DNA from: Candidatus Woesearchaeota archaeon
GTDB taxonomy: Archaea > Nanobdellota > Nanobdellia > Woesearchaeales > UBA9642
Direction: 5' to 3'
DNA length: 64,000 bases
NCBI GenBank assembly: GCA_003599145.1
Contig: QZIT01000006.1
Location: 186,001 to 250,000 of the forward strand
The notes below the pieces were generated by a model that saw only the letters and a list, made by a program, of their open reading frames with translations, was not told the DNA's origin and ran no database searches. The translations under genes were made by a program, and so were the position numbers. This document shows, piece by piece, positions 1 through 64,000 of this stretch (the stretch's first letter is position 1; every line of letters begins with the position of its first letter).

Positions 1-384
1 AATGGCGTCAGAGCACAGATCATTCATGGGACAGCAATGCCAAATCAATACGGTATTGGTATAACCATGAAATTGCCAAAAGTTGCTGGTGTTTCAGGAA
101 GCGTTTACAATGTTCCTTTGTGGGTTGACCGTGAAGGAGAACAACTCGAAAAGAATATTGTTGGTGTAAGCTTAGGAGCAAAACTTCCTTACGATATTGG
201 CTTGTTCGCCTTCAATGAGTGGAATCTTAGAGGAGCAAATGGCATCGCATCAACCTATGGAGAGATTGGTGTAACAAAGAATGTTGGCCAATTTACCTTG
301 ATGTACAATCCATCTTTGAACGGCAACGGTGATGCGACTCCAGAATTGGAACAGCGAGTGAGCATCGGATTTAATTTCAAGTAA
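1..384 (+). CDS. C-terminal part of a secreted or envelope protein, beta-strand rich (5' truncated)
   Basis: The frame is open from base 1, so the start lies outside the window; about 127 residues are visible and they end in the strand-like RVSIGFNFK. Alternating polar and hydrophobic residues and Gly/Asn turns (LNGNGDATPE) suggest beta-strands, and the aromatic C-terminus resembles the last strand of a beta-barrel. No catalytic motif is visible. That architecture would be unusual in an archaeon, so the barrel idea is weak. A poly-T tract follows directly. The family is not recognised. Confidence 0.6.
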   Translation, partial: NGVRAQIIHGTAMPNQYGIGITMKLPKVAGVSGSVYNVPLWVDREGEQLEKNIVGVSLGAKLPYDIGLFAFNEWNLRGANGIASTYGEIGVTKNVGQFTLMYNPSLNGNGDATPELEQRVSIGFNFK

Positions 385-400
385 TTTTTTTCTTTTTTTT
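385..400 (+). terminator. poly-T terminator
   Basis: Two runs of T separated by one C follow the stop codon directly, the usual archaeal intrinsic terminator form. Confidence 0.6.
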
Positions 401-440
401 AAACCAATACCTATTTAAATGACTCTTTCTCATACGTAGC

Positions 441-1763
441 ATGATTGATTTAATCCTGCTCTTTAGCGTTGTTGGCGTTGTTATTTTCTTAGGATTTGCA
501 GGAGAGATAGTTTTTAGAAAAACAAGCATCCCTGATATCATCTGGTTAATTCTTTTCGGGATTGTCATAGGCTCATTTTATGATGTGCAAGGAGCATCCA
601 TCATTACTGATATTGCTCCTGTATTTACCACGTTTGCATTGATTTTCATCCTCTTTGAGGGTGCATTAAGCATCAACATCAGCGACTTATTTAAAAGCAT
701 GTCCAAAACAACCGTCATAACCCTCCTCTCATTTGTTCTTGCAATTGCTGTTGTTACTGGTATTTTTTCAGCAGTGGGATTGCCCGTATTATACGGCATG
801 CTGATAGGTGCTATTCTTGGAGGAACAACGTCTGCTGTTGTCATTCCTCTTTCTGAAAGGCTTGCCATCAAAAGCGAAACAGTCTCTATTTTGAAGCTCG
901 AGTCTGCGCTCAACGATGTTTTGTGCGTTCTTGCAAGCATTACTTTTATAGGCATCATTGTAAATATTGCAAGCTTTTCGCTTTCCAAGGCATTAAATCA
1001 GCTTTTGGGAAGTTTTGCTATCGCTATTTTAATTGGAGTCGTTGTTGCACTTTTATGGATCCCTCTGTTGAAATTTATTCAAAAGCATGTTAAAAGTTAT
1101 CTGATTACTATAGCTTTAATGCTTATCCTCTATGCGTTTGTTGAGTATATTCATGCCAATGGAGCCATTGCATGTTTGGCTTTTGGTTTGGTTCTTGGCA
1201 ACTCAAAAAAAATCTACGAGCTTATGAGAAAAGACGACACCACTGCTGCGCTTTCGGGAACAGAGCGATTTTTTTATTCGCAGATTTCCTTTTTTGTCAA
1301 GGCATTCTTTTTTGTCTATATTGGAATGCTTATGGATTTTAGCAATCCCCTGCCGTTTATTATTGGGGGAGTCATCACCATAGCACTTTTCTTGATAAGG
1401 CCTGTTGCAATAGCGCCCTATGCAAGAAAGCTTGAACTCAAAGACAAGGCAGTGCTTGAAACGTTAATTCCCAAAGGATTAGCCGCCGCAGTTCTTGCTC
1501 AGCTACCTTCACAGATGGGCATTGAAATTTTTCAAGGATTTGAAAGCATGATTATGGCTGTTGTATTATACACTATTTTGCTAAGCTCCTTGTTCGTATT
1601 CCTGATAGAAAAAAATTGGTTTTTTGGCTTTACTGAGCTGTTCAGAAAATTAAGAGGGCTGCCTCCTTTGGCAAAGCCTGCTGAGGTCATGGTGCAAAAA
1701 GCAGATGAGGAAAAGAAAGCAGAAGCAAGGGAAGAAACAAAGAAACAACAGAAGAAAAAATAG
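441..1763 (+). CDS. Cation/proton antiporter, CPA superfamily
   Basis: A polytopic membrane protein of 440 aa with about 11-12 hydrophobic segments over residues 1-400. The Na+/H+ exchanger fold is indicated by the Gly/Thr-rich segment GAILGGTTSAVV near residue 122 and by ESALNDVLCV near residue 153. There the Asn-Asp pair matches the ND motif of electroneutral CPA1 (NhaP/NHE) exchangers; electrogenic members usually have DD. It should exchange Na+ or K+ for H+ across the cytoplasmic membrane. The C-terminal 40 residues are a charged Lys/Glu/Gln tail. It stands alone between a terminator and a tRNA gene. The family is secure; the ion is not. Confidence 0.88.
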   Translation: MIDLILLFSVVGVVIFLGFAGEIVFRKTSIPDIIWLILFGIVIGSFYDVQGASIITDIAPVFTTFALIFILFEGALSINISDLFKSMSKTTVITLLSFVLAIAVVTGIFSAVGLPVLYGMLIGAILGGTTSAVVIPLSERLAIKSETVSILKLESALNDVLCVLASITFIGIIVNIASFSLSKALNQLLGSFAIAILIGVVVALLWIPLLKFIQKHVKSYLITIALMLILYAFVEYIHANGAIACLAFGLVLGNSKKIYELMRKDDTTAALSGTERFFYSQISFFVKAFFFVYIGMLMDFSNPLPFIIGGVITIALFLIRPVAIAPYARKLELKDKAVLETLIPKGLAAAVLAQLPSQMGIEIFQGFESMIMAVVLYTILLSSLFVFLIEKNWFFGFTELFRKLRGLPPLAKPAEVMVQKADEEKKAEAREETKKQQKKK

Positions 1764-1800
1764 GCAGATTTAAAAACAATTTCCTTTTTCTTTTTCCCAT

Positions 1801-1955
1801 GCGGGTGTAGTTCAGCCTGGTTTAGATCGCCACGCTCATAACGTGGATGTCGAGGGTTCAAATGAGATTTTTGCAAAAATCTCGCTAAATGCAGGGGTTT
1901 TGGTCAAGCCCCTTAATGCGAAAAGCAAAAATCTATGAAAGTCCCTCCACCCGCA
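1801..1955 (+). tRNA. tRNA with CAT anticodon (elongator Met or Ile2), intron in the T-loop
   Basis: The acceptor GCGGGTG (1801-1807) pairs with CACCCGC (1948-1954), with discriminator A1955. The anticodon stem CCACG/CGTGG (1830-1834/1842-1846) encloses a loop with anticodon CAT at 1837-1839. The T-stem GAGGG (1852-1856) pairs with CCCTC (1943-1947), and the T-loop is interrupted by about 79 nt. Removing 1863-1941 restores a perfect TTCAAAT T-loop and a 76-nt tRNA. The D-stem has one T-T mismatch. The first pair is G-C, which argues against initiator tRNA. Elongator Met and agmatidine-type Ile2 cannot be separated by eye. Confidence 0.92.
1863..1941 (+). other. tRNA intron at position 59/60 with BHB motif
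   Basis: The hBHBh' motif can be drawn completely. The outer helix is GAGGG/CCCTC. The central 4-bp helix is TTCA (1857-1860) with TGAA (1936-1939). The 3-nt bulges are AAT (1861-1863) and AGT (1940-1942). A 10-bp intron stem joins 1865-1874 with 1925-1934. Cutting after the second base of each bulge leaves a standard T-loop. The intron also holds a 20-nt perfect palindrome (1864-1883) that could fold alternatively. Confidence 0.87.
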
Positions 1956-2033
1956 CCTTACACTTTCGCGGTGCAGTGTGGTACTGTGTAGTAATAGAAA
2001 TATTTTTATATTCTTTTTTATACCTGTTCTTGA

Positions 2034-2714
2034 ATGAACGTTTCATCTCGAAATAAAAAAGTTGCAAAAACAAGATGGAATAACCGTTTAGCTCAAGAAA
2101 AAAAGTCTTTTGCTCATGATAGAAACGCGCAAATCAAAAAAGCAGCTCTCTGCGGTTTTCTTGCAGGGGATGGTAGCGTACAAGTGAGGAAGGAGAAATC
2201 GTATTATCATTATCAACTAGATTTTTTTCCAGATGATGATGGCATGTTGGCTGTTTACATGCAATATGTTTTAGAGGTCTATAACAAAGTTCCTTCGATA
2301 AGAAGAAGAGACAACGTGTATCAGGTCAGGTTGACGTCTAAGGCTGTTGTTGAAGATTTGCTGACCTACTGCTCTTTTGGTCAAAAAACATGGACTGTTC
2401 CGCTTCGTTTATGTAAGGCTACTGCGGGTAAAGTTGCTTGGCTAAAAGCATTTTTTTCTGCTGAAGGATACGTTGATACGTACGCAATAAAAGTTCAAAC
2501 TATTAATAAACAAGGAATGAAGCAAGTGTCCAAGCTTCTTTCTTCTTTCGGAATAGAACACCGGTTCTATACATTTCAGCCCAAACAGAAAACGTATGCT
2601 CCCGTTTTTATTATTAGAATAATGTCTAAGAAAGCAAAATTGCTGTTTTTAAAGGAAATTAATTTTTGGCACGAGAAAAAATCAAACCGACTCATAAAAT
2701 CAACAAATATATAA
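2034..2714 (+). CDS. LAGLIDADG homing endonuclease
   Basis: A 226-aa protein with two LAGLIDADG-type helices: AALCGFLAGDG near residue 40 and WLKAFFSAEGY near residue 137. Each ends in the acidic residue (D, E) that binds the catalytic metal, so this is a two-domain single-chain enzyme. The basic N-terminus (RNKKVAKTRWNNR) could contact DNA. Such enzymes cut intron-less alleles and drive intron homing, or act as maturases. It is free-standing between two intron-bearing tRNA genes, 78 nt after the first and 25 nt before the second. A TATA-like tttttata at 2003-2010 sits about 27 nt before the ATG, fitting a leaderless mRNA. Confidence 0.88.
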   Translation: MNVSSRNKKVAKTRWNNRLAQEKKSFAHDRNAQIKKAALCGFLAGDGSVQVRKEKSYYHYQLDFFPDDDGMLAVYMQYVLEVYNKVPSIRRRDNVYQVRLTSKAVVEDLLTYCSFGQKTWTVPLRLCKATAGKVAWLKAFFSAEGYVDTYAIKVQTINKQGMKQVSKLLSSFGIEHRFYTFQPKQKTYAPVFIIRIMSKKAKLLFLKEINFWHEKKSNRLIKSTNI

Positions 2715-2739
2715 ATCAACACTAAATCATCTGTTTCAT

Positions 2740-2843
2740 GCCGTGGTGGCACAACCTGGTACTGCGCAATTCTTTTTTTAAGAGCGTAAGACTGGAAATC
2801 TTGTTTCCGCAAGGATTTCCCGGTTCAAATCCGGGCCACGGCG
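2740..2843 (+). tRNA. tRNA-Ser (GGA) with a 20-nt intron
   Basis: The acceptor GCCGTGG (2740-2746) pairs with CCACGGC (2836-2842), with discriminator G2843. The anticodon loop CTGGAAA (2792-2798) carries GGA. The long variable arm (TCC-GCAA-GGA) is the type II form expected of tRNA-Ser. The T-arm is CCCGG-TTCAAAT-CCGGG. The D-arm to anticodon-stem segment is about 20 nt too long. Removing 2770-2789 gives a perfect anticodon stem CAAGA/TCTTG and an 84-nt tRNA. Confidence 0.92.
2770..2789 (+). other. Mini-intron of tRNA-Ser, position 29/30, relaxed BHB
   Basis: The central helix is GCGC (2764-2767) with GCGT (2784-2787). The bulges are AAT (2768-2770) and AAG (2788-2790). The intron hairpin is TCTT/AAGA (2771-2774/2780-2783) with a T5 loop. 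The outer helix is almost absent, so this is a relaxed BHB. Splicing joins C27-A28-A29 to G30-A31 and improves the anticodon stem from a T-G closing pair to full Watson-Crick pairing. Confidence 0.78.
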
Positions 2844-2845
2844 TT

Positions 2846-3352
2846 TCATGCTTCTAAATAAATTTGTTTTCCGTCGACATTAGCAACAGGCCTATAGCCC
2901 ATGACGTAATCGCAGTACTCTTCTTTGGTCAAGGCTCTTTTTGCCAATCGGTATGCTAAGTCGCTGTTGTTGTTGACATAGACATAGGGAAGACGGCCAT
3001 AATCTTCTCTGTGGTCGTCTACAATCTTTTTTCCTAAAGGCTCTCCTGCTTGTTTTAGTGCGTCAAGAAGATTACTGCTTCCACATTCTCTTTGGCCTTC
3101 ATCCAATAGAGAAGGGTTGCAGAAATGCCATATTGCAGTGTCTCTTGGTTCGTAAGGAAAATAAAACTCTTGTTTTTCTATTAAGGTCATATTGTTCAGA
3201 TACAACGTGTTTTCTGTATCGCTGAATTCTCTTGATTTTTGAATGTTTTGCACTACTCTACGTATGGTTTCCTCTCTCTGCCGCAATTTCTCTTTTTTTG
3301 CATGCAGTCTGCCTGCAAGGTTTAATACGGAATCAATTGTTGTTTTTTTCAT
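2846..3352 (-). CDS. Hypothetical cytosolic protein, 168 aa
   Basis: No family recognised. Residues 1-50 are Lys/Arg/Glu-rich and probably helical. The rest is mixed, with KRALTKEEYCDYVMGYRP near residue 138 and several Tyr/Asn-rich strands. No signal peptide or membrane segment is present. The stop codon lies 2 nt from the 3' end of tRNA-Ser on the other strand, so the convergent transcripts must end within a few bases. It is divergent from the TrmB-type regulator, and its AACCTCC upstream of the start (read on the minus strand as GGAGGTT) is a good ribosome-binding site. Confidence 0.65.
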   Translation of the reverse strand: MKKTTIDSVLNLAGRLHAKKEKLRQREETIRRVVQNIQKSREFSDTENTLYLNNMTLIEKQEFYFPYEPRDTAIWHFCNPSLLDEGQRECGSSNLLDALKQAGEPLGKKIVDDHREDYGRLPYVYVNNNSDLAYRLAKRALTKEEYCDYVMGYRPVANVDGKQIYLEA

Positions 3353-3409
3353 ATGCTCAACCTCCTTTTTATTACCACTATAAAGTAAGTAACTATTTAA
3401 AACTTTGTT

Positions 3410-3424
3410 GTACTTTAAAAGTAC
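3410..3424. promoter_or_regulatory. Palindromic operator candidate between divergent genes
   Basis: GTACTT and AAGTAC form a 6-bp inverted repeat with a 3-nt centre. It lies just upstream of the TATA box tttataaa (3431-3438) of the regulator gene and within the promoter region of the divergent 168-aa gene. TrmB regulators commonly bind such palindromes next to their own promoter; autoregulation is inferred. Confidence 0.45.
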
Positions 3425-3459
3425 GAAAGTTTTATAAAGAAAAACTCCTATGCAAGTCT

Positions 3460-4200
3460 ATGCACGAAGATGTATTGATGAAAGCAGGATTGACACTGAG
3501 AGAAGTTAACGTATATACGCTATTGAGAACGCAGGGAGAGCTTATGGCGAGCGAGATTGCCAAAAAAGCAGGCCTTATCAGAACCAATGTCTATGACATC
3601 CTTGAATCGCTGATACAAAAAGGAATTGTTTCCAGCGTCATCAGAAGTGGTAAAAAATACTTTCGTGCCACAGACCCTGAAAAATTAGTGGACTATGTCA
3701 ACAATCAAAAAAGAGATCTCGATGAAGTGAGTAGTGATTTAATAAAAATCCTGTCGAGTTTGAAACCCGTCCATGCTGATGCAAAACGTCCTGTTATTGA
3801 GGTGTACGAGGGAAAAGAGGGCATGAAAACTATTTTGGAAATGTCCATTCGGGAATCTCTAAAAACTAAAAAAGAAATATTGGGAATATCGGTGCAGCAG
3901 GAAAAATGCAGATTGCTGGCAGGGCCATATCACGTCAGATGGTACAAAGACAGAGAAAAGTTCAAAATTAAATCCAGATATCTTATGTCTGCAGAGGAAA
4001 ACATAATCCCTGTTCAGTATACTCAATTTAAAATACTCCCAAAAGAGGCAAAAAACCCCAATGAGCTTTTTATCTTTGGAAACATAACAACGCAGTTTTT
4101 CTTTACAGGAACGCTCTTTACGGCCATTCTCATTAATAATGAAGAAATTACTAGCAAGTATAGGGATTACTTTTCATTTCTGTGGAAACTGATACGATAG
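3460..4200 (+). CDS. TrmB-family transcriptional regulator
   Basis: A 246-aa protein. Residues 1-75 form a winged helix typical of TrmB: AGLTLREVNVYTLL, then a recognition helix with IRTNVYDILESL, then a wing. A short coiled coil follows (QKRDLDEVSSDLIKIL) and then a C-terminal effector-like domain of about 150 residues. An upstream open frame exists, but the ATG at 3460 was chosen because the TATA box at 3431-3438 lies about 26 nt before it and the domain begins there. TrmB proteins sense sugars or other metabolites and repress or activate transport and metabolic genes. The ligand is unknown. Confidence 0.85.
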   Translation: MHEDVLMKAGLTLREVNVYTLLRTQGELMASEIAKKAGLIRTNVYDILESLIQKGIVSSVIRSGKKYFRATDPEKLVDYVNNQKRDLDEVSSDLIKILSSLKPVHADAKRPVIEVYEGKEGMKTILEMSIRESLKTKKEILGISVQQEKCRLLAGPYHVRWYKDREKFKIKSRYLMSAEENIIPVQYTQFKILPKEAKNPNELFIFGNITTQFFFTGTLFTAILINNEEITSKYRDYFSFLWKLIR

Positions 4201-4212
4201 CGTCTTTACATA

Positions 4213-4223
4213 AACTATATATA
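4213..4223 (+). promoter_or_regulatory. TATA box of the hydrolase gene
   Basis: aactatatata is centred about 27 nt before the ATG at 4246, giving a predicted leaderless transcript. Confidence 0.6.
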
Positions 4224-4245
4224 CTCATAAACTATCTTCTTTGCT

Positions 4246-5049
4246 ATGGCAATTATTCATTCCTTTGATAATGCGGTCATCTATTATGACTATGTGAGAA
4301 AAGAAGAACCTGTGTTGATTTTTTTGCACGGATTAATTCATAACCACACTATTTGGAAAAAAGAAGTTGATTTTTTTTCAGAAAAAGAGTTTTCTACTTT
4401 AAGCGTTGATTTGCGTGGCCATGGAAAATCAGAAGTTCCCTTATCACTATCCGCTTTCAAAATAGAAAACTTTGCAAACGACGTGCATGAAATCATTAAA
4501 AAAGAGAACATCAAGCATTTTATTTTGATAGGGCATTCATTAGGAGGCATGGTCATTTTGAAATTTCTGGAACTGTATCCTCATGAGGCTGACAAAGCTG
4601 TCTTGATTGATTCAGGCTATGAAAATCCCTGGAAGAGCATCGAAAAGTATCACCTTACGCCACTTTTAGACCAATTCCTTTCCCGTCTTTTTGAAAACAA
4701 AAAGCTGCAGAAAAAATATTTTCATGACGTTGATTTTTCAAAATTCGACAATAAATATGATGTGTATTATTGGCTGCAGGGGTTAAAAGGCACTTCCTTG
4801 CAGACCGTTGTTGCATGCTTCAAAGGAATTATTGATTTGGACGAAAAACACATTCTTCCTAATATAGCTATTCCTGTTTTGCTCATTCATGGAGATAAAG
4901 ACAACAAAATTCCCTTACGAGAAGCAATTTCCATGAAGCAGCACATAAAAAACTCAAAATTAGTCATTCTGAGAAATGCAAGCCATGATACTCCTTTATT
5001 TCAGGCAGAGAAGATTAATAAAGCAGTTGCTTCTTTTTTGGAAAATTAA
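4246..5049 (+). CDS. Alpha/beta hydrolase
   Basis: A 267-aa single-domain alpha/beta-hydrolase fold protein. The oxyanion segment FLHGLIHNH is near residue 26, the nucleophile elbow GHSLGG near residue 96 (catalytic Ser), the acid in IHGDKDNKIPL near residue 215, and the catalytic His in NASHDTP near residue 244. DLRGHGKS is the conserved strand-4 loop. The length and order match esterase/peroxidase-like hydrolases of small acyl substrates. No signal peptide, so cytosolic. The substrate cannot be read from sequence. It is transcribed alone and meets the next gene tail to tail with a 13-nt gap. Confidence 0.88.
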   Translation: MAIIHSFDNAVIYYDYVRKEEPVLIFLHGLIHNHTIWKKEVDFFSEKEFSTLSVDLRGHGKSEVPLSLSAFKIENFANDVHEIIKKENIKHFILIGHSLGGMVILKFLELYPHEADKAVLIDSGYENPWKSIEKYHLTPLLDQFLSRLFENKKLQKKYFHDVDFSKFDNKYDVYYWLQGLKGTSLQTVVACFKGIIDLDEKHILPNIAIPVLLIHGDKDNKIPLREAISMKQHIKNSKLVILRNASHDTPLFQAEKINKAVASFLEN

Positions 5050-5062
5050 AAAAAGAAAAAAA

Positions 5063-6070
5063 TTAGTGATTCATATTATTAATTGAATCACAGATATTTT
5101 TGTTGTTTTCGTAGTCAGTGCCGTTGAGGAAATCGTTCATTGCACTGGCAAATGTTGTGTCAACAATGCCGTCATAGTTGGTATCAACTAAATCAGTAAG
5201 CGTTGCTGCTCCATTTGCAAAATTCAACATTGTTGCAAAGCATTGCTGTTTTGCTCTGTCCTTCATGGCTGCTTTGTTAATCCATAATAAATCATATCCC
5301 TGAGTCAGGGTAAGGTTTTTGTATGGGTTGTCTAAGGTTCCCAAAAGGAACAACAGTGTTGAACTATTGATTTGTGCAGTGCCTTTGTTTTTTCCTGTTG
5401 CAACAGCAAATTGGTGTTTCCAAAATCCGATGGTTTTGAAAGCTCCTGTTCCATTCGTTACATTAGTCTGATTAGTTGTGTTTGTTTGATTTGTCGTATT
5501 GGTCTGGTTTGTTGGCGGAAGTTCAGGGCAGCTCATTCTGTGAGATTGCAATCCTCTTACGCCATCAACATCAAATCCATCAGTAATGTGGTCTGCAGTG
5601 AATGCAGGCGTTATGTCTATTAATTTGATGTAAGTTGCGCAAGAAATATTTCCCAATTCAAACTTGCTATCCTGGCAGCCATTGCCTAAAAATTGCCAGT
5701 TGTTTCCATCTTCAGATGCATACACTGCAATCTGTTCAGGATACTCTGCGCAGGAAACATTGTTAAATGTTGTTTCAACAATTTCAACATCAAAGCCAGC
5801 GTCATTAAAAACGCCGTTGACAAATTTTAAAACAATACTTCCTCCATAGCCAAGGGCTACAAAATTAACACTGTCATTAAATTCAGCAGCTCCCAATGCC
5901 TGTGATGGATCGCTTCTGTCCAATGCAACGGGACTGCCATCGTCTCGCAATCCTTGTGAGAAATTCACTATGCTGTCTGCCCATTCTCCCAAGCCATCAG
6001 GAGAAGCTGCAAATGCAGATGCAGAAAACAGCAACACTATTCCTATGAACAAAAATAATTTTTTCATCAT
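5063..6070 (-). CDS. Secreted Asn/Thr-linker surface protein, 335 aa
   Basis: The signal peptide is clear (residues 1-22, LFLFIGIVLLFSASAFA). Residues 25-185 look like a jelly-roll, discoidin-like domain with ALGYGGSIVLKF and several Cys. A linker of repeated TNQTNTTNQTN near residue 190 is dense in N-glycosylation sequons. The C-terminal domain begins GFWKHQF and continues with a Cys pair. No C-terminal membrane anchor is seen, so it is released or bound to the envelope non-covalently. The gene has a G-rich element (GGGGGTG) just before ATGATG and a TATA-like site around 6106-6114 on the minus strand. The function is probably adhesive or structural. Confidence 0.75.
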   Translation of the reverse strand: MMKKLFLFIGIVLLFSASAFAASPDGLGEWADSIVNFSQGLRDDGSPVALDRSDPSQALGAAEFNDSVNFVALGYGGSIVLKFVNGVFNDAGFDVEIVETTFNNVSCAEYPEQIAVYASEDGNNWQFLGNGCQDSKFELGNISCATYIKLIDITPAFTADHITDGFDVDGVRGLQSHRMSCPELPPTNQTNTTNQTNTTNQTNVTNGTGAFKTIGFWKHQFAVATGKNKGTAQINSSTLLFLLGTLDNPYKNLTLTQGYDLLWINKAAMKDRAKQQCFATMLNFANGAATLTDLVDTNYDGIVDTTFASAMNDFLNGTDYENNKNICDSINNMNH

Positions 6071-6446
6071 AACACCCCCAAGATTACGAAAAGAGAATAC
6101 TTTCTCTTATAAATATTTTTCGAGATGATTTCTTTTCGTTTTTACAAAAGTAACTTTTTTCAAGAATTTTTTTTATTTTTTCAACGTGGTTTATTTTTTC
6201 AATATATTTTATTATCTATATCTGATTTTTTATTATAAAAAATAACTTTTTTTCAATAACATCATCAAAAAAGATTCTCGTATACAAATAAGCGCACTCT
6301 TCATTATTCATCACAACAAGGTTACAAAAAGGTGAGAACAAACTTTATAAAGCAATATTCATTCTCTCCTTTATTGGGGTTTAGAATTACTATTATTAAG
6401 TGTAGTATTAAGCACGGAAAACTCTAAAAAATATCGGGGTGGTTAC
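6071..6446. promoter_or_regulatory. Divergent promoter region, AT-rich, 376 nt
   Basis: The region separates two secreted-protein genes. It holds a minus-strand TATA near 6106-6114 and a plus-strand TATA ctttataaagc at 6343-6353. Transcription from the latter would give a leader of about 75 nt ending in a GGGGTGG element at 6436-6442 just before the ATG. A small TACTA/TAGTA hairpin is possible in the leader. The middle (6120-6300) is very T-rich and shows no ORF. Confidence 0.5.
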
Positions 6447-9400
6447 ATGAAAAGTAAGAATAGTATAATGTTTTCTATAATTTTAGTGTTTGCTCTTGTT
6501 TTGAGCGCAATGAATATTTCTGCAGTGCCTTTAGCGCACGACGCAACGGTTACTGTTTCGCCAGACGTTACAAACTGTAATGATCTGCCAAGTGATTTCA
6601 CGATTAATGTGGAAAATCTTGTGGGGTCTGACCCCTTAAAAGAAGTCCGTATTTATAACGGAACGTTAGGTGTTACGGATTTCATTTGTGGTGCTGCACC
6701 AACAGGATGGACATTGTTCGATTTCACTAATTTCTCAGCAGAAAGTGGTTATTGTGAATATAAGGCAAATAACGCAAGTTATTATATACCTAATGGAACT
6801 TCACTTGACTTTACTTTTACTGCAACCATGACGAGCATTGAACAATGTTACAGCGAATTCTTGGTTTCAACTTTGGATGCTAAAATTCCTTTCGGTGACC
6901 ATAAATATCATTACCCTGCAATCGCAATCGATTGTTCTGACCCTGTTTTGGAAAAACAGGTTGGGGAGCCAAAAATCTTAATAGATCCTAATTGTAATCC
7001 TGAAACAACAACCTGTGATTACTGGATAACACCAGATACGCAGATTGACTTTGCAGCTTATGATGATAATACTACAGGAATCTGCAACAGAGGATTTGAT
7101 TACTGTGAATGGAGAGTAACCTTAGATGGTGTTGTTGGAGAATGGAACACGGTTCCTGAAATCTCTCAGCTTCCTCCAGATTTAATCTCTGGACCATCAT
7201 CTATGTTATGGCAACTTCAGTTTAACGAAGACTCAAGCCACTTTATTGAAGCACGATGTGTTGATGTTGCAGGAAACTGGGTTTACTTAGATGAAACAGA
7301 TAAAGTAGACGGTACTGAACCAGAAACAAATCATTCTTTCAATGGACCTCAGAAATTTGAAGAAGGAGTTCAGTGGATTGATGGTGTAACAACCGTTACT
7401 TTAACACCTGTTGACCCAGACCCTACTGGTTTCTCATGTAATATAGGCGTTGACAAAACATGGTATGCAAATGTTTTATCTCAAGTGCCAACAGAATTAA
7501 TTGACGTAGATCCCTATGCGCCATGTTACAACCCTGCAGATTACTGTAAACCAGTTTTAGATAATCCTTATGAGAAACATGAAGGCTGCATAAATAGCTT
7601 CCAAACTTCCTGTACAGTAGACGATGGATTTGCGTATGGCACTCCAGAGTGGTATGCTTGCGTGGAAGATGGCGCACACTTTGAATGCCTGGTTCCTGAA
7701 GAATGGCACTTGTATAACGGAACGCCTGTTCCAAAAGATGAAGAGAGCTGCCACATTTTACAATACTTCAGCGTTGACCACTTAGGAAACATTGAAGCAA
7801 TGAATACAGCATGTTTCTTTGTCGATAAAACGCCTCCTGTCTTAACAAAAGACAATGGAAATGCAATTCCTGGAGCAGGAGAAGCTGAATTTATGACAGA
7901 AGCAAATCCAGAAGGAGAATTCCACTGGATAACGCCAGGAATGCCAATAACCTTTACCTGTAATGATCAGGAACCACATCCATCAGGAGATGAACAAGTC
8001 TGTTATAAAGTCAATTATGACAATCCTGATTGGAGTGATGTTACTGATGACTACTGTGAAGGAGAATTAACCGATGGTTATTGCTGTGTTCCCGTTGATG
8101 ACAACCAGCAAACTGTCTTTTACTTTAATGAAGATGAAGATTCCATGCACAGCTTGGAATATTTCTGTAAGGACGCAGTAAATAAACACACAGAACCTCA
8201 TACACAATATTATAAGGTTGACAGCACACCTCCAACAGTAACAAAAACAATGATTGGAAGTTACCTTGGTCAATGTCCTCCTGCGCCAAACAGCAGCGAT
8301 GTTTGTTATGTGAAAGGAGATGGCCAGAGCGGATTCAACGTTACTGTTGTTGACGGTGGAGAAGTATGTGCAGTTGACCAGGTTTCCTGTGAATACCACG
8401 TTTGGTGGGAAACTTCAGAAGAAATGTGCAAAGACCATGATGGTTATGACTGGGTTGATGGCTGGTGCTTAATTGATGGAAATGAATTTAGCACTGAAAC
8501 TCAAGTAGTCTTTAATGAAGACTCAACGCATAAAGTTATTATTGAGTGCACAGATGCATTAGGAAACACTGTTGAAGATGTTGAAACCTTCAAGGTTGAT
8601 ATTACGCCACCTGTTTCAACAAAGTGGTATGAAGGACCTCAATATCCAGAAGTTGGCTATCCAAAGTGGATAACCAGTGATACGGATGTTTTGCTTGATG
8701 CAGAAGACAACAAAGTCGGAGTTAATACAACGTACTGGAGAAACTTATGGTTCCCAGGAAACGATGAAATTTGTTACATGCAGTCTAATGGAATAGGCGG
8801 TATTGGTCCAGTTGAAGATACTGTTATTTGTGACAACAATGGGGAATGCCCAATTCCAATAGTGAATTACTGCAACCCTGAATACTACATGCAATTCTTG
8901 AACGAATCAGTTGCATGGAACGAGTATACAGGACCTTTCAATAAGCCAGAAGAAAGCTGCCACGTTATTGAATATTACAGTGTTGACCATTTAGGCAATA
9001 CTGAAGAATTGAAATGGCAGTGTGTCTTTGTGGATAACAGCTATCCAAACTTGACGAAAGTTGTTGGAGAGCCAAAAGTTGAAGGACTTTATAATGTGAG
9101 TGTTGTTTGCGAAGAGCCATGTGCAGATGCAAGCAAGACATACACCTTTGATGGTGACTTTGATGAAGGTGTTCTATTTAATGTTGAACACACTTCTGTT
9201 GCAAACCAGTTGCAGTTAGTCCTTGAAGGCGCAACAACTTATCCAGTAATGTGGGTTGCCAACGCTGGAGAAGACAGCATCAGCAAGTGGGATACAACTG
9301 AAAATAAAGAATTGGCAAGATATCATACATGGTTTGGTCCATTAGGCAATCACGGTGAATGGACAGGCCCTGCGCCATCAAGAACAGCTGTTGATGCAGA

Positions 9401-12400
9401 CGGAAATGTTTATGTTGCAAATAGACACTTTGATGGAAAGCCTGCAGATGTCATTAAGATACTTGCAGATGATTACATTGATAGAAATAGCAATGGCATG
9501 ATGGACAGCTCATTTGATGCCGATAATAACGGTGAGATTGAACCAAGCGAAATGATACAGATGACTGATACGAATGGTAATGATATCATTGACCCATCAG
9601 AAATTACTGATGAAAGAGTTGCTTGGGCTGCTAGAGTAGGCACTAGTGGTTGCGTTGGAAGATCTCTTGCAATTGACTTGAATGGAAACATCTGGCTAGG
9701 TTGCTTCGATGAGCAAGCTTATTACCAGCTAGATGGCCAGACAGGCGCATTGCTTCAGGGACCTATCAGCACAGCAGGTCATTCACCATACGGTGCTTTG
9801 GTTGATAAGCATGGTATCTTATGGGGAGCAAGCTTAGGAACCAACATGTTAAGATTTAACACCAGCGATAATACCTACACCATATTAAATCACGCAGCAT
9901 ACGGTTCAAACTATGGTATTGCCCTTGGTTATGATGGTGCAGATAATACGCAGGTCTATCTTGCAGATAACAACGGAAAATCTTATATCCAATATGACAG
10001 CGGAACAAATACGTTTAGTAACCCTGCTGCTGTGTTTTTTGGCGCATTGGGTATTGCTACAGATACTGACGGAAATATTGTTGTTGGAAATTCAGGTACA
10101 GGAGGAGTTGCAAAGTTTGCACCTGATGGAAGCCTGATGTGGAATGCAGTTCCACAGTTAGCATCTGAAGCTAGAGGCGTTGTTGTTGACTCAGAAGATA
10201 ATGTCTGGGTTATCTATAGAGCAGCTAGTAAGGTTGGAAAATATAACGGAACTGACGGAACTCATTTGGGATTGTTCAATTCTGGATTAGGTCCATACAC
10301 GTACAGCGATGCTGCAGGACTTGGATTTAGAGGTTCTGTATCTCAGGGAACATGGAATGTTGTTTATGACTCAGGAGAAGCAGACACTCCTCTTGGTTCA
10401 GTTACGTGGAATGCAGATGTTCCAGAAGGAACAGAACTTGTTGTTAAAGTGAGAAGTTCCAATGATCAAGTAAGTTGGTCTGCATGGGAAGAAGTTTCAG
10501 ATGGTGATGACTTTTCAAGCACACCTGACGGAAGATACCTTGAAGTGCAGGTCGCTATGAAAGGCACTGATGAAGTTACGCCTGTTTTGTACGATTTAAC
10601 CGTGCATACAGAGTGCGATGATGAACCTGAAGTTGAAGAATTAGCAGTGCCAAAAACATTTGCAGAAAGAGCAATTGGAGACATCTTTAATGATGCAAAT
10701 ATCATTGCAGGCATAGGAGATGGTCCATGTGCAGCAGCAACAGCACCATCACAGTGTGCATGGATTGATGCAGCATCAGCACCCCAATTTGTTAAGGATA
10801 GCATGGAAGCACAAGGAGCTGTTCCAGATGAATCCTGCGGAAACATCTTGATATTGTCTTCAGGAAATCCTTTGGATGGAGATACTACATTAAGTACTTC
10901 AATGGGCAATGCAGGCTGTGGAAATAATCCTGATGGATATGGCACAAATGACTGTGTTGATTTAGCAGGATTTACTCCAAGTGCAAACAGTTTGGCATTA
11001 GCAATATCATCTGAATGGCAAGAGTATCAGTTCAGCTCATTTACTGATTGGATGAGAATTGGTGGTGTTGTGGATATGTCTATTAATAGTTGGACAGTTC
11101 CAACTACAGCGACATTGCCTCAATACGGACCATCAGAAAGCGGAGTCGTTACCTTGGCTACCTTAGCAGCATCTCAGGCAACAGACTTAAGAGTTGCTGA
11201 TTCAGGAGACAGCATCTATGATACAGCAATCATTGTTGTGCCTGTAAGCTGCTTCGAGGAAGTTCCAGAGCCAGAATTATGCGGCAACGACGAAGTTGAG
11301 CCTGGAGAAGAATGCGACGATGGAAACAACGCAAATGGAGACGGCTGCAGTGCAATCTGCTTATTGGAAGATGAACAGTTGTGTGAAGAGGAAACTGAAG
11401 TTACTTACATCACACAGCAAACACCAATAACCATGACGTGTGTTGATAAAATGCCACATCCAGTTGGACATGTTGAATTATCATACAGATACAGATTCAG
11501 TGATGACTGTAAAACATGGGGAGAGTGGAGCGATTGGATTAACCCTAATGAACCAACAGATATTCCAAACAATGAGCCAGTAGAACAAACAATCTACTTT
11601 GAGGAAGACTCATGCCATCAGTTGGAATATTACTGTGAGGACCTTTTAGGAAACCCAACTCCAGTTTACACAGAATATGACATTGTTGATACACAGTCAC
11701 CTGAGATCAGCGTTGAAGTTACAGGACCTCAGATAGGTGAGTGCCCAGCTGAAGAAGACGGCGATGAATGTATCATCGATGGTGTAACCTTACTTCATGT
11801 AACTGCAGTTGACCCTGAACCACACCCAGTTGATAGTGTGATGTGTAAATGGTGGTATGAATTGATCTATGGAGATTTCACCAGTGAAACCTTCAACGAA
11901 ACAGGTTCATTTGTGATTAACTTCCCAGAACAATCCAGACACGGATTGCACATAGACTGTTGGGATGCATTGGGCAACGGAGCATCGTATTACAACGTGT
12001 TTGTCGTTGATAAAACACCTCCTGTAACAACGAAGGAGTTTGGATTGCCATTCTTTACCGAAAATGGCGCTGAATGGGTAAATGTGCATACGCCAATTTC
12101 ATTGGTTGCGTATGATCCTGAACCACATCCAAGCGGTGTTGATGCAACGTACTACAGATGGTCTAGAGTGAATGACAGTTTCTGTCAGAATCAGGACATC
12201 TGCCAACAAGCTCCATCATCTGAAGCAAGCTTTGTCGAATATGAAGGTTCTTTTGTCATCGATGAAGAGAGCTGCCACTTGATAGAGTACTACAGCGTTG
12301 ATAATGTGAATAAGACTGAAACAGTCCAGAAAAACTGCGTCTATGTCGATAACACACCTCCAGAACCTGTAAAAACAGTTGGAGACCCAAAAACACAGTG

Positions 12401-13352
12401 GAATTGGGATGCAGCAGGAGATGTATTCTATAACGTCTCTAGCCAGTGCTGGAATGGACAGGAAAACAGCATAGACTGTTGGAAAGTCACGTTGTTAACA
12501 CCTATTGACTTGTCATGTAATGACCCAGACCCACACCCAGTTGGACATGAAAATGTCTGCTTTAAGGTAGGTTTGGATGGTGATGACGCAACGTCAGCAT
12601 ATTGTGAAGACTATGAAGGAGACATGCAAGAAAATGGCTACTGCTGTGTTGATAAAACACTTGAGCCATTCTACTTTGATGAAACAACCTACCACAACCT
12701 TGCATACTATTGCGTTGATGCATTAGGAAACACAGGTTCAGTAGATGATGAAAAGTTCAAGGTAGAGGAAACAGCATTTGAGATCCAGCTTAACAAAAAG
12801 TGGAACTTGATAAGTACACCAGTTAAGTTATTGGATGACTCCATGGATGAAGTCTTTGCAGGTGTTGCAGATACAGTCGAAAGCGTATGGAGCTACGATG
12901 CATACACAGACACATGGTATGTGTACACGCCAGATGGTAACTCATTAAACGACAACTTGAACACCATGTTGCCTGGTTGGGGATACTGGGTATTAAGCAC
13001 TGATGAAGATACCTTGTTAATTGGTGGTAACTTATTCAGCCCAGCAATGACGCCTCCAAGCAAACCTGTTAAGGGAGATACATGGAACTTGATTGGTTAC
13101 TATGGTGCAGATGGTTTAAGTGGCTACTATGGACCAGCAGGCAATGGAAAAACAGCTGAATGTGCATTGCGCTCATTGAAGGACAATGCCTTTGATTATG
13201 GCTGGACAGGTCTTGTTGGATATTGGGAACCATATAATCCAGACATGTGGATGGATTACGGCAAATTTGATCGCCTTGATCCAGGTGCAGGTTATTGGAT
13301 GTTTGCAACCACTGACGGAAGCTACACGTACACAACAAACTGTGGCATATAA
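6447..13352 (+). CDS. Giant multidomain cell-surface protein, 2301 aa
   Basis: A signal peptide (residues 1-27) leads into about nine copies of an Ig-like module of 100-150 residues. Each ends in a motif of the form SCHxIEYYSVDHLGN followed by FVDKTPP; copies lie near residues 262, 432, 564, 691, 835, 1720, 1828, 1940 and 2080. Inserted in the middle are an NHL-type beta-propeller (about 935-1295, strands such as DADGNVYVANR and DLNGNIWLGC), calcium-loop sequences (DADNNGEIE, DTNGNDIID near 1020-1050), a choice-of-anchor-L-like domain (about 1440-1600), and one Cys-rich DUF4215 repeat (CGNDEVEPGEECDDGNN near 1610). A WNLISTP-type domain pair closes the protein. Many Cys suggest disulfides. 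No C-terminal membrane segment is present. It is probably an S-layer-associated adhesin or contact protein. Confidence 0.85.
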   Translation: MKSKNSIMFSIILVFALVLSAMNISAVPLAHDATVTVSPDVTNCNDLPSDFTINVENLVGSDPLKEVRIYNGTLGVTDFICGAAPTGWTLFDFTNFSAESGYCEYKANNASYYIPNGTSLDFTFTATMTSIEQCYSEFLVSTLDAKIPFGDHKYHYPAIAIDCSDPVLEKQVGEPKILIDPNCNPETTTCDYWITPDTQIDFAAYDDNTTGICNRGFDYCEWRVTLDGVVGEWNTVPEISQLPPDLISGPSSMLWQLQFNEDSSHFIEARCVDVAGNWVYLDETDKVDGTEPETNHSFNGPQKFEEGVQWIDGVTTVTLTPVDPDPTGFSCNIGVDKTWYANVLSQVPTELIDVDPYAPCYNPADYCKPVLDNPYEKHEGCINSFQTSCTVDDGFAYGTPEWYACVEDGAHFECLVPEEWHLYNGTPVPKDEESCHILQYFSVDHLGNIEAMNTACFFVDKTPPVLTKDNGNAIPGAGEAEFMTEANPEGEFHWITPGMPITFTCNDQEPHPSGDEQVCYKVNYDNPDWSDVTDDYCEGELTDGYCCVPVDDNQQTVFYFNEDEDSMHSLEYFCKDAVNKHTEPHTQYYKVDSTPPTVTKTMIGSYLGQCPPAPNSSDVCYVKGDGQSGFNVTVVDGGEVCAVDQVSCEYHVWWETSEEMCKDHDGYDWVDGWCLIDGNEFSTETQVVFNEDSTHKVIIECTDALGNTVEDVETFKVDITPPVSTKWYEGPQYPEVGYPKWITSDTDVLLDAEDNKVGVNTTYWRNLWFPGNDEICYMQSNGIGGIGPVEDTVICDNNGECPIPIVNYCNPEYYMQFLNESVAWNEYTGPFNKPEESCHVIEYYSVDHLGNTEELKWQCVFVDNSYPNLTKVVGEPKVEGLYNVSVVCEEPCADASKTYTFDGDFDEGVLFNVEHTSVANQLQLVLEGATTYPVMWVANAGEDSISKWDTTENKELARYHTWFGPLGNHGEWTGPAPSRTAVDADGNVYVANRHFDGKPADVIKILADDYIDRNSNGMMDSSFDADNNGEIEPSEMIQMTDTNGNDIIDPSEITDERVAWAARVGTSGCVGRSLAIDLNGNIWLGCFDEQAYYQLDGQTGALLQGPISTAGHSPYGALVDKHGILWGASLGTNMLRFNTSDNTYTILNHAAYGSNYGIALGYDGADNTQVYLADNNGKSYIQYDSGTNTFSNPAAVFFGALGIATDTDGNIVVGNSGTGGVAKFAPDGSLMWNAVPQLASEARGVVVDSEDNVWVIYRAASKVGKYNGTDGTHLGLFNSGLGPYTYSDAAGLGFRGSVSQGTWNVVYDSGEADTPLGSVTWNADVPEGTELVVKVRSSNDQVSWSAWEEVSDGDDFSSTPDGRYLEVQVAMKGTDEVTPVLYDLTVHTECDDEPEVEELAVPKTFAERAIGDIFNDANIIAGIGDGPCAAATAPSQCAWIDAASAPQFVKDSMEAQGAVPDESCGNILILSSGNPLDGDTTLSTSMGNAGCGNNPDGYGTNDCVDLAGFTPSANSLALAISSEWQEYQFSSFTDWMRIGGVVDMSINSWTVPTTATLPQYGPSESGVVTLATLAASQATDLRVADSGDSIYDTAIIVVPVSCFEEVPEPELCGNDEVEPGEECDDGNNANGDGCSAICLLEDEQLCEEETEVTYITQQTPITMTCVDKMPHPVGHVELSYRYRFSDDCKTWGEWSDWINPNEPTDIPNNEPVEQTIYFEEDSCHQLEYYCEDLLGNPTPVYTEYDIVDTQSPEISVEVTGPQIGECPAEEDGDECIIDGVTLLHVTAVDPEPHPVDSVMCKWWYELIYGDFTSETFNETGSFVINFPEQSRHGLHIDCWDALGNGASYYNVFVVDKTPPVTTKEFGLPFFTENGAEWVNVHTPISLVAYDPEPHPSGVDATYYRWSRVNDSFCQNQDICQQAPSSEASFVEYEGSFVIDEESCHLIEYYSVDNVNKTETVQKNCVYVDNTPPEPVKTVGDPKTQWNWDAAGDVFYNVSSQCWNGQENSIDCWKVTLLTPIDLSCNDPDPHPVGHENVCFKVGLDGDDATSAYCEDYEGDMQENGYCCVDKTLEPFYFDETTYHNLAYYCVDALGNTGSVDDEKFKVEETAFEIQLNKKWNLISTPVKLLDDSMDEVFAGVADTVESVWSYDAYTDTWYVYTPDGNSLNDNLNTMLPGWGYWVLSTDEDTLLIGGNLFSPAMTPPSKPVKGDTWNLIGYYGADGLSGYYGPAGNGKTAECALRSLKDNAFDYGWTGLVGYWEPYNPDMWMDYGKFDRLDPGAGYWMFATTDGSYTYTTNCGI

Positions 13353-13353
13353 C

Positions 13354-13377
13354 TTTTTTCTTTTTTTTTCTTTTTTA
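13354..13377 (+). terminator. poly-T terminator after the giant surface protein
   Basis: Three T-runs interrupted by single C residues follow the stop codon directly. Confidence 0.65.
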
Positions 13378-13450
13378 CTTTAGGTGAGTAGTGATTGATA
13401 AGCTTTATAAACCCGTGATGATTTCTTCTCGCTAAAGGGGGTTTAAAAAA

Positions 13451-14260
13451 ATGAAAAAAACATACACAATACTTGGTTTTATGATACTTCTTTTGAGTGC
13501 CGTTGCTATGGCTGTTCCAGGAACACCCCATCAATTTTTTGGCTCTGTGACAACGAATGGTCATGCAGCTGTTGATGGTGTTTTAGTAACTGCAAAGATT
13601 AATGGACAGAGTGTTTCTGCAGCTCCAACAGAAGACGGTTCTTATGGAATTTCACCTGATGTTTTCTATGTTCCTGATCCTAACGGAGACAGGGCAGGAA
13701 AAAAAATAGAGTTTTTTGTAGGAGATGTTAAAGCTGCAGAATTTACCTTTGCTAATGGATACTCTGACGAGCTAGATTTATCCGTAACAGGAGACTTCCC
13801 AAGCCCTGATGATGGAAACGATGATGGCGGTTCAGGCGGTAACGGTGGTTCTGGTGGTAATGGCGGTTCAGGAGGAACTCCAAAAACAAATAATACCAAT
13901 ACAACAAATAATACGAATAATCAAAATCAAGTAAATATTCAAACCTGTACAGAAGATTGGGTTTGTTCTGATTGGCTAGACTGTGTTAATGGAAAGCAAA
14001 AAAGAGTCTGTGTTGATGCAGCAAAATGTGATACTGAAACAGCAAAGCCAGCTTTAGAGCAGGAATGTACTTTGCCTGAGAAAATTGAAGAAAAGAGAGC
14101 AGAAAACCCTGCTGTCAAGAAAGGGTTCTTTAACTCAATTACAGGAGCGGTAACAGGTGTTGTTGGCACGGGTGCAGGACCTTGGATACTGCTTATTGTT
14201 ATCTTAGGAGTCCTTGTTGGTGCTTTCTTGTTTGTTGCTCAGAAGCGAAAGAGAAAGTAA
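13451..14260 (+). CDS. Membrane-anchored surface protein with Gly/Asn linker, 269 aa
   Basis: A signal peptide (1-22) is followed by a small beta-sandwich of the carboxypeptidase-regulatory type (about 25-115). Then come a GGSGGNGG-type flexible linker (about 120-142), an Asn/Thr-rich segment with sequons (NNTNTTNNTNN), and a Cys-rich DWVCSDWLDC module resembling the thrombospondin-like repeat common in DPANN surface proteins. The C-terminus has a 22-residue membrane helix (WILLIVILGVLVGAFLFV) and a basic KRKRK stop-transfer tail. It is therefore displayed outside and anchored in the membrane. It lies just downstream of the giant protein and could anchor it; that is inference. A TATA at 13401-13412 and an AAAGGGGG element precede the ATG. 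Confidence 0.8.
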   Translation: MKKTYTILGFMILLLSAVAMAVPGTPHQFFGSVTTNGHAAVDGVLVTAKINGQSVSAAPTEDGSYGISPDVFYVPDPNGDRAGKKIEFFVGDVKAAEFTFANGYSDELDLSVTGDFPSPDDGNDDGGSGGNGGSGGNGGSGGTPKTNNTNTTNNTNNQNQVNIQTCTEDWVCSDWLDCVNGKQKRVCVDAAKCDTETAKPALEQECTLPEKIEEKRAENPAVKKGFFNSITGAVTGVVGTGAGPWILLIVILGVLVGAFLFVAQKRKRK

Positions 14261-14278
14261 TTCTTTTTTTTATTTTTC
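14261..14278 (+). terminator. poly-T terminator
   Basis: An eight-T run followed by A and five T comes directly after the stop codon of the anchored surface protein. Confidence 0.55.
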
Positions 14279-14304
14279 TTCGTGTTTTGCATTACTGTTT
14301 AAAA

Positions 14305-14655
14305 TCATCTAAAACTTCTCTTGAACTCTTCTTTGGTTACAAATCCTTCAGGGTTCCATGCATCGACCCTTTCCTGCAAGGCAGCAAGCTCTTCTTTATT
14401 TGCAGCATACCTTATTTTTTGTATCAATCGATCTAATTCTATAGAACAATTCTTCATTTGTGCTGTTAAATTGTTAATAGTTTCCCTCGCCTTGTCAACA
14501 TGCTCTTTGAATTCATTGGTTTGAAACTCTCCTTCTTTTGATGTTGCCGTAAGAAAAGTTGTTATAAATGTGCTGTCTTTTTCCAAAGAGTTTATTCTTC
14601 CTGATAAAGTTACCAGATTTTCTCCTAATTGCTGAACCTGTTGGACGGTTTGCAT
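14305..14655 (-). CDS. Coiled-coil protein, 116 aa
   Basis: A small, almost entirely helical protein. Heptad-like spacing runs through VQQLGENLVTLSGRINSLE and through NKEELAALQERVDAW. No membrane segment or catalytic motif. The plus-strand sequence ttatttaaat at 14677-14686 reads as a TATA box on the minus strand about 26 nt upstream of the ATG. It is divergent from the HEAVH protein. The family is not recognised; it may be a structural or partner-binding protein. Confidence 0.6.
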   Translation of the reverse strand: MQTVQQVQQLGENLVTLSGRINSLEKDSTFITTFLTATSKEGEFQTNEFKEHVDKARETINNLTAQMKNCSIELDRLIQKIRYAANKEELAALQERVDAWNPEGFVTKEEFKRSFR

Positions 14656-14727
14656 GATCTTTTTGAATAAAAGGGTTATTTAAATGTTGTGGAAAACTTT
14701 AAATTTCGCAAACGCTTTCCTTTAGCG

Positions 14728-15159
14728 ATGTATTTTCCTCCTGTTACTTTAGATCAGCTTATTGCAGCTTTTGGAAGAGTTGACGAGGTGTATTTTTATA
14801 CGCAGTCTCATCGTTTAGGAGAGCTAAGAGTAGTGGATCACTGGACGAATCATCATGGAGCAAGATATATTATAGGTGTTCATCTGCGTCAATCAGTGAC
14901 TGATCAAATGCACTCTATGGCGCATGAAGCTGTTCACATTGCTACACAAATCATGTCTGCAGAACCTTATAAATTAGATCCTGTTCATCAGGCAATTGAC
15001 GATGAGGCAAAAAGACTATTGAAAGAGCAGAGAGCATACCTTGCTGAACAATACGAACGCTGGAGATATTTCCAATTTGGACTTAAGCCAGAGCAACAAG
15101 TATTGTTTTCGCCACAATTAGTTCTTCCGTATGGTGAATCTATTGCCGAAAACCTGTAA
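14728..15159 (+). CDS. Small protein with HEXXH motif, possible zincin, 143 aa
   Basis: A MAHEAVHIA segment near residue 73 supplies an HEXXH zinc-binding motif in a predicted helix, as in metallopeptidases. A third ligand is not obvious; candidates are the Glu/Asp residues in PVHQAIDDEAKR about 25 residues later. The frame is open up to a GTG at 14689, but ATG 14728 is preferred because ctttaaattt (14697-14706) sits about 27 nt upstream as a TATA box. No signal peptide, so cytosolic. The protein is shorter than most peptidases, so it could be a degenerate or non-peptidase member. Confidence 0.62.
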   Translation: MYFPPVTLDQLIAAFGRVDEVYFYTQSHRLGELRVVDHWTNHHGARYIIGVHLRQSVTDQMHSMAHEAVHIATQIMSAEPYKLDPVHQAIDDEAKRLLKEQRAYLAEQYERWRYFQFGLKPEQQVLFSPQLVLPYGESIAENL

Positions 15160-15188
15160 GAATATAAAATGATAAAGAAAGAAAAAAA

Positions 15189-15527
15189 TTATTTTCTTTT
15201 GCCGCCAAAGTAGAAAAACTTTTCTATGGAAACATCTGCTGGCGCAACGCCGTTTCTGTCAATAGGTTTATCTAAAGGAGGCCTGTCTTCTGTGTTGTAA
15301 TACGTGTTTTTTACAACTTGTTGTTGCTGTGGCTGGAATTGCTGTTGAGAGTACGATGCTTCTCGAGCAATTTCGGCATGCATTCCTTTTTTAACCTGTG
15401 AATGGACATTGGCAAGGTCGTTTTTTACTGTCTGCAATTCAGTTTGCAGTGCATTAATGTCTCCCTGCAGCTTTTTTGTTGCCAGTTCTATCATGACCTG
15501 AACTTTTTGCTGTATGAGTGCATCCAT
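15189..15527 (-). CDS. Coiled-coil protein with Gln-rich segment, 112 aa
   Basis: Residues 1-48 form a coiled coil (ALQTELQTVKNDLANVHSQV). A Gln-rich stretch (QQQFQPQQQQ) and a disordered Pro/Asp-rich region follow, with a short basic end (FFYFGGKRK). It lies 3 nt downstream of the helical-repeat gene on the same strand, so the two are one operon and the proteins may bind each other. The T-rich sequence after its stop probably ends the operon. The function is unknown. Confidence 0.62.
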   Translation of the reverse strand: MDALIQQKVQVMIELATKKLQGDINALQTELQTVKNDLANVHSQVKKGMHAEIAREASYSQQQFQPQQQQVVKNTYYNTEDRPPLDKPIDRNGVAPADVSIEKFFYFGGKRK

Positions 15528-15530
15528 TTT

Positions 15531-16301
15531 TTAACCTGCCTTTGGCAAAAAGTTCTCTCTTACGAAAGAAGCCATCATGTCATTGTGTGCCTGCTCATAC
15601 GCCTGATGTGCAAGTTGAAATAAGCCATCTTTAACACAGGAGTCTCCTAATGAATTGAATCCTTGAGCATCCTGGGCAAGTTCAAATGATTTGAATGCAT
15701 GGTCATATTCTTTCTCTTCAATGCATTGTGAGCCAACAAAGCTTAATTGCTCTTTGTTGTTGTTTGCTTTGAATATTTCAATGGCATACTCCCATTTTTG
15801 TTTCTTGACGCATTCATCAGCTACTCTGTTGAGGCCTTCTCCCTCTCCAATGTAGGTGTAAGCCTCAACTGCTTCTTTTAAATGGCCATTTTCAAGGCAA
15901 AAGTCTGCTACTTCTTTTAATTGTGCAGTGTTTCCTGCAAGTTTATAGCACTCAACTGCTTTGCTGTACTGTGCAGTTTCCTTGTAGTCATTGCCTATTT
16001 CGCAGAGCATGTCTCTATTTTCAGATAAAACAAAAACGTTGATTGCATTCTGCAAGTCTCCTTTTCTGAAGTATTCTTTTCCCAGAGTGTTTAAGATTTT
16101 GTTTCTTGTTTCTTCATTAAACATGTTTAAGTTTAATTTTTCAATGCCTTTTTCCATTAACATCGGAATGAGCTTTCCAAAGTCATTTCCTTTTTGTACG
16201 GCATTGGCTGCTTGGCGTTGTTCTTCTTCTCCAAAGAACTTTTCGTTCTTTTCAACAATTTTGTTTACTAGTTTCTTTATGACTACTTCGCGATCTGACA
16301 T
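15531..16301 (-). CDS. TPR-like helical-repeat protein, 256 aa
   Basis: About six helix-turn-helix repeats of 30-34 residues occupy residues 60-240, each with an A-V/I-E/K-x-Y/F core such as AVECYKLAG, AVEAYTYIG, AIEIFKANN and AFKSFELAQ. This is an alpha-solenoid of TPR or coatomer-like type for protein-protein contacts. The N-terminal 60 residues are charged and helical. No signal peptide. It is first in a two-gene operon with the coiled-coil protein, and a minus-strand TATA-like ttaatataat lies near 16327-16336. The client is unknown. Confidence 0.72.
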   Translation of the reverse strand: MSDREVVIKKLVNKIVEKNEKFFGEEEQRQAANAVQKGNDFGKLIPMLMEKGIEKLNLNMFNEETRNKILNTLGKEYFRKGDLQNAINVFVLSENRDMLCEIGNDYKETAQYSKAVECYKLAGNTAQLKEVADFCLENGHLKEAVEAYTYIGEGEGLNRVADECVKKQKWEYAIEIFKANNNKEQLSFVGSQCIEEKEYDHAFKSFELAQDAQGFNSLGDSCVKDGLFQLAHQAYEQAHNDMMASFVRENFLPKAG

Positions 16302-16509
16302 ATGCGTTCACCCGTTTTTCTTTTTTTAATATAATGCTGTTGTTTCATTAGAGCACAACTACTATATAAAGTTTACTATTTTAATATGCTAATATATGAA
16401 AATGTATATTGCTTTGGTATAAGTTTCATTATCTTCTATATAGAAAAAATTTCTGTTTTTTGGAAAACTATATAAACAGCAATTTCCTAAAATAAAAAGA
16501 GGAGGGGGT

Positions 16510-18375
16510 TTACTTTATAATTACCTTATCAAGCTTAACCTGCTGGTAAGGTATGCTTATTTCTGAATACATTCTTTGTATTTTTGGGTCTATTTTTACG
16601 GTTATGAGATATTCTCCTTTAGGAATCGTGTAGAGCGGAACAGGCAATGTTCCAGAGACATTTGGATTATTGACATTAAACGGAACAGATATAACATACA
16701 CTTCTTGCTTTTTCTCTGGTTTTTTCTTTTCCTCTTTGACGAATTCCATGATGAATTTTTTTACCTGCTTTGGAACTTCCAGTGTTGTGTCTTTAAACGC
16801 TGTTTCTTCCTGATTTGAAGGTATTCTTGCGCTGTAGGTTTCTGGAACTTTTCCTGTTGCTTTTGCAATTGCCGTTATGCTGTCAAGCGCCTTTCCTTCA
16901 ATATCATCCCATGGTAGAACTACGAGCTCTAAAACATCAGTGCTTGCCCGCTTCTCTTTTTCTACAGGGTTAAAGGTAACTTCTGCATTGCATTCATAAA
17001 TGCCAAAAATATTAGACATAGGGTAAGGCACCATGGTGTCTGCTGAAACAAAATGTGTTGGGAATTTAATATATAAGGAATCATCTTTTTTTTCTACTTC
17101 ATGGGCTGGATCGGGAAGTTTGTCATTCTTTCTTACAATAATGCCTTCTTCAGTAGGAATTATGCCATCAACATTGATATTGAAATGCTCAACTTTTTTC
17201 CATTTTCTTTGATTTTCCAATTTAGGATTCAATGAAGTAAATTCTATGCCTATTCTGAACTTTTTAGATTCATCTCCTAGGGTATAGAAATAAGGTGATG
17301 CTAAAGGATAATAGACTGTTTCATCTTTTGCCAGCAATGCTTTTATACTGTCTGGAACAGTAACATATTCAGTCTTAAGCACTTTTATGATTGCTGAATC
17401 AGGAATGTAAAGGGAGTCTCTTAGAGAATCTGCAGCAATTATTGTGTCTGTTATAGGAATATTGATTGCATATCGCACACTAAAAGGATATTTGATTGCA
17501 GTTTGATTCATTCTGAAATGCATTTTTGCCCTGTACTCTGTTCTGTCTGCGTTTGGTTCTGCAACAACATTGCAAAAGATGTCTGTAGGTTCTAAGAGAG
17601 GTTCCATATCTTCCTTGTTGATGGTTCTTCTCAATCCTGCAAGAATTTTCACCACATCTATGTTGTCCATGGGAGCCTTCCAAGCGCAAAACTGCCAGCA
17701 GTCTTTGGTAAATATGACAGGTTCTTTGCGCATGTCCGGCCAAAGCACTTCAATTTTTTCAGCGCCGCTGTTGAAGTCATAGGGAGAAACTCTTCTAGAA
17801 TTATCATCTGACCGGGCACTTTCAATAGGTATAACAGAGTGTTCTTGCGCAGGTATTCCTGCTGAGATGATTAAATCGCCATAGTCATCAAGCATATCTT
17901 CTATCCATAAAAGAGAGTTGACATTTCCTGTTTTCGCATTCACTACTTGGTCTGGAATGTAAAAATGAAAGCACTCTCTTGACTTTTGGCTTGCGTACGC
18001 TATTCTGCCATCAAGCAAGTCGTAAAACTCGTTTTGAGGAGTTATAGGGTCAGGGTCTAAATCCTGAAGAACCTCATTAAAAAAGTCATTGACTTCTTTA
18101 GGATTATAGTTTGCGTCCAGATTTTTTAGTTCTTCAAGCCTTTTTTCCTGATTCAAATCTCGTAAGCGCCATTGTGCAAGTTCATATTTCGCAACAAAGC
18201 GCATTTTTTCCATTCTCTGTTCTTGGGTATCTTCAGGATATACATTCAAACTGTATCTGAAGGCTTCATCTGGCTTTATTTTTCTTTCTGGAGTTTGAGT
18301 AGAAAAAGCACTTGCTGCAACTCCTAAAGCTGCTATCCAAGGCACTGTTTTTCTAAGAATGGATTCGAGACCCAT
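16510..18375 (-). CDS. Exported protein of unknown function, 621 aa
   Basis: The N-terminus carries a signal-like segment (WIAALGVAASAFS, residues 13-25) after a short basic stretch. The mature part starts with charged helices (25-120) and continues as strand-rich domains with repeated Pro/Val/Ile segments, suggesting two or three Ig-like domains toward the C-terminus (about 330-621). There is no C-terminal anchor and few Cys. No family recognised. The start at 18375 fits a TATA-like element about 26 nt upstream on the minus strand (near 18400). Alone in its transcription unit; probably envelope-associated. Confidence 0.65.
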   Translation of the reverse strand: MGLESILRKTVPWIAALGVAASAFSTQTPERKIKPDEAFRYSLNVYPEDTQEQRMEKMRFVAKYELAQWRLRDLNQEKRLEELKNLDANYNPKEVNDFFNEVLQDLDPDPITPQNEFYDLLDGRIAYASQKSRECFHFYIPDQVVNAKTGNVNSLLWIEDMLDDYGDLIISAGIPAQEHSVIPIESARSDDNSRRVSPYDFNSGAEKIEVLWPDMRKEPVIFTKDCWQFCAWKAPMDNIDVVKILAGLRRTINKEDMEPLLEPTDIFCNVVAEPNADRTEYRAKMHFRMNQTAIKYPFSVRYAINIPITDTIIAADSLRDSLYIPDSAIIKVLKTEYVTVPDSIKALLAKDETVYYPLASPYFYTLGDESKKFRIGIEFTSLNPKLENQRKWKKVEHFNINVDGIIPTEEGIIVRKNDKLPDPAHEVEKKDDSLYIKFPTHFVSADTMVPYPMSNIFGIYECNAEVTFNPVEKEKRASTDVLELVVLPWDDIEGKALDSITAIAKATGKVPETYSARIPSNQEETAFKDTTLEVPKQVKKFIMEFVKEEKKKPEKKQEVYVISVPFNVNNPNVSGTLPVPLYTIPKGEYLITVKIDPKIQRMYSEISIPYQQVKLDKVIIK

Positions 18376-18526
18376 ACTTGCAGGAATGCAGCATGGTTTA
18401 AAAATATTCTTTTTTTTAACTACTAAAAAGTTATTATTTTTCTTTTTTCCCTTTTTAAATAAGAACCTTTTTAAATCAGGTTGACTTTTTGCTATATATT
18501 ATAGATAAAATATGGGGAGGGATAGC

Positions 18527-18724
18527 ATGAAAATAACTTCAGTTGTTCTTTTGGTGCTTGTCATAGGCATGCTTTTTGGAGCAGCAATAGCTTTTGTAGC
18601 AGAGCCAGCAAGCGCAGCATTGCCTTACTCAGGTAAAGCAGGAAAAGATCCAGGTGTCAGATATTGTTCTTCTGAAAGTCTGAATGATGAAGAATATTTT
18701 AAATGCATGACTGATGCTTTTTAA
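18527..18724 (+). CDS. Small secreted peptide, 65 aa
   Basis: A hydrophobic signal sequence (residues 4-27, VVLLVLVIGMLFGAAIAFV) is followed by a 35-residue mature part with two Cys (RYCSS and FKCMT) that could form one disulfide. The in-frame ATG at 18512 is rejected: the GGGGAGGGA element (18514-18522) is well placed as the ribosome-binding site for ATG 18527, and the TATA-like tatatattatag lies about 30 nt upstream. A long poly-T terminator follows. Unknown function; a secreted factor or membrane-inserted microprotein are both possible. Confidence 0.62.
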   Translation: MKITSVVLLVLVIGMLFGAAIAFVAEPASAALPYSGKAGKDPGVRYCSSESLNDEEYFKCMTDAF

Positions 18725-18756
18725 GCTTTTTTTCTCTTTTTTTTCTCTTTTACTTT
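18725..18756 (+). terminator. poly-T terminator
   Basis: Three long T-runs separated by CTC follow the small secreted peptide gene. Confidence 0.6.
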
Positions 18757-18912
18757 GTGATTCTGTTCATCTTCTTTCTGTGTAAAAACTATATTTTCCA
18801 TATAGAAAACAATAAAACAAAACCTTTATAAACACTTTCAGATTCTTTGATGGTGAGAAGGGAAAGATAGTAGAGCGAATGCATGTATACTGCGTTCAGA
18901 TCTTTCTGCAAA

Positions 18913-19245
18913 ATGCAAAAATTGAAATTACTACCAACCTTAAAGGAAAAGAAAAGGTATGTGGTGTATGAAGTCATCACCGAAAAATCTCTAGATAAAG
19001 ATATTTCCCTGCAAATTTTTGAAAAGGCAAATGCCTTTTTAGGATTGTTTGATGGAGCAAAAGCAGGATTGCAAAATTTAGTGTATGATAAAAAAAAGCA
19101 AAAAGGAATAATCAGAGTAACAAATAATTATGTTGACAAGCTGAAAAGCGTTCTGATGATGATTACCAATATCGAAGGACAGAATATTATGATAAAATCA
19201 GTGTATGTTTCAGGCATAATCAATAAAGCTAAACGGGTGATATAA
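18913..19245 (+). CDS. rnp2: RNase P protein component 2 (Pop5/Rpp14 family)
   Basis: A 110-aa protein starting LPTLKEKKRYVVYEV, the standard opening of archaeal Pop5, followed by the small alpha/beta sandwich of the family. Archaeal Pop5 works with Rpp30 and other proteins on RNase P RNA to trim tRNA 5' leaders. The open frame extends to an ATG at 18883, but homologues begin near 18913. It is the first gene of the exosome operon, with a TATA-like site around 18820-18830 and a leader of about 60 nt. Its stop overlaps the start of psmA (TAATG). Confidence 0.85.
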   Translation: MQKLKLLPTLKEKKRYVVYEVITEKSLDKDISLQIFEKANAFLGLFDGAKAGLQNLVYDKKKQKGIIRVTNNYVDKLKSVLMMITNIEGQNIMIKSVYVSGIINKAKRVI

Positions 19246-19985
19246 TGGCAGGAGAAAGCATGCAAGCAATACAGCATCAGATGATGGGTTACGACAGAGC
19301 AATTACCATGTTCAGTCCAGACGGAAGATTACTGCAGGTTGAATATGCAAAAAAAACAGTAAGGCAAGGCTCAACCGCAATAGGCATTGTCTGCAAAAAC
19401 GGAGTAGTCTTGGTTACTGATAAAAGAATTGTTGATAAGCTTGTTGTTCCTGAAAGCGTTGAAAAAATATGGCAGATAGACGACCATATGGGCGCAACGG
19501 CTTCTGGCATAATCAGCGACGCAAGAATTCTCGTTGAAAGAGCTCAGTTAAGAGCTCAGCAGCATAGAGTAACCTATGACAGTCCTATTGATACCCTTTC
19601 CATTGTCCGAGATTTGGCAGATTTAAAGCAGTTATGCACGCAATCGGGCGGCTTAAGGCCTTTTGGTGTTTCTTTGCTGATAGCAGGCATTGACGAAACA
19701 GGCGTAAAATTATTCGAAACAGATCCAACAGGAATTTATTTTGAATATAAGGCTACGGCAATAGGCGAAGGAGAAACAGAAGTAAAAGACATTCTGAACA
19801 AAGAATACACTGCAAGTTTGACTACCGAAGACGGATTAAAAATAGCATTGAATGCATTGAGAAAGGTCTTGGGAAATAATTTCAGCTTGGAAAGAATAGA
19901 TGCTGCAGAAGTGTTGAATGAAAATAAGCTGTTTATGAAAGTTTCCAATGATCGCATTGCAAAAATCATAGGAAAGAAAAAATAG
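19245..19985 (+). CDS. psmA: Proteasome subunit alpha
   Basis: A 246-aa protein with the alpha-subunit signature GYDRAITMFSPDGRLLQVEYA near residue 15, forming the N-terminal helix that gates the 20S core. It lacks the N-terminal catalytic Thr of beta subunits, as expected. Conserved GSTAIGI, ASGIISDARILVERA and GGLRPFGVSLL segments follow. Seven copies would make each outer ring of the 20S proteasome. Its position between pop5 and the SBDS gene is the classic archaeal exosome-superoperon order. No beta subunit is in the window. Confidence 0.96.
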   Translation: MAGESMQAIQHQMMGYDRAITMFSPDGRLLQVEYAKKTVRQGSTAIGIVCKNGVVLVTDKRIVDKLVVPESVEKIWQIDDHMGATASGIISDARILVERAQLRAQQHRVTYDSPIDTLSIVRDLADLKQLCTQSGGLRPFGVSLLIAGIDETGVKLFETDPTGIYFEYKATAIGEGETEVKDILNKEYTASLTTEDGLKIALNALRKVLGNNFSLERIDAAEVLNENKLFMKVSNDRIAKIIGKKK

Positions 19986-19993
19986 AGGAAAAA

Positions 19994-20713
19994 ATGCCAG
20001 GATATCAATCATTTGACAAGGAAAAGATACATATTAACGTAGCTAGATTGAAAAAAGGCGGTACAACCTTTGAAATAGTTATTGATCCTGAACTTGCCTT
20101 GCAATATAAAAAAGGCAATGTTGATATTCGCGATGTGTTAAAGTCAGAGCACATTTTTGAAGACCCTAAGAAAGGGTTAAAGGCAAGCGAAGCAGCATTA
20201 AAGGCAGTCTTTAACACAGCAGATGCTCTTGAAGTTGCCAAAATAATTCTTGACCAGGGAGAAATTCAGTTTACTGCAGAGCACAGGGAAAAAGAAGTTG
20301 AAGAAAAAAGAAAGAAAATAATCAACATCATCCATACGAATGCAATAGACCCAAAAACAGGACTGCCTCATCCCAGCGAAAGAATTTCAAATGCACTTGA
20401 TGAAGCAAAAGTCCATATTCAGGATAAAAAAAATGCTGAAGAGCAGATTGACGAAATTGTGAAAAAAATAAGGATTATTTTGCCTTTGAAATTTGCCGTA
20501 TCTGAGATAGAACTGCTCATTCCTGCAAGCTACGCGCCAAAAATATACGGAACCGTAAAAAACTACGGGAAATTGCTGAAGGAAAACTGGATGAATGACG
20601 GCTCATTGCTTGCTCATGTTGAAATTCCTGCAGGCTTAAAATTAGAATTGATTGACGTGCTGAACGAAAAAACGCACGGCAATGTTACGGTAAAAATTAT
20701 TAGAGAGGATTGA
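19994..20713 (+). CDS. SBDS ribosome maturation protein
   Basis: A 239-aa protein. The N-terminal FYSH domain (residues 1-90) includes the ARLKKGGTTFEIVIDPE segment. The central helical domain contains EVEEKRKKIINIIHTNAIDP and PHPSERI, and the C-terminal ferredoxin-like domain ends at residue 239. SBDS/Sdo1 acts with an EF-2-type GTPase to release the anti-association factor aIF6 from the large ribosomal subunit. It starts 8 nt after psmA and 4 nt before rrp4, fully inside the operon. Full length for the family. Confidence 0.94.
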   Translation: MPGYQSFDKEKIHINVARLKKGGTTFEIVIDPELALQYKKGNVDIRDVLKSEHIFEDPKKGLKASEAALKAVFNTADALEVAKIILDQGEIQFTAEHREKEVEEKRKKIINIIHTNAIDPKTGLPHPSERISNALDEAKVHIQDKKNAEEQIDEIVKKIRIILPLKFAVSEIELLIPASYAPKIYGTVKNYGKLLKENWMNDGSLLAHVEIPAGLKLELIDVLNEKTHGNVTVKIIRED

Positions 20714-20717
20714 TAGT

Positions 20718-21518
20718 ATGTCAGAAGAACAAAAAAAAGTAGTGGTGCCTGGAGAAATCTTGGCAGAAAGCATGGAAGTGCTTCCTGGATTTGGCACCTA
20801 TAGAAACGAAAAGAAAATCATCGCGTCACGATTGGGATTATTATCTCAAGAAGGAAAAGTGATAAAGATTATTCCACTGAGCGGAAAATATCTGCCTCAG
20901 CGAAATGACATTGTCATTGGACAGGTTTTTGATATTTTAATTTCCGGATGGAGATTGGAAATCAATAGCCCTTACAGCGCCATGCTTTCCATGAAAGAAG
21001 CGTCGCATGATTTTATCAACAAGGGAGCTGATTTAACGCGTTATTACAATCTTGAAGATTATGTGGTTGCAAAAATTGTCAATGTAACCAGCCAGAATCT
21101 TATTGATGTAAGCATGAGAGGCCCTGGATTAAAAAAATTGAAAGGCGGAAGAATTATCAAAATTAATCCTTTCAAGGTTCCAAGAATTATTGGAAAAAAA
21201 GGCTCCATGGTTTCCATGATTAAAAATGCAACAGGCTGCAAGATTGTCGTCGGCCAAAACGGATTAGTCTGGATTCAGGGAGATCCTGCGATGGAGATTA
21301 TAGCCATCCAGACGATTACGAAAATAGAACAGGAGAGCCATTTGAATGGGCTTACTGAAAAAATAAAGACGTATCTTGAACAGCACGGCTTAACGGTTGT
21401 AAAGGAAGAGTCTCATGATGAACAGCATGATGATCATAGCGGCCATGAACACCGTCAGGATGACCAGTACGGTGAACAACATGATGAACAGAAAGGTGAA
21501 GAATATGAAGAGAACTGA
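20718..21518 (+). CDS. rrp4: Exosome complex RNA-binding subunit Rrp4
   Basis: A 266-aa protein. An N-terminal beta domain starts VPGEILAESMEVLPGFGTY. The S1 domain covers about 70-140. The KH domain has the GxxG loop in RIIGKKGSMVSMI near residue 157. Three Rrp4/Csl4 subunits cap the Rrp41-Rrp42 ring and feed RNA into it. The last 35 residues are a low-complexity His/Asp/Glu/Gln tail (HDEQHDDHSGHEH), unusual for Rrp4, which may bind metal or be disordered. The gene overlaps the rrp41 start by 14 nt. Confidence 0.95.
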   Translation: MSEEQKKVVVPGEILAESMEVLPGFGTYRNEKKIIASRLGLLSQEGKVIKIIPLSGKYLPQRNDIVIGQVFDILISGWRLEINSPYSAMLSMKEASHDFINKGADLTRYYNLEDYVVAKIVNVTSQNLIDVSMRGPGLKKLKGGRIIKINPFKVPRIIGKKGSMVSMIKNATGCKIVVGQNGLVWIQGDPAMEIIAIQTITKIEQESHLNGLTEKIKTYLEQHGLTVVKEESHDEQHDDHSGHEHRQDDQYGEQHDEQKGEEYEEN

Positions 21519-22191
21519 TGGACGATCCCAGACAGACGTAAGGCCCATTACTGCCAAAACAGGCGTTATTAAAAAAGCAGACGGAAGCGCTTATTTTAAA
21601 ATAGGCAACACAACTGCATACGCTGCAGTGTATGGTCCAAGAAATTTATTTCCAAGATTTTTGCAGGATCCTAAAAAAGGCATTTTGAGATGCAATTACA
21701 ACATGCTTCCTTTTAGTGCGAGTGATAGAGTAAGGCCTGGTCCTAGCAGAAGGTCAAGAGAAATTTCCATGATAACAGAAAAAGCGTTGCTTCCTGTTCT
21801 TGATTTGGATGCTTATCCTAATGCAGTCGTTGATGTCTTTATCGAATTGACTGAAACCGATGCAGGTTCGCGATGTGCAGGAATCTGCGCAGCAGCGATG
21901 GCGCTTGCAGATGCAGGATTGATTATGAAAGATCTTGTTGCAGCAGTGAGCGTAGGAAAAGTTGGCAATGATTTGGTTGTTGATTTAGATGGCGTTGAAG
22001 AGCATTACAATGAAAATGAATCAACCGATATTCCTGTTGCCATGATTCCGAGCACTCATGAAATCACGCTCTTGCAGTGCGACGGTATTATTGCAAAGGA
22101 AGAACTGTTCAAGGCTATTGACATGGTAAAACCTGCCATGCAGAAAATTGCAGAAGTGCAGAGAAATGCCTTGAAGGAAAAATACAGGTGA
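21505..22191 (+). CDS. rrp41: Exosome 3'-5' exoribonuclease subunit Rrp41
   Basis: A 228-aa RNase PH-fold protein and the catalytic subunit of the archaeal exosome. RVRPGPSRRSREISM carries the Arg residues that bind phosphate and RNA, and FIELTETDAGSRCAGI holds the catalytic acidic region. It degrades RNA phosphorolytically in a hexamer with Rrp42. The open frame begins at 21415, inside rrp4, but ATG 21505 (MKRTDGRSQTDVRPI) is the family start and has AGGTGA 8 nt upstream. The stop overlaps the rrp42 ribosome-binding site. Confidence 0.95.
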   Translation: MKRTDGRSQTDVRPITAKTGVIKKADGSAYFKIGNTTAYAAVYGPRNLFPRFLQDPKKGILRCNYNMLPFSASDRVRPGPSRRSREISMITEKALLPVLDLDAYPNAVVDVFIELTETDAGSRCAGICAAAMALADAGLIMKDLVAAVSVGKVGNDLVVDLDGVEEHYNENESTDIPVAMIPSTHEITLLQCDGIIAKEELFKAIDMVKPAMQKIAEVQRNALKEKYR

Positions 22192-22196
22192 ACATG

Positions 22197-22973
22197 ATGA
22201 ACGAAGACATTAAACACGATTTAATTCAATCCTTGTCCAAAAACTTAAGGGTTGATTTGAGAAAAAATGAAGACTTGCGTTCTATTGAAATAGAGACAGG
22301 ATGTGTTGCAACTGCAGAAGGCAGCGCGAGAGTGAAGTTTGGAGATACAGAAGTTATTGCAGGAGTGAAACTTGCAGTTGAAAAACCATTTCCAGATACT
22401 CCTGAAGACGCTATTTTGATGGTCGCTTCAGAGATGCTTCCTTTAAGCAATCCAAAATATGAAGGAGGCCCTCCAGGCGTTGACGCTATTGAGATGGCAA
22501 GAGTTATTGACCGTTCCTTTAGAGAGAGCAGATGCATTGAAACCAAAAAGCTCTGCATTCAAAAAGGAGAGAAAGTATGGAGCATCGCAATCGATATTGC
22601 TCCTTTAAATGACGATGGAAATTTGCTTGACGTAGGCGCATTTGCAGCGTTATTGGCTTTGCAAAACACGGTGTTTCCAGAGTATGATGGAACGAAAGTG
22701 CTGGTTGATAAAAAAACCACCATGAAACTGCCTATGGTCAGAGAACCTATTACTGTTACTGTTTTCAAGATAGGAAATGCATTTGTGGTTGACCCTACTG
22801 AAACAGAGCAGACATCATTTGATGCCAGAATGACTTTCGCCATTCTTGCCGACGATAAAATATGCTCCATGCAGAAAGGCGGAGATACGGCAATCATGGA
22901 AGAAGATCTTGATATTATGTTGGATATCGCAATCAAAACCAGCCAAGAGCTGAGAAAAAAGATTCCAAGGTGA
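22197..22973 (+). CDS. rrp42: Exosome subunit Rrp42
   Basis: A 258-aa RNase PH-fold protein, the structural partner of Rrp41. It has GSARVKFGDTEVIAGVK near residue 42 and GGPPGVDAIEMARVIDRS near residue 87, both typical of Rrp42, and lacks the catalytic acidic signature of Rrp41. Several starts are possible (GTG 22188, ATG 22194, ATG 22197); ATG 22197 has the best spacing to AGGTGA at 22186-22191. Rrp42 helps position RNA in the ring. It sits 4 nt before rpoK. Confidence 0.94.
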   Translation: MNEDIKHDLIQSLSKNLRVDLRKNEDLRSIEIETGCVATAEGSARVKFGDTEVIAGVKLAVEKPFPDTPEDAILMVASEMLPLSNPKYEGGPPGVDAIEMARVIDRSFRESRCIETKKLCIQKGEKVWSIAIDIAPLNDDGNLLDVGAFAALLALQNTVFPEYDGTKVLVDKKTTMKLPMVREPITVTVFKIGNAFVVDPTETEQTSFDARMTFAILADDKICSMQKGGDTAIMEEDLDIMLDIAIKTSQELRKKIPR

Positions 22974-22977
22974 TGAC

Positions 22978-23205
22978 ATGGTAAACATTAAGCTTGATGA
23001 CAAACATTATACCAAATATGAGAAAGCAAGAATTATAGGCAGCAGAGCCTTGCAGATTAGCATGGGCGCTCCCTTTCTGATAAAATTCTCAGATAAGGAT
23101 TTGGAAAAAGTGAGCTATAATCCTGTCGAGATTGCAAAATTGGAATACAAAGAAGGAGTCATTCCTATTTCCATCAGAAGGATTTATCCTCATGATGATG
23201 TGTGA
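22978..23205 (+). CDS. rpoK: DNA-directed RNA polymerase subunit K (Rpb6 homologue)
   Basis: A 75-aa protein with the Rpb6/RpoK core YEKARIIGSRALQISMGAP, the helix that clamps the largest polymerase subunits together. In many archaea the exosome operon continues with ribosomal protein L37Ae and rpoP; here rpoK takes the end position. It starts 4 nt after rrp42 and is followed by poly-T, so it is the last gene of the operon. Length is normal for the family. Confidence 0.93.
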   Translation: MVNIKLDDKHYTKYEKARIIGSRALQISMGAPFLIKFSDKDLEKVSYNPVEIAKLEYKEGVIPISIRRIYPHDDV

Positions 23206-23223
23206 TTTTTTTATTTCTTTTTT
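23206..23223 (+). terminator. poly-T terminator of the exosome operon
   Basis: T-runs (seven, then six) follow the rpoK stop and overlap the 3' end of the convergent gene. Confidence 0.55.
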
Positions 23224-23747
23224 CTAAATTCTTTTTTAATAACATCATAGTGCAGTTGCACGATGCCTTCTTTTAGCTTTGTTATTTCAAGCAATTTTAG
23301 CTTGCATTCAACGTTTTCTTCAGAAAATATTTTTATTCCTTTTCCTAGCGCGCATGGTTCAACGCTGATGATGATTTCATCAATCAGCATTTTTTTCAAA
23401 AATGCAGAGTTCAATGTTCCTCCTCCTGCTAAAAGGACATTCTGAAATCCAAGCTTCTTTGCCTTTTCAAGAGCATCTTTAGGGGAATGTGCAAGAACGT
23501 ATGCTTTTGAAAGCGTGAACTGCTTATTTTTCGAGACAACTATTTTTGCTGCTTTTATCGTGTCAAAAGTATAGTCCTTCCATTTTTTTACTGCTTCATA
23601 GGTTTTTCTTCCGACGATGAAGCACCGTGTTTTTTTGGCCAATGATAGAAAGCCTTTCCAATGGGTATCTGATAAAAAGTCTTCAGAGTAGTTCTCTGTA
23701 GCGATGATGCCGTTGATGGTTTGCGCCATGTACAAAATAACGTGCAT
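23211..23747 (-). CDS. RibD C-terminal / dihydrofolate reductase-like protein
   Basis: A 178-aa single-domain protein with the DHFR-like fold of RibD_C. It opens HVILYMAQTINGIIA, has the conserved FIVGRKTYEAV near residue 45, and LAGGGTLNSAFL near residue 107 for NAD(P)H binding. Family members reduce the ribosylamino-pyrimidine in riboflavin synthesis or act on unknown pterin-like substrates. No deaminase domain or other riboflavin gene lies nearby, so the reaction is not certain. A TATA-like gatttattaag lies near 23768-23778. It converges on the exosome operon. Confidence 0.82.
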   Translation of the reverse strand: MHVILYMAQTINGIIATENYSEDFLSDTHWKGFLSLAKKTRCFIVGRKTYEAVKKWKDYTFDTIKAAKIVVSKNKQFTLSKAYVLAHSPKDALEKAKKLGFQNVLLAGGGTLNSAFLKKMLIDEIIISVEPCALGKGIKIFSEENVECKLKLLEITKLKEGIVQLHYDVIKKEFRKKK

Positions 23748-23819
23748 GACTGATTTAAACTTCTCTGATTTATTAAGATTGCTGTTAAGAAAAAGAAAAT
23801 AACTATAAACTAAAAAAAA

Positions 23820-24188
23820 TTATTTCTTCAGGCAATCGCAAAGCTTGTATCCTTGATTCAAGGCTTTGCTTTTTGACGTGAAATTGATTTTGTATTTTGG
23901 CTTGATGTTCTTTGCAAAGACGCAGTTGCTGTCGTGCACTTTCAGTGCCCTTCTGGAGCCAACATACTGCCTTTTTCCCGTCGTGGAAATGATTATTTTT
24001 TTGCTGCCTTTTTCAGATAATTTTAGCTTCATGGCGTGCTGTTCTTTCAGTAATTCCTGATACTTTTTGTTCATTTCATGAAGCGTTTCATTGAGCGTAT
24101 TGACGGTCTGTGCAAGTTCGATGATGTCTCGTTTTGCAAGCTTGAATGATTCTTTTACATTATCAATAACTTGTGGTAAGGGTTCCAT
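23820..24188 (-). CDS. Coiled-coil protein with C-terminal Cys/His Ada-like domain, 122 aa
   Basis: Residues 1-60 form a coiled coil (ELAQTVNTLNETLHEMNKKYQ). Residues 75-122 resemble the small metal-binding domain of Ada-type proteins: VHDSNCVFAKNI, then F-x-S, then GYKLCDCLKK, giving one His and three Cys as potential zinc ligands. Such a domain may bind DNA or simply be structural. A TATA box (plus-strand sequence gatttataaat, 24212-24222) lies about 27 nt upstream on the minus strand. It is the last clear host gene before the provirus. Confidence 0.65.
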   Translation of the reverse strand: MEPLPQVIDNVKESFKLAKRDIIELAQTVNTLNETLHEMNKKYQELLKEQHAMKLKLSEKGSKKIIISTTGKRQYVGSRRALKVHDSNCVFAKNIKPKYKINFTSKSKALNQGYKLCDCLKK

Positions 24189-24477
24189 TGTATCACCGAT
24201 GATGGTAAATCTGGAGGATTTATAAATGTTTCGCTACTAAGTAGTAGTTATGGCGCATTTTCTAAAAACCGCTATAAGGTCACTTTGCAGTTAGGAAAAC
24301 GGTTTTGACCAGTATAGAGGCTAAAACCTTCGAATTTCTGCAAAGCAGCCATAGCAAGTCCAACAAAACAGAAGTTCCACAGGAAGCAAATTTGACCTAT
24401 ATTTCTGGTGGAAAATCTGTGGTTTTGGACCTCCGAAGTGTCTGGGATGAGACCGAAAAAACCAGGAGGGAAGAACC
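24189..24477. promoter_or_regulatory. Non-coding left edge of the provirus
   Basis: This 289-nt stretch has no convincing ORF. AAAACCG and CGGTTTT arms, with nested GGTCA and TGACC, form inverted repeats between about 24262 and 24312. A TATA-like ctatattt lies around 24398-24405 upstream of the first viral gene, whose ATG is preceded by AGGAGGG. The words CAGCCATA and CAAGTCCA occur here and again at the right edge (55467-55481) in the opposite order. The integration junction probably lies in this stretch. Confidence 0.45.
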
Positions 24478-24750
24478 ATGAAAGACATGCAAACGGTCGA
24501 AAAGTACCAGCAAAGCGAAGCCGATAAATGGGCAAAAAAAGACCAAGATATACGCCTTCAGGTCTGTTTTAAGAAGGCAATAGATGTCGAGATACACCTC
24601 ATAAAAGGAGCTCAGGCACTATCGGAAGCAGAAATAACTGCAAGAATTCTACAACGAGCTGAGAGCTACTTCAAAGGCTACAGCAGGCTACGACAAAAGC
24701 TCGTGGAAGGCATTTCTGATGAGGAGGATGACGATGACTCAGCAGAATGA
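24478..24750 (+). CDS. Early viral protein, helical, 90 aa
   Basis: First gene of the early module, with a strong AGGAGGG ribosome-binding site. The protein is helical and charged, with a central hydrophobic helix (VEIHLIKGAQALSEAEITARILQRA) and an acidic tail (DEEDDDDSAE). No family is recognised. Its 3' end overlaps the next start. Small acidic proteins at this position in viruses often regulate transcription or host functions, but nothing in the sequence proves that here. Confidence 0.65.
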   Translation: MKDMQTVEKYQQSEADKWAKKDQDIRLQVCFKKAIDVEIHLIKGAQALSEAEITARILQRAESYFKGYSRLRQKLVEGISDEEDDDDSAE

Positions 24751-24901
24751 AATCCGAAAAGAGCTGCAGAAACGTAACAAGCAGACCAAAGACAAGATCC
24801 AGAAACAAAAAGACAACCAAGAAGTCGACGACTTCATGGAAGATCTTGGCATCGAAAGAGTAGACAAGCCAAAAAAGGATGAAAGGAGGTCAAGAAAATG
24901 A
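24734..24901 (+). CDS. Early viral protein, Lys/Gln-rich, 55 aa
   Basis: A short, highly charged helical protein (MTQQNEIRKELQKRNKQ and a KPKKDERRSRK end). Three in-frame ATGs lie close together; 24734 is chosen because GAGGAGG at 24720-24726 is correctly spaced for it. It overlaps its neighbours at both ends, so translation is coupled. Function unknown. Confidence 0.55.
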   Translation: MTQQNEIRKELQKRNKQTKDKIQKQKDNQEVDDFMEDLGIERVDKPKKDERRSRK

Positions 24902-25383
24902 AACTAACATCATCAGACAAGGTTGCCGTACCACAAAAACGGCCATACATCAAGAAAGGATTCTATCACGCAAGACTAGCAGAAATCAGGCCAAAGAAGA
25001 ATGAAAGCAAATATGGGAAAAAGATTGTCCTGATATTTGATATCATCGACCAGCGCTATCAGAAAAATGGCAAATTCTTGCAACTTGCAACAGAAGTCTA
25101 TTCGGAATACAAGCAAGACGATGGAAGCTACAGGACTGCAATAACACCGAACAGCAACATCACACAAGTGTTCATGGCACTCGGATGGAAATTCTCCAAT
25201 CAAGGACTGGACACAAACGACTTCATCGGAGCAGAAGCAGAAGTTCTTGTCGAGGATTACGAATACGACTACACCGATCCAGCAACAAACAAGACAGAGA
25301 AAACCAAAGCAAGCACTATCAACGACGTGAATCCATGGGTAGACGAGCAACCCGATATCGTTGAAGAAAAGATTGAGGGATAA
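24898..25383 (+). CDS. Candidate viral single-stranded-DNA-binding protein, 161 aa
   Basis: The length, an acidic C-terminus (PDIVEEKIEG) and the layout KKGFYHARLAEIRP-x-KYGKKIVLIFDI, with beta-strands and aromatic residues, resemble small OB-fold proteins in phage replication modules. It lies directly before the MCM-like helicase and primase. GGAGGT precedes the ATG. The assignment rests on context and general character, not a decisive motif; another replication accessory protein is possible. Confidence 0.5.
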   Translation: MKLTSSDKVAVPQKRPYIKKGFYHARLAEIRPKKNESKYGKKIVLIFDIIDQRYQKNGKFLQLATEVYSEYKQDDGSYRTAITPNSNITQVFMALGWKFSNQGLDTNDFIGAEAEVLVEDYEYDYTDPATNKTEKTKASTINDVNPWVDEQPDIVEEKIEG

Positions 25384-25387
25384 AATA

Positions 25388-25513
25388 ATGTCACTACTCG
25401 CAGGTTCAGTGGTGTTGAAAACAGGGGAGAGAGATACACAATCAGAAAAAGAAAATGAAAACAGGGGCTCTCTCCCGTTTTTCGTATCACTGAACTCGTT
25501 AGTGGTAACATAA
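25388..25513 (+). CDS. Possible 41-aa ORF across a hairpin region
   Basis: An ORF with an ATG 5 nt after the previous stop would give a 41-residue peptide (MSLLAGSVVLKTGERDTQ start). No good ribosome-binding site of its own is seen, and the DNA is dominated by a long inverted repeat that could explain the open frame by chance. Listed because it fills the gap. Confidence 0.2.
   Translation: MSLLAGSVVLKTGERDTQSEKENENRGSLPFFVSLNSLVVT
25404..25495. repeat. Long inverted repeat with internal direct repeat
   Basis: GTTCAGTG (25404-25411) pairs with CACTGAAC (25488-25495), GGGAGAGAG (25425-25433) with CTCTCTCCC (25468-25476), and AAAAC with GTTTT between them. Together they form an imperfect hairpin of about 92 nt with a 34-nt loop. 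TGAAAACAGGGG occurs twice (25416-25427 and 25456-25467). The site lies between the ssDNA-binding candidate and the helicase. It could be a structured RNA, a regulator site or a replication element. Confidence 0.7.
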
Positions 25514-25535
25514 CAAGCCCAAGAAAAGAACACCG

Positions 25536-27641
25536 ATGCTCGAAGATAGCGATAGCTATCAAAAAAATGAGGTCATAAAAGTGGATCAACAAATCATATT
25601 CAAACTCATAAACCTAGACACACTGAATGTAACAAAAGAAGAGAAAGCAGACATTCATGGAGTATTGATTAAGTTAAGCTATGAAATAAATCCATCAACA
25701 TCAGACTTAAACATCAAGAATAATATCAAAGTCATTGAAGAAATAGAAAAATTTCTTCTAACAATACAAGAAAAACATAAAGCAGATTTCAAGAAAGCAA
25801 TAGAATTTTTCAGATATTACAAATCAACAAACATACTGCATAGATCAATTCCTGAGGAGAATGGAATAGAAGATCCATTTCTGCAGTCAGTAATTGCAAA
25901 GAATATACAGAACAGCATAATAAAAGTATCAGAGCCACTCAACTATGAACAAGTCAAGAATCTTGCAAGACTCGTATTTGAAGATACAACAAACAAACCA
26001 CTCATATTCACTATCTCCAATAAACACAGAATAGAAGGAAAAGTAATTGGAGAAATAGAACAGAAGAAGATCAAACTTCCTGTTGCATGGAAAGCAGAGA
26101 TTTCTCCAAAAGAAGATTCAGACAAGAAAACTTATGTCGCATATGTCTTTGGACAAAAGATACCAAAAAGAACAAAGATCATAGACGAGATTAGCGGAGA
26201 GTTTTATCTTTACAGATTCTTATCAAAAGACACAAAAGAATATGTTTTAATCAGTACAGAAAAGCTGAATCTCGACGATTACACAGTTCATGGATTAAGC
26301 ATTGAAGTTGAAGACACTAAAATAATTGGAGATGCTTATCGTCTATTAAACAAGTTTCCTGTATTCTTTGTCCACACTGCAAACAGTCACATTTGCACAT
26401 TAACAAATCACAAAGAGCTATTTGCTAAATGCGATGAGATAAAACTTACAGGAAATAAACTCTATGAATATCTTCAAAGCCATAAGACTGCAGAAGGTAT
26501 CAAGATCTTGGAACATCCAAGATGGTTTCTCAAATTCATTGCAGCTTTCTTATTTCACAAGAAGAAAGGAATCACATCAGCATATCCAATGCATCTCTTA
26601 TGGATTGCAGACAGAGGAACAGGAAAAAGCAGTTTCTTAGAAGCACTTCATCAAAAAAGTGGAGAGAGCCAGGAAATAGTTGCAGGATCTTCTTCAACTC
26701 TAAAATATCTTATTCCAAGTTTCAAAGAACAGAATAGGCCAGAGATGGGAGCATTAGCAAAAGCTTCAAGACTCGTAATTGTAGACGAGTTTTTCAGAAT
26801 TCTAAGATTAAACATCAACGAGAAAGAAGATGAATGTGGCAGAATGAATGACTTGCTTGAACATAAAGACAGGCAAGCAGGAAGCGGTCAAGGAAGAATC
26901 AGAACTTCAATGACTGCACGATTAATGGCCACAACAAATCCAATCGCAGGAACAAATAACATCGTAAGCTTAGTCGATAAATTTGACGATTCATTCCTTA
27001 GCAGATTCCTAATTTATTATCAGACCGACGATCATGTAAAATTCATTCATCAAAAGATGAAAGAAGATCCACAACTTGCAAGAGAGTGGATTGAAGTAAA
27101 TGATTTCCTGAGTATTCAAGATTATCTTCAAAGCTTTGATTCTCAATACAAAAGAGAAAGAGTTGTAAAATTATGCGATAAGTTCGTTCCTTTCCTAAGT
27201 GAGACTGTCAGAGGATTATACGAAGCAAGATATCTGCACCATTTAGAATGTTTGCTTGACGGAATTGTCAAAGTCAGATGTTTAACGACAAGAGATTCGT
27301 ATTTTACTGCAACAGAAGAAGATTATCAAGAAGCAGAATTAGTTTGGTCAATAATTATCAAGAGCTGGTTTAAGCAAACAATAGACGAGCTTCTCAAAGA
27401 TACAAAGATACCAATAGAAGTAAGATCTAAATTCATCCCTGAGGAAGGAGTCTATATTCTTAGAACTCTTGCAAATCTTGGATTCAAAGCAACACCGACA
27501 GCACTAAAAGAAAAGTGCAGATTAGAAATGCATCAGACAAGACTGCACTTCAATCTTTCTTTATTGATACAAGGCGGATTCATTGTCGAGAAAAATGACC
27601 TTCTCTATCATTACGAATGGGCAGAGGTTGAGAGAATATGA
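25536..27641 (+). CDS. MCM-like AAA+ replicative helicase
   Basis: A 701-aa protein. The AAA+ core lies at about 350-530: Walker A DRGTGKSSFLEAL near residue 366, Walker B LVIVDEFF near residue 411, sensor 1 LMATTNP near residue 467, and the Arg-finger motif DSFLSRFLIYY near residue 489. This order fits MCM helicases. The N-terminal 340 residues are divergent and lack an obvious zinc ribbon; the C-terminal 100 residues look like a winged helix. It would unwind viral DNA as a hexamer. Its stop overlaps the primase start, and the two probably act together. Confidence 0.82.
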   Translation: MLEDSDSYQKNEVIKVDQQIIFKLINLDTLNVTKEEKADIHGVLIKLSYEINPSTSDLNIKNNIKVIEEIEKFLLTIQEKHKADFKKAIEFFRYYKSTNILHRSIPEENGIEDPFLQSVIAKNIQNSIIKVSEPLNYEQVKNLARLVFEDTTNKPLIFTISNKHRIEGKVIGEIEQKKIKLPVAWKAEISPKEDSDKKTYVAYVFGQKIPKRTKIIDEISGEFYLYRFLSKDTKEYVLISTEKLNLDDYTVHGLSIEVEDTKIIGDAYRLLNKFPVFFVHTANSHICTLTNHKELFAKCDEIKLTGNKLYEYLQSHKTAEGIKILEHPRWFLKFIAAFLFHKKKGITSAYPMHLLWIADRGTGKSSFLEALHQKSGESQEIVAGSSSTLKYLIPSFKEQNRPEMGALAKASRLVIVDEFFRILRLNINEKEDECGRMNDLLEHKDRQAGSGQGRIRTSMTARLMATTNPIAGTNNIVSLVDKFDDSFLSRFLIYYQTDDHVKFIHQKMKEDPQLAREWIEVNDFLSIQDYLQSFDSQYKRERVVKLCDKFVPFLSETVRGLYEARYLHHLECLLDGIVKVRCLTTRDSYFTATEEDYQEAELVWSIIIKSWFKQTIDELLKDTKIPIEVRSKFIPEEGVYILRTLANLGFKATPTALKEKCRLEMHQTRLHFNLSLLIQGGFIVEKNDLLYHYEWAEVERI

Positions 27642-28756
27642 TGCTTTTCTCACCTCCCTGGGAAGATGAATACTGGCTTGGAGAGCCAATCTATGAAGAA
27701 AATAGATCCATAGGATTTCATAGAATGTGGTATCTTGACACATTAAATCAAATAACAGAATTTAATGTCAGTCTACAAAGCAAAGAGGGATACTTCACTA
27801 AAAGAGTCGAATGGAATGACATAAAACAAGACAATAAACTAAGAGCATACACAATCCATAGAACACTTCTTGATAACGAGATAGTATTTGATTTTGATGC
27901 AAAAGAATACGAGCAGAATGTTTATTACTTCAGAACAATCTATCACTTACTCAAAGAACTAAATTATGTTCCTTATGTGTGGTATTCAGGAAACAAAGGA
28001 CTGCACGCACATTTCTTCCTAGATTATTCATCATTAAAAGACACTCTTGAAATGCCATTACAGATTAAGATAGTCGAGCATTTCGGATCTAAAAAGAAAT
28101 TCATCAAGCAATTCACGACATTTATTGCAAAGAAACTCGAAAAAAACTACAAGGACCTCTGCATTGACTTCCAGCTAAATCACACAAACCATTTGATAAG
28201 AAGCGAGGGCAGTCTGCATAAACTCGGATTCAAAACATTTCTTGGACATACTCCTGAAGAAGTAAAATTAGTCCCACCAATATTCAATCAAGAAAACAAA
28301 GGATATCCAGTCTTTCCATTCCATGATTACTGTCATAACGCAAATGCTCTCAAGCTAACAGTTCCAAAAGATATCGTCAAGCTCTGCAAAGAATTTATGC
28401 AATTAAAAGGAATCGGAAAGCCAAAAGTACGACATGCAAACTTAAATGATTTCTTTACAAAGCCAGTCGCTACAACAACAAAGCCATGCATACAATTCTT
28501 GTTAAGTCAAGAATATGCAAAAGTATCAGAAGGAAGAAAGAGAGCTTTGTTCATTCTCGCATCTCATTTCAAAAACGATGATGATCAAGTAAGAAAACTA
28601 AAAGATTGGAATGATGCAGTTCTCGGCGGATACCTGCAAGATTTCAATATTCAAACAAGTGCAAAAAGTACAACAGGAAAAGTCAGCTGCAAGTACACTC
28701 ACGAATTTCTCGACTCAATAGGCTGTGGAGCAGTATGCAAGGGGTGTCAACAATGA
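27638..28756 (+). CDS. Archaeo-eukaryotic primase, small-subunit type
   Basis: A 372-aa protein. The catalytic acidic pair is in IVFDFDAKE near residue 87, the nucleotide-binding motif YSGNKGLHAHFFLD is near residue 119, and the third acidic residue is in CIDFQLNHTNHLIRSEGSLH near residue 175, followed by the conserved Arg/His. This matches the AEP fold used by small primase subunits. The C-terminus carries Cys residues (SIGCGAVCKGCQQ) with an earlier SCKYTHE, which could form a zinc site. It starts 4 nt inside the helicase gene, giving a complete helicase-primase pair. Confidence 0.85.
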   Translation: MMLFSPPWEDEYWLGEPIYEENRSIGFHRMWYLDTLNQITEFNVSLQSKEGYFTKRVEWNDIKQDNKLRAYTIHRTLLDNEIVFDFDAKEYEQNVYYFRTIYHLLKELNYVPYVWYSGNKGLHAHFFLDYSSLKDTLEMPLQIKIVEHFGSKKKFIKQFTTFIAKKLEKNYKDLCIDFQLNHTNHLIRSEGSLHKLGFKTFLGHTPEEVKLVPPIFNQENKGYPVFPFHDYCHNANALKLTVPKDIVKLCKEFMQLKGIGKPKVRHANLNDFFTKPVATTTKPCIQFLLSQEYAKVSEGRKRALFILASHFKNDDDQVRKLKDWNDAVLGGYLQDFNIQTSAKSTTGKVSCKYTHEFLDSIGCGAVCKGCQQ

Positions 28757-28953
28757 TTCTCAAAATACATGGCATCACAGATCCAAAGAAACAGATGAAG
28801 ACAATTCGCTTCATCAAGAAAGTCAGAGCGTTTGAAGATCTTGCTGGAAAGAAAAGAGGACCGTTCAAACCTGACGATGTTCTGAGAATTCACATCGATA
28901 CAGCAAATCTGTTCATACTCAAAGGCAAGGCTAAGGAGTTTGATATCGACTGA
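28753..28953 (+). CDS. Small viral protein, 66 aa
   Basis: A basic protein (LKIHGITDPKKQMKTIRFIKK and FEDLAGKKRGPF). It overlaps the primase stop by ATGA, the usual sign of translational coupling. No known family; a nucleic-acid-binding role is plausible from charge only. Confidence 0.6.
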   Translation: MILKIHGITDPKKQMKTIRFIKKVRAFEDLAGKKRGPFKPDDVLRIHIDTANLFILKGKAKEFDID

Positions 28954-28965
28954 GGTGGAAACAAA

Positions 28966-29136
28966 ATGGGAGAAGCAAAACAAATGCAAGACCGTCTGAA
29001 AGCTGACATCCAGGCATTCAGACAAGATAACACTTCCTGGAAAAGGAAGATAGTGGAGAACGAAGAAAAGATTGTGGAACTTGAGAAAATAGTCGAAGCT
29101 CTACAACCTTTGTGCAAGGAGAGTGAAGTACAATGA
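28966..29136 (+). CDS. Small coiled-coil viral protein, 56 aa
   Basis: A short ORF with GAGGTGG before the ATG. The product is a single coiled coil (KIVENEEKIVELEKIVEAL). Its TGA overlaps the next ATG. Unknown function; possibly a dimerising accessory protein of the replication module. Confidence 0.55.
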   Translation: MGEAKQMQDRLKADIQAFRQDNTSWKRKIVENEEKIVELEKIVEALQPLCKESEVQ

Positions 29137-29285
29137 TGAAAGATCTGAAACGAAGATACGTCTATGCAGAAACATTCGATGTGATAATGACATGGGCGAA
29201 AGAAAAAGGAATCAGAGCACCAAACAGGAAAGACAATTTTCCATTCTTCCTGCAGGAGTATTTGAAAGAAAAAGGAGGTGTGTAA
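29133..29285 (+). CDS. Small viral protein, 50 aa
   Basis: A short ORF (MMKDLKRRYVYAETFDVIM start) coupled by ATGA to the previous gene. Its 3' end contains the GGAGGTG ribosome-binding site of the methylase gene. Basic N-terminus, no known family. Coupling on both sides supports its being real. Confidence 0.5.
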   Translation: MMKDLKRRYVYAETFDVIMTWAKEKGIRAPNRKDNFPFFLQEYLKEKGGV

Positions 29286-29286
29286 A

Positions 29287-30234
29287 ATGTGGAAAGGATA
29301 CGATTCGCTACCTAGTTATTTCGGTGGAAAGAGAAAACTTGCACGAAGAATAATGAGCCATGCAGAAGGAGAAGTCTTCATCGATGCATTTCTTGGAGGA
29401 GGAAGTGTTTCCTTATTAGCAAAAGCAAGAGGATTCAAAGTGATATGCAACGACATATCTGAAAGATCAAGGATGGTCGGAAAAGCAATCGTAGAGAATA
29501 AAAACACAAAACTCACTGATTACGATGTTTATTCTTTATTCAAAGAAACTGAAAATAAATTCATAAGAGAAACTTATCCAAATCTCTTGCTTGAAAAAGA
29601 CATTCAGTTTATAGACAACGCATTTGCTAATGCAAAGACTGACTTGCAGAAACTTCTCTTGATTAAATTCTTAGCAAAGTACAAACCATTTGGAATGTTG
29701 TCAAATAAGATTCCAAAAGATTTAGAGACGTGCAATATCAAAGTAATCAAGCCACACATAAAGTACATGTACAAACCAGTCAGAGCTTTAGAGCAAATAA
29801 AAGATCATATCAACTATGGAATCTTTGACAATGGAAAAGATAATGAGTTTCATCAAAAAGATGTCTTTGATTTCTTAGAGAACGTGCAGGGTGATACAGT
29901 TTACTTTGATCCTCCATATGCAGGAAGTCAGAGTTATGAAGAATTTTACAACATACTTGACAGCATCTTAGTGCAGAAGAAAATTCATGTTGAGAAAAGT
30001 AAATTCAACTCTGATGATGCAGAAAAGTTCCTGCATAAACTTCTTGAGAAATCAATGCACATAAAGAAAGTTATCTTCAGTTTTGGAGGTCCGCAGATTG
30101 ATGGACAAAAACTTCTGAGTATAGTGCAACAGCATAGACCTGCAGAACTCTATGAGATACAACACAAGTGGGCTATCACTGCAAGTGATGAGCAGATGCA
30201 AACTGCAACAGAAATATTGGTGGTGTCAAAATGA
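29287..30234 (+). CDS. DNA adenine-N6 methyltransferase, Dam/D12 class
   Basis: A 315-aa protein with YFGGKRKLARRI at the N-terminus, the SAM-binding FIDAFLGGGSVSLL (FxGxG) near residue 35, and the catalytic DTVYFDPPYAGS (DPPY) near residue 200. This order is that of class D12 (alpha) adenine methyltransferases. An earlier GTG exists, but ATG 29287 has a strong ribosome-binding site. No cognate nuclease is adjacent, so it is likely an orphan methylase protecting viral DNA from host restriction or marking it for replication. The target sequence cannot be read. Confidence 0.88.
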   Translation: MWKGYDSLPSYFGGKRKLARRIMSHAEGEVFIDAFLGGGSVSLLAKARGFKVICNDISERSRMVGKAIVENKNTKLTDYDVYSLFKETENKFIRETYPNLLLEKDIQFIDNAFANAKTDLQKLLLIKFLAKYKPFGMLSNKIPKDLETCNIKVIKPHIKYMYKPVRALEQIKDHINYGIFDNGKDNEFHQKDVFDFLENVQGDTVYFDPPYAGSQSYEEFYNILDSILVQKKIHVEKSKFNSDDAEKFLHKLLEKSMHIKKVIFSFGGPQIDGQKLLSIVQQHRPAELYEIQHKWAITASDEQMQTATEILVVSK

Positions 30235-30854
30235 AAACTGAAAGAATAAGTGTGAATTTGATTGATGAGAACGAATACAATCCGAATGAGATGGATGAGA
30301 ATCATTACTTGAAACTTGTCCAGAATATTAAACGGAAAGGATTTAGAAAACCGCTTGAAGTAAGAAAGAACGGCGAGAGATATATCATTGTTGATGGAGC
30401 TCACAGATTTAGAGCCTGCAAAGAACTTGGCTATACTGAAGTGGAATCTATAGTTGATGAGATTGACGTAACAGAAGCGATGGTTGATACCTTAAACGCT
30501 AACATACACGGCAGTCATAATCCATACAAAGAAGCTTTGATGTTCAAGCAAATACATGACAGGTACACTCTCCAGGATATTGAGAAACTTACAGTGTTCA
30601 ATCAGGGAGAACTCAAAGATAGAATGGATCTTCTTGGCCTACCTGCTAATGTACAGAAGCAAATAGAAGAGATGCAAGAAAAAGAACAGAAAGAAGCTCC
30701 CATTGTTCTGACGTTCATTGTAAAGGAAACGGATAAGCAAGTAATCATGGATGCTTTGGACTTATTTGAAGAAGCTACTGACAAGAATAAGGCACTATTA
30801 GCTCTATGTAAAAGTGTTCTTGAAAAGCAGGTGAAATCAGATGGAGCAAATTGA
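30231..30854 (+). CDS. ParB/Spo0J-like N-terminal domain protein, 207 aa
   Basis: Residues 1-110 match the ParB CTPase/nuclease-like domain: a VNLIDENEYNPNEM opening, GFRKPLEVRKNG, and box II IIVDGAHRFRACKELG near residue 53. The remainder is helical and lacks a clear HTH, so it is not a complete partition protein. Viruses often carry such proteins next to DNA methylases or terminases, where they act in DNA modification or regulation. It overlaps the methylase stop by 4 nt and the next gene by 14 nt. Confidence 0.78.
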   Translation: MKTERISVNLIDENEYNPNEMDENHYLKLVQNIKRKGFRKPLEVRKNGERYIIVDGAHRFRACKELGYTEVESIVDEIDVTEAMVDTLNANIHGSHNPYKEALMFKQIHDRYTLQDIEKLTVFNQGELKDRMDLLGLPANVQKQIEEMQEKEQKEAPIVLTFIVKETDKQVIMDALDLFEEATDKNKALLALCKSVLEKQVKSDGAN

Positions 30855-31437
30855 TGCCAGTAGGCAGACACATAGGCAAAATGACTTATTGGAAAACTTT
30901 GGAGATAAGTCTCATGTTTTAACTGATGAAGATAGAGCCAAGGGTAGAAGTGTCCAGTCTCCAAATAGATCGAGAGCCAATGCTATCAAAGCAATGAAAC
31001 ATGGCAAATACAGTGGACTTGTACCTCATTGTCATACTTGCTTATTCAGAAGCCAGTGTGGATCTTATGATCCTGCAGATCCAAAAGCTACATGCAAGAT
31101 AATCAACATTCCAAACCATCTGGAATTGATTAAAGCATTACATTTCAATTCAGAAGAAGATTTTGATGGATTCATCAACAGAATGGCACAGAGAATGCAT
31201 CTGAAAACATTGACTTCTCAAAACTACAATGAAATGAAAGATTTTGTGATGATGGTTTTAGCTGTGAAAAATGCAAAATTCAAAACTCCAAAAGAACAAA
31301 CTATCAACTTGCAAATAAACAATTTCTCGACAGAGTTTCAGATATTAAAAGATGTAACTATCAAAATTCTAAGTAAGCATCCTGAAGTGATGCAAGAATG
31401 GAGGGCCGCAATTGAATCTGCCAAACAGTCCAATTGA
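30841..31437 (+). CDS. Candidate small terminase subunit, 198 aa
   Basis: The gene lies directly before and overlaps the large terminase, the usual place for TerS. The protein has a basic N-terminal half with SRANAIKAMKHGK, then a four-Cys/one-His cluster CHTCLFRSQCGSYDP to TCK (near residues 64-85), possibly a zinc site, then helices that could form an oligomer. No standard TerS HTH is obvious. Context is the main argument; it could instead be a packaging regulator. Confidence 0.5.
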   Translation: MEQIDASRQTHRQNDLLENFGDKSHVLTDEDRAKGRSVQSPNRSRANAIKAMKHGKYSGLVPHCHTCLFRSQCGSYDPADPKATCKIINIPNHLELIKALHFNSEEDFDGFINRMAQRMHLKTLTSQNYNEMKDFVMMVLAVKNAKFKTPKEQTINLQINNFSTEFQILKDVTIKILSKHPEVMQEWRAAIESAKQSN

Positions 31438-32884
31438 GAAAGCGCTCTTTGATAGTTTCAAAGAGTCGAATTATCTGAACTTCATAGGGTTTGTTAAGAG
31501 ATACTTAGCTCCATTTATGGAACAGCATTTTGTGGAGGAAGATTACTATAAAGAATGGTTTGATCTTGAAGAAATCAATCAATACAATGCAATAGAAGCT
31601 CCAAGAGGACACAGTAAAAGCGAAATGTTTACAGTATGGGTTACAATATACTTTTCTGTTTATGATATCCACCATGAGCAAATAGTTTCCAGTGTAAGTG
31701 GAGATCAAACAAACGAATTATTTGACAGAATAAAATTCTTCTTTTATGTAAGCCCCTATCTAACTCAACAATTTAAACCAGAGGGAGCAGATAAGAATGT
31801 CAGTTTAAGCTCTTGGAATTCTAAAAAGATAGTTTTGAAGAATGATGCTATAGTTCATGCACGAAGTATTGCAGGAAAATGGAGAGGACTGCACGTTGAT
31901 AGAATCGTATGTGATGATATAATTACAGAAGACAGTACATTAAGTGATAAGCAAACTATCAACAAGTTTTATTCTGCAGTATTCAATTGCTCCACTGCAA
32001 AGAAAGGCAAGATCACAGTCATAGGAACTCCATTAAGATTCTCAGATATACTTTTTGATTTAAAATCAAATAAACAGTTTAATTTCAAAGCATATCCAGC
32101 AATACTTGACTTTGAAACAAAGAAAGTATTGTCTCCTAAGAGAAGATCTTTTGAAGAATTATTGAGGATAAAAGATACCATTGGATCTTTGCGATTTCAA
32201 TGTGAATATATGCTAAATCCAATTGATGACCAGAGTAGCATCTTCAAAAGAGAATGGTTGCTAAGAGCAAGAAGTGACTCTATCGACTTAATAAGAAACA
32301 GGCAGGACCTTAAAAGATATGGATTCAATGTTACTTTATTGACTTGTGGGGCTGACTTTGCTTTCTCTGAAAGAAAGAATGCTAACTATTCCGTATTTCT
32401 GACTCTTGCAAGACTTCACGATGGAAGATTTGTCCTGTGCAATTATTTTAGAGCACAAGGATTAACAGGACAACAACAAGTCGATAAATTAAGAGAACTC
32501 CATGCGATTTATGATTATGACATAATGGCCTTAGAAGAAAACAGCATCATGGCAATAAGTAAAGATCTTCAATCATTAGGTCTGCCGATCAAACTTCTAA
32601 GAACAGGATCAAGAGACACTGACAATTCTATCTCTAAAACAAACGCCATACTGAGAATGACGACATGGTTTGAAAACAATCAAATCATCATACCTTACGG
32701 AAGTGATGAAGCAAAAGAAAGATACGAGATTCTCGAGCAAGAATTCAGAAGCTTTGCACTGGAAGATGGCAAGATCATAGAGATAGGAGTGCATCCTGAC
32801 ATACCTATCGCTTTTGTTTATGCAGGAGAATCTGCAAAGAAAGTCAGTCAAGCTGCAGGATTTGTCACAAGCATTGTCAGGTAA
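31412..32884 (+). CDS. terL: Large terminase subunit (packaging ATPase-nuclease)
   Basis: A 490-aa protein. The ATPase domain has a Walker A-like APRGHSKS near residue 64 and a Walker B VDRIVCDDII near residue 165. The C-terminal RNase H-like nuclease has LLTCGADFAFSER near residue 308 and LEENS near residue 370 as metal-binding acidic residues. It cuts concatemeric DNA and pumps it into the procapsid. The start is TTG with GGAGG 7 nt upstream, inside the preceding gene. Length is normal. Confidence 0.9.
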   Translation: MNLPNSPIEKALFDSFKESNYLNFIGFVKRYLAPFMEQHFVEEDYYKEWFDLEEINQYNAIEAPRGHSKSEMFTVWVTIYFSVYDIHHEQIVSSVSGDQTNELFDRIKFFFYVSPYLTQQFKPEGADKNVSLSSWNSKKIVLKNDAIVHARSIAGKWRGLHVDRIVCDDIITEDSTLSDKQTINKFYSAVFNCSTAKKGKITVIGTPLRFSDILFDLKSNKQFNFKAYPAILDFETKKVLSPKRRSFEELLRIKDTIGSLRFQCEYMLNPIDDQSSIFKREWLLRARSDSIDLIRNRQDLKRYGFNVTLLTCGADFAFSERKNANYSVFLTLARLHDGRFVLCNYFRAQGLTGQQQVDKLRELHAIYDYDIMALEENSIMAISKDLQSLGLPIKLLRTGSRDTDNSISKTNAILRMTTWFENNQIIIPYGSDEAKERYEILEQEFRSFALEDGKIIEIGVHPDIPIAFVYAGESAKKVSQAAGFVTSIVR

Positions 32885-32896
32885 AAAGGAGGTATT

Positions 32897-33238
32897 ATGA
32901 AAATGTTCGATCCAGAAAAACTAAGCAGAAGGGATAAAAGAATAATGCAGGCATTACTGTATTTTTATCCAAGAAAAAGAAGTGCATTCCATATTTATGA
33001 GTACATTTCAAAGTTTAATCAAAAAAGTGGAGTAAAGAATCCAAAAGCTCTCGGTCACATATTATCTCGATTTCCAGTCAAGGCATCACTCACCGTATTT
33101 CAATCATATGTCGACAAGAATATCTCAGGAAGCAGGTTTGTAAGATTGTATGTTCTTGATGATTCCTTTGTAAAGAAATATTATAAAGAAAAAAACGGAC
33201 TTCTTGTATTGGTTAAAAAAGAGTCTCCTAAAAAATAA
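32897..33238 (+). CDS. Small basic viral protein, 113 aa
   Basis: A Lys/Arg-rich protein (KLSRRDKRIMQALLYFYPRKR start), mostly helical with two strands near the end, in the form of a winged-helix domain. AAGGAGG precedes the ATG. It lies between terminase and portal, where some viruses keep a packaging accessory or a DNA-binding regulator. Not recognised. Confidence 0.55.
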   Translation: MKMFDPEKLSRRDKRIMQALLYFYPRKRSAFHIYEYISKFNQKSGVKNPKALGHILSRFPVKASLTVFQSYVDKNISGSRFVRLYVLDDSFVKKYYKEKNGLLVLVKKESPKK

Positions 33239-33245
33239 CTGCTGA

Positions 33246-35288
33246 ATGAACATGGAGAATGAAAACAAAGCTTTGATGGTACTCTCCAAAGTAAATGAGG
33301 GAGTAAGGCAAACAGCCACGACAATTGATTACAGTAGTGTAAACTATTCAAAACTTGAGAATATATACAAAACAGATCAGCTTGTATTTCAAGCAATCAA
33401 TATCATAAGCACATTCGCAATATCCAAAGGATATGAATACGTTCTTTCTGAAAGCACTGATGAAAATATAGAGATGAAAGATAAGATTATAACACTTGAC
33501 AATTCTGTTGGACTTCCAAAACTATTGACGGATATTGTTAGACATCTGCACATTTATGGAAATGCTTATCTTGAGATTGTTTATTCAAGAACTGATAAAA
33601 AGAAAGTTGTAGGTCTTGCATTAATTGATCCAAAGACAATCGCTTTCAAGAAGAAAAGCACAGGAGAATTGGATCTTGACGAAAGTGGGGGTATCACAGG
33701 GTTTGTTCAGACGGTAAATGCGAAGAAAATAGATCTTACCCCAGAACAAGTAATTCATTTCAGGATAAATACGATTGCTGATTCTCTAACAGGCACGGGT
33801 GTAATTGAGCCATTAGCCAAAATTATAGAAGCTAAACGAAACATAGAGATAGGACTTGCAGAAGCAGTGTACCGTCATGGATTTCCACAATTTCATGTAA
33901 AGCTTGGAGATAGTGAACATCAACCAACAGGAGATCAAGTAACCGAAGAATCAGAGAAGTACAAGCGGATAAATTCTAAATCAGAATTCGTTACGCCCTA
34001 TTATTATGACATTAAAGTATTGGAAGCTCCAGGACTAAAAGGTGGAGAAAGTTATCTTAAATATTTCATAGACCAGATTGTTGCAGGGACAGGTGTTCCT
34101 CAAACAATTCTCTTAGGAAGCGGAGAATATAGCAATAGATCATCATCAGTTTCTCAGCAAGAAAACTTCTTTTTATACATCGCAGGAATTCAGAGTCTTG
34201 TTGCAGAAACGCTGCACAAAGAATTATTCACGAAAGTAATTGGACTTGACGAATGTCCTGTATTTATGATCTTTAATTCATTACAAACTAAGTCAGATCT
34301 TGAACTTGCACAAGAGCGAGAGATTTATCTGAAATATGGCGTTTTAACTCCTGATGAAGTCAGGCAGGATATGGGCTTAGAACCTATTTCTACACCCCCC
34401 AAGGATGAGCAACCCTTTCCTGATCAGTCAGGAGACTTTTTTTCTCAATTCCTAAATGATAAGGATTTGATGATAACTCCCGACACTGACTTTCATTTCA
34501 AAATAACAGAAGAACTTGATTTTGGAGGGGTACTCAAAGAATTATCACTTCCCATAAGGTCAAGATTCATCGCAGATCAGCAAATACTAACTCATAAGAT
34601 CAATAAAGTAATGGATAAGGCAAGATCTAAGATAATCAAAGAAATAGACTCCAACACTCAAGATGAGAATCAATCAATGGCAAGAGAAGATATTCTTATT
34701 GATTCTGAACTTCTAGGACCTGAAAGAGATGCACTTGTTGCTGCCATATTCATCGATTCTAAGAAGAAATTCAAACAAGGAATCAAACTGGGAGAGAATT
34801 TTATCAAGAAACAATATCCTCAAGTTGCAGGAATAAAAGTCAAAAGCACAATTAACGAACAAGCTATCAGAGCTCTTGATTTACGATCCAGTCAATTGGC
34901 CAATAAAGTGAACGAGGATCTTCTTAATGCCACGCAAATAGCAATACGTGATGGCATAATGGCCAGGAAAGGAGCAAGACAACTAAAAGAAGACATCGAG
35001 GCTATCTTTGAGAAATACGGTGGTGCTGCTGACAGATTTAACAGCATAGGAACAAGAGCAGAACTCATCGCAAGAACAGAATTACAGAGAGCATTTATTG
35101 AGGGTAATATTCAATCTTTCAAAGAACTTGGAGTTGCTAATTTGCAAATGTCAGTAAATCCTGATGCCTGTGAGCAATGCATTGAATTAGCATCTCAAAA
35201 TCAAAATACTTCTATTCATTTATCCGATGGAATTATTCCTGTTCATCCACGATGCAGATGTGGGTGGGTTGTTAATATGATGAAGTAA
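33246..35288 (+). CDS. Portal protein fused to MuF-like head-morphogenesis domain
   Basis: A 680-aa protein. Residues 1-390 fit an HK97/SPP1-type portal: an N-terminal strand region, AINIISTFAISKGYEY, TGVPQTILLGSGEYSNRSS, and a long helix. Residues 530-680 fit the MuF minor-head domain: ELIARTELQRAFIEGNIQSF and a Cys/His C-terminus (DACEQCIELAS to HPRCRCGW) typical of the family. The two are usually separate neighbouring genes; here they are one ORF. The portal ring is the DNA gate at one capsid vertex. The MuF part probably enters the procapsid or helps assembly. Confidence 0.85.
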   Translation: MNMENENKALMVLSKVNEGVRQTATTIDYSSVNYSKLENIYKTDQLVFQAINIISTFAISKGYEYVLSESTDENIEMKDKIITLDNSVGLPKLLTDIVRHLHIYGNAYLEIVYSRTDKKKVVGLALIDPKTIAFKKKSTGELDLDESGGITGFVQTVNAKKIDLTPEQVIHFRINTIADSLTGTGVIEPLAKIIEAKRNIEIGLAEAVYRHGFPQFHVKLGDSEHQPTGDQVTEESEKYKRINSKSEFVTPYYYDIKVLEAPGLKGGESYLKYFIDQIVAGTGVPQTILLGSGEYSNRSSSVSQQENFFLYIAGIQSLVAETLHKELFTKVIGLDECPVFMIFNSLQTKSDLELAQEREIYLKYGVLTPDEVRQDMGLEPISTPPKDEQPFPDQSGDFFSQFLNDKDLMITPDTDFHFKITEELDFGGVLKELSLPIRSRFIADQQILTHKINKVMDKARSKIIKEIDSNTQDENQSMAREDILIDSELLGPERDALVAAIFIDSKKKFKQGIKLGENFIKKQYPQVAGIKVKSTINEQAIRALDLRSSQLANKVNEDLLNATQIAIRDGIMARKGARQLKEDIEAIFEKYGGAADRFNSIGTRAELIARTELQRAFIEGNIQSFKELGVANLQMSVNPDACEQCIELASQNQNTSIHLSDGIIPVHPRCRCGWVVNMMK

Positions 35289-35301
35289 GATTTTTGGCAA
35301 T

Positions 35302-35355
35302 CTTTATAAATAATTTCGATTATATTACTTAAATACTCAATTTAATTAGGGGGGG
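35302..35355 (+). promoter_or_regulatory. Promoter and leader of the lipoprotein gene
   Basis: The TATA box ctttataaataat (35302-35314) is followed by a leader that ends in a GGGGGGG run (35349-35355), 7 nt before the ATG. This is a separate promoter inside the late operon. Confidence 0.65.
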
Positions 35356-35362
35356 ATAAATT

Positions 35363-36421
35363 ATGAAACAAGTAATCGCTATCATATGTTTGATTCTTGT
35401 AGTTTTTATGGTTGGATGCTCGGCACCAACAGCACAAGATCAAAAGACAACTGAACAAACAACAAACACTGCTCCAACTCAAGAGACAAAAACTCAAGAT
35501 ACAGGGATTATTAACAAAGTCATCGACTCATTCTCATCAGATGCATCAAAACTTGAACGAGATTTCAAAGCAATGAATGATGAAAATCAAACTTTCTTCA
35601 CAAATGTTCAAATAAGTAAAGATGGTCAAGATATAAAAATGGACTTTACAGTGACACCTAATGCAACATCCAAAATGATCTTAAATATATTCACTCTCGG
35701 AATAAGCATAAAGACTTACAACGTAACACAAGGCTTTGAGAATCTAAAAATCAATTATTTAAATGACAAGAAACAGATTCTTGGTTCTATGACTATCCCT
35801 AAAAAAGCAATAAAAGACGTAGCTGATTACTCTGCAACAAATAAGGATGCAGACTTTATGGACAATCCTTATGTAGAAGCATTTTGGAAAATATCTCAAA
35901 GAATGTATGATGAATCCGTGCCAGAATTAATTCCTGCATCAATGGCTGAAGGAATGTTTGGTGGATTTGGGTCAGATGCAGATGACATTGCAGATGCATT
36001 AACTAAGACAGTAACCCATTTAGAAATTGATTGCAACTATGCAAAGAATTGGGATGCAGATGCTGACGATGATGGAATCACTTACTCGGTTAAACCATTA
36101 GCTGCAGACGGCACAGTAGTTCCTATTGAAGGATCTTTTGATACCAAAGTGTATGAGAAAGTACAAACTGACAATTGGGATTATGTAAAAGGAAAACTAT
36201 TATACACCCAAAATGGCGATTTAAAAGGTCAAGACAGATTACAATATTTTGATACATGGGATGGATATAGTATTCAACTTGCATGGGATGATGTCGAACC
36301 ATTCATGGCTTCAAGTAGTAATTATGGAATTATGTATGTTACATATACTGACTTAAATGGCAAATCATTTGAAGCTAAAACTGGGGAAGACTCATTTGGC
36401 GGATGCCAATTAAGAGAATAA
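35363..36421 (+). CDS. Lipoprotein, probable moron gene, 352 aa
   Basis: The signal peptide with a lipobox (VFMVGCSAP, Cys at residue 19) indicates a lipid-anchored outer-face protein. A Thr/Gln-rich linker (20-50) precedes a domain of about 300 residues with mixed strands. No known family. It sits between the portal and protease genes, where virion genes are otherwise contiguous, and has its own promoter and a poly-T terminator. That layout is typical of a moron expressed from the integrated virus, for example for superinfection exclusion or host surface alteration; the function is inference. Confidence 0.7.
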   Translation: MKQVIAIICLILVVFMVGCSAPTAQDQKTTEQTTNTAPTQETKTQDTGIINKVIDSFSSDASKLERDFKAMNDENQTFFTNVQISKDGQDIKMDFTVTPNATSKMILNIFTLGISIKTYNVTQGFENLKINYLNDKKQILGSMTIPKKAIKDVADYSATNKDADFMDNPYVEAFWKISQRMYDESVPELIPASMAEGMFGGFGSDADDIADALTKTVTHLEIDCNYAKNWDADADDDGITYSVKPLAADGTVVPIEGSFDTKVYEKVQTDNWDYVKGKLLYTQNGDLKGQDRLQYFDTWDGYSIQLAWDDVEPFMASSSNYGIMYVTYTDLNGKSFEAKTGEDSFGGCQLRE

Positions 36422-36451
36422 TTCTTTTATATTTTTTTACTTCTTTTTTGT
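36422..36451 (+). terminator. Terminator after the lipoprotein gene
   Basis: Poly-T stretches (attcttttatatttttttac and further T-runs) lie directly after the stop, closing the moron unit. Confidence 0.55.
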
Positions 36452-36460
36452 GCAATACCC

Positions 36461-36473
36461 TAAATAATATTAA
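36461..36473 (+). promoter_or_regulatory. TATA box of the head-gene operon
   Basis: taaataatattaa is centred about 29 nt before the ATG of the protease gene; restarts transcription of the head genes after the moron. Confidence 0.5.
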
Positions 36474-36496
36474 GAAAAAAATAGAATTCTTCAGCT

Positions 36497-37117
36497 ATGG
36501 CTGAATTAGTTATCAAGGAAATTTACGAGTTCATCAACTCAGTAGAAACGAAAAAGGAAGATTCTAAGGAGATGATAGAGAACTTTCTCGCAAACAACAG
36601 CGTAACTCCTAAAATCAAATCACTTTCACGACAGCTTGAACACATACATCTTTCTGAATTTAAGATCCATCAAGTCCTTGCAGAAGGCTCAAACCTGAGG
36701 ATATCGGGAATTGCAATAAGTGAAGGCACATGGAATGGCATATTCTATCCCGCAGAAGAACTTGAAAAAGCATATATTGGTCTTGGAAACAAACCTTTGA
36801 GAATAGATCACTCAACCAGCACGAGAGACATCGTTGGAAAAGTAATCAAATCCACATGGATAGTTCCAAAAAAATGGATAGAATTTGAAGCAATTGTAAC
36901 CGATGGGGATATAATTCAGAAACTTCTGAACAATCTCATCGAATCTGTGAGTGTTGGTGTGTTGATAGATAATGTCGAGGAGAATGGAGTCCAAATAGCT
37001 CGCAATCTCGAATTTAAAGAATTAAGTCTTGTTGATGATCCTGCATGCAAAGATGCAAGAATCAACCCGATAGAAAATGGAGGCAATGATCAAAATGGCG
37101 GAAGTCAAAGAAATTGA
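36497..37117 (+). CDS. HK97-type prohead protease
   Basis: A 206-aa protein in the position of the capsid maturation protease. The herpes/HK97 protease fold is indicated by LRIDHSTSTRDIVGKV near residue 99 (catalytic His), LIESVSVGVLI near residue 146 (catalytic Ser) and the conserved ELSLVDDPAC strand near residue 177. It trims scaffold and capsid proteins during maturation. Its C-terminus overlaps the scaffold gene. The first 50 residues are extra and helical. Confidence 0.82.
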   Translation: MAELVIKEIYEFINSVETKKEDSKEMIENFLANNSVTPKIKSLSRQLEHIHLSEFKIHQVLAEGSNLRISGIAISEGTWNGIFYPAEELEKAYIGLGNKPLRIDHSTSTRDIVGKVIKSTWIVPKKWIEFEAIVTDGDIIQKLLNNLIESVSVGVLIDNVEENGVQIARNLEFKELSLVDDPACKDARINPIENGGNDQNGGSQRN

Positions 37118-37556
37118 ACAGGCTAAAACCCTATTGAAGAAAGCCGCTGAAGAGCTTGCAGCAAAAGAACAAGATATTGCAATGCTAAATCAGGAAATAT
37201 CTTCAAAGGACAAACTTATCTCGGAACTGACAGCAAAACACGAGAAGTTGATGAAAGATTTTGAAACAGTAACAACTGAACTCAAGCAGATAAAACAAGC
37301 TGCAAGAGACATCGCATTGAAAGAAATAATCGATGCTGAAGAAAAGCTTGGAGTGCTTGAAACAAACAAAGAGCAAAGACTCAATGAACTGAGAGCACTT
37401 GACGACAAGGGCGGATTTGAAGCATATGCAAAGCAGACAAAAAGAATGCTTGATCTACACAAAAGCATAGGCGACAGAAAGTCCCTGATCAACAATTCAA
37501 ACCAGGCAACTGACAAGCGAAAAGAAATTGCATCGGTACTGGGAATGGAGAACTAA
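37095..37556 (+). CDS. Scaffold protein, coiled coil
   Basis: About 153 aa, almost fully coiled coil (LLKKAAEELAAKEQDIAMLN, then long heptads), with a disordered end. It lies between protease and capsid genes, the standard place for scaffold. Three in-frame ATGs (37077, 37086, 37095) are possible; MAEVKEIEQ at 37095 is chosen with reserve because GGAGG at 37079-37083 is slightly distant. It guides capsid assembly and is then degraded. Confidence 0.72.
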   Translation: MAEVKEIEQAKTLLKKAAEELAAKEQDIAMLNQEISSKDKLISELTAKHEKLMKDFETVTTELKQIKQAARDIALKEIIDAEEKLGVLETNKEQRLNELRALDDKGGFEAYAKQTKRMLDLHKSIGDRKSLINNSNQATDKRKEIASVLGMEN

Positions 37557-37569
37557 GAGGTGAATCAAA

Positions 37570-37944
37570 ATGACATATGATATCATGATTGACGACGGAA
37601 AGAATCCAAGCATGCTCGTTGCAACAGGAAACCTTACCAAAGGACAGCTTGTTGGACTAACAGTCCAGCCAGCATCTGCACAAGCAGACATACTTGGAGT
37701 CAGCCTAAAAGACACTCCACAAGGAAACCCTGCATCAATTGGATGCATCGGAACATTCTATGTGGATGTATCAGTCGCAGCTTCAGCAACCCTGAATGTC
37801 GGGGATGAACTTGAAGTCAAAGACAACGCAACACTGCAAGCAAAAAACACAGGAGTCGCAGTGGCCAAAGCATACGAGAAGATAGACAACTCGACTGGCG
37901 GTAGCCCAGTGACAAGGAAGATTCCTGTAAAAATCGTGAAATAA
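37570..37944 (+). CDS. Head decoration protein, 124 aa
   Basis: A beta-rich protein similar in pattern to DUF2190-type capsid cement proteins: ATGNLTKGQLVGLT, GVSLKDTPQGNPASIG, a strand series, and DELEVKDNATLQA. It immediately precedes the major capsid gene, with AGAGGTGA before the ATG. It should bind capsid three-fold points and stabilise the shell. Length is normal. Confidence 0.72.
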   Translation: MTYDIMIDDGKNPSMLVATGNLTKGQLVGLTVQPASAQADILGVSLKDTPQGNPASIGCIGTFYVDVSVAASATLNVGDELEVKDNATLQAKNTGVAVAKAYEKIDNSTGGSPVTRKIPVKIVK

Positions 37945-37960
37945 GAGGAGGAGAGGCAAA

Positions 37961-38767
37961 ATGAAAACAATGCAAGAACTATTTTCGAGCCAAGACGCTG
38001 CACCTCTCATCAAGGAAGTCATCGACTCCAACGTGTTTAAGGTTGCAGGCAGAGAAAGAGTAGGAAGAAAGATCGTGAAACTCATAACCTTGAGTGAAGG
38101 ATCTGCACTGAAAATCCCTAAGATGGGAGCAGGACAAGCATATGTGATTCCAGAACTGGGAGCAATCCCTATGGATGTCAGCACTTTCAACGAAGTTGTT
38201 GTAACACCATATAAGATCGGAAAAGCGTTTGCTATTCCAAAAGAAGCCATCGAAGATTCTGCCTTTGATGTTGTCAGATTGAAAGCTGACATGGCTGCAG
38301 AAGATGTGGCAAGAAAAGAAGATGAGGAAATCTTCCGAGTATTGATGAACACATCGAATACAGTCTCGCCAAAGACTGCGGGACAATTTGTTCAGGAAGA
38401 CGTTGTCACCCTGAGAAATGGAGTAAATAGGCACAGCTACAAAGCAGCATGGCTTGTTGCACATCCTGATGACTTGGCAAAGCTTGAAAAAGATCTTATC
38501 AGTAAGGGCTATAAGGCATTTGACAGGCTTGATGAGACAGGAATCATAGGAAATGTTGCTGGACTTCAAGTAGTTGAAACCACTGCAGTAGAACCAGGCA
38601 CAATTCTTGCTTTAGACAGCAGAGCTTGTGTATTGGTTGAAAGAAGACCTCTCTCAACAGAGAACTTCACAGATCCATTGCGAGATCTTGCTGCTGGAGT
38701 AACAATTACTGAAAGAGTAGCACCTGCAGTACTTGATGACAATGCAGTCTCAAAGATGACCTTGTAA
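37961..38767 (+). CDS. Major capsid protein, HK97 fold
   Basis: A 268-aa protein. The sequence runs as an HK97-type shell protein: a P-domain-like segment KIPKMGAGQAYVIPELGAIP, a spine-helix region (FDVVRLKADMAAEDVARKEDEEIF), and the A-domain with WLVAHPDDLAKLEKDL and ALDSRACVLVERRP. It follows decoration and protease genes and has a GGAGGAG ribosome-binding site. The next gene is a clear paralogue. Confidence 0.85.
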   Translation: MKTMQELFSSQDAAPLIKEVIDSNVFKVAGRERVGRKIVKLITLSEGSALKIPKMGAGQAYVIPELGAIPMDVSTFNEVVVTPYKIGKAFAIPKEAIEDSAFDVVRLKADMAAEDVARKEDEEIFRVLMNTSNTVSPKTAGQFVQEDVVTLRNGVNRHSYKAAWLVAHPDDLAKLEKDLISKGYKAFDRLDETGIIGNVAGLQVVETTAVEPGTILALDSRACVLVERRPLSTENFTDPLRDLAAGVTITERVAPAVLDDNAVSKMTL

Positions 38768-38780
38768 AATAGGTCATCAT

Positions 38781-38793
38781 ATTATTTTTTTAT
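38781..38793 (+). terminator. Weak internal terminator between the two capsid genes
   Basis: A seven-T run within attatttttttat lies between the two capsid paralogues. It may lower transcription of the second gene; inference. Confidence 0.35.
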
Positions 38794-38805
38794 AGGTGAC
38801 TCTAC

Positions 38806-39543
38806 ATGGATCTAACTACTGTCAAGTCTAAGGTACTGCTTGAAGCAGGGAAGTTTCGTATAGGTCCACGAGTTTTAAGACTGCAACAACAAAAGGATGG
38901 CTCTGCAGTAAAGATAAGTAAGATCAAAAATGTGAACGGTGCAATTGTACCTATTTTAGGTACAGCTCCAATATCTCTTTTTGATGTCGAGTCAGTTGTT
39001 GTGTTCCCTCTGACCATTAAAGCAACAATTCTATTTTCTGAGGAATGTTTTGAAGACAATGACTTAAATGAAATGCTTCAAAAGTCAATCAAGGAAAGTT
39101 TTATTCTTGCAGAAATAGAGAATAAAATAGTTGTTGAAACATTGATTGCAGGAGCAGGAAAAAAGATAACTGCTGAAACAAAACAAGATGTAAGAGAAAA
39201 GCCAATACTTGACAATTTTATTTCTGCAATAAAATTTATTGAAGACAATAAGTACCATCCTGATGCAATTCTTATTAATCCGCAAATTGCAGAAACATTA
39301 AGACAAAGAGATGAACTAAAAGAGAAACTCTTAGCTTATGCTATTGAAGTCATTATCGATACTTCTGTGCCTGAAAATATTGTCATAATTCTTGACTCTG
39401 CAAATGCTGGACTGATTATTGAAAGAGTCTCTCTTGAGATAAGTGATTACTCTGATCCTTGGCAAAGCAAGAAAGGATTCTTACTGCGAGAGAGAGTTGC
39501 ACCTGTTGTTCTGAATGGAAACGCTGTGGCGGTGATAGAATAA
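38806..39543 (+). CDS. Second HK97-type capsid paralogue
   Basis: A 245-aa protein that aligns along its length with the preceding capsid protein: KDGSAVKISKIK to ILGTAPISLFDVESVVVFPL, then the helix region, and an end LLRERVAPVVLNGNAVAV against ITERVAPAVLDDNAVSKM. It is slightly shorter, mainly in the spine-helix region. It could form pentons or a minor shell component, or be a variant under host-range selection. It is separated from the first gene by a poly-T run, and its stop overlaps the next start. Confidence 0.78.
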   Translation: MDLTTVKSKVLLEAGKFRIGPRVLRLQQQKDGSAVKISKIKNVNGAIVPILGTAPISLFDVESVVVFPLTIKATILFSEECFEDNDLNEMLQKSIKESFILAEIENKIVVETLIAGAGKKITAETKQDVREKPILDNFISAIKFIEDNKYHPDAILINPQIAETLRQRDELKEKLLAYAIEVIIDTSVPENIVIILDSANAGLIIERVSLEISDYSDPWQSKKGFLLRERVAPVVLNGNAVAVIE

Positions 39544-40205
39544 TGGGAATCGACACAGAATATCTTGAACAATTGAAAGGATTGATTTCTGAATTAAGAG
39601 ACTTACTTAGTGCCATCGAAGTAGAATCAGACGGAAGCATTAATGCAAACATCAATGGCACAGTAGATGTTGACACTATCTCAATAAAAGATCCGCTAAA
39701 TGATTATCGTGCCAAAGTAGATGCTGATGGAAAATTACACATAAAAAACGATCTTATTCAGTATGAATCTCTTATTATTAGAGATGCATCAAATCCATTG
39801 CTAAAAGCTTCTGTAGACGGCTCTGGAAGGCTGCTTGTCGCAACTCCTCCTGCCACGCCTCCACCTCTAACAACCCCCGTGATAATCACAGCCTTCGGAA
39901 CAGTCTCAGGAAATGTTGATTCTGCATATACAATAACTAATGGAAAAAGTCTTGTGATAGGCAGGCTTCTTGCAGGAAGTCAGGAAGCAAACAGTGCATG
40001 CAGAGTAACACTTTATGACAATCCCTCAGGTGATGGAGTTACACTCATATTAATTGCCACACTTTACGTCAATGGAAACTCTGACAAGTTTGACCTATCA
40101 GAAAAGATAACTGGGAATGGAACTCACAAGATAATTCTGCGAAGAACAAATCTTGGTGGAGGAAGCAAAGAAGTCTTTGGAAGATTTGAAGGGTATGAGG
40201 AATAA
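39543..40205 (+). CDS. Viral structural protein with C-terminal beta domain, 220 aa
   Basis: Residues 1-35 are helical, followed by a short beta segment (SDGSINANINGTVDVDT), a Pro-rich hinge (ATPPATPPPLTTP) and a beta-sandwich-like C-terminal half of about 100 residues. The start at 39543 overlaps the capsid stop (TAATG); the upstream open frame is a shadow of the capsid gene. The jointed layout resembles capsid fibres or head-decoration proteins. The family is not recognised. Confidence 0.6.
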   Translation: MGIDTEYLEQLKGLISELRDLLSAIEVESDGSINANINGTVDVDTISIKDPLNDYRAKVDADGKLHIKNDLIQYESLIIRDASNPLLKASVDGSGRLLVATPPATPPPLTTPVIITAFGTVSGNVDSAYTITNGKSLVIGRLLAGSQEANSACRVTLYDNPSGDGVTLILIATLYVNGNSDKFDLSEKITGNGTHKIILRRTNLGGGSKEVFGRFEGYEE

Positions 40206-40208
40206 ACA

Positions 40209-40445
40209 ATGACCACAGTTCAAGATAAAATCACAGAAATAGAATCACTCACTGAATACGTGAAGAACTCACTAATAATTCACAGCATAGACTCGAGAGG
40301 CACCGTAATAAAATGGCTTATGGACAATCAAGGAGTTGCTGAGAGAAAGAAGATCTTCATAGAACTTAATCCTGCAGAATCAGAAATGGCTCTCGAATCA
40401 AGAACTGCAATCAGTACAATAGATATAGAGCCTCCAGGTGATTAA
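40209..40445 (+). CDS. Small viral protein, 78 aa
   Basis: A small helical N-terminal half (DKITEIESLTEYVKN) followed by a segment rich in Ile and acidic residues. It starts 3 nt after the previous stop. No known family; a head or neck accessory protein by position. Confidence 0.5.
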   Translation: MTTVQDKITEIESLTEYVKNSLIIHSIDSRGTVIKWLMDNQGVAERKKIFIELNPAESEMALESRTAISTIDIEPPGD

Positions 40446-40446
40446 G

Positions 40447-40611
40447 ATGGCAAATTGGAAGTACAAAGTAATTCACAAAAGAGTCAAAGAATTATCAGAA
40501 GACCAGCTTAATGATCTTGGCAATAATGGATGGGAACTAATTTTCATGAGTCAATTATGGAACGGCAAAATAATTGCCGTCTTCAAGAAAGAAAAAGTAG
40601 GAGGTACATAA
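40447..40611 (+). CDS. DUF4177-like protein, 54 aa
   Basis: The short protein WKYKVIHKRVKELSEDQLN, then LGNNGWELIFM and AVFKKEK, matches the compact DUF4177 pattern (a W-Y-K strand, an LN-lG-GWEL helix-turn and a final F-K-K strand). The role of the family is unknown. It starts 1 nt after the previous stop and has GGAGG near its 3' end for the next gene. Confidence 0.65.
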   Translation: MANWKYKVIHKRVKELSEDQLNDLGNNGWELIFMSQLWNGKIIAVFKKEKVGGT

Positions 40612-40613
40612 AA

Positions 40614-40835
40614 ATGGCAGAAGAAACAACATATGACACAAAACAAAGAATAATCAATGGACTGAAAAGATTCGGAAAAGGAGTGGGTGCATCAGCACTT
40701 ATTGCAGCTCTGCAATTTGCAGTCGAGTTCTTGCAAAATAATCCAGAATTATTTCCAACAAAATACACCCTCTATGTAGGTGTGGCAATATCAGCATTGA
40801 TGGGAATTGAGAAAGCAATTCAACAGGCAAAATAA
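40614..40835 (+). CDS. Candidate holin, 73 aa
   Basis: A short protein with two hydrophobic segments (ASALIAALQFAVEFL and YTLYVGVAISALMGI), a polar N-terminus with basic residues (KQRIINGLKRFGKG) and a short charged C-terminus, as in small holins. The start has GGAGGTACAT upstream. Archaeal viruses often lack known lysis proteins, so the role is uncertain; a minor membrane protein is an alternative. The longer upstream ORF is not used. Confidence 0.5.
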   Translation: MAEETTYDTKQRIINGLKRFGKGVGASALIAALQFAVEFLQNNPELFPTKYTLYVGVAISALMGIEKAIQQAK

Positions 40836-41315
40836 ATGACAAACGAATACACAACATCAGAACTTGTAAAGTCAAGAGTTGGAAGTGTTAATCTTCCCTC
40901 TGACATTTTAGATAGTGATATCCAGCAATGGATTAGGGAATCAAGCAACTTTATAGACTTATCTGCACGAAGAATAGGACAAGGATTCCAGGCAACAGAA
41001 TACATCTATCCGACAGTCCAACAAATAGCAACAGACCTATCAGCAATTAAACTATTGCTAAGAATGAGTGGACCTGGAAAAGCAACAACAGCAGGCATCT
41101 CATACAGAATAGGAGAGTTCTCAGTAGATAAGAAGAACATAGACTCCTCAGCTATTGATGAAATAGAAATCTTCGAGAATCATGCAAAAGAAAGCCTTGC
41201 AGCATTAAAGAATTACTTAGGCGTTGATGCAGGTGGATTTGTAGGTGGCTCTGTAGTAAAAGGGTGTCCAGCTCCCACAACCAACTATGGTGGAAACTCT
41301 CCACAACAACCTTGA
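40836..41315 (+). CDS. Head-tail connector (gp6-like), 159 aa
   Basis: A helical protein with the neck-adaptor pattern: YTTSELVKSRVG, LDSDIQQWIRESSNFIDLSARR, then IYPTVQQIATDLSAIKLLL, and a flexible Gly/Pro-rich end. Position after the capsid genes and before the tail-completion proteins supports a ring of the connector that closes the portal. No decisive motif. Confidence 0.6.
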   Translation: MTNEYTTSELVKSRVGSVNLPSDILDSDIQQWIRESSNFIDLSARRIGQGFQATEYIYPTVQQIATDLSAIKLLLRMSGPGKATTAGISYRIGEFSVDKKNIDSSAIDEIEIFENHAKESLAALKNYLGVDAGGFVGGSVVKGCPAPTTNYGGNSPQQP

Positions 41316-41319
41316 GACA

Positions 41320-41688
41320 ATGGAAATCGAATCAGAAGACTTTGACAAGATCGTAGATTATGACATCGGAGTAGATGTAACTCTAATCAGAAAAAGCCAG
41401 ACCATAGACTCAGACTACGGAAGCCTTGTTTCAAACTCTTTTCAGGAATATATAATAAAAGCTGTATGGCAAGAAATTACAGGAAATGAAGAAAGTTTTA
41501 GGCCAGAGGGAGAATTCAAGATTGGAGACATCAAATGCTACACTAAAAATGCATATGGATCAATAATTCCAACAGCAGAAACAGATACAATCAAGAAAGA
41601 CAATAAAGAATACAAAATTGTCAAATCAACAGTGAAAACAGTAGGGGAAAACGTGATTTATCGTCTTCTTCAACTAAGGCTGAAATAA
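41320..41688 (+). CDS. Head-closure protein candidate, 122 aa
   Basis: A beta-rich protein (VDVTLIRKSQTIDSDYGS, FKIGDIKCYTKNAYG). ATG 41320 is preferred over 41287 because the latter lies inside the previous gene. Order adaptor, head closure, tail completion is the usual one, which is the main support. Confidence 0.5.
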   Translation: MEIESEDFDKIVDYDIGVDVTLIRKSQTIDSDYGSLVSNSFQEYIIKAVWQEITGNEESFRPEGEFKIGDIKCYTKNAYGSIIPTAETDTIKKDNKEYKIVKSTVKTVGENVIYRLLQLRLK

Positions 41689-41695
41689 TATAAAG
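41685..41695 (+). promoter_or_regulatory. Internal TATA box for tail genes
   Basis: ataatataaag is centred about 27 nt before ATG 41718, giving a leaderless transcript for the tail block. Confidence 0.5.
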
Positions 41696-41717
41696 AAAAA
41701 AACCGATTTCTAAAGCA

Positions 41718-42080
41718 ATGGTAAAGATCACAGTAATCAGTCCTGATCTTGCACGATTAGGAAAGAAAATGAGTGATCTCAAAGATGATGGTTTCAAAAA
41801 AGAAGTTCATGAAAGCATCAGAAAAGTACTCCCTGTAATACACAGGGATGCATACGAGAACTGTCCAAAAGACACAGGAATACTATCAGCGTCACTCAAT
41901 GTTGGTTTTGAAGATGAAACAACAGGATACATTGCTGACGGAGTGTTTTATGGTGTATTCCAAGAAGAAGGGACAAGATTTATCGAGCCAAAACATTTCA
42001 TGAGAAATGCAGTGAACAAGAATTTTCCAAGAGTGGAAAATGAAGTCACAGCATCAATCAAGAAGAAATTCAATCAGTAA
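41718..42080 (+). CDS. HK97 gp10-like tail-completion protein
   Basis: A 120-aa protein with the hallmark pattern of gp10-like proteins: AYENCPKDTGILSASLNVGF, then VFYGVFQEEGTRFIEPKHFMRNAV, where the GT-x(4)-P-x-F-M-x-A motif is diagnostic. It caps the tail tube at the head side. It has its own TATA box and overlaps the next gene by frame. Confidence 0.82.
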   Translation: MVKITVISPDLARLGKKMSDLKDDGFKKEVHESIRKVLPVIHRDAYENCPKDTGILSASLNVGFEDETTGYIADGVFYGVFQEEGTRFIEPKHFMRNAVNKNFPRVENEVTASIKKKFNQ

Positions 42081-42117
42081 AAGATCAGGCAAATCTTCAA
42101 GTGCGAGGAAGCCAAGA

Positions 42118-42582
42118 ATGGAAAAAGAGCCAATAATAATAGTTCAGGAACTCCTGAGATCAAACCTATACGATTACAATACTTCTCGCACTTCAAGCTG
42201 GATATACCCTGACTTTCCAAAAGTAAACTTAGGAAATGAATCTTATCCAAGAGTCTCTGTTACTGATTATGATGAGCCAGCAAAAAAGATGAGTGTAGGC
42301 ACGTCAAATGAAATGCAATCAGTAAACATTGATATCAATGTGTGGATAAAATCTGGATTGATATATGAACGTGATGATGAACAGTTTGAAGGAGCAAAGC
42401 TTCGTGATGCTATTGCTCGAGAGATTGTTGATGTGTTGAGAACAATGCAAGATGTGATGGCAGTCTCAGGACTGCACAACTATGAACGTATAGGAATGAA
42501 ATCAATCAATTCCGAAGTACCTGAAGGAATACTTCGAAAACAGATTACAGTTAGATTTCAAAGACCTGTAATCAGAGCATAA
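42118..42582 (+). CDS. Tail terminator-like protein, 154 aa
   Basis: An alpha/beta protein (IIIVQELLRSNLYDYN, INVWIKSGLIYERDDEQFEGAKLRDAIAREI kept in two parts by the family) resembling tail-terminator proteins of the DUF3168/gpU type, placed between the completion protein and the tail tube. The start at ATG 42118 has GCGAGG upstream; the longer open frame covers the gp10-like end. Confidence 0.6.
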   Translation: MEKEPIIIVQELLRSNLYDYNTSRTSSWIYPDFPKVNLGNESYPRVSVTDYDEPAKKMSVGTSNEMQSVNIDINVWIKSGLIYERDDEQFEGAKLRDAIAREIVDVLRTMQDVMAVSGLHNYERIGMKSINSEVPEGILRKQITVRFQRPVIRA

Positions 42583-42603
42583 AAACTAGGAGGATGATTA
42601 ACA

Positions 42604-43077
42604 ATGGCAATATTTTTCGGAACTCAAGGAAACATAAAGATCGACACAGTTCAGAGCAAGAACGTGACAGAATGGAGCTTGTCAACAAGCGGAGATGTAG
42701 AGCAGATCAAGACAATAGGCAATTTCACAATATTTGATGAGAAGCCACTTGATCTTGTTGAAGGCAGCCTAAGCCTTATCACAGATGATGCACAATTCAT
42801 CTCAAAGCTATTCGGCGATGTTGAAGAAACTGCAGATACTCCTGCAACAGGAGACACAACCACAACTGTGACTCTTGGAACTAACAGGATCAAGTTTGAT
42901 GCAGAATTCCTTTACACTGATGCAAAAGGCAATCAGATGAAAATAGAATGCAAAGACTGTATCGCAACAGATCACGAATTCAGCAACGAAGCAGAAGGAA
43001 TCTATGAAGAAACATTCAGCTTCAACGTGAAACCTGAAGATGTGACAATAACTCACATCAAAAAAGCAGTTGTGTAA
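42604..43077 (+). CDS. Major tail tube protein
   Basis: A 157-aa beta-rich protein. IFFGTQGNIKIDTVQSK, then VTEWSLSTSGDVEQIK, followed by an Asp/Thr-rich loop, reads like the beta-sandwich that stacks in hexameric rings around the tape measure. The good AGGAGG ribosome-binding site and position after the terminator and before the chaperone fit a highly expressed tube gene. Confidence 0.75.
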   Translation: MAIFFGTQGNIKIDTVQSKNVTEWSLSTSGDVEQIKTIGNFTIFDEKPLDLVEGSLSLITDDAQFISKLFGDVEETADTPATGDTTTTVTLGTNRIKFDAEFLYTDAKGNQMKIECKDCIATDHEFSNEAEGIYEETFSFNVKPEDVTITHIKKAVV

Positions 43078-43404
43078 ATGATTATGACTGAAACAATGAA
43101 AAAAGAAAGTGAAGCGGTATCCGCAGAAGTGTTTGAACAAACAGACTTTCGCAACATCAAGATATACAATATGCACAAAGATGTTGTTGCGGAATTCTTT
43201 GAATACTGCAAGAAGAATGCAGGAGGAAAACATTCTGCAGGGATACATCTTTTGCTTTCAAAAGCCAAAGCTTTCGACATGCTCTATGGAATGGATGCAC
43301 GATTGAGAGCTGTAGAACACCAAGTGGGTTTATTGGTGAATAAACAGAGTGTCGAGGAACACTCCAAACCCAAACTTGAGATAAAAACAATTGGAGGTGT
43401 GTGA
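43078..43404 (+). CDS. Viral protein, unknown, between tail tube and chaperone, 108 aa
   Basis: Helical and mixed protein, starting 1 nt after the tube gene (ATG 43078 or 43084). It has FRNIKIYNMHKDVVAEFFEY and RLRAVEHQVGLLV. It overlaps the chaperone by 4 nt. No known family; a tail-assembly role by position only. Confidence 0.5.
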   Translation: MIMTETMKKESEAVSAEVFEQTDFRNIKIYNMHKDVVAEFFEYCKKNAGGKHSAGIHLLLSKAKAFDMLYGMDARLRAVEHQVGLLVNKQSVEEHSKPKLEIKTIGGV

Positions 43405-43733
43405 TTATGCAAAAATTGAGTATTAATGATTTGTTAAACAAGACTGGTGAAAAGAAAAGAATCGAAGTACCTTATGACGATGGAGTTGTAGAGATGGAAA
43501 TAGCTCCAGTCACATTCGGACCTGTAAGCAAGATCCAATCAAAAGGTACGGATGATTCAACAATGACTCGTGAAATGATCAAGATAGCAACAGGACTGAC
43601 GGATGATCAGATTGACAAACTGCCATTAGGATTTGTTCCTGCTCTTGGAGAAGCAATATCCAAAGCATCAGGACTTGATAAAATGTCCCAGAGGAAATCT
43701 GAAAGTTTTCCAAATCCTCAGAAGGTAAACTGA
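43401..43733 (+). CDS. Tail-assembly chaperone, G-like part
   Basis: A 110-aa protein (LSINDLLNKTGEKKRIEVPY, VTFGPVSKIQS, EMIKIATGLTDDQIDKLPLG), the usual pattern and position of a lambda gpG or SPP1-like chaperone just before the tape measure gene. It ends in TGA at 43731-43733. A second frame continues through this stop (see the next entry). Confidence 0.7.
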   Translation: MIMQKLSINDLLNKTGEKKRIEVPYDDGVVEMEIAPVTFGPVSKIQSKGTDDSTMTREMIKIATGLTDDQIDKLPLGFVPALGEAISKASGLDKMSQRKSESFPNPQKVN

Positions 43734-43876
43734 TATACATCCTTCTGAGGCACTATCAGATGAGCTGGGAACAAATACATTCCTTGACAATGCCACAGTT
43801 TTACTTCATGATATCAGCATACAATGAAGAAATCAAGGAGAAAAACAAGCAGATCAAGAAATCAAGGAAGAAATAA
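43703..43876 (+). CDS. Possible frameshift extension of the tail chaperone (T-like)
   Basis: The -1 frame is open from 43703 (after a TGA at 43700) to a stop at 43874-43876 and encodes LLRHYQMSWEQIHSLTMPQF and a Lys/Glu helix. This is the layout of the gpGT frameshift product: a helical second part containing W-x-x-I-x-x-L-P-x-F-like residues. No canonical X-XXY-YYZ slippery heptamer is seen in the 31-nt overlap; T-TTT-CCA at 43706-43712 is the nearest. Alternatively it is read by reinitiation at a non-ATG codon overlapping the stop (CTG 43730). Confidence 0.5.
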   Translation, partial: KFSKSSEGKLIYILLRHYQMSWEQIHSLTMPQFYFMISAYNEEIKEKNKQIKKSRKK

Positions 43877-43910
43877 TTCCTGCGAGGACGGGGTAAAACA
43901 CTATGGGTAA

Positions 43911-46900
43911 ATGTCAATGGTTGAATCAGTCAGAATTACTTTCAAGGGCGAAGACAATGTCAGTCCTGCACTGACAAGAATACATTCAGGAATAAATAGT
44001 CTTAGCTCCGGCGTTGATTCTGTTGGCAAAACATTCTCTGATTTCAATAAGAAACTTCTCATAGGATTTACAGCAATAGCAACAGCAGTCACAGCTATTG
44101 GAATAAAAGCAGTCAAGAGTTTTGGAGAATTCGACAAACAAATAAGACGAGTCCAGGTGCTTGCTGGAGGCACTGAAGAAGACTTCAAAAAACTTGCTGA
44201 TACAGCTTTCAAGCTTGGATCAAGTACTGCTTTCTCTGCACAAGAAGTTGCACAAGCATTTGAAGAATTTGCAAAGGCAGGATTTAATGTAAACCAGATT
44301 TTAAGAGCATCAGAATCTACTCTTGGACTTGCAACTGCAGGAAATGTTTCATTGGCAGAAGCAGTCAGCATCTCAGTTGCAGCAATGAATTCATTCCAGC
44401 GAGATGCAGAGGATATGAATGGTGTTGCAACAGTTCTCACGACTACATTCACCAACTCAGCCCAAAGCTTGCAAGATCTTGGAGAAGCATTAAAGATTGT
44501 CGGACCTCTTGCATCAAGTCTTGGAATAAGCCTTGAAGAAGTAAGTGCTGCTCTTGGAACACTTGCAAATGTAGGTATTAAAGGAAGTCTTGCAGGAACA
44601 TCATTAAACCAGGCATTATTACAGCTACTTAGCCCGACTGATGATTCTGCAGAAGCAATGGAGAATCTTGGAGTAAACTTCTTTACATTAAATGAAGCTG
44701 GCCAAGCAGCAAAAGCAACAATCCAAGCAACAAGAGATGAATTCAGCTCATTAAAAGACAAAGTCAGACAGAGTGATATAGAACTTGCACTACTTGGATC
44801 AAAACTTGCAGAAGCCAAAAGACAAATGAAATCATTTGGTGATGAAGCAAAAGCTCCTGATAAATTATCAAGTTCACTTAGTGGATTGCAGTCAGCTTTT
44901 GATGAATCAAGACTAAAAAATACTGAATTAAGAGAATCACTTGAAGCGCAAGAAAAGACGCTTCAAGATCTAAGAAAGCAAGTTACTGAGGGACAGCAGG
45001 AATTTGTTGGATTAAGAGATGCAACTAAACAACTCAATGATGCATTCCAAGAAATAGATGCATCAACAGTTCAGAAAGCCACAACTCTTGTCAAAATCTT
45101 TGAAGTAAGAGGAGCAAGAGCATTTCTGACACTTACAAAAGAACTCGATAACTTCAATGAAATATTCAAAACAATCGCATCAACAGAGATAAGAACTGAA
45201 CTTCTTGACGAATCGAGTCTTAAAGCTGCACTTAGCGCTCAGGATAGCTTCTCACGACAGTTCGGAATTACATTTGAGAAATTAACTCAGAATGCGACAA
45301 AAGTACCCGAAGGCATTGATGAAGCATTAAAGAATTCAAAACTTGACGAGAGAGCAAGAGATATATTTAGAAATATGAGAAGTGAAGTCAATGCATTAAA
45401 GCTTGACAGCGAATCAATAGAAGCTGTTCTTTCTGATTTCCTACCTCTTGATTCCGTCAAAGATTTCAGAGAGATCATACAATTAACAGATGCTGACTTT
45501 GAAAATTTTCTATTAAGCATCAATGCCTTAAATCAAGATGCACAAACCCTGAACAAAACACTTCTTCAAAATCTTGGAAGTGCATTTGAAGAATTACAAG
45601 ATACTGTAACAACTGCATTTATCAGAATAGGTGGAGCAATAGCCCAAAGACTCAATTTATCAAGCATAGTAAAGAATATTCAGCAAGCAGTAGAAGACTT
45701 CTCAACAGGAGATGGAATAGAAAAACTTGCTGATAAAATAGTAAATGTCATAAGGCTCATTCAGTCTTTCTTGAAAGGAGTCGGAGAAGGATTCAAACAA
45801 GTATTCACACCAGACATTCTTGACAGATTAAAATCAGCATTTGGCACTGCTTTCTCATCTATGCAAAGCAATGCAGAAGGCTTTGGAAATGTGGTTGGTA
45901 GAGTTCTTGGAAGTGTGGTAAAAGGTGGAGCAGAACTCATCACCAGAGTCCTTAATAGCAATCTTATTGAGAATGCAAGCAATATGTTTTCTCGTCTTGG
46001 AAATGTTCTTGAAAAAATAGGACCTACTGTTGGTGCTGTTGCAGCTGGATTTGTATTATTAACTCCGATTCTTACACCAATAATCTATGTCGTAAGCAAG
46101 ATTTTCAGTGGATTTGGATTACTCATCAATATCTTGTTATCTTCTGGAAAAGCTATTGGTGCTCTTGCTGGAGGAACAGCAAAACTCACCACTGGACTTG
46201 CTGGAATAACTGCAAAAGTCACAGGAGTAGGAAGTGCAGCTACAACAGCGACAGCTACAACAGGAGGATTTCTTGCAAAACTTGGAACAATTGGATCAAG
46301 CATTGGAAGCATATTCACTGCAATAGGCAGTGCTCTCGGAGTAAGTGCAGGAGTAGCTGCTGCTATTGTTGTGGCCATAATAGGAACAATCATCGGGTTC
46401 GTAAATCAAGTGAGACAAAACTTCTTAGGACTCGGAGATGATTTCAGGACAATATTTGGATTCATCGGAGGAGTTCTTACAGCAATAGGTGCAGGAATCA
46501 AAGAAAGTCTTATAGATATAGGAACTCTCATTAAACCAATTTGGGAAGGCATCAAAGAAACTTTCAATGGACTCGGTAAAATACTCGCAAGTCTTGTCGC
46601 AGTTGTTGTCAAACCATTTGCAAATAGCATAAGAGATGCAGGAGATCAGGGGTTCAACACATTTGAAATAATCAAGAATGCAGTATCTTTCCTATTTACT
46701 CCTCTAAAACTTGTCTTGACAATAGTTGGAAGTGTACTCAAAGCTATTGGAGCAATACTCAACTTTGTAGGAGATCTCATTGGAGGAATTGTTGAATTTG
46801 GTTTTATTGTTGCAGATGCTTTCAAGAGATTTAAGGATGAAGGATTCTCCGCATTTAATGAAGTTGGAGAAGCAGCTAAAAGAATCGGAGTGTCTATTCT

Positions 46901-48020
46901 GACATCATTTGTCAGTGCAATAGACTCAATCATAAACATATTTATCGACTTAATCAATGAACTTATCAAAGTAGTAAAGAAGATTCCTCTTCTGAATAAA
47001 GCTATTGGAGAAGATTTCAAGTTAGACAAGAATGTACTCGGAAACCTGACTGGATTCACAAAAGATGCACAAAAAACAACTGTATCTCAAACCAATGTCC
47101 AACAAAAATCCGTATCCGTCACATCGTATGCAAAAGCAAGTTCTTCAGCACTTGCTCAAGAGAGTGCATCCGTAACAAAAAGTGCTGTTCAACCATTCAA
47201 GCAGGCCACGATAGATGTATCTGATTTAGGAATTCAGGCAGCATCGAATTTTACGATGCCTTTCAAAGATCCTGTAACATCTGCACAATCAAAAGCAGAT
47301 GTCCTCTCAGTATTCCCAACAAATGCACAAGCATCTCAGATGGGAAGAAACTTTGGAGCTGCATTCTTCACAGGATTATCAGATGGAATGAAAGCCACTG
47401 CTGCAGTATTTGACTCGAGCATCAAGCCAATCTTTGCGAGTATGATTTCCTCGCTTAAAGAATTCATTGCAGTATTTATCAGAGATTTGTATGTCTTGAG
47501 AATAGTTCCTGCATTCATGCAGAATCTCGTCTTGAAAATTCATACTGCTTTTGTTTCAGGATGGCATCACATGTTTCTTGCAGTGATTGATGTTACTGAA
47601 AAAGCAATGAATGGAATCCTGACAAATCTGGGAAAGTTTTACAATCAACTTGTAAGTGTCGTCAATAAGTTAATTGCAGAATATAATAGAGCAGCAGATA
47701 TATTGTCAAGAGATATTACAAGGACAACATACAAAACTGTAACTGACAAAAAAGGCAATACTAAAAGAGTTGCTCAAACTGAGACTTTATTCAAAGGAGT
47801 CAATGTTCAGAGATTGAATCAGTTTTCTCCAGTGCAATTAACTCCTCTAAAACTTGAAAGGCCAGCACTTCCACAAGCACCAAGTGTTGCTGTAGATGCA
47901 GGAGGATTTAGCGTAAACATACAGAACTTCAATGCAGGATCTGAATCTGACAAACAGAAGTTATTCTCTGAAATTGATGCATACATAGCAAGACAACTCG
48001 GACAACTGGTGAGAATATGA
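43911..48020 (+). CDS. Tape measure protein, 1369 aa
   Basis: The largest viral gene. Residues 1-140 contain an N-terminal tape-measure segment (VRITFKGEDNVSPALTRIHSG). Long coiled coils follow (about 260-370), then hydrophobic stretches (about 700-860, ALGVSAGVAAAIVVAIIG type and GAGIKESLIDIGTLIK) and a C-terminal soluble region to 1369. This pattern, and position after the chaperone, is the mark of a tape measure. At about 0.15 nm per residue the tail would be near 200 nm. It should also line the tube and enter the host membrane. Confidence 0.88.
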   Translation: MSMVESVRITFKGEDNVSPALTRIHSGINSLSSGVDSVGKTFSDFNKKLLIGFTAIATAVTAIGIKAVKSFGEFDKQIRRVQVLAGGTEEDFKKLADTAFKLGSSTAFSAQEVAQAFEEFAKAGFNVNQILRASESTLGLATAGNVSLAEAVSISVAAMNSFQRDAEDMNGVATVLTTTFTNSAQSLQDLGEALKIVGPLASSLGISLEEVSAALGTLANVGIKGSLAGTSLNQALLQLLSPTDDSAEAMENLGVNFFTLNEAGQAAKATIQATRDEFSSLKDKVRQSDIELALLGSKLAEAKRQMKSFGDEAKAPDKLSSSLSGLQSAFDESRLKNTELRESLEAQEKTLQDLRKQVTEGQQEFVGLRDATKQLNDAFQEIDASTVQKATTLVKIFEVRGARAFLTLTKELDNFNEIFKTIASTEIRTELLDESSLKAALSAQDSFSRQFGITFEKLTQNATKVPEGIDEALKNSKLDERARDIFRNMRSEVNALKLDSESIEAVLSDFLPLDSVKDFREIIQLTDADFENFLLSINALNQDAQTLNKTLLQNLGSAFEELQDTVTTAFIRIGGAIAQRLNLSSIVKNIQQAVEDFSTGDGIEKLADKIVNVIRLIQSFLKGVGEGFKQVFTPDILDRLKSAFGTAFSSMQSNAEGFGNVVGRVLGSVVKGGAELITRVLNSNLIENASNMFSRLGNVLEKIGPTVGAVAAGFVLLTPILTPIIYVVSKIFSGFGLLINILLSSGKAIGALAGGTAKLTTGLAGITAKVTGVGSAATTATATTGGFLAKLGTIGSSIGSIFTAIGSALGVSAGVAAAIVVAIIGTIIGFVNQVRQNFLGLGDDFRTIFGFIGGVLTAIGAGIKESLIDIGTLIKPIWEGIKETFNGLGKILASLVAVVVKPFANSIRDAGDQGFNTFEIIKNAVSFLFTPLKLVLTIVGSVLKAIGAILNFVGDLIGGIVEFGFIVADAFKRFKDEGFSAFNEVGEAAKRIGVSILTSFVSAIDSIINIFIDLINELIKVVKKIPLLNKAIGEDFKLDKNVLGNLTGFTKDAQKTTVSQTNVQQKSVSVTSYAKASSSALAQESASVTKSAVQPFKQATIDVSDLGIQAASNFTMPFKDPVTSAQSKADVLSVFPTNAQASQMGRNFGAAFFTGLSDGMKATAAVFDSSIKPIFASMISSLKEFIAVFIRDLYVLRIVPAFMQNLVLKIHTAFVSGWHHMFLAVIDVTEKAMNGILTNLGKFYNQLVSVVNKLIAEYNRAADILSRDITRTTYKTVTDKKGNTKRVAQTETLFKGVNVQRLNQFSPVQLTPLKLERPALPQAPSVAVDAGGFSVNIQNFNAGSESDKQKLFSEIDAYIARQLGQLVRI

Positions 48021-48400
48021 AACTCTTAGATCAAAACCAAACACAAACATTGCTCGAATTCAACAATGTAGACAGAGCAATTACAAAGCTTGAAACAAAG
48101 ACAAAAGTGATCTGGATAGAACACGAAATTCCAAATAAGAGAGGTAACATCAGACATTTTCTTGGATCAAGCGACGGAGATGTTGTGTTATCAGGAAAAC
48201 TTCTTGGAAGTCATGCAACAAAAGCATCGAATAAAGGAATCATACGAAGTCTCACACTCAATGGTACAATTCTCTATCTTGATACAGAAGGCTATGAGGA
48301 TGATCTCAATGGAAGATATGTCATCACAGACATAGATATTCCTGAACAAGGTGGAGAGCCATGGGAATTTACAATCGTACTGACAGAATTTAGTAACTGA
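48017..48400 (+). CDS. Tail tip protein (distal-tail-like), 127 aa
   Basis: A beta-rich protein (LETKTKVIWIEHEIPNKRG, LSGKLLGSHATKASNKG, YVITDIDIPEQGGEPWEFTI). It starts 4 nt inside the tape measure and precedes the hub gene, the place of the distal-tail or tail-initiator protein. Family evidence is positional. Confidence 0.55.
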   Translation: MKLLDQNQTQTLLEFNNVDRAITKLETKTKVIWIEHEIPNKRGNIRHFLGSSDGDVVLSGKLLGSHATKASNKGIIRSLTLNGTILYLDTEGYEDDLNGRYVITDIDIPEQGGEPWEFTIVLTEFSN

Positions 48401-48407
48401 TGAAAAC

Positions 48408-50960
48408 ATGAATGAGTCGCATAAACCAAAATTTAAAGCATTCCTTGACGTAGGAAATGGTTGGCAAGAAATAAGTAGTTATGTGACTAAATGGGACTCA
48501 AATCTTGGAGTTACATCGAGAACAAATACTGCATCATTGAATGTCGACTATAATGCTTTACTCATTCTGCAACAATTAGATTCATCAGCAAAAATAAAAA
48601 TTCTTGCAGGATATGATTCCAACAATCTCAAACTCATATTTGATGGGCTTGTTCAGAGCATAAAAAAAACAAATACGAAAGAAGAATTTGATTTGGAAGC
48701 AGAAGATTTTGCATCATTCATGCTAAATAGATTTATCACAGATGCATTTGCTCAAGAGAAAGCTGTCGATATAATCAAAGATATACTTTCTGAAAAGATT
48801 CCCGAGTACACTTGGGATATTGATTCTTTCGATGATAATGATTTCATTGTCGAGAAAATAGCTTTTGAAGATAAGCCAATTATCGAGATCATCGAATATC
48901 TTGCAGAACTTATTGGATTTGATTTTTGGGTGACAAGTGATGGAGAGGGATTAATAAAATTCCATTGCAAGATAAGAAAAAGTATAGAATCAGATTTTGT
49001 TTTGCAGAGAGGAGTTAATCTCAAGACACTGGTTTTTATTGAAGATAAAAGCCAGATGGCTAACAGAGTAATTGTTGAAGGAGATAAAAGAGAATTTGCA
49101 AAAACACAAAGATTTACAGGTAATGGAGTAACAAAAGAATACAGTCTCGTCTTCAAACCACATAACACAAGAGTGAGTGTTAATGGAGTAAATCTTATTG
49201 GTGGTGTTGAGGGAATTTCTCAAAATCCAGAGTTCTTTGTTGATTTCTTCGAGAAGAAAGTAACTCTCGTCAATACTCCTGCATTAATGGATCAAGTTGT
49301 AATCGATTACACCTATGATATTCCGATTAAAGTGGAAGCGACTGACTTTGCATCAATAAAAAAATATGGAGAGAAAGTTCAATTTATCAAGAATAAAAAT
49401 ATTAAAGAGAAATCAGAAGCCAAGAAGTATGCACGAGAATTCATTAAACAATACGGCAAACCTCTTTTCATAGCTGAGGCAGATGCTCCTGCAAGTGTTG
49501 ATTTTAATGTTGGAGAAGTCATTACTGTCAAAGATCTTTCAAAAGGAATAAATCACTCTATGCAAGTTTTGGAATGCTCTTATTCTTTCTCTAAAAGAGA
49601 AGGATTTACTTCATCTCTTAAACTTGCACAAACAACACAAACAGGATCTAACATTCTAAAAGATATCATCTTGAGATTAAAACAAGTTGAGGAATTATTG
49701 AAAGGTGATGTTGAGGTAGTTACAAAACTCACAACATTTGAAGACACGATAACAATCAGAATTAAGAGGATAACTGCAAAAAAAAGATCATTACTTCAAG
49801 GGTTTACATGGAGCAAGGAAGGAGTATGGAATCATAATGATTGGGGAGTTGATAATACTTCATCATTTCAAACATTCTTCGAATATGGCGACAAGGATGT
49901 AGTCTATAAAGACACTTCTTACTTTGCAGAGCATGAGTTAAATCTTGAAGTAATTTTCAGTCCTGAACTAAATAAGATTCTCGTATTCAGTTACAATGAA
50001 TGGACTCAAAATGCATACTCTGGAAAAACAGAATTCACAATCCCGACACCAACAATTTTGAAAGAAGTAATTGACAACATAAAACAAGATCTTGATAATT
50101 TATCGTTTGGATTATCACTGCATTCCAATTATAGTACTGCAACAATTTGGAGTTTGAATGGAGGAAGTCCACCATATTGGTCAAAGATTGGATTCACAAA
50201 GACAACTCCTGCAGGAGCTCCATCACAGAGAGTATTCGATAAAATTGCATATGAGAATATAGGAATTACTGAGCAGAATTCCTTTGAATTATATCTCAAA
50301 GAAGATTACTCTTTGCATGTGCCTATGTGGAGTATGAATTATGTGTGGAGCAGAACAGGAATCGAAGAAACCAGTCAAATACCTGTTTATGACAAGTCAG
50401 AGATTGATCAATTACATGCCAATGACAAGTTATCTCTTGCACAGGAATTCTTGAGTAACTTTGATAACGAATTCATCTACAGCAGAGCATTATGGAATAA
50501 GAAGCCAGTCATCGACTATGGACATACAGAAAATATTATCTTGAAAGAAATAAATGATTATCTTACAGCAGAAGACAGGACATCACTCAGATTCAACGAA
50601 CTCGAGGATGGCTTCTTCTGGAGCGTAAGAGGATGGAGCAAAGACGACTGGGGAAATATTCCTAGAGGACTTGCACAGCAAGATATTCAGAACAGAACTG
50701 AATCATCAAGCATCGCATCATCAGACAAGATCTTTGCAGAACTCTCCTGGTCAGAACAGTTTAATGGATGGTCGCTGAAATATTGGAGCAAAAATGGCTG
50801 GGTAAAATTCCAACAAGAACAGCAATCAAGTACTTTCGACAAAACAGAAACTGAATCGTTGATTGTAGAAGAACTGATTGGAATTGAAAATATCAACTCG
50901 CTAAACAATCAGATTTCAGTCGTGAACACAAGATCAAAATGGAGTGAGGCAACATGGTAA
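48408..50960 (+). CDS. Tail hub / baseplate protein with Trp repeats, 850 aa
   Basis: Residues 1-420 look like a gp27-type hub: a beta-rich start (AFLDVGNGWQEISSYVTKWDS), LGFDFWV-like and IDYTYDIPIKVEATDFAS segments and a helix. Residues 430-850 contain Trp-rich units (GFTWSKEGVWNHNDWG near 467, IWSLNGGSPPYWSKIGF near 585, PMWSMNYVWSRTGI near 640, GFFWSVRGWSKDDWG near 725, GWSLKYWSKNGW near 785). These might contact carbohydrate or other surface groups. Hub assignment rests on position and pattern. Confidence 0.65.
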   Translation: MNESHKPKFKAFLDVGNGWQEISSYVTKWDSNLGVTSRTNTASLNVDYNALLILQQLDSSAKIKILAGYDSNNLKLIFDGLVQSIKKTNTKEEFDLEAEDFASFMLNRFITDAFAQEKAVDIIKDILSEKIPEYTWDIDSFDDNDFIVEKIAFEDKPIIEIIEYLAELIGFDFWVTSDGEGLIKFHCKIRKSIESDFVLQRGVNLKTLVFIEDKSQMANRVIVEGDKREFAKTQRFTGNGVTKEYSLVFKPHNTRVSVNGVNLIGGVEGISQNPEFFVDFFEKKVTLVNTPALMDQVVIDYTYDIPIKVEATDFASIKKYGEKVQFIKNKNIKEKSEAKKYAREFIKQYGKPLFIAEADAPASVDFNVGEVITVKDLSKGINHSMQVLECSYSFSKREGFTSSLKLAQTTQTGSNILKDIILRLKQVEELLKGDVEVVTKLTTFEDTITIRIKRITAKKRSLLQGFTWSKEGVWNHNDWGVDNTSSFQTFFEYGDKDVVYKDTSYFAEHELNLEVIFSPELNKILVFSYNEWTQNAYSGKTEFTIPTPTILKEVIDNIKQDLDNLSFGLSLHSNYSTATIWSLNGGSPPYWSKIGFTKTTPAGAPSQRVFDKIAYENIGITEQNSFELYLKEDYSLHVPMWSMNYVWSRTGIEETSQIPVYDKSEIDQLHANDKLSLAQEFLSNFDNEFIYSRALWNKKPVIDYGHTENIILKEINDYLTAEDRTSLRFNELEDGFFWSVRGWSKDDWGNIPRGLAQQDIQNRTESSSIASSDKIFAELSWSEQFNGWSLKYWSKNGWVKFQQEQQSSTFDKTETESLIVEELIGIENINSLNNQISVVNTRSKWSEATW

Positions 50961-51415
50961 ACCAAAAAGATATTCTAAAAGCAAAAGGAGAAGTAAAAAT
51001 TCTCGTTGTAGACAAAGAAGGCAGAGTTATAAATTCACATACGATGAACAAGGTTGTGAATTTAGGCATAGAATCAATGCTTAAACACATCAATGGATCA
51101 TACACGAGCCTGATCAATTATTTCAAGATAGGAACAGGAACAAATGCAACAGTTGAAGCAGACACAGGACTTCAAACACCTGTAAATTTCTCTACTGGAG
51201 TCCCAACCAAAGCATTTGACAGTGTTGGATATCCCTCAGTAAAAGAAGTCAAATATCAATTAACTGTCGATTTTACTGAAGGCAATGGAAACACACTTTC
51301 AGAAATCGGAATGTTCTTCGCAGACAATAGAATGTTCTCAAGATTTACTCATCAAGGCATCAATAAGACGAGCTACATCAAAATAGTCTATCAATACACA
51401 ATAAAGATCGAGTAA
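50954..51415 (+). CDS. Tail-tip accessory protein, 153 aa
   Basis: A beta-rich protein with HTMNKVVNLGIESML, YFKIGTGTNATVEADTGLQT and TLSEIGMFFADNRMFSRF. The sequence TGLQTP and SEIGMF are typical of a small domain in tail fibre or baseplate proteins. It overlaps the hub gene end by 7 nt. The next gene carries a similar domain, suggesting a duplicated unit. Confidence 0.6.
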   Translation: MVNQKDILKAKGEVKILVVDKEGRVINSHTMNKVVNLGIESMLKHINGSYTSLINYFKIGTGTNATVEADTGLQTPVNFSTGVPTKAFDSVGYPSVKEVKYQLTVDFTEGNGNTLSEIGMFFADNRMFSRFTHQGINKTSYIKIVYQYTIKIE

Positions 51416-51420
51416 GAAAA

Positions 51421-51768
51421 ATGGTACTGACAAACACAGGAAAACAGCAACTACTTGAAGCATTAAAGAGCCAAGTAACTCATTTTGCAATGGGCAGTGG
51501 ACAGAATACAGATACTGAGTTTGCGACAAGTCTTGGCCAAGAAGTATTCAGAAAAGATGTCACAGACAAAACCATAGACCAAGAAACAGGTAGCATAGAC
51601 TTTGAATGCTTTATCGGATCAAGCGAAGGAAACGGGAGCGATTTCTCAGAACTTGGACTTCTTGATTCTCCAAGTGGAGGAACTCTGTTTGTTATCACCA
51701 ATTTCCCTGCAGAGAATAAATCTGCATTACTCGAATGGCTAATTGATATTGTAATTGAAATAAAATAA
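51421..51768 (+). CDS. Tail-tip accessory protein, paralogous domain, 115 aa
   Basis: A shorter version of the same domain: LTNTGKQQLLEALKSQ, HFAMGSGQNTDTEFATSLGQEVF, and FSELGLLDSPSGGTLFV. The order FAMGSG, T-x-LGQE and SELGLL parallels FKIGTG, TGLQTP and SEIGMF of the previous protein. Likely a fibre attachment or tip protein. Confidence 0.6.
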   Translation: MVLTNTGKQQLLEALKSQVTHFAMGSGQNTDTEFATSLGQEVFRKDVTDKTIDQETGSIDFECFIGSSEGNGSDFSELGLLDSPSGGTLFVITNFPAENKSALLEWLIDIVIEIK

Positions 51769-51797
51769 CATAAAGAAAGAAATATGAGGTGAATAGT

Positions 51798-54437
51798 ATG
51801 GCTTATGAAATAAAAAATAATGAAATTGCTTGGGCTCCTGCTGTTGAGAATGTAAATAGGGGATACAGAGTATTTGGAGTTAGTTCAGAGAATTCTTTCA
51901 AGGTTTTGCCTTTTGAAAACATGATAGTAAACATTCCAAGTGGAGGACAATGCTGGATTAATGATATAAGGCAAACGTGGGCAGATCATATTCAGGATAA
52001 TTTTGAAGGCGGAGTAATTAGTTGGAAATCTGCAGAACATACTGCCCTCAGTGAAGGAACATCCATTGTATTTGAAGGCTCTAAATCACTAAAAATGACG
52101 TGGAATCACGATGGAACAAGCCAATTCAAAAACAGAATCTACAAAGAATATGATTCTCTTGATATAAAATATAGAAACAAACTGATTTTAAGATTTTATC
52201 CTGTTGCAGCAATGAGTAACGATCTTTATATCAAATACAAAAATAACGGAAGCGAATTCATACTGACTCAAGTATCAGCTGCTTCCTTAACACCTGGTCA
52301 ATGGAATAGGATACTTGTTGATCTTCCTGCAAATGATGTTCAGAAGAATAAATTTCAATCTTTAATCTTCGAGTTTGATGGATTACAATGGACTGCAGGA
52401 ACTCGCATATTCTATTTTGATTTTGTAGAGTTTGACACACATGTCCTTGTGCCGACAGCCGATCCAAACAATGAAAGAAAAGATCTTATTGTTGTTGGTG
52501 AAACTGGGAAAATCGAATTAGTGCAGGGAACTCCTCAAAGTCAGAATCCTGTTGAACCACCAGATTTACCAGCAAATAAACATGCTTTGGCAATAATCAC
52601 AGTTCCAGCAGGGCTTACTGCAATAACAAATTCGAATATTTTTGATGTAAGAATCCCTAATTCGTTTGCTGTGAATGCAGATAAGACAAAGAATGAATTG
52701 ACTACAATAAAAGGTCAGATAGTACAGCTTGCATTAAATGAGTTGGAACAGAATGCACTTATGAGTTTACCAACGGAAATTCCGTTTACTAATATGCTTG
52801 TGGACAAGTTCTGGGATAGAAATGGACTAAACGACACAATTGAAGTGGTAAATGATGGAGAAAACATGCATGGCTTTTGGGAAGCAATTGATTTTCCAAG
52901 AGGACAAGTCAATGTTTCAGGATTACCTGATGTAAGTGGAAACTCAAACTTTGACTGGAAAACAAGAACATATTATTGGAAAGGAAAAATACTCACATGG
53001 CTAAGATATGCAGTCTATGGAGAACTGGGGTGGGGTATTGCAAGCATCAATCCTAAAACTGGAGCTAAAATCCACGCCCAAATTTGGGCTCAAGATTGGA
53101 TGGCAAACCCAAATGATACAGATCCAACAGGAACTCGTTCCCATAGCTTCTACAAAGATAGTGGAACATGGTGTGGTCATCCATTGCATTGGACTCATGA
53201 CGATAATTATCTCTATGTTCCCGTGTATAAAGCCAATGTTAAATTAGGATTTACTTCAAGTGTCGACATTATGGTTTTGGATGAGAACTTGAATGTTGTC
53301 AAATGGATCAATGCACTTGATGAGGCTAACTCAGGATTCTCAAATTGGTATATGGTACATAGCTTGCAGTATGTCCCAAGTTTAAGAGGATTCCTTGCAT
53401 ATTTAGGAGGACAAAGATTTACTGACTGGGGTCACCACAGACAACCTGTTCTCTTTGATAAAAATTTTAGAGTAATCTGGACAGGAGATATGTTGGACAC
53501 AAATTACTACGTTTATGGAGTTGGATACATTCCTACAAGCGGATACATCTACCAAATGACGTGGAGAGCTCAGACGAGCAATTTCTATGTTGAAGGGAGA
53601 AGATGGCCTGTTAAAGTATTGGATAATGGAGACATCTTCGTAGGATATAGAGATTATTACAATGGAAACAACAACACAAACACGAATGGCTACCCAAGAT
53701 ATTTCAATAGTCACGCAATCTGCAATGACAAAGACAGAATGTGGATACCCTACAGAGATGCGGAATACAATATGCGTGTAATCTATATTGAAGCAGGACA
53801 AAATGCAGACTGGTGGCAAAACTACAACATAGGAGACAACGTGCTTCAAAGAGGAATTTTAGTTGAAAGCAATGTTGAATCTGCACAAACGAATGATATT
53901 GAAAGATTAGGATATGCAGTATCATATGGAAGCAAAACTTGCTTCTACAGTTACCATGACAAAACTTACAAAATCGAAGGAGGAATAACTACTCCTGGAC
54001 AAGCAGTAGCTGCAGGTAGCTTCTCAGGTCGTCGTGGAGTTAGTGCAATGGGGAAAAGTAGCATTGTGATGTGGGACAGCACAAACAATGCATTTTACAT
54101 TGTTGATTATGCAAATGCACAGACTGGAAGAGAACAAATAGGATTTAACCTAAAGACAAAGACTTTCAGTGTGGAGAATGTTAAAGGAGTCTATGTGACT
54201 GCAAAAGTTGAGGGAAGAGGAGCACTTGACCTATTGGACCTAATGAAATTTGATGTGCTAAGCTCCACTGATGTGCCTATATTAGAAAATCAGAAAATAG
54301 ACACGTACGTAGGGATACCTTTGGCAAACCAACCTCTCAACGCATTCAAAATAAAATTCTATTGGACACCAGACGGAACGAAAGATATTGCAGCTCAATT
54401 CCTTGAATATGGTTTGTTTATAGATAATGAGGTGTAA
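51798..54437 (+). CDS. Receptor-binding / tail spike-like protein, 879 aa
   Basis: ATG 51798 is used because GAGGTGA lies just upstream and the earlier GTG is inside it. Residues 60-230 look like a carbohydrate-binding jelly-roll (DNFEGGVISWKSAEHTALSEG, GSKSLKMTWNHDGTS, LRFYPVAAMSND). Residues 320-760 are full of Trp/Tyr/Gly strand repeats (YYWKGKILTWLRYAVYGELG, GVGYIPTSGYIYQMTW) like a beta-propeller or prism. The last 110 residues may be a trimerisation or attachment domain. It is the largest tip protein and the probable host-recognition factor. Confidence 0.7.
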   Translation: MAYEIKNNEIAWAPAVENVNRGYRVFGVSSENSFKVLPFENMIVNIPSGGQCWINDIRQTWADHIQDNFEGGVISWKSAEHTALSEGTSIVFEGSKSLKMTWNHDGTSQFKNRIYKEYDSLDIKYRNKLILRFYPVAAMSNDLYIKYKNNGSEFILTQVSAASLTPGQWNRILVDLPANDVQKNKFQSLIFEFDGLQWTAGTRIFYFDFVEFDTHVLVPTADPNNERKDLIVVGETGKIELVQGTPQSQNPVEPPDLPANKHALAIITVPAGLTAITNSNIFDVRIPNSFAVNADKTKNELTTIKGQIVQLALNELEQNALMSLPTEIPFTNMLVDKFWDRNGLNDTIEVVNDGENMHGFWEAIDFPRGQVNVSGLPDVSGNSNFDWKTRTYYWKGKILTWLRYAVYGELGWGIASINPKTGAKIHAQIWAQDWMANPNDTDPTGTRSHSFYKDSGTWCGHPLHWTHDDNYLYVPVYKANVKLGFTSSVDIMVLDENLNVVKWINALDEANSGFSNWYMVHSLQYVPSLRGFLAYLGGQRFTDWGHHRQPVLFDKNFRVIWTGDMLDTNYYVYGVGYIPTSGYIYQMTWRAQTSNFYVEGRRWPVKVLDNGDIFVGYRDYYNGNNNTNTNGYPRYFNSHAICNDKDRMWIPYRDAEYNMRVIYIEAGQNADWWQNYNIGDNVLQRGILVESNVESAQTNDIERLGYAVSYGSKTCFYSYHDKTYKIEGGITTPGQAVAAGSFSGRRGVSAMGKSSIVMWDSTNNAFYIVDYANAQTGREQIGFNLKTKTFSVENVKGVYVTAKVEGRGALDLLDLMKFDVLSSTDVPILENQKIDTYVGIPLANQPLNAFKIKFYWTPDGTKDIAAQFLEYGLFIDNEV

Positions 54438-54441
54438 GACG

Positions 54442-54594
54442 ATGAGAATGTATCAAAGAAGAATATCCAAACAAGCGATGCAGGTAGCTGTGAATAAGTT
54501 AGAGTCTCTTAAATCTCAAACAACAACAGGATCTGATGAGGAAGCATATTATCAGTCAATCATTGACAGATATAATGAAATTATGACTCCTTAA
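54442..54594 (+). CDS. Small viral protein, 50 aa
   Basis: A helical protein (MRMYQRRISKQAMQVAV and a C-terminal acidic-polar half). GAGGTG at 54429-54434 precedes the ATG. Not recognised; possibly a tail-spike chaperone by position. Confidence 0.5.
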   Translation: MRMYQRRISKQAMQVAVNKLESLKSQTTTGSDEEAYYQSIIDRYNEIMTP

Positions 54595-54608
54595 TTGAGG
54601 TATTTTAG

Positions 54609-55133
54609 ATGGGAAATAATTCATTTGAGAAGGAGTTCATAGAAACTGGAAATTGGACTGATGAACAAAAAGATTTCATCAACAAGTTATTTTCAGATAT
54701 AGAACTTGCATTGAAAGACCGTTTTCCAGCAATTTCTCAAGATATGAGAATCAACTATGAACTTCCTAAAGAAGGGATTGGCATAAAAATTACTTCTGAA
54801 TGTTCTGTCGGGGATGAAATCTTTCTTGGCGAACTCGATTGCAGACAGCACTTGGATTCATTTAGAGAATATCCTAAAGAAAGCATGAGAATGCTTGCTA
54901 CTATGCTGAACAATCATGTGGTCTCGGTGTATGAACGAGTAATCATGAAATCATTATCAAATCAATTTAGCAATCTCATTCAACAATCCGAAGTCTACGG
55001 GTCATCAAATGAAAACTTGTTGATTGCTAAAGAAAAGAAAATACTGCAGTCCACCTCTATTCCCGAGGATGTTATTTTAATGCACCCTAAGACATTTCAA
55101 GCTTCAAAGAAGAGCTTGAAGGAGTCACAGTAA
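54609..55133 (+). CDS. Viral protein, late end of module, 174 aa
   Basis: An alpha/beta protein (TDEQKDFINKLFSDIELALKD, then INYELPKEGIGIKITSECSV, and a helical C-terminal half SNQFSNLIQQSEV). GAGGT before the ATG, and a 3-nt or shorter gap to the next gene. No family recognised. Confidence 0.55.
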   Translation: MGNNSFEKEFIETGNWTDEQKDFINKLFSDIELALKDRFPAISQDMRINYELPKEGIGIKITSECSVGDEIFLGELDCRQHLDSFREYPKESMRMLATMLNNHVVSVYERVIMKSLSNQFSNLIQQSEVYGSSNENLLIAKEKKILQSTSIPEDVILMHPKTFQASKKSLKESQ

Positions 55134-55460
55134 ATGGCAAATCCGAAGCTTAGTGGTAAATGCACTGAGATGATTACAGAGATGCATAGCAGGACAGAAG
55201 TCCTCATTTCAGATATGTCCAACATCAAAGATGGTCAAAAGGAGCTTAGGAAGGAGCTTGGAGACATCAGATCCAGCATTACGGACCTTAAAGTAAGCAC
55301 CAAAGGGTACGCTGAAAACCTACAGAATGTCAAGTGTGAGTTTGAAGAACATAAGAAAGAGCATCAGCAGACTTTTGGCAGAATTATAGCTATTTTGGGT
55401 ATAGTTGCAACCTTTATTTCAATAACCGTTTCTGTGCTGTTTAACCTGTTTCGCAGGTAA
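55134..55460 (+). CDS. XhlA-like coiled-coil membrane protein, 108 aa
   Basis: A coiled coil of about 75 residues (ISDMSNIKDGQKELRKEL and LKVSTKGYAENLQNVK) followed by a single C-terminal membrane helix (IIAILGIVATFISITVSVLF) and a basic end (NLFRR). This layout is that of XhlA-type haemolysin/holin-partner proteins at the 3' end of phage genomes. It starts directly after the previous stop. It is the last clearly viral gene. Confidence 0.65.
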   Translation: MANPKLSGKCTEMITEMHSRTEVLISDMSNIKDGQKELRKELGDIRSSITDLKVSTKGYAENLQNVKCEFEEHKKEHQQTFGRIIAILGIVATFISITVSVLFNLFRR

Positions 55461-55462
55461 TT

Positions 55463-55547
55463 TTGTCAAGTCCAGCCATATAGGGTTTAAGCGTGTGTCG
55501 TCTATGGCTCGTGAATAATCTCCTTTGAAACTGCCTGCACTTGACAA
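55463..55547. repeat. Nested inverted repeats upstream of the Orc1/Cdc6 gene
   Basis: TTGTCAAGT (55463-55471) and ACTTGACAA (55539-55547) form a 9-bp inverted repeat. Inside it AGCCATA (55474-55480) and TATGGCT (55503-55509) form a second of 7 bp. GTGTG and CACAC lie near and inside. The region is between the viral late genes and the initiator gene, where an origin or an initiator operator would be expected. Confidence 0.6.
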
Positions 55548-55596
55548 TGGCACACAAAGTATTTATAGAACTCTCAGATATTTCAAAAGGATACAG

Positions 55597-56646
55597 ATGG
55601 CTCTATTCAAAAATATGCTTCAATCAGGGGAATCGCTTGTCAAGAACGAACAGGTTTTGGACTTTGATTATCAGCCAAAGCTTGTCAAGTTCAGGGAAAG
55701 CCAGCAGTTCGCAATAGCTGACTGCATAAAGCCCTTATTCAATAGCAAGAATGGAAGCAATGTTTTAGTCTTTGGATCATCAGGCATCGGCAAGACATTG
55801 GCATGCAATCACGTTATAACTGAACTGGAGCAGGAAACAGACCTTATCATCCCTGTTTATGTTAATTGCTGGGAGAACAATACCACTTACAAAGTGGCTT
55901 TATGTATCTGCCAGCAACTCGATTATCCTTTCACACAGAATAAGAAAGGCATTGAACTCTTTGAGGTTATTGCTGAGAACATGAATCAGAAGTCAGCAGT
56001 CTTCATCTTTGATGAGATTGACAAGGCAGAAGATCTTGATTTCTTATACTTCATCAATCAGAAGATACTTAGAAACTGCATAGTTCTCATCACCAACTAC
56101 AAAGACAAGCTCTTTGATATGGATACGAGGCTAAGATCCAGGCTTTTCCTTGACATAATAGAGTTCAAGAAGTACACATTGGAAGAAACTGAAGGTATCC
56201 TAAAAGAGCGTATTGCTTATGCTTTCTTTCCTGAGGCTTGGTCAAATGAAGCAGTAGAATTGGCCTGTCAGAAGACATTTGAGCTGGGGGACATTCGCTG
56301 TGGCCTTTTGATGCTCAAAAAGGCAGGAAAGACCGCAGAAGACGAAGGAGCGCTGAAAGTAGAGCCTTGCCATATTGAGAAGATCTTAAGCAAAGTGGAC
56401 AAGTACAGTGTGAAAGGTAGCTCGGACCTGGACAAAGAGACAAGAGACATCCTGCATTTGATCAAGGAGAATGGGGGAAAGACAACAACTGAGTTGTATG
56501 AGCTTTTTCAAAAGAATGGAGGCACGTCTGTTTATAGGACTTTTTACAGGAAGATTAAGACACTTGAGATGAATAAATACCTCTTGGTTGAAAAGGTGTT
56601 TGGTGGCAAAAACGGCAACACTTCAACAGTCCAATATATGAAATAA
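55597..56646 (+). CDS. Orc1/Cdc6-like replication initiator ATPase
   Basis: A 349-aa AAA+ protein with Walker A FGSSGIGKT near residue 62, Walker B AVFIFDEIDKA near residue 137, sensor 1 VLITNYKDKL near residue 162, and sensor 2 LGDIRCGLLMLKKAG near residue 239. A C-terminal winged helix (about 275-349) is expected to bind origin DNA. A TTG start at 55525 is open, but ATG 55597 is better because atttatag (55561-55568) sits about 30 nt upstream as TATA. Orc1/Cdc6 loads MCM at origins. Here the viral MCM and primase have a possible initiator partner. Confidence 0.85.
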   Translation: MALFKNMLQSGESLVKNEQVLDFDYQPKLVKFRESQQFAIADCIKPLFNSKNGSNVLVFGSSGIGKTLACNHVITELEQETDLIIPVYVNCWENNTTYKVALCICQQLDYPFTQNKKGIELFEVIAENMNQKSAVFIFDEIDKAEDLDFLYFINQKILRNCIVLITNYKDKLFDMDTRLRSRLFLDIIEFKKYTLEETEGILKERIAYAFFPEAWSNEAVELACQKTFELGDIRCGLLMLKKAGKTAEDEGALKVEPCHIEKILSKVDKYSVKGSSDLDKETRDILHLIKENGGKTTTELYELFQKNGGTSVYRTFYRKIKTLEMNKYLLVEKVFGGKNGNTSTVQYMK

Positions 56647-56706
56647 CTCGTATCTAATAAGTGATAATATTCTCACAGTCATGAGATAAATATCTTGTTT
56701 CAGTAA

Positions 56707-56718
56707 ACTTTATAAATA
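56707..56718 (+). promoter_or_regulatory. TATA box of the CARF-led operon
   Basis: aactttataaat is centred about 28 nt before ATG 56741. The mRNA would be leaderless. No other strong promoter is visible before the window end, so the seven genes may be one transcript. Confidence 0.6.
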
Positions 56719-56740
56719 AAGCAGATACACTGGACATATT

Positions 56741-57340
56741 ATGGTGAAAGTGCTTATTGCAACATTGTATGGATTTGAACCCGTGATGGCGGCCGCTACA
56801 AAAATAAGTGCGGAAAGACTTTATCTTCTTGTCGATAATGAACCTGATGAAAAACAAAAAAAATCTCTTGAAGTAATTAAACAATCATTAGGAACTGTAC
56901 TAGAAATCAAAACAGTTAAGACTGATGTGTATGACATTGTCGATGTAGCAAAAGAGGCTGTGAAAATTATTGATCTGCTTTCCGATAAAGATGAGATTTA
57001 TGTTGATATTACTGCTGGAAGAAAAACAAAAGCACTTGGACTTTTATTTGGAGCATATGCTAGAGGAAATAGAATCAAAAGAATACTTTATGTAAAAGAA
57101 GAAAATAAACAAATAGTTAATCTTCCAAGACTTTCATATAATATCACTCCCGGACAACTTAAAATCATAGACTATTTGTCAAGAAATGATGTTAAATCTA
57201 TGGCTGAGTTTGCAGATAAAATTGATATTAGTAAGGCCATGTTGTATAAACATATCAAAGAATTAAAAGATATGGATATTCTCGAAGAGACTATTAATGG
57301 ATTAAAATTAACAGACTATGGGAGGATTGTGGTGTTATAA
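56741..57340 (+). CDS. CARF-domain winged-helix regulator (Csa3-like)
   Basis: A 199-aa protein. The Rossmann-like N-terminal domain starts VKVLIATLYGFEPVMAA and has the CARF motif YVDITAGRKTKALGLLFG near residue 87, which binds cyclic oligonucleotides in known members. The C-terminal winged helix covers about 134-199 (TPGQLKIIDYLSRND, SKAMLYKHIKELKDM). This is the Csa3-type layout of a ligand-controlled transcription factor. It leads the operon, so it is likely to control it. No cas gene or CRISPR array is visible in the window. Confidence 0.85.
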   Translation: MVKVLIATLYGFEPVMAAATKISAERLYLLVDNEPDEKQKKSLEVIKQSLGTVLEIKTVKTDVYDIVDVAKEAVKIIDLLSDKDEIYVDITAGRKTKALGLLFGAYARGNRIKRILYVKEENKQIVNLPRLSYNITPGQLKIIDYLSRNDVKSMAEFADKIDISKAMLYKHIKELKDMDILEETINGLKLTDYGRIVVL

Positions 57341-58512
57341 TGGTATGCTACTCCCACTCTAGAATCAGCACATTTGAACAATGTAAATACAAATATAAGT
57401 TACAATATATCGACAAAATAAAAGTTGAAATTCCGACTACAATCGAAGCGTTTATGGGTGATTTGGTACACAGAACACTTGAAAAATTATATTCGGAATT
57501 ACAATATCAAAAAATAAATACACTCAAGACTCTTCTAAACTTTTATAATCAATTATGGGATAAAGAATTCTCCGAGGATATTCTCATAGTTAAAAAAGAT
57601 TTAACACAGGATAACTATCGTAAAATGGGTGAAAAGTATTTAACACTCTATTATGAACGAAATAAACCATTTGATCAAATGACAATATTAGGTCTTGAAA
57701 CAGAAGAAAGAATGACATTAGCCGACGGAAGTGAATATCATGTTCGAATTGATAAACTTGCGTGCAAGGGAGACACATATTATGTTTGTGATTACAAAAC
57801 AAATGCGAGAATGAAAGATCAAGATGATGTTGATTCTGACAGACAACTTGCAATGTATTCAATATGGGTCAAAGATAAATTCAGAGATGCAAAGAAAGTT
57901 ATTTTATTATGGCATATGCTCGCTTTTGATAAAGACATTACTTCTGAAAGAAACAATAAACAATTGCAAACATTGATGCAAGACGTTGTGGATACCATTG
58001 AAGAAATAAAATTATGTAAAAATTGGCCAACGTCAACGAGTGCGTTATGTAACTATTGCGTTTACAAAAATATGTGTCCTTCTTTCAAACACGAGTTAGA
58101 ATTAGAATCAAAAACCATTCGAGAATTCAAGAAAGATGATGGTGTAAAAATTGTCGATGAACTTACTGAAGTCGAATCTAAACTTTCAGATTTAGGAAAA
58201 AGAAAAGAAGAACTGCACGAGGATTTGATTAATTTCTCAAGTCAGAAAGGGGTTGATGTTGTTTATGGTTCAAATAAAAAAGCATCTGTAAAACAATATT
58301 CAAAAATAGTATATCCTGAAAAAATGGAAGAATTTATTGAGTTACTTAAAGAAAATAATATTTATGATGAAGTTATTATGCTATGTTATCCTAAATTAAA
58401 CTCGCTCATTTTAAATAATAAATGTTCAAAAGAAATATATAAGTGCATTACAATTGATAAAGCGCACAGGATATATCTATCAAAAAAAGGTAAAAACGAA
58501 AATGAAGATTAA
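57340..58512 (+). CDS. PD-(D/E)XK nuclease with Fe-S-type Cys cluster
   Basis: A 390-aa protein. The RecB/Cas4-like fold is indicated by SRISTFEQCKYKYKLQYI (first Cys near residue 14), the acidic residue in RIDKLA and the catalytic core YYVCDYKTNA near residue 147 (the D-x-K part), and a later Q-x-x-x-Y element (DRQLAMYSIW). C-terminal Cys in ALCNYCVYKNMCP near residue 228 with the first Cys give four ligands for a 4Fe-4S cluster, as in Cas4 and AddB. The last 130 residues form a helical domain. It starts inside the regulator stop (TAATG). Confidence 0.85.
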   Translation: MVCYSHSRISTFEQCKYKYKLQYIDKIKVEIPTTIEAFMGDLVHRTLEKLYSELQYQKINTLKTLLNFYNQLWDKEFSEDILIVKKDLTQDNYRKMGEKYLTLYYERNKPFDQMTILGLETEERMTLADGSEYHVRIDKLACKGDTYYVCDYKTNARMKDQDDVDSDRQLAMYSIWVKDKFRDAKKVILLWHMLAFDKDITSERNNKQLQTLMQDVVDTIEEIKLCKNWPTSTSALCNYCVYKNMCPSFKHELELESKTIREFKKDDGVKIVDELTEVESKLSDLGKRKEELHEDLINFSSQKGVDVVYGSNKKASVKQYSKIVYPEKMEEFIELLKENNIYDEVIMLCYPKLNSLILNNKCSKEIYKCITIDKAHRIYLSKKGKNENED

Positions 58513-59344
58513 CTTCAAAATGAGTGGAGAAAATACAATGAGTCAAACTAAAACAGGATCAAATGAAACCTCACAATTTTTAGGATTTCAAGAAGCATTA
58601 AAAAACACTATTTCGTCATATGATGGGTCATATAAAGATGTCGTACAATACTGTCCTGCTTTATTTGATTTATTATGTAAAATACTTAATGATAAAACAG
58701 CTGATTGGAATACTAAATTAATGATAGATGCAGCTTTGGCTTATTTTGTACTGCCAGAGGATATTATTCCTGATTATGAAGATGTGGGTTATGTAGATGA
58801 TTTATTTATAGTATGTCACGTGCTAAAAGAAATAAAAGAAAAAAATTCTTCCGATTTAATAAAATCAAACTGGGATGGAAAAGAAGACATTATTGAATTA
58901 GTCGAAGATTTATACAATAAGTCAAGTAGAATTGTAGCAAATCACACATTAGATATTTTAAGAAAAGTTGGTTTACACAAATACCAATCACTCGATTTGG
59001 CAGAATATTCAGGTTCTTACCCTGAAAAATTAGTAAAATTAGGAAATGAAAAGAGGGAATTACTAGGGTTATTGGCTTATTTGGTAAAACAGATTTATTG
59101 TGCTAATGTCAAAAATTATCGAACAGAACAGTTAAAAGAATTTTTACAACAAAATGGAGATATTGATGAAATAAATCGTTTAATTGAGTTATCAAAGAGA
59201 AATCATAATTATGAATTTCAGGAGAAAAAAACTGCTTGCTATGTAAATAATAATACTTCAAAGAAAAGTTCTATTGAAGAACTAGAAGCGAAGCTCAAAG
59301 CCGCAAGATTAAACGCTTTCATGCAGCATGAAAAAGAGGATTAA
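58502..59344 (+). CDS. DUF1232 (YkvA-type) protein, 280 aa
   Basis: Residues 60-115 match DUF1232: KLMIDAALAYFVLPEDIIPDYEDVG kept by the family in two helices with the LPEDIIPD and GYVDDL turn. YkvA-type proteins contain this small helical domain, of unknown function, often near defence genes. The rest is helical (130-280). ATG 58502 overlaps the nuclease stop; ATG 58520 or 58538 are also possible starts. No membrane segment is certain, although the DUF1232 helices are moderately hydrophobic. Confidence 0.75.
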   Translation: MKINFKMSGENTMSQTKTGSNETSQFLGFQEALKNTISSYDGSYKDVVQYCPALFDLLCKILNDKTADWNTKLMIDAALAYFVLPEDIIPDYEDVGYVDDLFIVCHVLKEIKEKNSSDLIKSNWDGKEDIIELVEDLYNKSSRIVANHTLDILRKVGLHKYQSLDLAEYSGSYPEKLVKLGNEKRELLGLLAYLVKQIYCANVKNYRTEQLKEFLQQNGDIDEINRLIELSKRNHNYEFQEKKTACYVNNNTSKKSSIEELEAKLKAARLNAFMQHEKED

Positions 59345-59347
59345 AAT

Positions 59348-61489
59348 ATGTCATTTAAAGACCTTACACTAAAAAAATCGTACACTTCAGAGAAGAATGA
59401 TATACTTAATGAATTTTACATCCCTGTATTAAAAGAAGCTATCGATTATAAACGTGTTGCCGGGTATTTTTCATCATCATCATTTTATATTGCTGCAAGA
59501 GGTATTTCTCAATTCGTAATTAATGGTGGCCATATGCAGTTGATAATTAATATACAATTATCAGAAAAAGATTATGAACAAATAACTCAAAGTTTAATCA
59601 GCCCAGGAGAAATTATTGAGAACTTTTTTTTTGAAGATCTTAAAGAACTTGAAAATGCCTGTGTAAAAGATCATGCTGCTGTTTTAGGGTGGATGATTGC
59701 AAATGGTTTATTGGAAATCAAAGTGGGGTATATTAAAGATCCAGTTACCGCGACGGACATACTTCATCAAAAGGTGGGTATCTTAAAAGATACCGATGGG
59801 AATTTAATAACTTTTAGTGGTTCAAACAATGAAAGTGCAGCTGGATGGATGTTAAATTCTGAGAAGTTTAAAGTTTTCTGCAGTTGGGAGCCAAACACAC
59901 ATGATTACATAAACCAAGACATAGATGATTTTGAACAATTATGGAATAATGATTCTGCAAAAACAGGCGTTGTTCCGTTCCCTGAGGCAGTTAAAAAGAA
60001 ACTCATTCACATAGCACCACATGATAAACACGAATTAAAGAAAATTATTGATAGAATTGAAAAAGAAAAACAAATAATGAATTGTCACCATAAAATTGAA
60101 TTAAGAGAATACCAAAATGAAGCGATTAAAAATTGGATTGATAACGGGTATCAAGGCATGTTCGAGATGGCAACTGGAACAGGAAAAACTTACACAGCTG
60201 TTGGAGCAATAAAAGAGCTTCTTAAAAAAGAGAATACACTTTTAATTGTTATAAGTTGTCCTTTCCTTCATCTTATTCCGCAGTGGGAGAATAGTATGGT
60301 TAAAAGTGGAGTTGTTTTACCAAGTATTCATGCGAGTAGCAAAGACTCAAAATGGGTTGAAAAGTTTGGAGATAAATTATTAGATATGAAATTAAACAGA
60401 CTTGATGCCTTTGTCGTTTATACAACACACGATACGATTTCAAGCGATAAATTCATGAATATAATCTCCGAGTTAAAATGTCCAATTTTATTGATTGGTG
60501 ATGAAGTTCACGGTATGGGTTCCACCGATAGAATGAATGGGCTCCTTTCTCAATATACATTTAAATTAGGATTAAGTGCTACTCCTAACAGATATTTCGA
60601 TGATGCTGGTACACAAGAATTATTTAGGTTTTTTAAAAAAGTAGTTTATTCATTTGATTTACATAGGGCAATTACTGAAATAGATCCTGCCACAGGTCAG
60701 ACTTTCTTATGCCCCTATGAATATCATCCGATTTTTGTAGAATTAACAATTACTGAGATGGATAAATATATCAAAATAAGTAAAGAGATTGCAATATTAT
60801 ATGCAAAGAAAAAAAAGACCGTAAAAGATGAAATCCAATTAGAATTTAAACAAAGACAAAGAGCAGATATTGTAAAGAATGCAGAAAATAAACTACCCAT
60901 CTTTTCTGATTTGATTGATACACTAAAATTAAAAAAAACTATTAAACACACATTAGTTTATTGTTCACCTCAACAAATAGTGAACATTCAGAATATTATT
61001 CGAGAAAAAGGGAGAATAATTCAACATAAATTCACTAGCGATGAAGATGCAACTAAGAAATCAAGTAAATTTAATGGTCTAACTGAACGAGAATTTCTAT
61101 TAGACAATTTTGACAATGGAGTTTACGATGTCTTAGTTGCAATAAAATGTTTAGATGAAGGAGTAGATGTGCCATCCACTCAAACAGCCATACTTGTATC
61201 TAGTACAGGAAATCCAAAAGAGTATATTCAAAGAAGAGGAAGAGTATTAAGAAGATATCCTGGTAAAGATAAAGCAATCATATATGATCTGATAGTTATA
61301 CCTGATTTAGGTTTAGACAGTGAATTGGCAGATTATGAGCGAAAAATTGTTGAATCTCAGTTTAATCGAATTGAAGAATTTGTTAAAGAATCACTTAATT
61401 ATTCTGAAGTTTCTAGAAATCTATTTAAAATAAAATTAAGATACAAGTTGTTAGGAGGGATTAAAAATGGCGAAAAATTCAGAGATTAG
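59348..61489 (+). CDS. PLD-like domain fused to SF2 helicase
   Basis: A 713-aa protein. The N-terminal PLD-type nuclease-like domain (1-200) has HQKVGILKD and FSGSNNESAAGW (H-x-K with downstream G-S-x-N). The helicase core follows: REYQNEAIKNW, Walker A MATGTGKTYTA near residue 278, box II IGDEVHGMG near residue 383, motif III LGLSATPNR near residue 406, and motifs V-VI KCLDEGVDVPST and QRRGRVLRR near residues 600-640. Similar PLD-helicase proteins are restriction factors in several defence systems, including DNA-phosphorothioation-linked ones. It starts 3 nt after the DUF1232 gene. Confidence 0.85.
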   Translation: MSFKDLTLKKSYTSEKNDILNEFYIPVLKEAIDYKRVAGYFSSSSFYIAARGISQFVINGGHMQLIINIQLSEKDYEQITQSLISPGEIIENFFFEDLKELENACVKDHAAVLGWMIANGLLEIKVGYIKDPVTATDILHQKVGILKDTDGNLITFSGSNNESAAGWMLNSEKFKVFCSWEPNTHDYINQDIDDFEQLWNNDSAKTGVVPFPEAVKKKLIHIAPHDKHELKKIIDRIEKEKQIMNCHHKIELREYQNEAIKNWIDNGYQGMFEMATGTGKTYTAVGAIKELLKKENTLLIVISCPFLHLIPQWENSMVKSGVVLPSIHASSKDSKWVEKFGDKLLDMKLNRLDAFVVYTTHDTISSDKFMNIISELKCPILLIGDEVHGMGSTDRMNGLLSQYTFKLGLSATPNRYFDDAGTQELFRFFKKVVYSFDLHRAITEIDPATGQTFLCPYEYHPIFVELTITEMDKYIKISKEIAILYAKKKKTVKDEIQLEFKQRQRADIVKNAENKLPIFSDLIDTLKLKKTIKHTLVYCSPQQIVNIQNIIREKGRIIQHKFTSDEDATKKSSKFNGLTEREFLLDNFDNGVYDVLVAIKCLDEGVDVPSTQTAILVSSTGNPKEYIQRRGRVLRRYPGKDKAIIYDLIVIPDLGLDSELADYERKIVESQFNRIEEFVKESLNYSEVSRNLFKIKLRYKLLGGIKNGEKFRD

Positions 61490-61658
61490 TGCATTAATAA
61501 TTGAAACAGTGGAGAGTTCTTGTGATGATAAATCAGTAAAAGAATTAATAAAAGAATCACTCCAATATGAGTTAGACATATGGAACAGACATGTACTTCC
61601 ATCTACAATAAAGGAAGAATACGATCAGATAGTTGATAAAATAATCAAGAGGGTTTAA
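61467..61658 (+). CDS. Small protein between helicase and DndD-like ATPase, 63 aa
   Basis: A helical protein (ISALIIETVESSCDDKSVKELI and a C-terminal KIIKRV). It overlaps the helicase end by 23 nt, with AGGAGGG before the ATG, and ends 1 nt before the ATPase gene. Its tight coupling suggests a subunit or partner of the adjacent enzymes. No known family. Confidence 0.65.
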   Translation: MAKNSEISALIIETVESSCDDKSVKELIKESLQYELDIWNRHVLPSTIKEEYDQIVDKIIKRV

Positions 61659-61659
61659 A

Positions 61660-63639
61660 ATGAAATTTACAATATCCTCATTAGAACTAAAAAACTTCAG
61701 ACAATATCGAGGCGAACATAGCATTGAATTTGCATATGATCCCAAAAAGAATGTAGCCATAATTCAAGGAAAAAATGGTGCAGGAAAATCAAATTTATTA
61801 AACGCATTAACTTGGTGTTTTTATGGGCTTGAAGCACATAGCACTTATGAAGATAATGAACGTATGCCAATAATTAATACTACTGAATTACTGGGTCTTA
61901 AACCAAATCAAAGAATAAGTGCTGAAGTGACTATCTATTTAGATACTGACGGCGGAAATTGGACAATTAAGCGTAGTATATCTGGTGGGAAACACGCATC
62001 AGGATCGGTTTATGTTGATCCTGAAAGTACATTAACAGTTGTTCGACCTGTAGGTGGACAAGATGTAGTTGCAACTGGCAAAGATACAGAAGTATTGATA
62101 AACAACTTACTTCCATCCGATTTAAGAAGTTTCTTTTTTATGGATGGTGAAAAATTAAGAGAATTTTTTAATAAGGATACATCAGAAAATATAGGACAAT
62201 CCATTGAAAAAGTATCCCAATTAGAATTAATGTATAAAGCTGCTGAACATTTAGAAGCACATGAAAAGGAACTCAGAAAAAGCGTAAAAGAGAGTTCACC
62301 AAGATTAGAAGAAATAAATGGCGAAATACAGTATCTTCAAAACAAAATTGATTCATTAAAAGCCAGTATTGAAAAAAATAAAGAAAATACCAAAGAAAAT
62401 AATAAAGAACTGCGTGAAGTCAAAGATTTCTTAAAAAATTGTGGAATAGAACACGTTGAGACTTTAGAAAGAGAAAGACAATCTATTGAAGAAGACATAA
62501 AAAGTTTAGAGTCTTCAATGCATTCCAAAATAATAGAGCGAAATAGATATTTAGCAAAGATTGCACCATTTATTTATCTGAAAGGACCAATTGAGGAATC
62601 TTTAAAATTAGTTGGTAAAAAGATTGACAAAGGAGAACTACCACCAAAAATCAAAGAAACTTTAGTCAGAGAGCTAATTGAGAGAGGAGAATGTATATGC
62701 GGAACAAAAGTATCTGGCAAAACAAAAGATCATTTGGAAACATATTGTAAAAAACTGACTTTGTCAGAATTAGGCGAAATATCTGTTGTAGGTAAAACGA
62801 AATTTAAAGATATTCTTTCAGACATTAGTGAATTCAGTTCAAAAATGGATAAATTCCACGAAGAGATTAAATCATCGAGTGATCAGTTAGAATCAAAGAA
62901 TAGACGAATGAATCAAATTAAAGATGACTTGAAGAAAGGAGAAGATAAAACAAAAATAATTACTTATGAACGAAGAAGAGATGAACTAATAAAATTCAAT
63001 GGAAGATTAGAACAACAATTTAATATGGATCAGGGAGAACTAAATCAAGCAACTTCTTTATTAGATGGTAAAAAAACAGAATATGAGAAAGAATTAGGAT
63101 CATCTCAGAAAAATCAAGTTCTGAAAAATAAGTTGAAACTTGTACAAGATGCTTTAAGAGTACTTGCTTCAACCGAAGTTGCAATAAAAGATAAGATTAG
63201 AAGTCAACTTGAAAAACAAACAGAAAGTAACTTCTTTAAATTAATTAGAAAAAAAGGTGCTTTTAAGCAAGTTCTCATTAATGAAAAATATGAAGTGTTC
63301 GTAAAACATGAGTCAGGATATAATGTCATTGACCATCTTTCTGCTGGTGAATATATGATTTTAGGTTTATCATTCATGAGCGCATTGATGAATATATCTG
63401 GATTTAAATCTCCCGTAATCATTGATACGCCTCTTGGCAAAATTGATGATGAACATAGGGCTAAAATAACAACGGAATTGCCAGTATTCTTAGAGGGTAC
63501 ACAATTAATATTATTTGTTACACCAACAGAGTACGATCCTCATGTAAAAGCTAATTTATCGAAGTTTATTACAAAAGGCAATGTGTATGATATAACTGAA
63601 AATGCAAAACAAAATGAATCAAGGGTGACTAGAAAATGA
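61660..63639 (+). CDS. DndD-like SMC/Rad50-type ATPase
   Basis: A 659-aa protein. The N-terminus ELKNFRQYRGEHSIEFAYD and Walker A IIQGKNGAGKSNLLNALTWC (near residue 33) are typical of DndD. Two coiled-coil arms (about 190-300 and 390-500) flank a Cys pair motif GECICGTK near residue 345. The ABC signature HLSAGEYMILGLSFM (near 560) and Walker B SPVIIDTPLGKID (near 585) close the head. DndD works with DndC/E in DNA phosphorothioation; related ATPases serve in restriction. No DndC is in the window. Confidence 0.85.
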   Translation: MKFTISSLELKNFRQYRGEHSIEFAYDPKKNVAIIQGKNGAGKSNLLNALTWCFYGLEAHSTYEDNERMPIINTTELLGLKPNQRISAEVTIYLDTDGGNWTIKRSISGGKHASGSVYVDPESTLTVVRPVGGQDVVATGKDTEVLINNLLPSDLRSFFFMDGEKLREFFNKDTSENIGQSIEKVSQLELMYKAAEHLEAHEKELRKSVKESSPRLEEINGEIQYLQNKIDSLKASIEKNKENTKENNKELREVKDFLKNCGIEHVETLERERQSIEEDIKSLESSMHSKIIERNRYLAKIAPFIYLKGPIEESLKLVGKKIDKGELPPKIKETLVRELIERGECICGTKVSGKTKDHLETYCKKLTLSELGEISVVGKTKFKDILSDISEFSSKMDKFHEEIKSSSDQLESKNRRMNQIKDDLKKGEDKTKIITYERRRDELIKFNGRLEQQFNMDQGELNQATSLLDGKKTEYEKELGSSQKNQVLKNKLKLVQDALRVLASTEVAIKDKIRSQLEKQTESNFFKLIRKKGAFKQVLINEKYEVFVKHESGYNVIDHLSAGEYMILGLSFMSALMNISGFKSPVIIDTPLGKIDDEHRAKITTELPVFLEGTQLILFVTPTEYDPHVKANLSKFITKGNVYDITENAKQNESRVTRK

Positions 63640-64000
63640 GCGATGAACATCATAATGAACCAAGAGAAGTAGGATATAATAAAACTCACAAAGATACGTT
63701 CAAAGAATGGACAAGCAAGGATTCAAACTCTATTTTTTCAGGTTTGACTCAAGCGGACTTATTTTTCTTTGCTATGGCATTAGGACATCATAGAAAAAAA
63801 CATAGTGAAGTAAAAAATAAAGCTAATGACGTTCCTGTTAGTGCATTAAACGAAGCACAAAAATGGGGAGTTCTCGCTACAGCAATAGACGCTAAAGAAG
63901 ATTTGTTAGTATTAAAAGATGAGAAAAAAATCTACCTATCTGCAGAAGAGTATGCTGAAGAAGGAATAAAGATATTAAAATCACATATTGAAAAACAAGG
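63636..64000 (+). CDS. Dnd-associated-like protein, 3' truncated
   Basis: Only the first 121 residues are in the window. They include LTQADLFFFAMALGHHRKKHSE near residue 38, and KWGVLATAIDAKEDLLVLKDE, a pattern that I recall in the dnd system-associated protein 4 family; this is from memory and not checked. It overlaps the DndD-like stop (ATGA). It may tie the operon to a phosphorothioation system. Confidence 0.45.
   Translation, partial: MSDEHHNEPREVGYNKTHKDTFKEWTSKDSNSIFSGLTQADLFFFAMALGHHRKKHSEVKNKANDVPVSALNEAQKWGVLATAIDAKEDLLVLKDEKKIYLSAEEYAEEGIKILKSHIEKQ

Follow-up and report, generated by a model that had tools for sequence, protein, structure and literature searches.

Here, we report that a head-tailed provirus in a Woesearchaeota (DPANN) genome encodes two HK97-type shell paralogues in tandem, and we suggest, with a little more confidence than an even call would carry, that the second of the two is a dedicated penton (vertex) protein. 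The genes, referred to as A and B, lie in the 64,000-nucleotide stretch of DNA analyzed here (the window), which is part of contig C2 of a genome of 1.31 Mb (Table 1). The presence of two such paralogues in one head-tailed virus is well supported. The original prediction of tandem HK97-type capsid paralogues was borne out: both ORFs are open, at exactly the coordinates first given; BLASTP aligns A and B with 65 of 250 identities (26%; 69.7 bits; E = 1e-18); and profile-profile comparison gives a probability of 98.8% (E = 9e-17). The motifs quoted as marking the shared ends are present in both proteins, namely ERVAPAVLDDNAV in A and ERVAPVVLNGNAV in B as an end motif, and GSALKI in A and GSAVKI in B; however, the latter pair sits in the E-loop region and not at an end. 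Because B starts in a different frame, 845 bases past the start of A, there is no A-B read-through fusion.

Table 1. Features of the provirus in and around the head gene cluster (coordinates are those of the window)
Feature	Coordinates	Strand	Remarks
Terminase large subunit (TerL)	31412..32884	+	phrog_38, 1.8e-43
Portal with Mu-F-like C-terminal part	33246..35288	+	PF04860, 3.5e-15; PF06074, 4.2e-14; PF04233, 0.0014 (below cut-off)
Probable prohead protease	36497..37117	+	phrog_80, head maturation protease, 0.023 (weak)
Probable scaffold, coiled-coil-like	37077..37556	+	from position before the capsid gene and sequence by eye
Cement-like protein	37570..37944	+	PF09956 (Phage_cement_2), 5e-7; phrog_673, head scaffolding, 2.9e-8
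GAGGAGGAG before A	37945-37953		ribosome-binding-site-like; longer than the AGGTGA of B
Gene A	37961..38767	+	268 aa; HK97-type major capsid protein, probable hexon protein
Hairpin, 8 bp	38755..38778	+	spans the A stop codon (38765-38767)
T7 run	38785..38791	+	possible weak terminator in the 38-nt A-B gap
AGGTGA before B	38794..38799	+	ribosome-binding-site-like, read from sequence
Gene B	38806..39543	+	245 aa; diverged HK97-fold paralogue, probable penton protein
Gene after B	39543..40205	+	start overlaps the B stop by one base
Head-tail connector 1	41287-41688	+	phrog_161, 5.4e-4
Head-tail connector 2	41718-42080	+	phrog_5, 1.8e-15
Tape measure protein (long tail)	43911..48020	+	1369 aa; phrog_1533, 2.9e-70

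The provirus occupies the window from ~24.5 kb on and is siphovirus-like, with a long-tail gene set. In the protease candidate, H, S, and E are found where a prohead protease would have them and are conserved in six of six aligned homologues; neither the candidate nor two of its homologues has a Pfam match above the cut-off. The scaffold candidate has no convincing family match in Pfam or PHROGs, and the gene after B matches no known family. No exact flanking direct repeat of at least 16 bases was found between 22.5-25.5 and 53.5-64 kb. Toward the end of the window, 59348-61489 matches PbeA (6e-236), of a DNA phosphorothioation type of system, and 61660-63639 matches PbeC (3.9e-173) and is also DndD-like. 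Because PbeA, PbeC, and Dnd genes are reported for the two Woesearchaeales proviruses of a previous study (PMC11705971), the right end of the provirus may lie beyond the window. The Woesearchaeales provirus QMQO01000002_pro from that study very probably belongs to the same virus group, because the locus L030 on its contig encodes an A and a B that are 89% and 71% identical to those of the window, and because of the PbeA and PbeC matches in the window. Passages of that paper refer to an HK97-like capsid protein and mention no second capsid gene, and the word "paralog" is absent from its main text (PMC11705971). Among titles and abstract beginnings, in which subscription journals were thinly covered, we found no report of archaeal tailed viruses that have two capsid proteins.

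Between the portal and protease genes, the window has a 352-aa lipoprotein-like gene (35363-36421). At the same position, a relative of the window's virus in G155 has a diversity-generating retroelement (L048:12955-16260, contig C16), and this slot is perhaps a site of variable cargo. The retroelement has a reverse transcriptase gene (14584-16260, +), a template (13044-12955, -), and a variable repeat (13501-13411, -) inside an ORF (14171-13242, -); all 13 substitutions fall on adenines of the template, and there is one additional single-base indel. The reverse transcriptase has no match among window ORFs of at least 60 aa. G213 (L041:6974-12752; C6:85095-88961) has kept TerL and the portal gene, which lie at C6:85-89 kb, as well as an ORF that resembles a reverse transcriptase and the head genes up to and including A and B; ORFs lacking window homologues are found between the portal and reverse transcriptase genes. 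In the slice of G213 examined, which does not reach TerL and the portal gene, there is no window homologue past that of 40209, and of TerL, the portal, and the tail gene, only the tail gene was not found in the G213 genome.

As a major capsid protein of the HK97 type, A is unremarkable. It matches Phage_capsid in Pfam (PF05065; 3.1e-21) and the major head protein family PHROG 10 (phrog_10; 7.2e-23); its nearest solved relative in a profile search is gp27 of phage G (6wkk; 1.7e-7), and the A4 profile has the capsid protein of HFTV1 as its top PDB match (2.8e-17). For B, Pfam gives no match to a capsid family at E ≤ 1, and its PHROG matches, phrog_1650 (0.0037) and phrog_2522 (0.0097), are both partial. 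A profile of eight B sequences matches 33 of 35 related loci with a single capsid gene (best, 4.2e-9; weakest, 0.0015), and the same 33 were matched in a search that allowed E up to 1. Based on an AF2 model from a 37-protein alignment of B, A, and single-capsid proteins (pLDDT 83.3; pTM 0.82), B is predicted to have a complete HK97 fold with E-loop, spine helix, and A domain. A model from the seven B rows alone failed (pLDDT 35.6), and the predicted fold, therefore, rests partly on A and the other capsid homologues in the larger alignment; the sequence match between A and B does not depend on the model. Structural matches of the model (Foldseek, VIA) cover residues 1-245. The best match is the Pyrococcus furiosus particle (2e0z; Z 19.9; 3.1 Å over 224 residues); encapsulins (Z up to 19.8) and HK97 gp5 (8cfa; Z 17.2) align with most of the chain, and HFTV1 matches with Z 16.5. 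In a viral structure library, the named matches are mainly capsid proteins.

B lacks residues that are otherwise conserved. In an alignment of 37 rows (7 B, 5 A, 24 single-capsid, and 1 outgroup), the 14 columns at A residues 184-197 have none filled in all seven B rows and 13-14 filled in 5/5 A, 24/24 single-capsid, and 1/1 outgroup rows. These columns are contained in A residues 175-202, the best conserved of six A regions measured (0.964). In the B model, residues 179-180 are all that connects the last A-domain helix to the strand that follows it. The exact position of the missing residues varies with the aligner, and BLASTP and two other alignments place the loss otherwise, as ~12 residues over two gaps. 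B is also short at its N terminus: the N-terminal block comprises 4 residues in B, 19 in A, and 19-27 in 22 of the 24 single-capsid rows, the other two (L083 and L084) being short because these sequences were cut at the start of the tblastn match. In SPP1, the A-loop of the hexon subunits (residues 194-207) turns outward and closes the hexon center, while the penton A-loops do not (PMC6813328). By position and sequence pattern, rather than by superposition, we tentatively take A 184-197 as the equivalent of this loop; hhalign weakly places the region opposite the HK97 gp5 residues just before MWGLPVV (probability 2%; E = 0.022). The part that B has lost, thus, looks like a hexon element, and the loss of such an element from a protein that keeps the shell fold is as expected of a corner specialist.

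A was found in 12 records, i.e., the window, five IMG/VR contigs, G089 (QMQO01000002.1), G155, G139 (JAIPET010000001.1), G213 (JAUYKZ010000002.1), JAIPIH010000012.1, and G269; B is directly downstream in all 12 and intact in 11. Some of these records are near or exact copies of one another: both proteins of IMG/VR contig 7351_000576 are 100% identical to those of the window, L011 and G089 are identical in their A+B DNA, and JAIPIH010000012.1 (L031) has the same A+B as JAIPET010000001.1 (L032). The L031 contig is binned as Cloacimonadota; because its A+B DNA is the same as that of L032, a Woesearchaeota contig, it is probably misbinned. Among 193 genomes searched, including that of the window, B was present in four and A in six, two of the six being weak matches to other capsid proteins. 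Additional viral scans with the L022 and L012 proteins gave no contigs beyond those already found, and a search of 50,697 phage records for B gave nothing at E 0.1. None of four profiles detected a second capsid match in the 35 single-capsid loci, 25 of which have at least 1 kb on either side of the capsid gene. Two neighboring ORFs of ~530 aa in G061 (L045) are not paralogues (E = 0.52).

A and B are both under purifying selection. In comparisons with the window copy, in which dS is above 1 for the distant pairs, dN/dS is 0.03-0.10 for A (7/8 comparisons computable) and 0.09-0.24 for B (7/7), down to 60% protein identity; B, thus, evolves faster than A. An inactivated copy, which the original prediction had named as evidence against it, was found only in G269 (L042:1680-2773, contig C66), in which B is cut after ~114 residues. 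The G269 contig starts inside the scaffold gene and has the cement gene, A, and part of B, and the TerL, portal, and tail gene of the window have no match anywhere in the G269 genome; for these reasons, the locus is probably a provirus remnant. By eye, the ORF after the cut B resembles the C-terminal region of a tyrosine recombinase, with no Pfam match, and is followed by genes that look host-like.

In the tree, A and B are sisters (support 91/75). Constrained trees that placed A with the single-capsid rows had a p-AU of 0.075, and those that placed B with them had a p-AU of 0.297. Because the support is not decisive and because of these p-AU values, a duplication of the capsid gene inside this virus group is favored but not established.

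The 8-bp stem over the A stop codon is followed, after six bases, by the T7 run, and this arrangement fits the pattern of an intrinsic terminator. Archaeal polymerase stops at T-runs. The folding z-score for 38730-38830 is -2.28, and the probability of a T run of at least seven in such a gap is ~0.004 in a dinucleotide model of the intergenic DNA of the provirus. The T7 run is present in seven of nine distinct A-B junctions but in only two of the four lineages into which we grouped them. The seven junctions with both a stem over the A stop and a T7 run are five of the window's clade plus L022/L023, in which the T-run follows at most one base after the stem; L012 has the stem and no T-run, and neither element is clear in L011. 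In the HK97 record, a putative terminator is annotated directly behind the only capsid gene, and elements of this kind are, therefore, not confined to viruses with two capsid proteins. We consider the terminator-like element to be real; it may simply end most capsid transcripts. The weak terminator suggested in the original prediction is, thus, present as a hairpin and a T7 run, but its proposed function in setting the A:B ratio is weakly supported, given the two of four lineages and the HK97 annotation.

The ribosome-binding-site-like motifs differ in length in part of the records: the site of B is shorter than that of A in the window's clade and in L012. L011 and L022/L023 have a GGAGG site before B that is as good as that of A. 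Because of these GGAGG sites and the two of four lineages without the T-run, the junctions hold no general signal for lower expression of B. As hints of a low copy number of B relative to A, the gap, the T-run, and the ribosome sites are indirect and mixed. Codon usage gave no sign of lower B expression either, with effective codon numbers of 43.1 (A) and 42.4 (B) and codon adaptation values of 0.639 (A) and 0.661 (B), the latter relative to 15 window ORFs taken as host, some of which are possibly viral. RNA pairing of the B ribosome site was considered and dropped, as the folds differ between junctions.

We suggest that B would have arisen through a duplication of the major capsid protein of this same virus, acquisition from a related virus being less likely. 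A would make the hexons, and we infer that B would form the pentamers at the eleven portal-free corners. B is predicted to keep the E-loop, spine helix, and A domain that form the HK97 core and could, therefore, sit in the same lattice as A; what it has lost, compared with A, is a segment of the N-terminal arm and the stretch of the A-domain tip that would close the hexon hole. A lower output of B than of A could result from the shorter Shine-Dalgarno-like site before B in the window's clade and, for some lineages, from partial termination where the hairpin and T-run follow A. A dedicated penton protein is not a necessity, because pentons made by the one capsid protein are usual (PMC13185644, PMC12494034). 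In the archaeal tailed virus HFTV1, pentamers and hexamers alike consist of a single protein, gp19 (PMC12494034); HFTV1, thus, shares the HK97 fold with A and B but differs in having one capsid protein for both capsomers.

The original prediction held two shell proteins in a head-tailed virus to be uncommon, which agrees with a 2026 review that gives T4 as the phage example of pentons and hexons built from different proteins (PMC13185644). The T4 vertex protein gp24 is thought to be derived from gp23 by duplication, and its propeptide is shorter, with 10 residues removed compared with 65 in gp23 (PMC9958956). Like A and B, gp23 and gp24 are HK97-fold paralogues of similar divergence (28% identity over 278 columns; E = 3e-16 by BLASTP) encoded close together behind a protease and a scaffold, and the T4 gene order 21, 22, 23, 24, with segD between 23 and 24, resembles protease, scaffold, (cement), A, B. 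Also, as in B, the second protein has a gap in the A-domain region: gp24 lacks 12 residues (gp23 405-416) before the LGGKYRVYID strand, partly offset by 6 extra residues ~20 positions earlier, for a net loss of ~7 compared with gp23. A comparison by hhalign of the A5 profile (A and single-capsid rows) with gp23 and gp24 gave no usable match. Unlike the T4 proteins, A and B are smaller and belong to an archaeal virus with a long-tail gene set, and the penton role of B is a proposed one. A second parallel is Ccm of SaPIbov5, which is found only in pentamers, the hexamers being made of the 24%-identical capsid protein of the helper phage phi12, and in which the N-arm is placed differently than in the helper protein (PMC8569155). 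Ccm, thus, resembles B as a diverged capsid homologue with a differing N-arm; however, its gene lies on a parasite island and the protein redirects capsid size, whereas B lies in the virus's own operon in 12/12 records.

Several other functions of B can be envisioned. B could be a second lattice protein that is mixed with A in hexons or occupies set positions, e.g., around the portal, and tunes size or stability. The full predicted fold, including the E-loop and A domain, the constant co-encoding with A, and the good ribosome site in some lineages would all suit such a function; however, B lacks the residues that would line or close the hexon center, and the two SaPIbov5 homologues segregate by capsomer (PMC8569155), and we regard this explanation as rather unlikely. 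We consider it unlikely that B is a determinant of size or shape, or the remnant of a satellite's redirecting protein similar to Ccm, incorporated under some conditions only. Ccm does redirect assembly through pentamers as a 24%-identical capsid homologue (PMC8569155), and the faster evolution of B is what might be seen in an arms-race protein, but each of the 12 records has B directly after A within the head operon of the virus itself; as to a satellite, this assessment covers the genes neighboring B.

The encapsulins and the P. furiosus particle as closest solved folds, together with the short N terminus, could indicate that B is not a shell protein at all but an assembly chaperone, an inner core protein, or a capsid-derived encapsulin-like compartment. 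This appears improbable, with a slightly smaller chance than that of a size determinant, as the sequence of B is closest to A, its gene sits between capsid and connector genes, and no encapsulin cargo gene was recognized among the scanned neighbors of B using Pfam and PHROGs. In Pfam, B has no match at E ≤ 1 to the encapsulin family Linocin_M18 and none to Phage_capsid either, and A scores 20.5 bits against Linocin_M18, under the cut-off of 24.3. Finally, B could be a decaying duplicate without a role, for which its faster evolution and the cut copy in G269 might be cited. We consider this very improbable because B is intact in 11 of 12 records with the low dN/dS given above, and G269 is probably a provirus remnant. 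Altogether, a dedicated penton protein is the best explanation for B.

A provirus on the contig of a relative has been described before (PMC11705971). T4-like division of labor between shell proteins is rarely seen, and in most head-tailed viruses, one flexible protein serves for hexons and pentons alike. We speculate, tentatively and with more doubt than attaches to the penton function of B itself, that dedicated penton proteins evolved more than once, each time by tandem duplication of the capsid gene and subsequent trimming of the A-loop and arm from one copy, and that this Woesearchaeota virus group represents an independent archaeal case. If so, a second lineage with a permanent split of roles would indicate that the T4 arrangement is more than a peculiarity of large heads, and a lost A-loop would serve as a sequence signature by which corner proteins of other uncultured head-tailed viruses might be predicted. 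A, B, and their single-capsid relatives would, moreover, provide a paired comparison of the parts of the HK97 fold needed for five-fold versus six-fold rings, and the pair would be a structural feature of the viruses of DPANN archaea, a little-known group.
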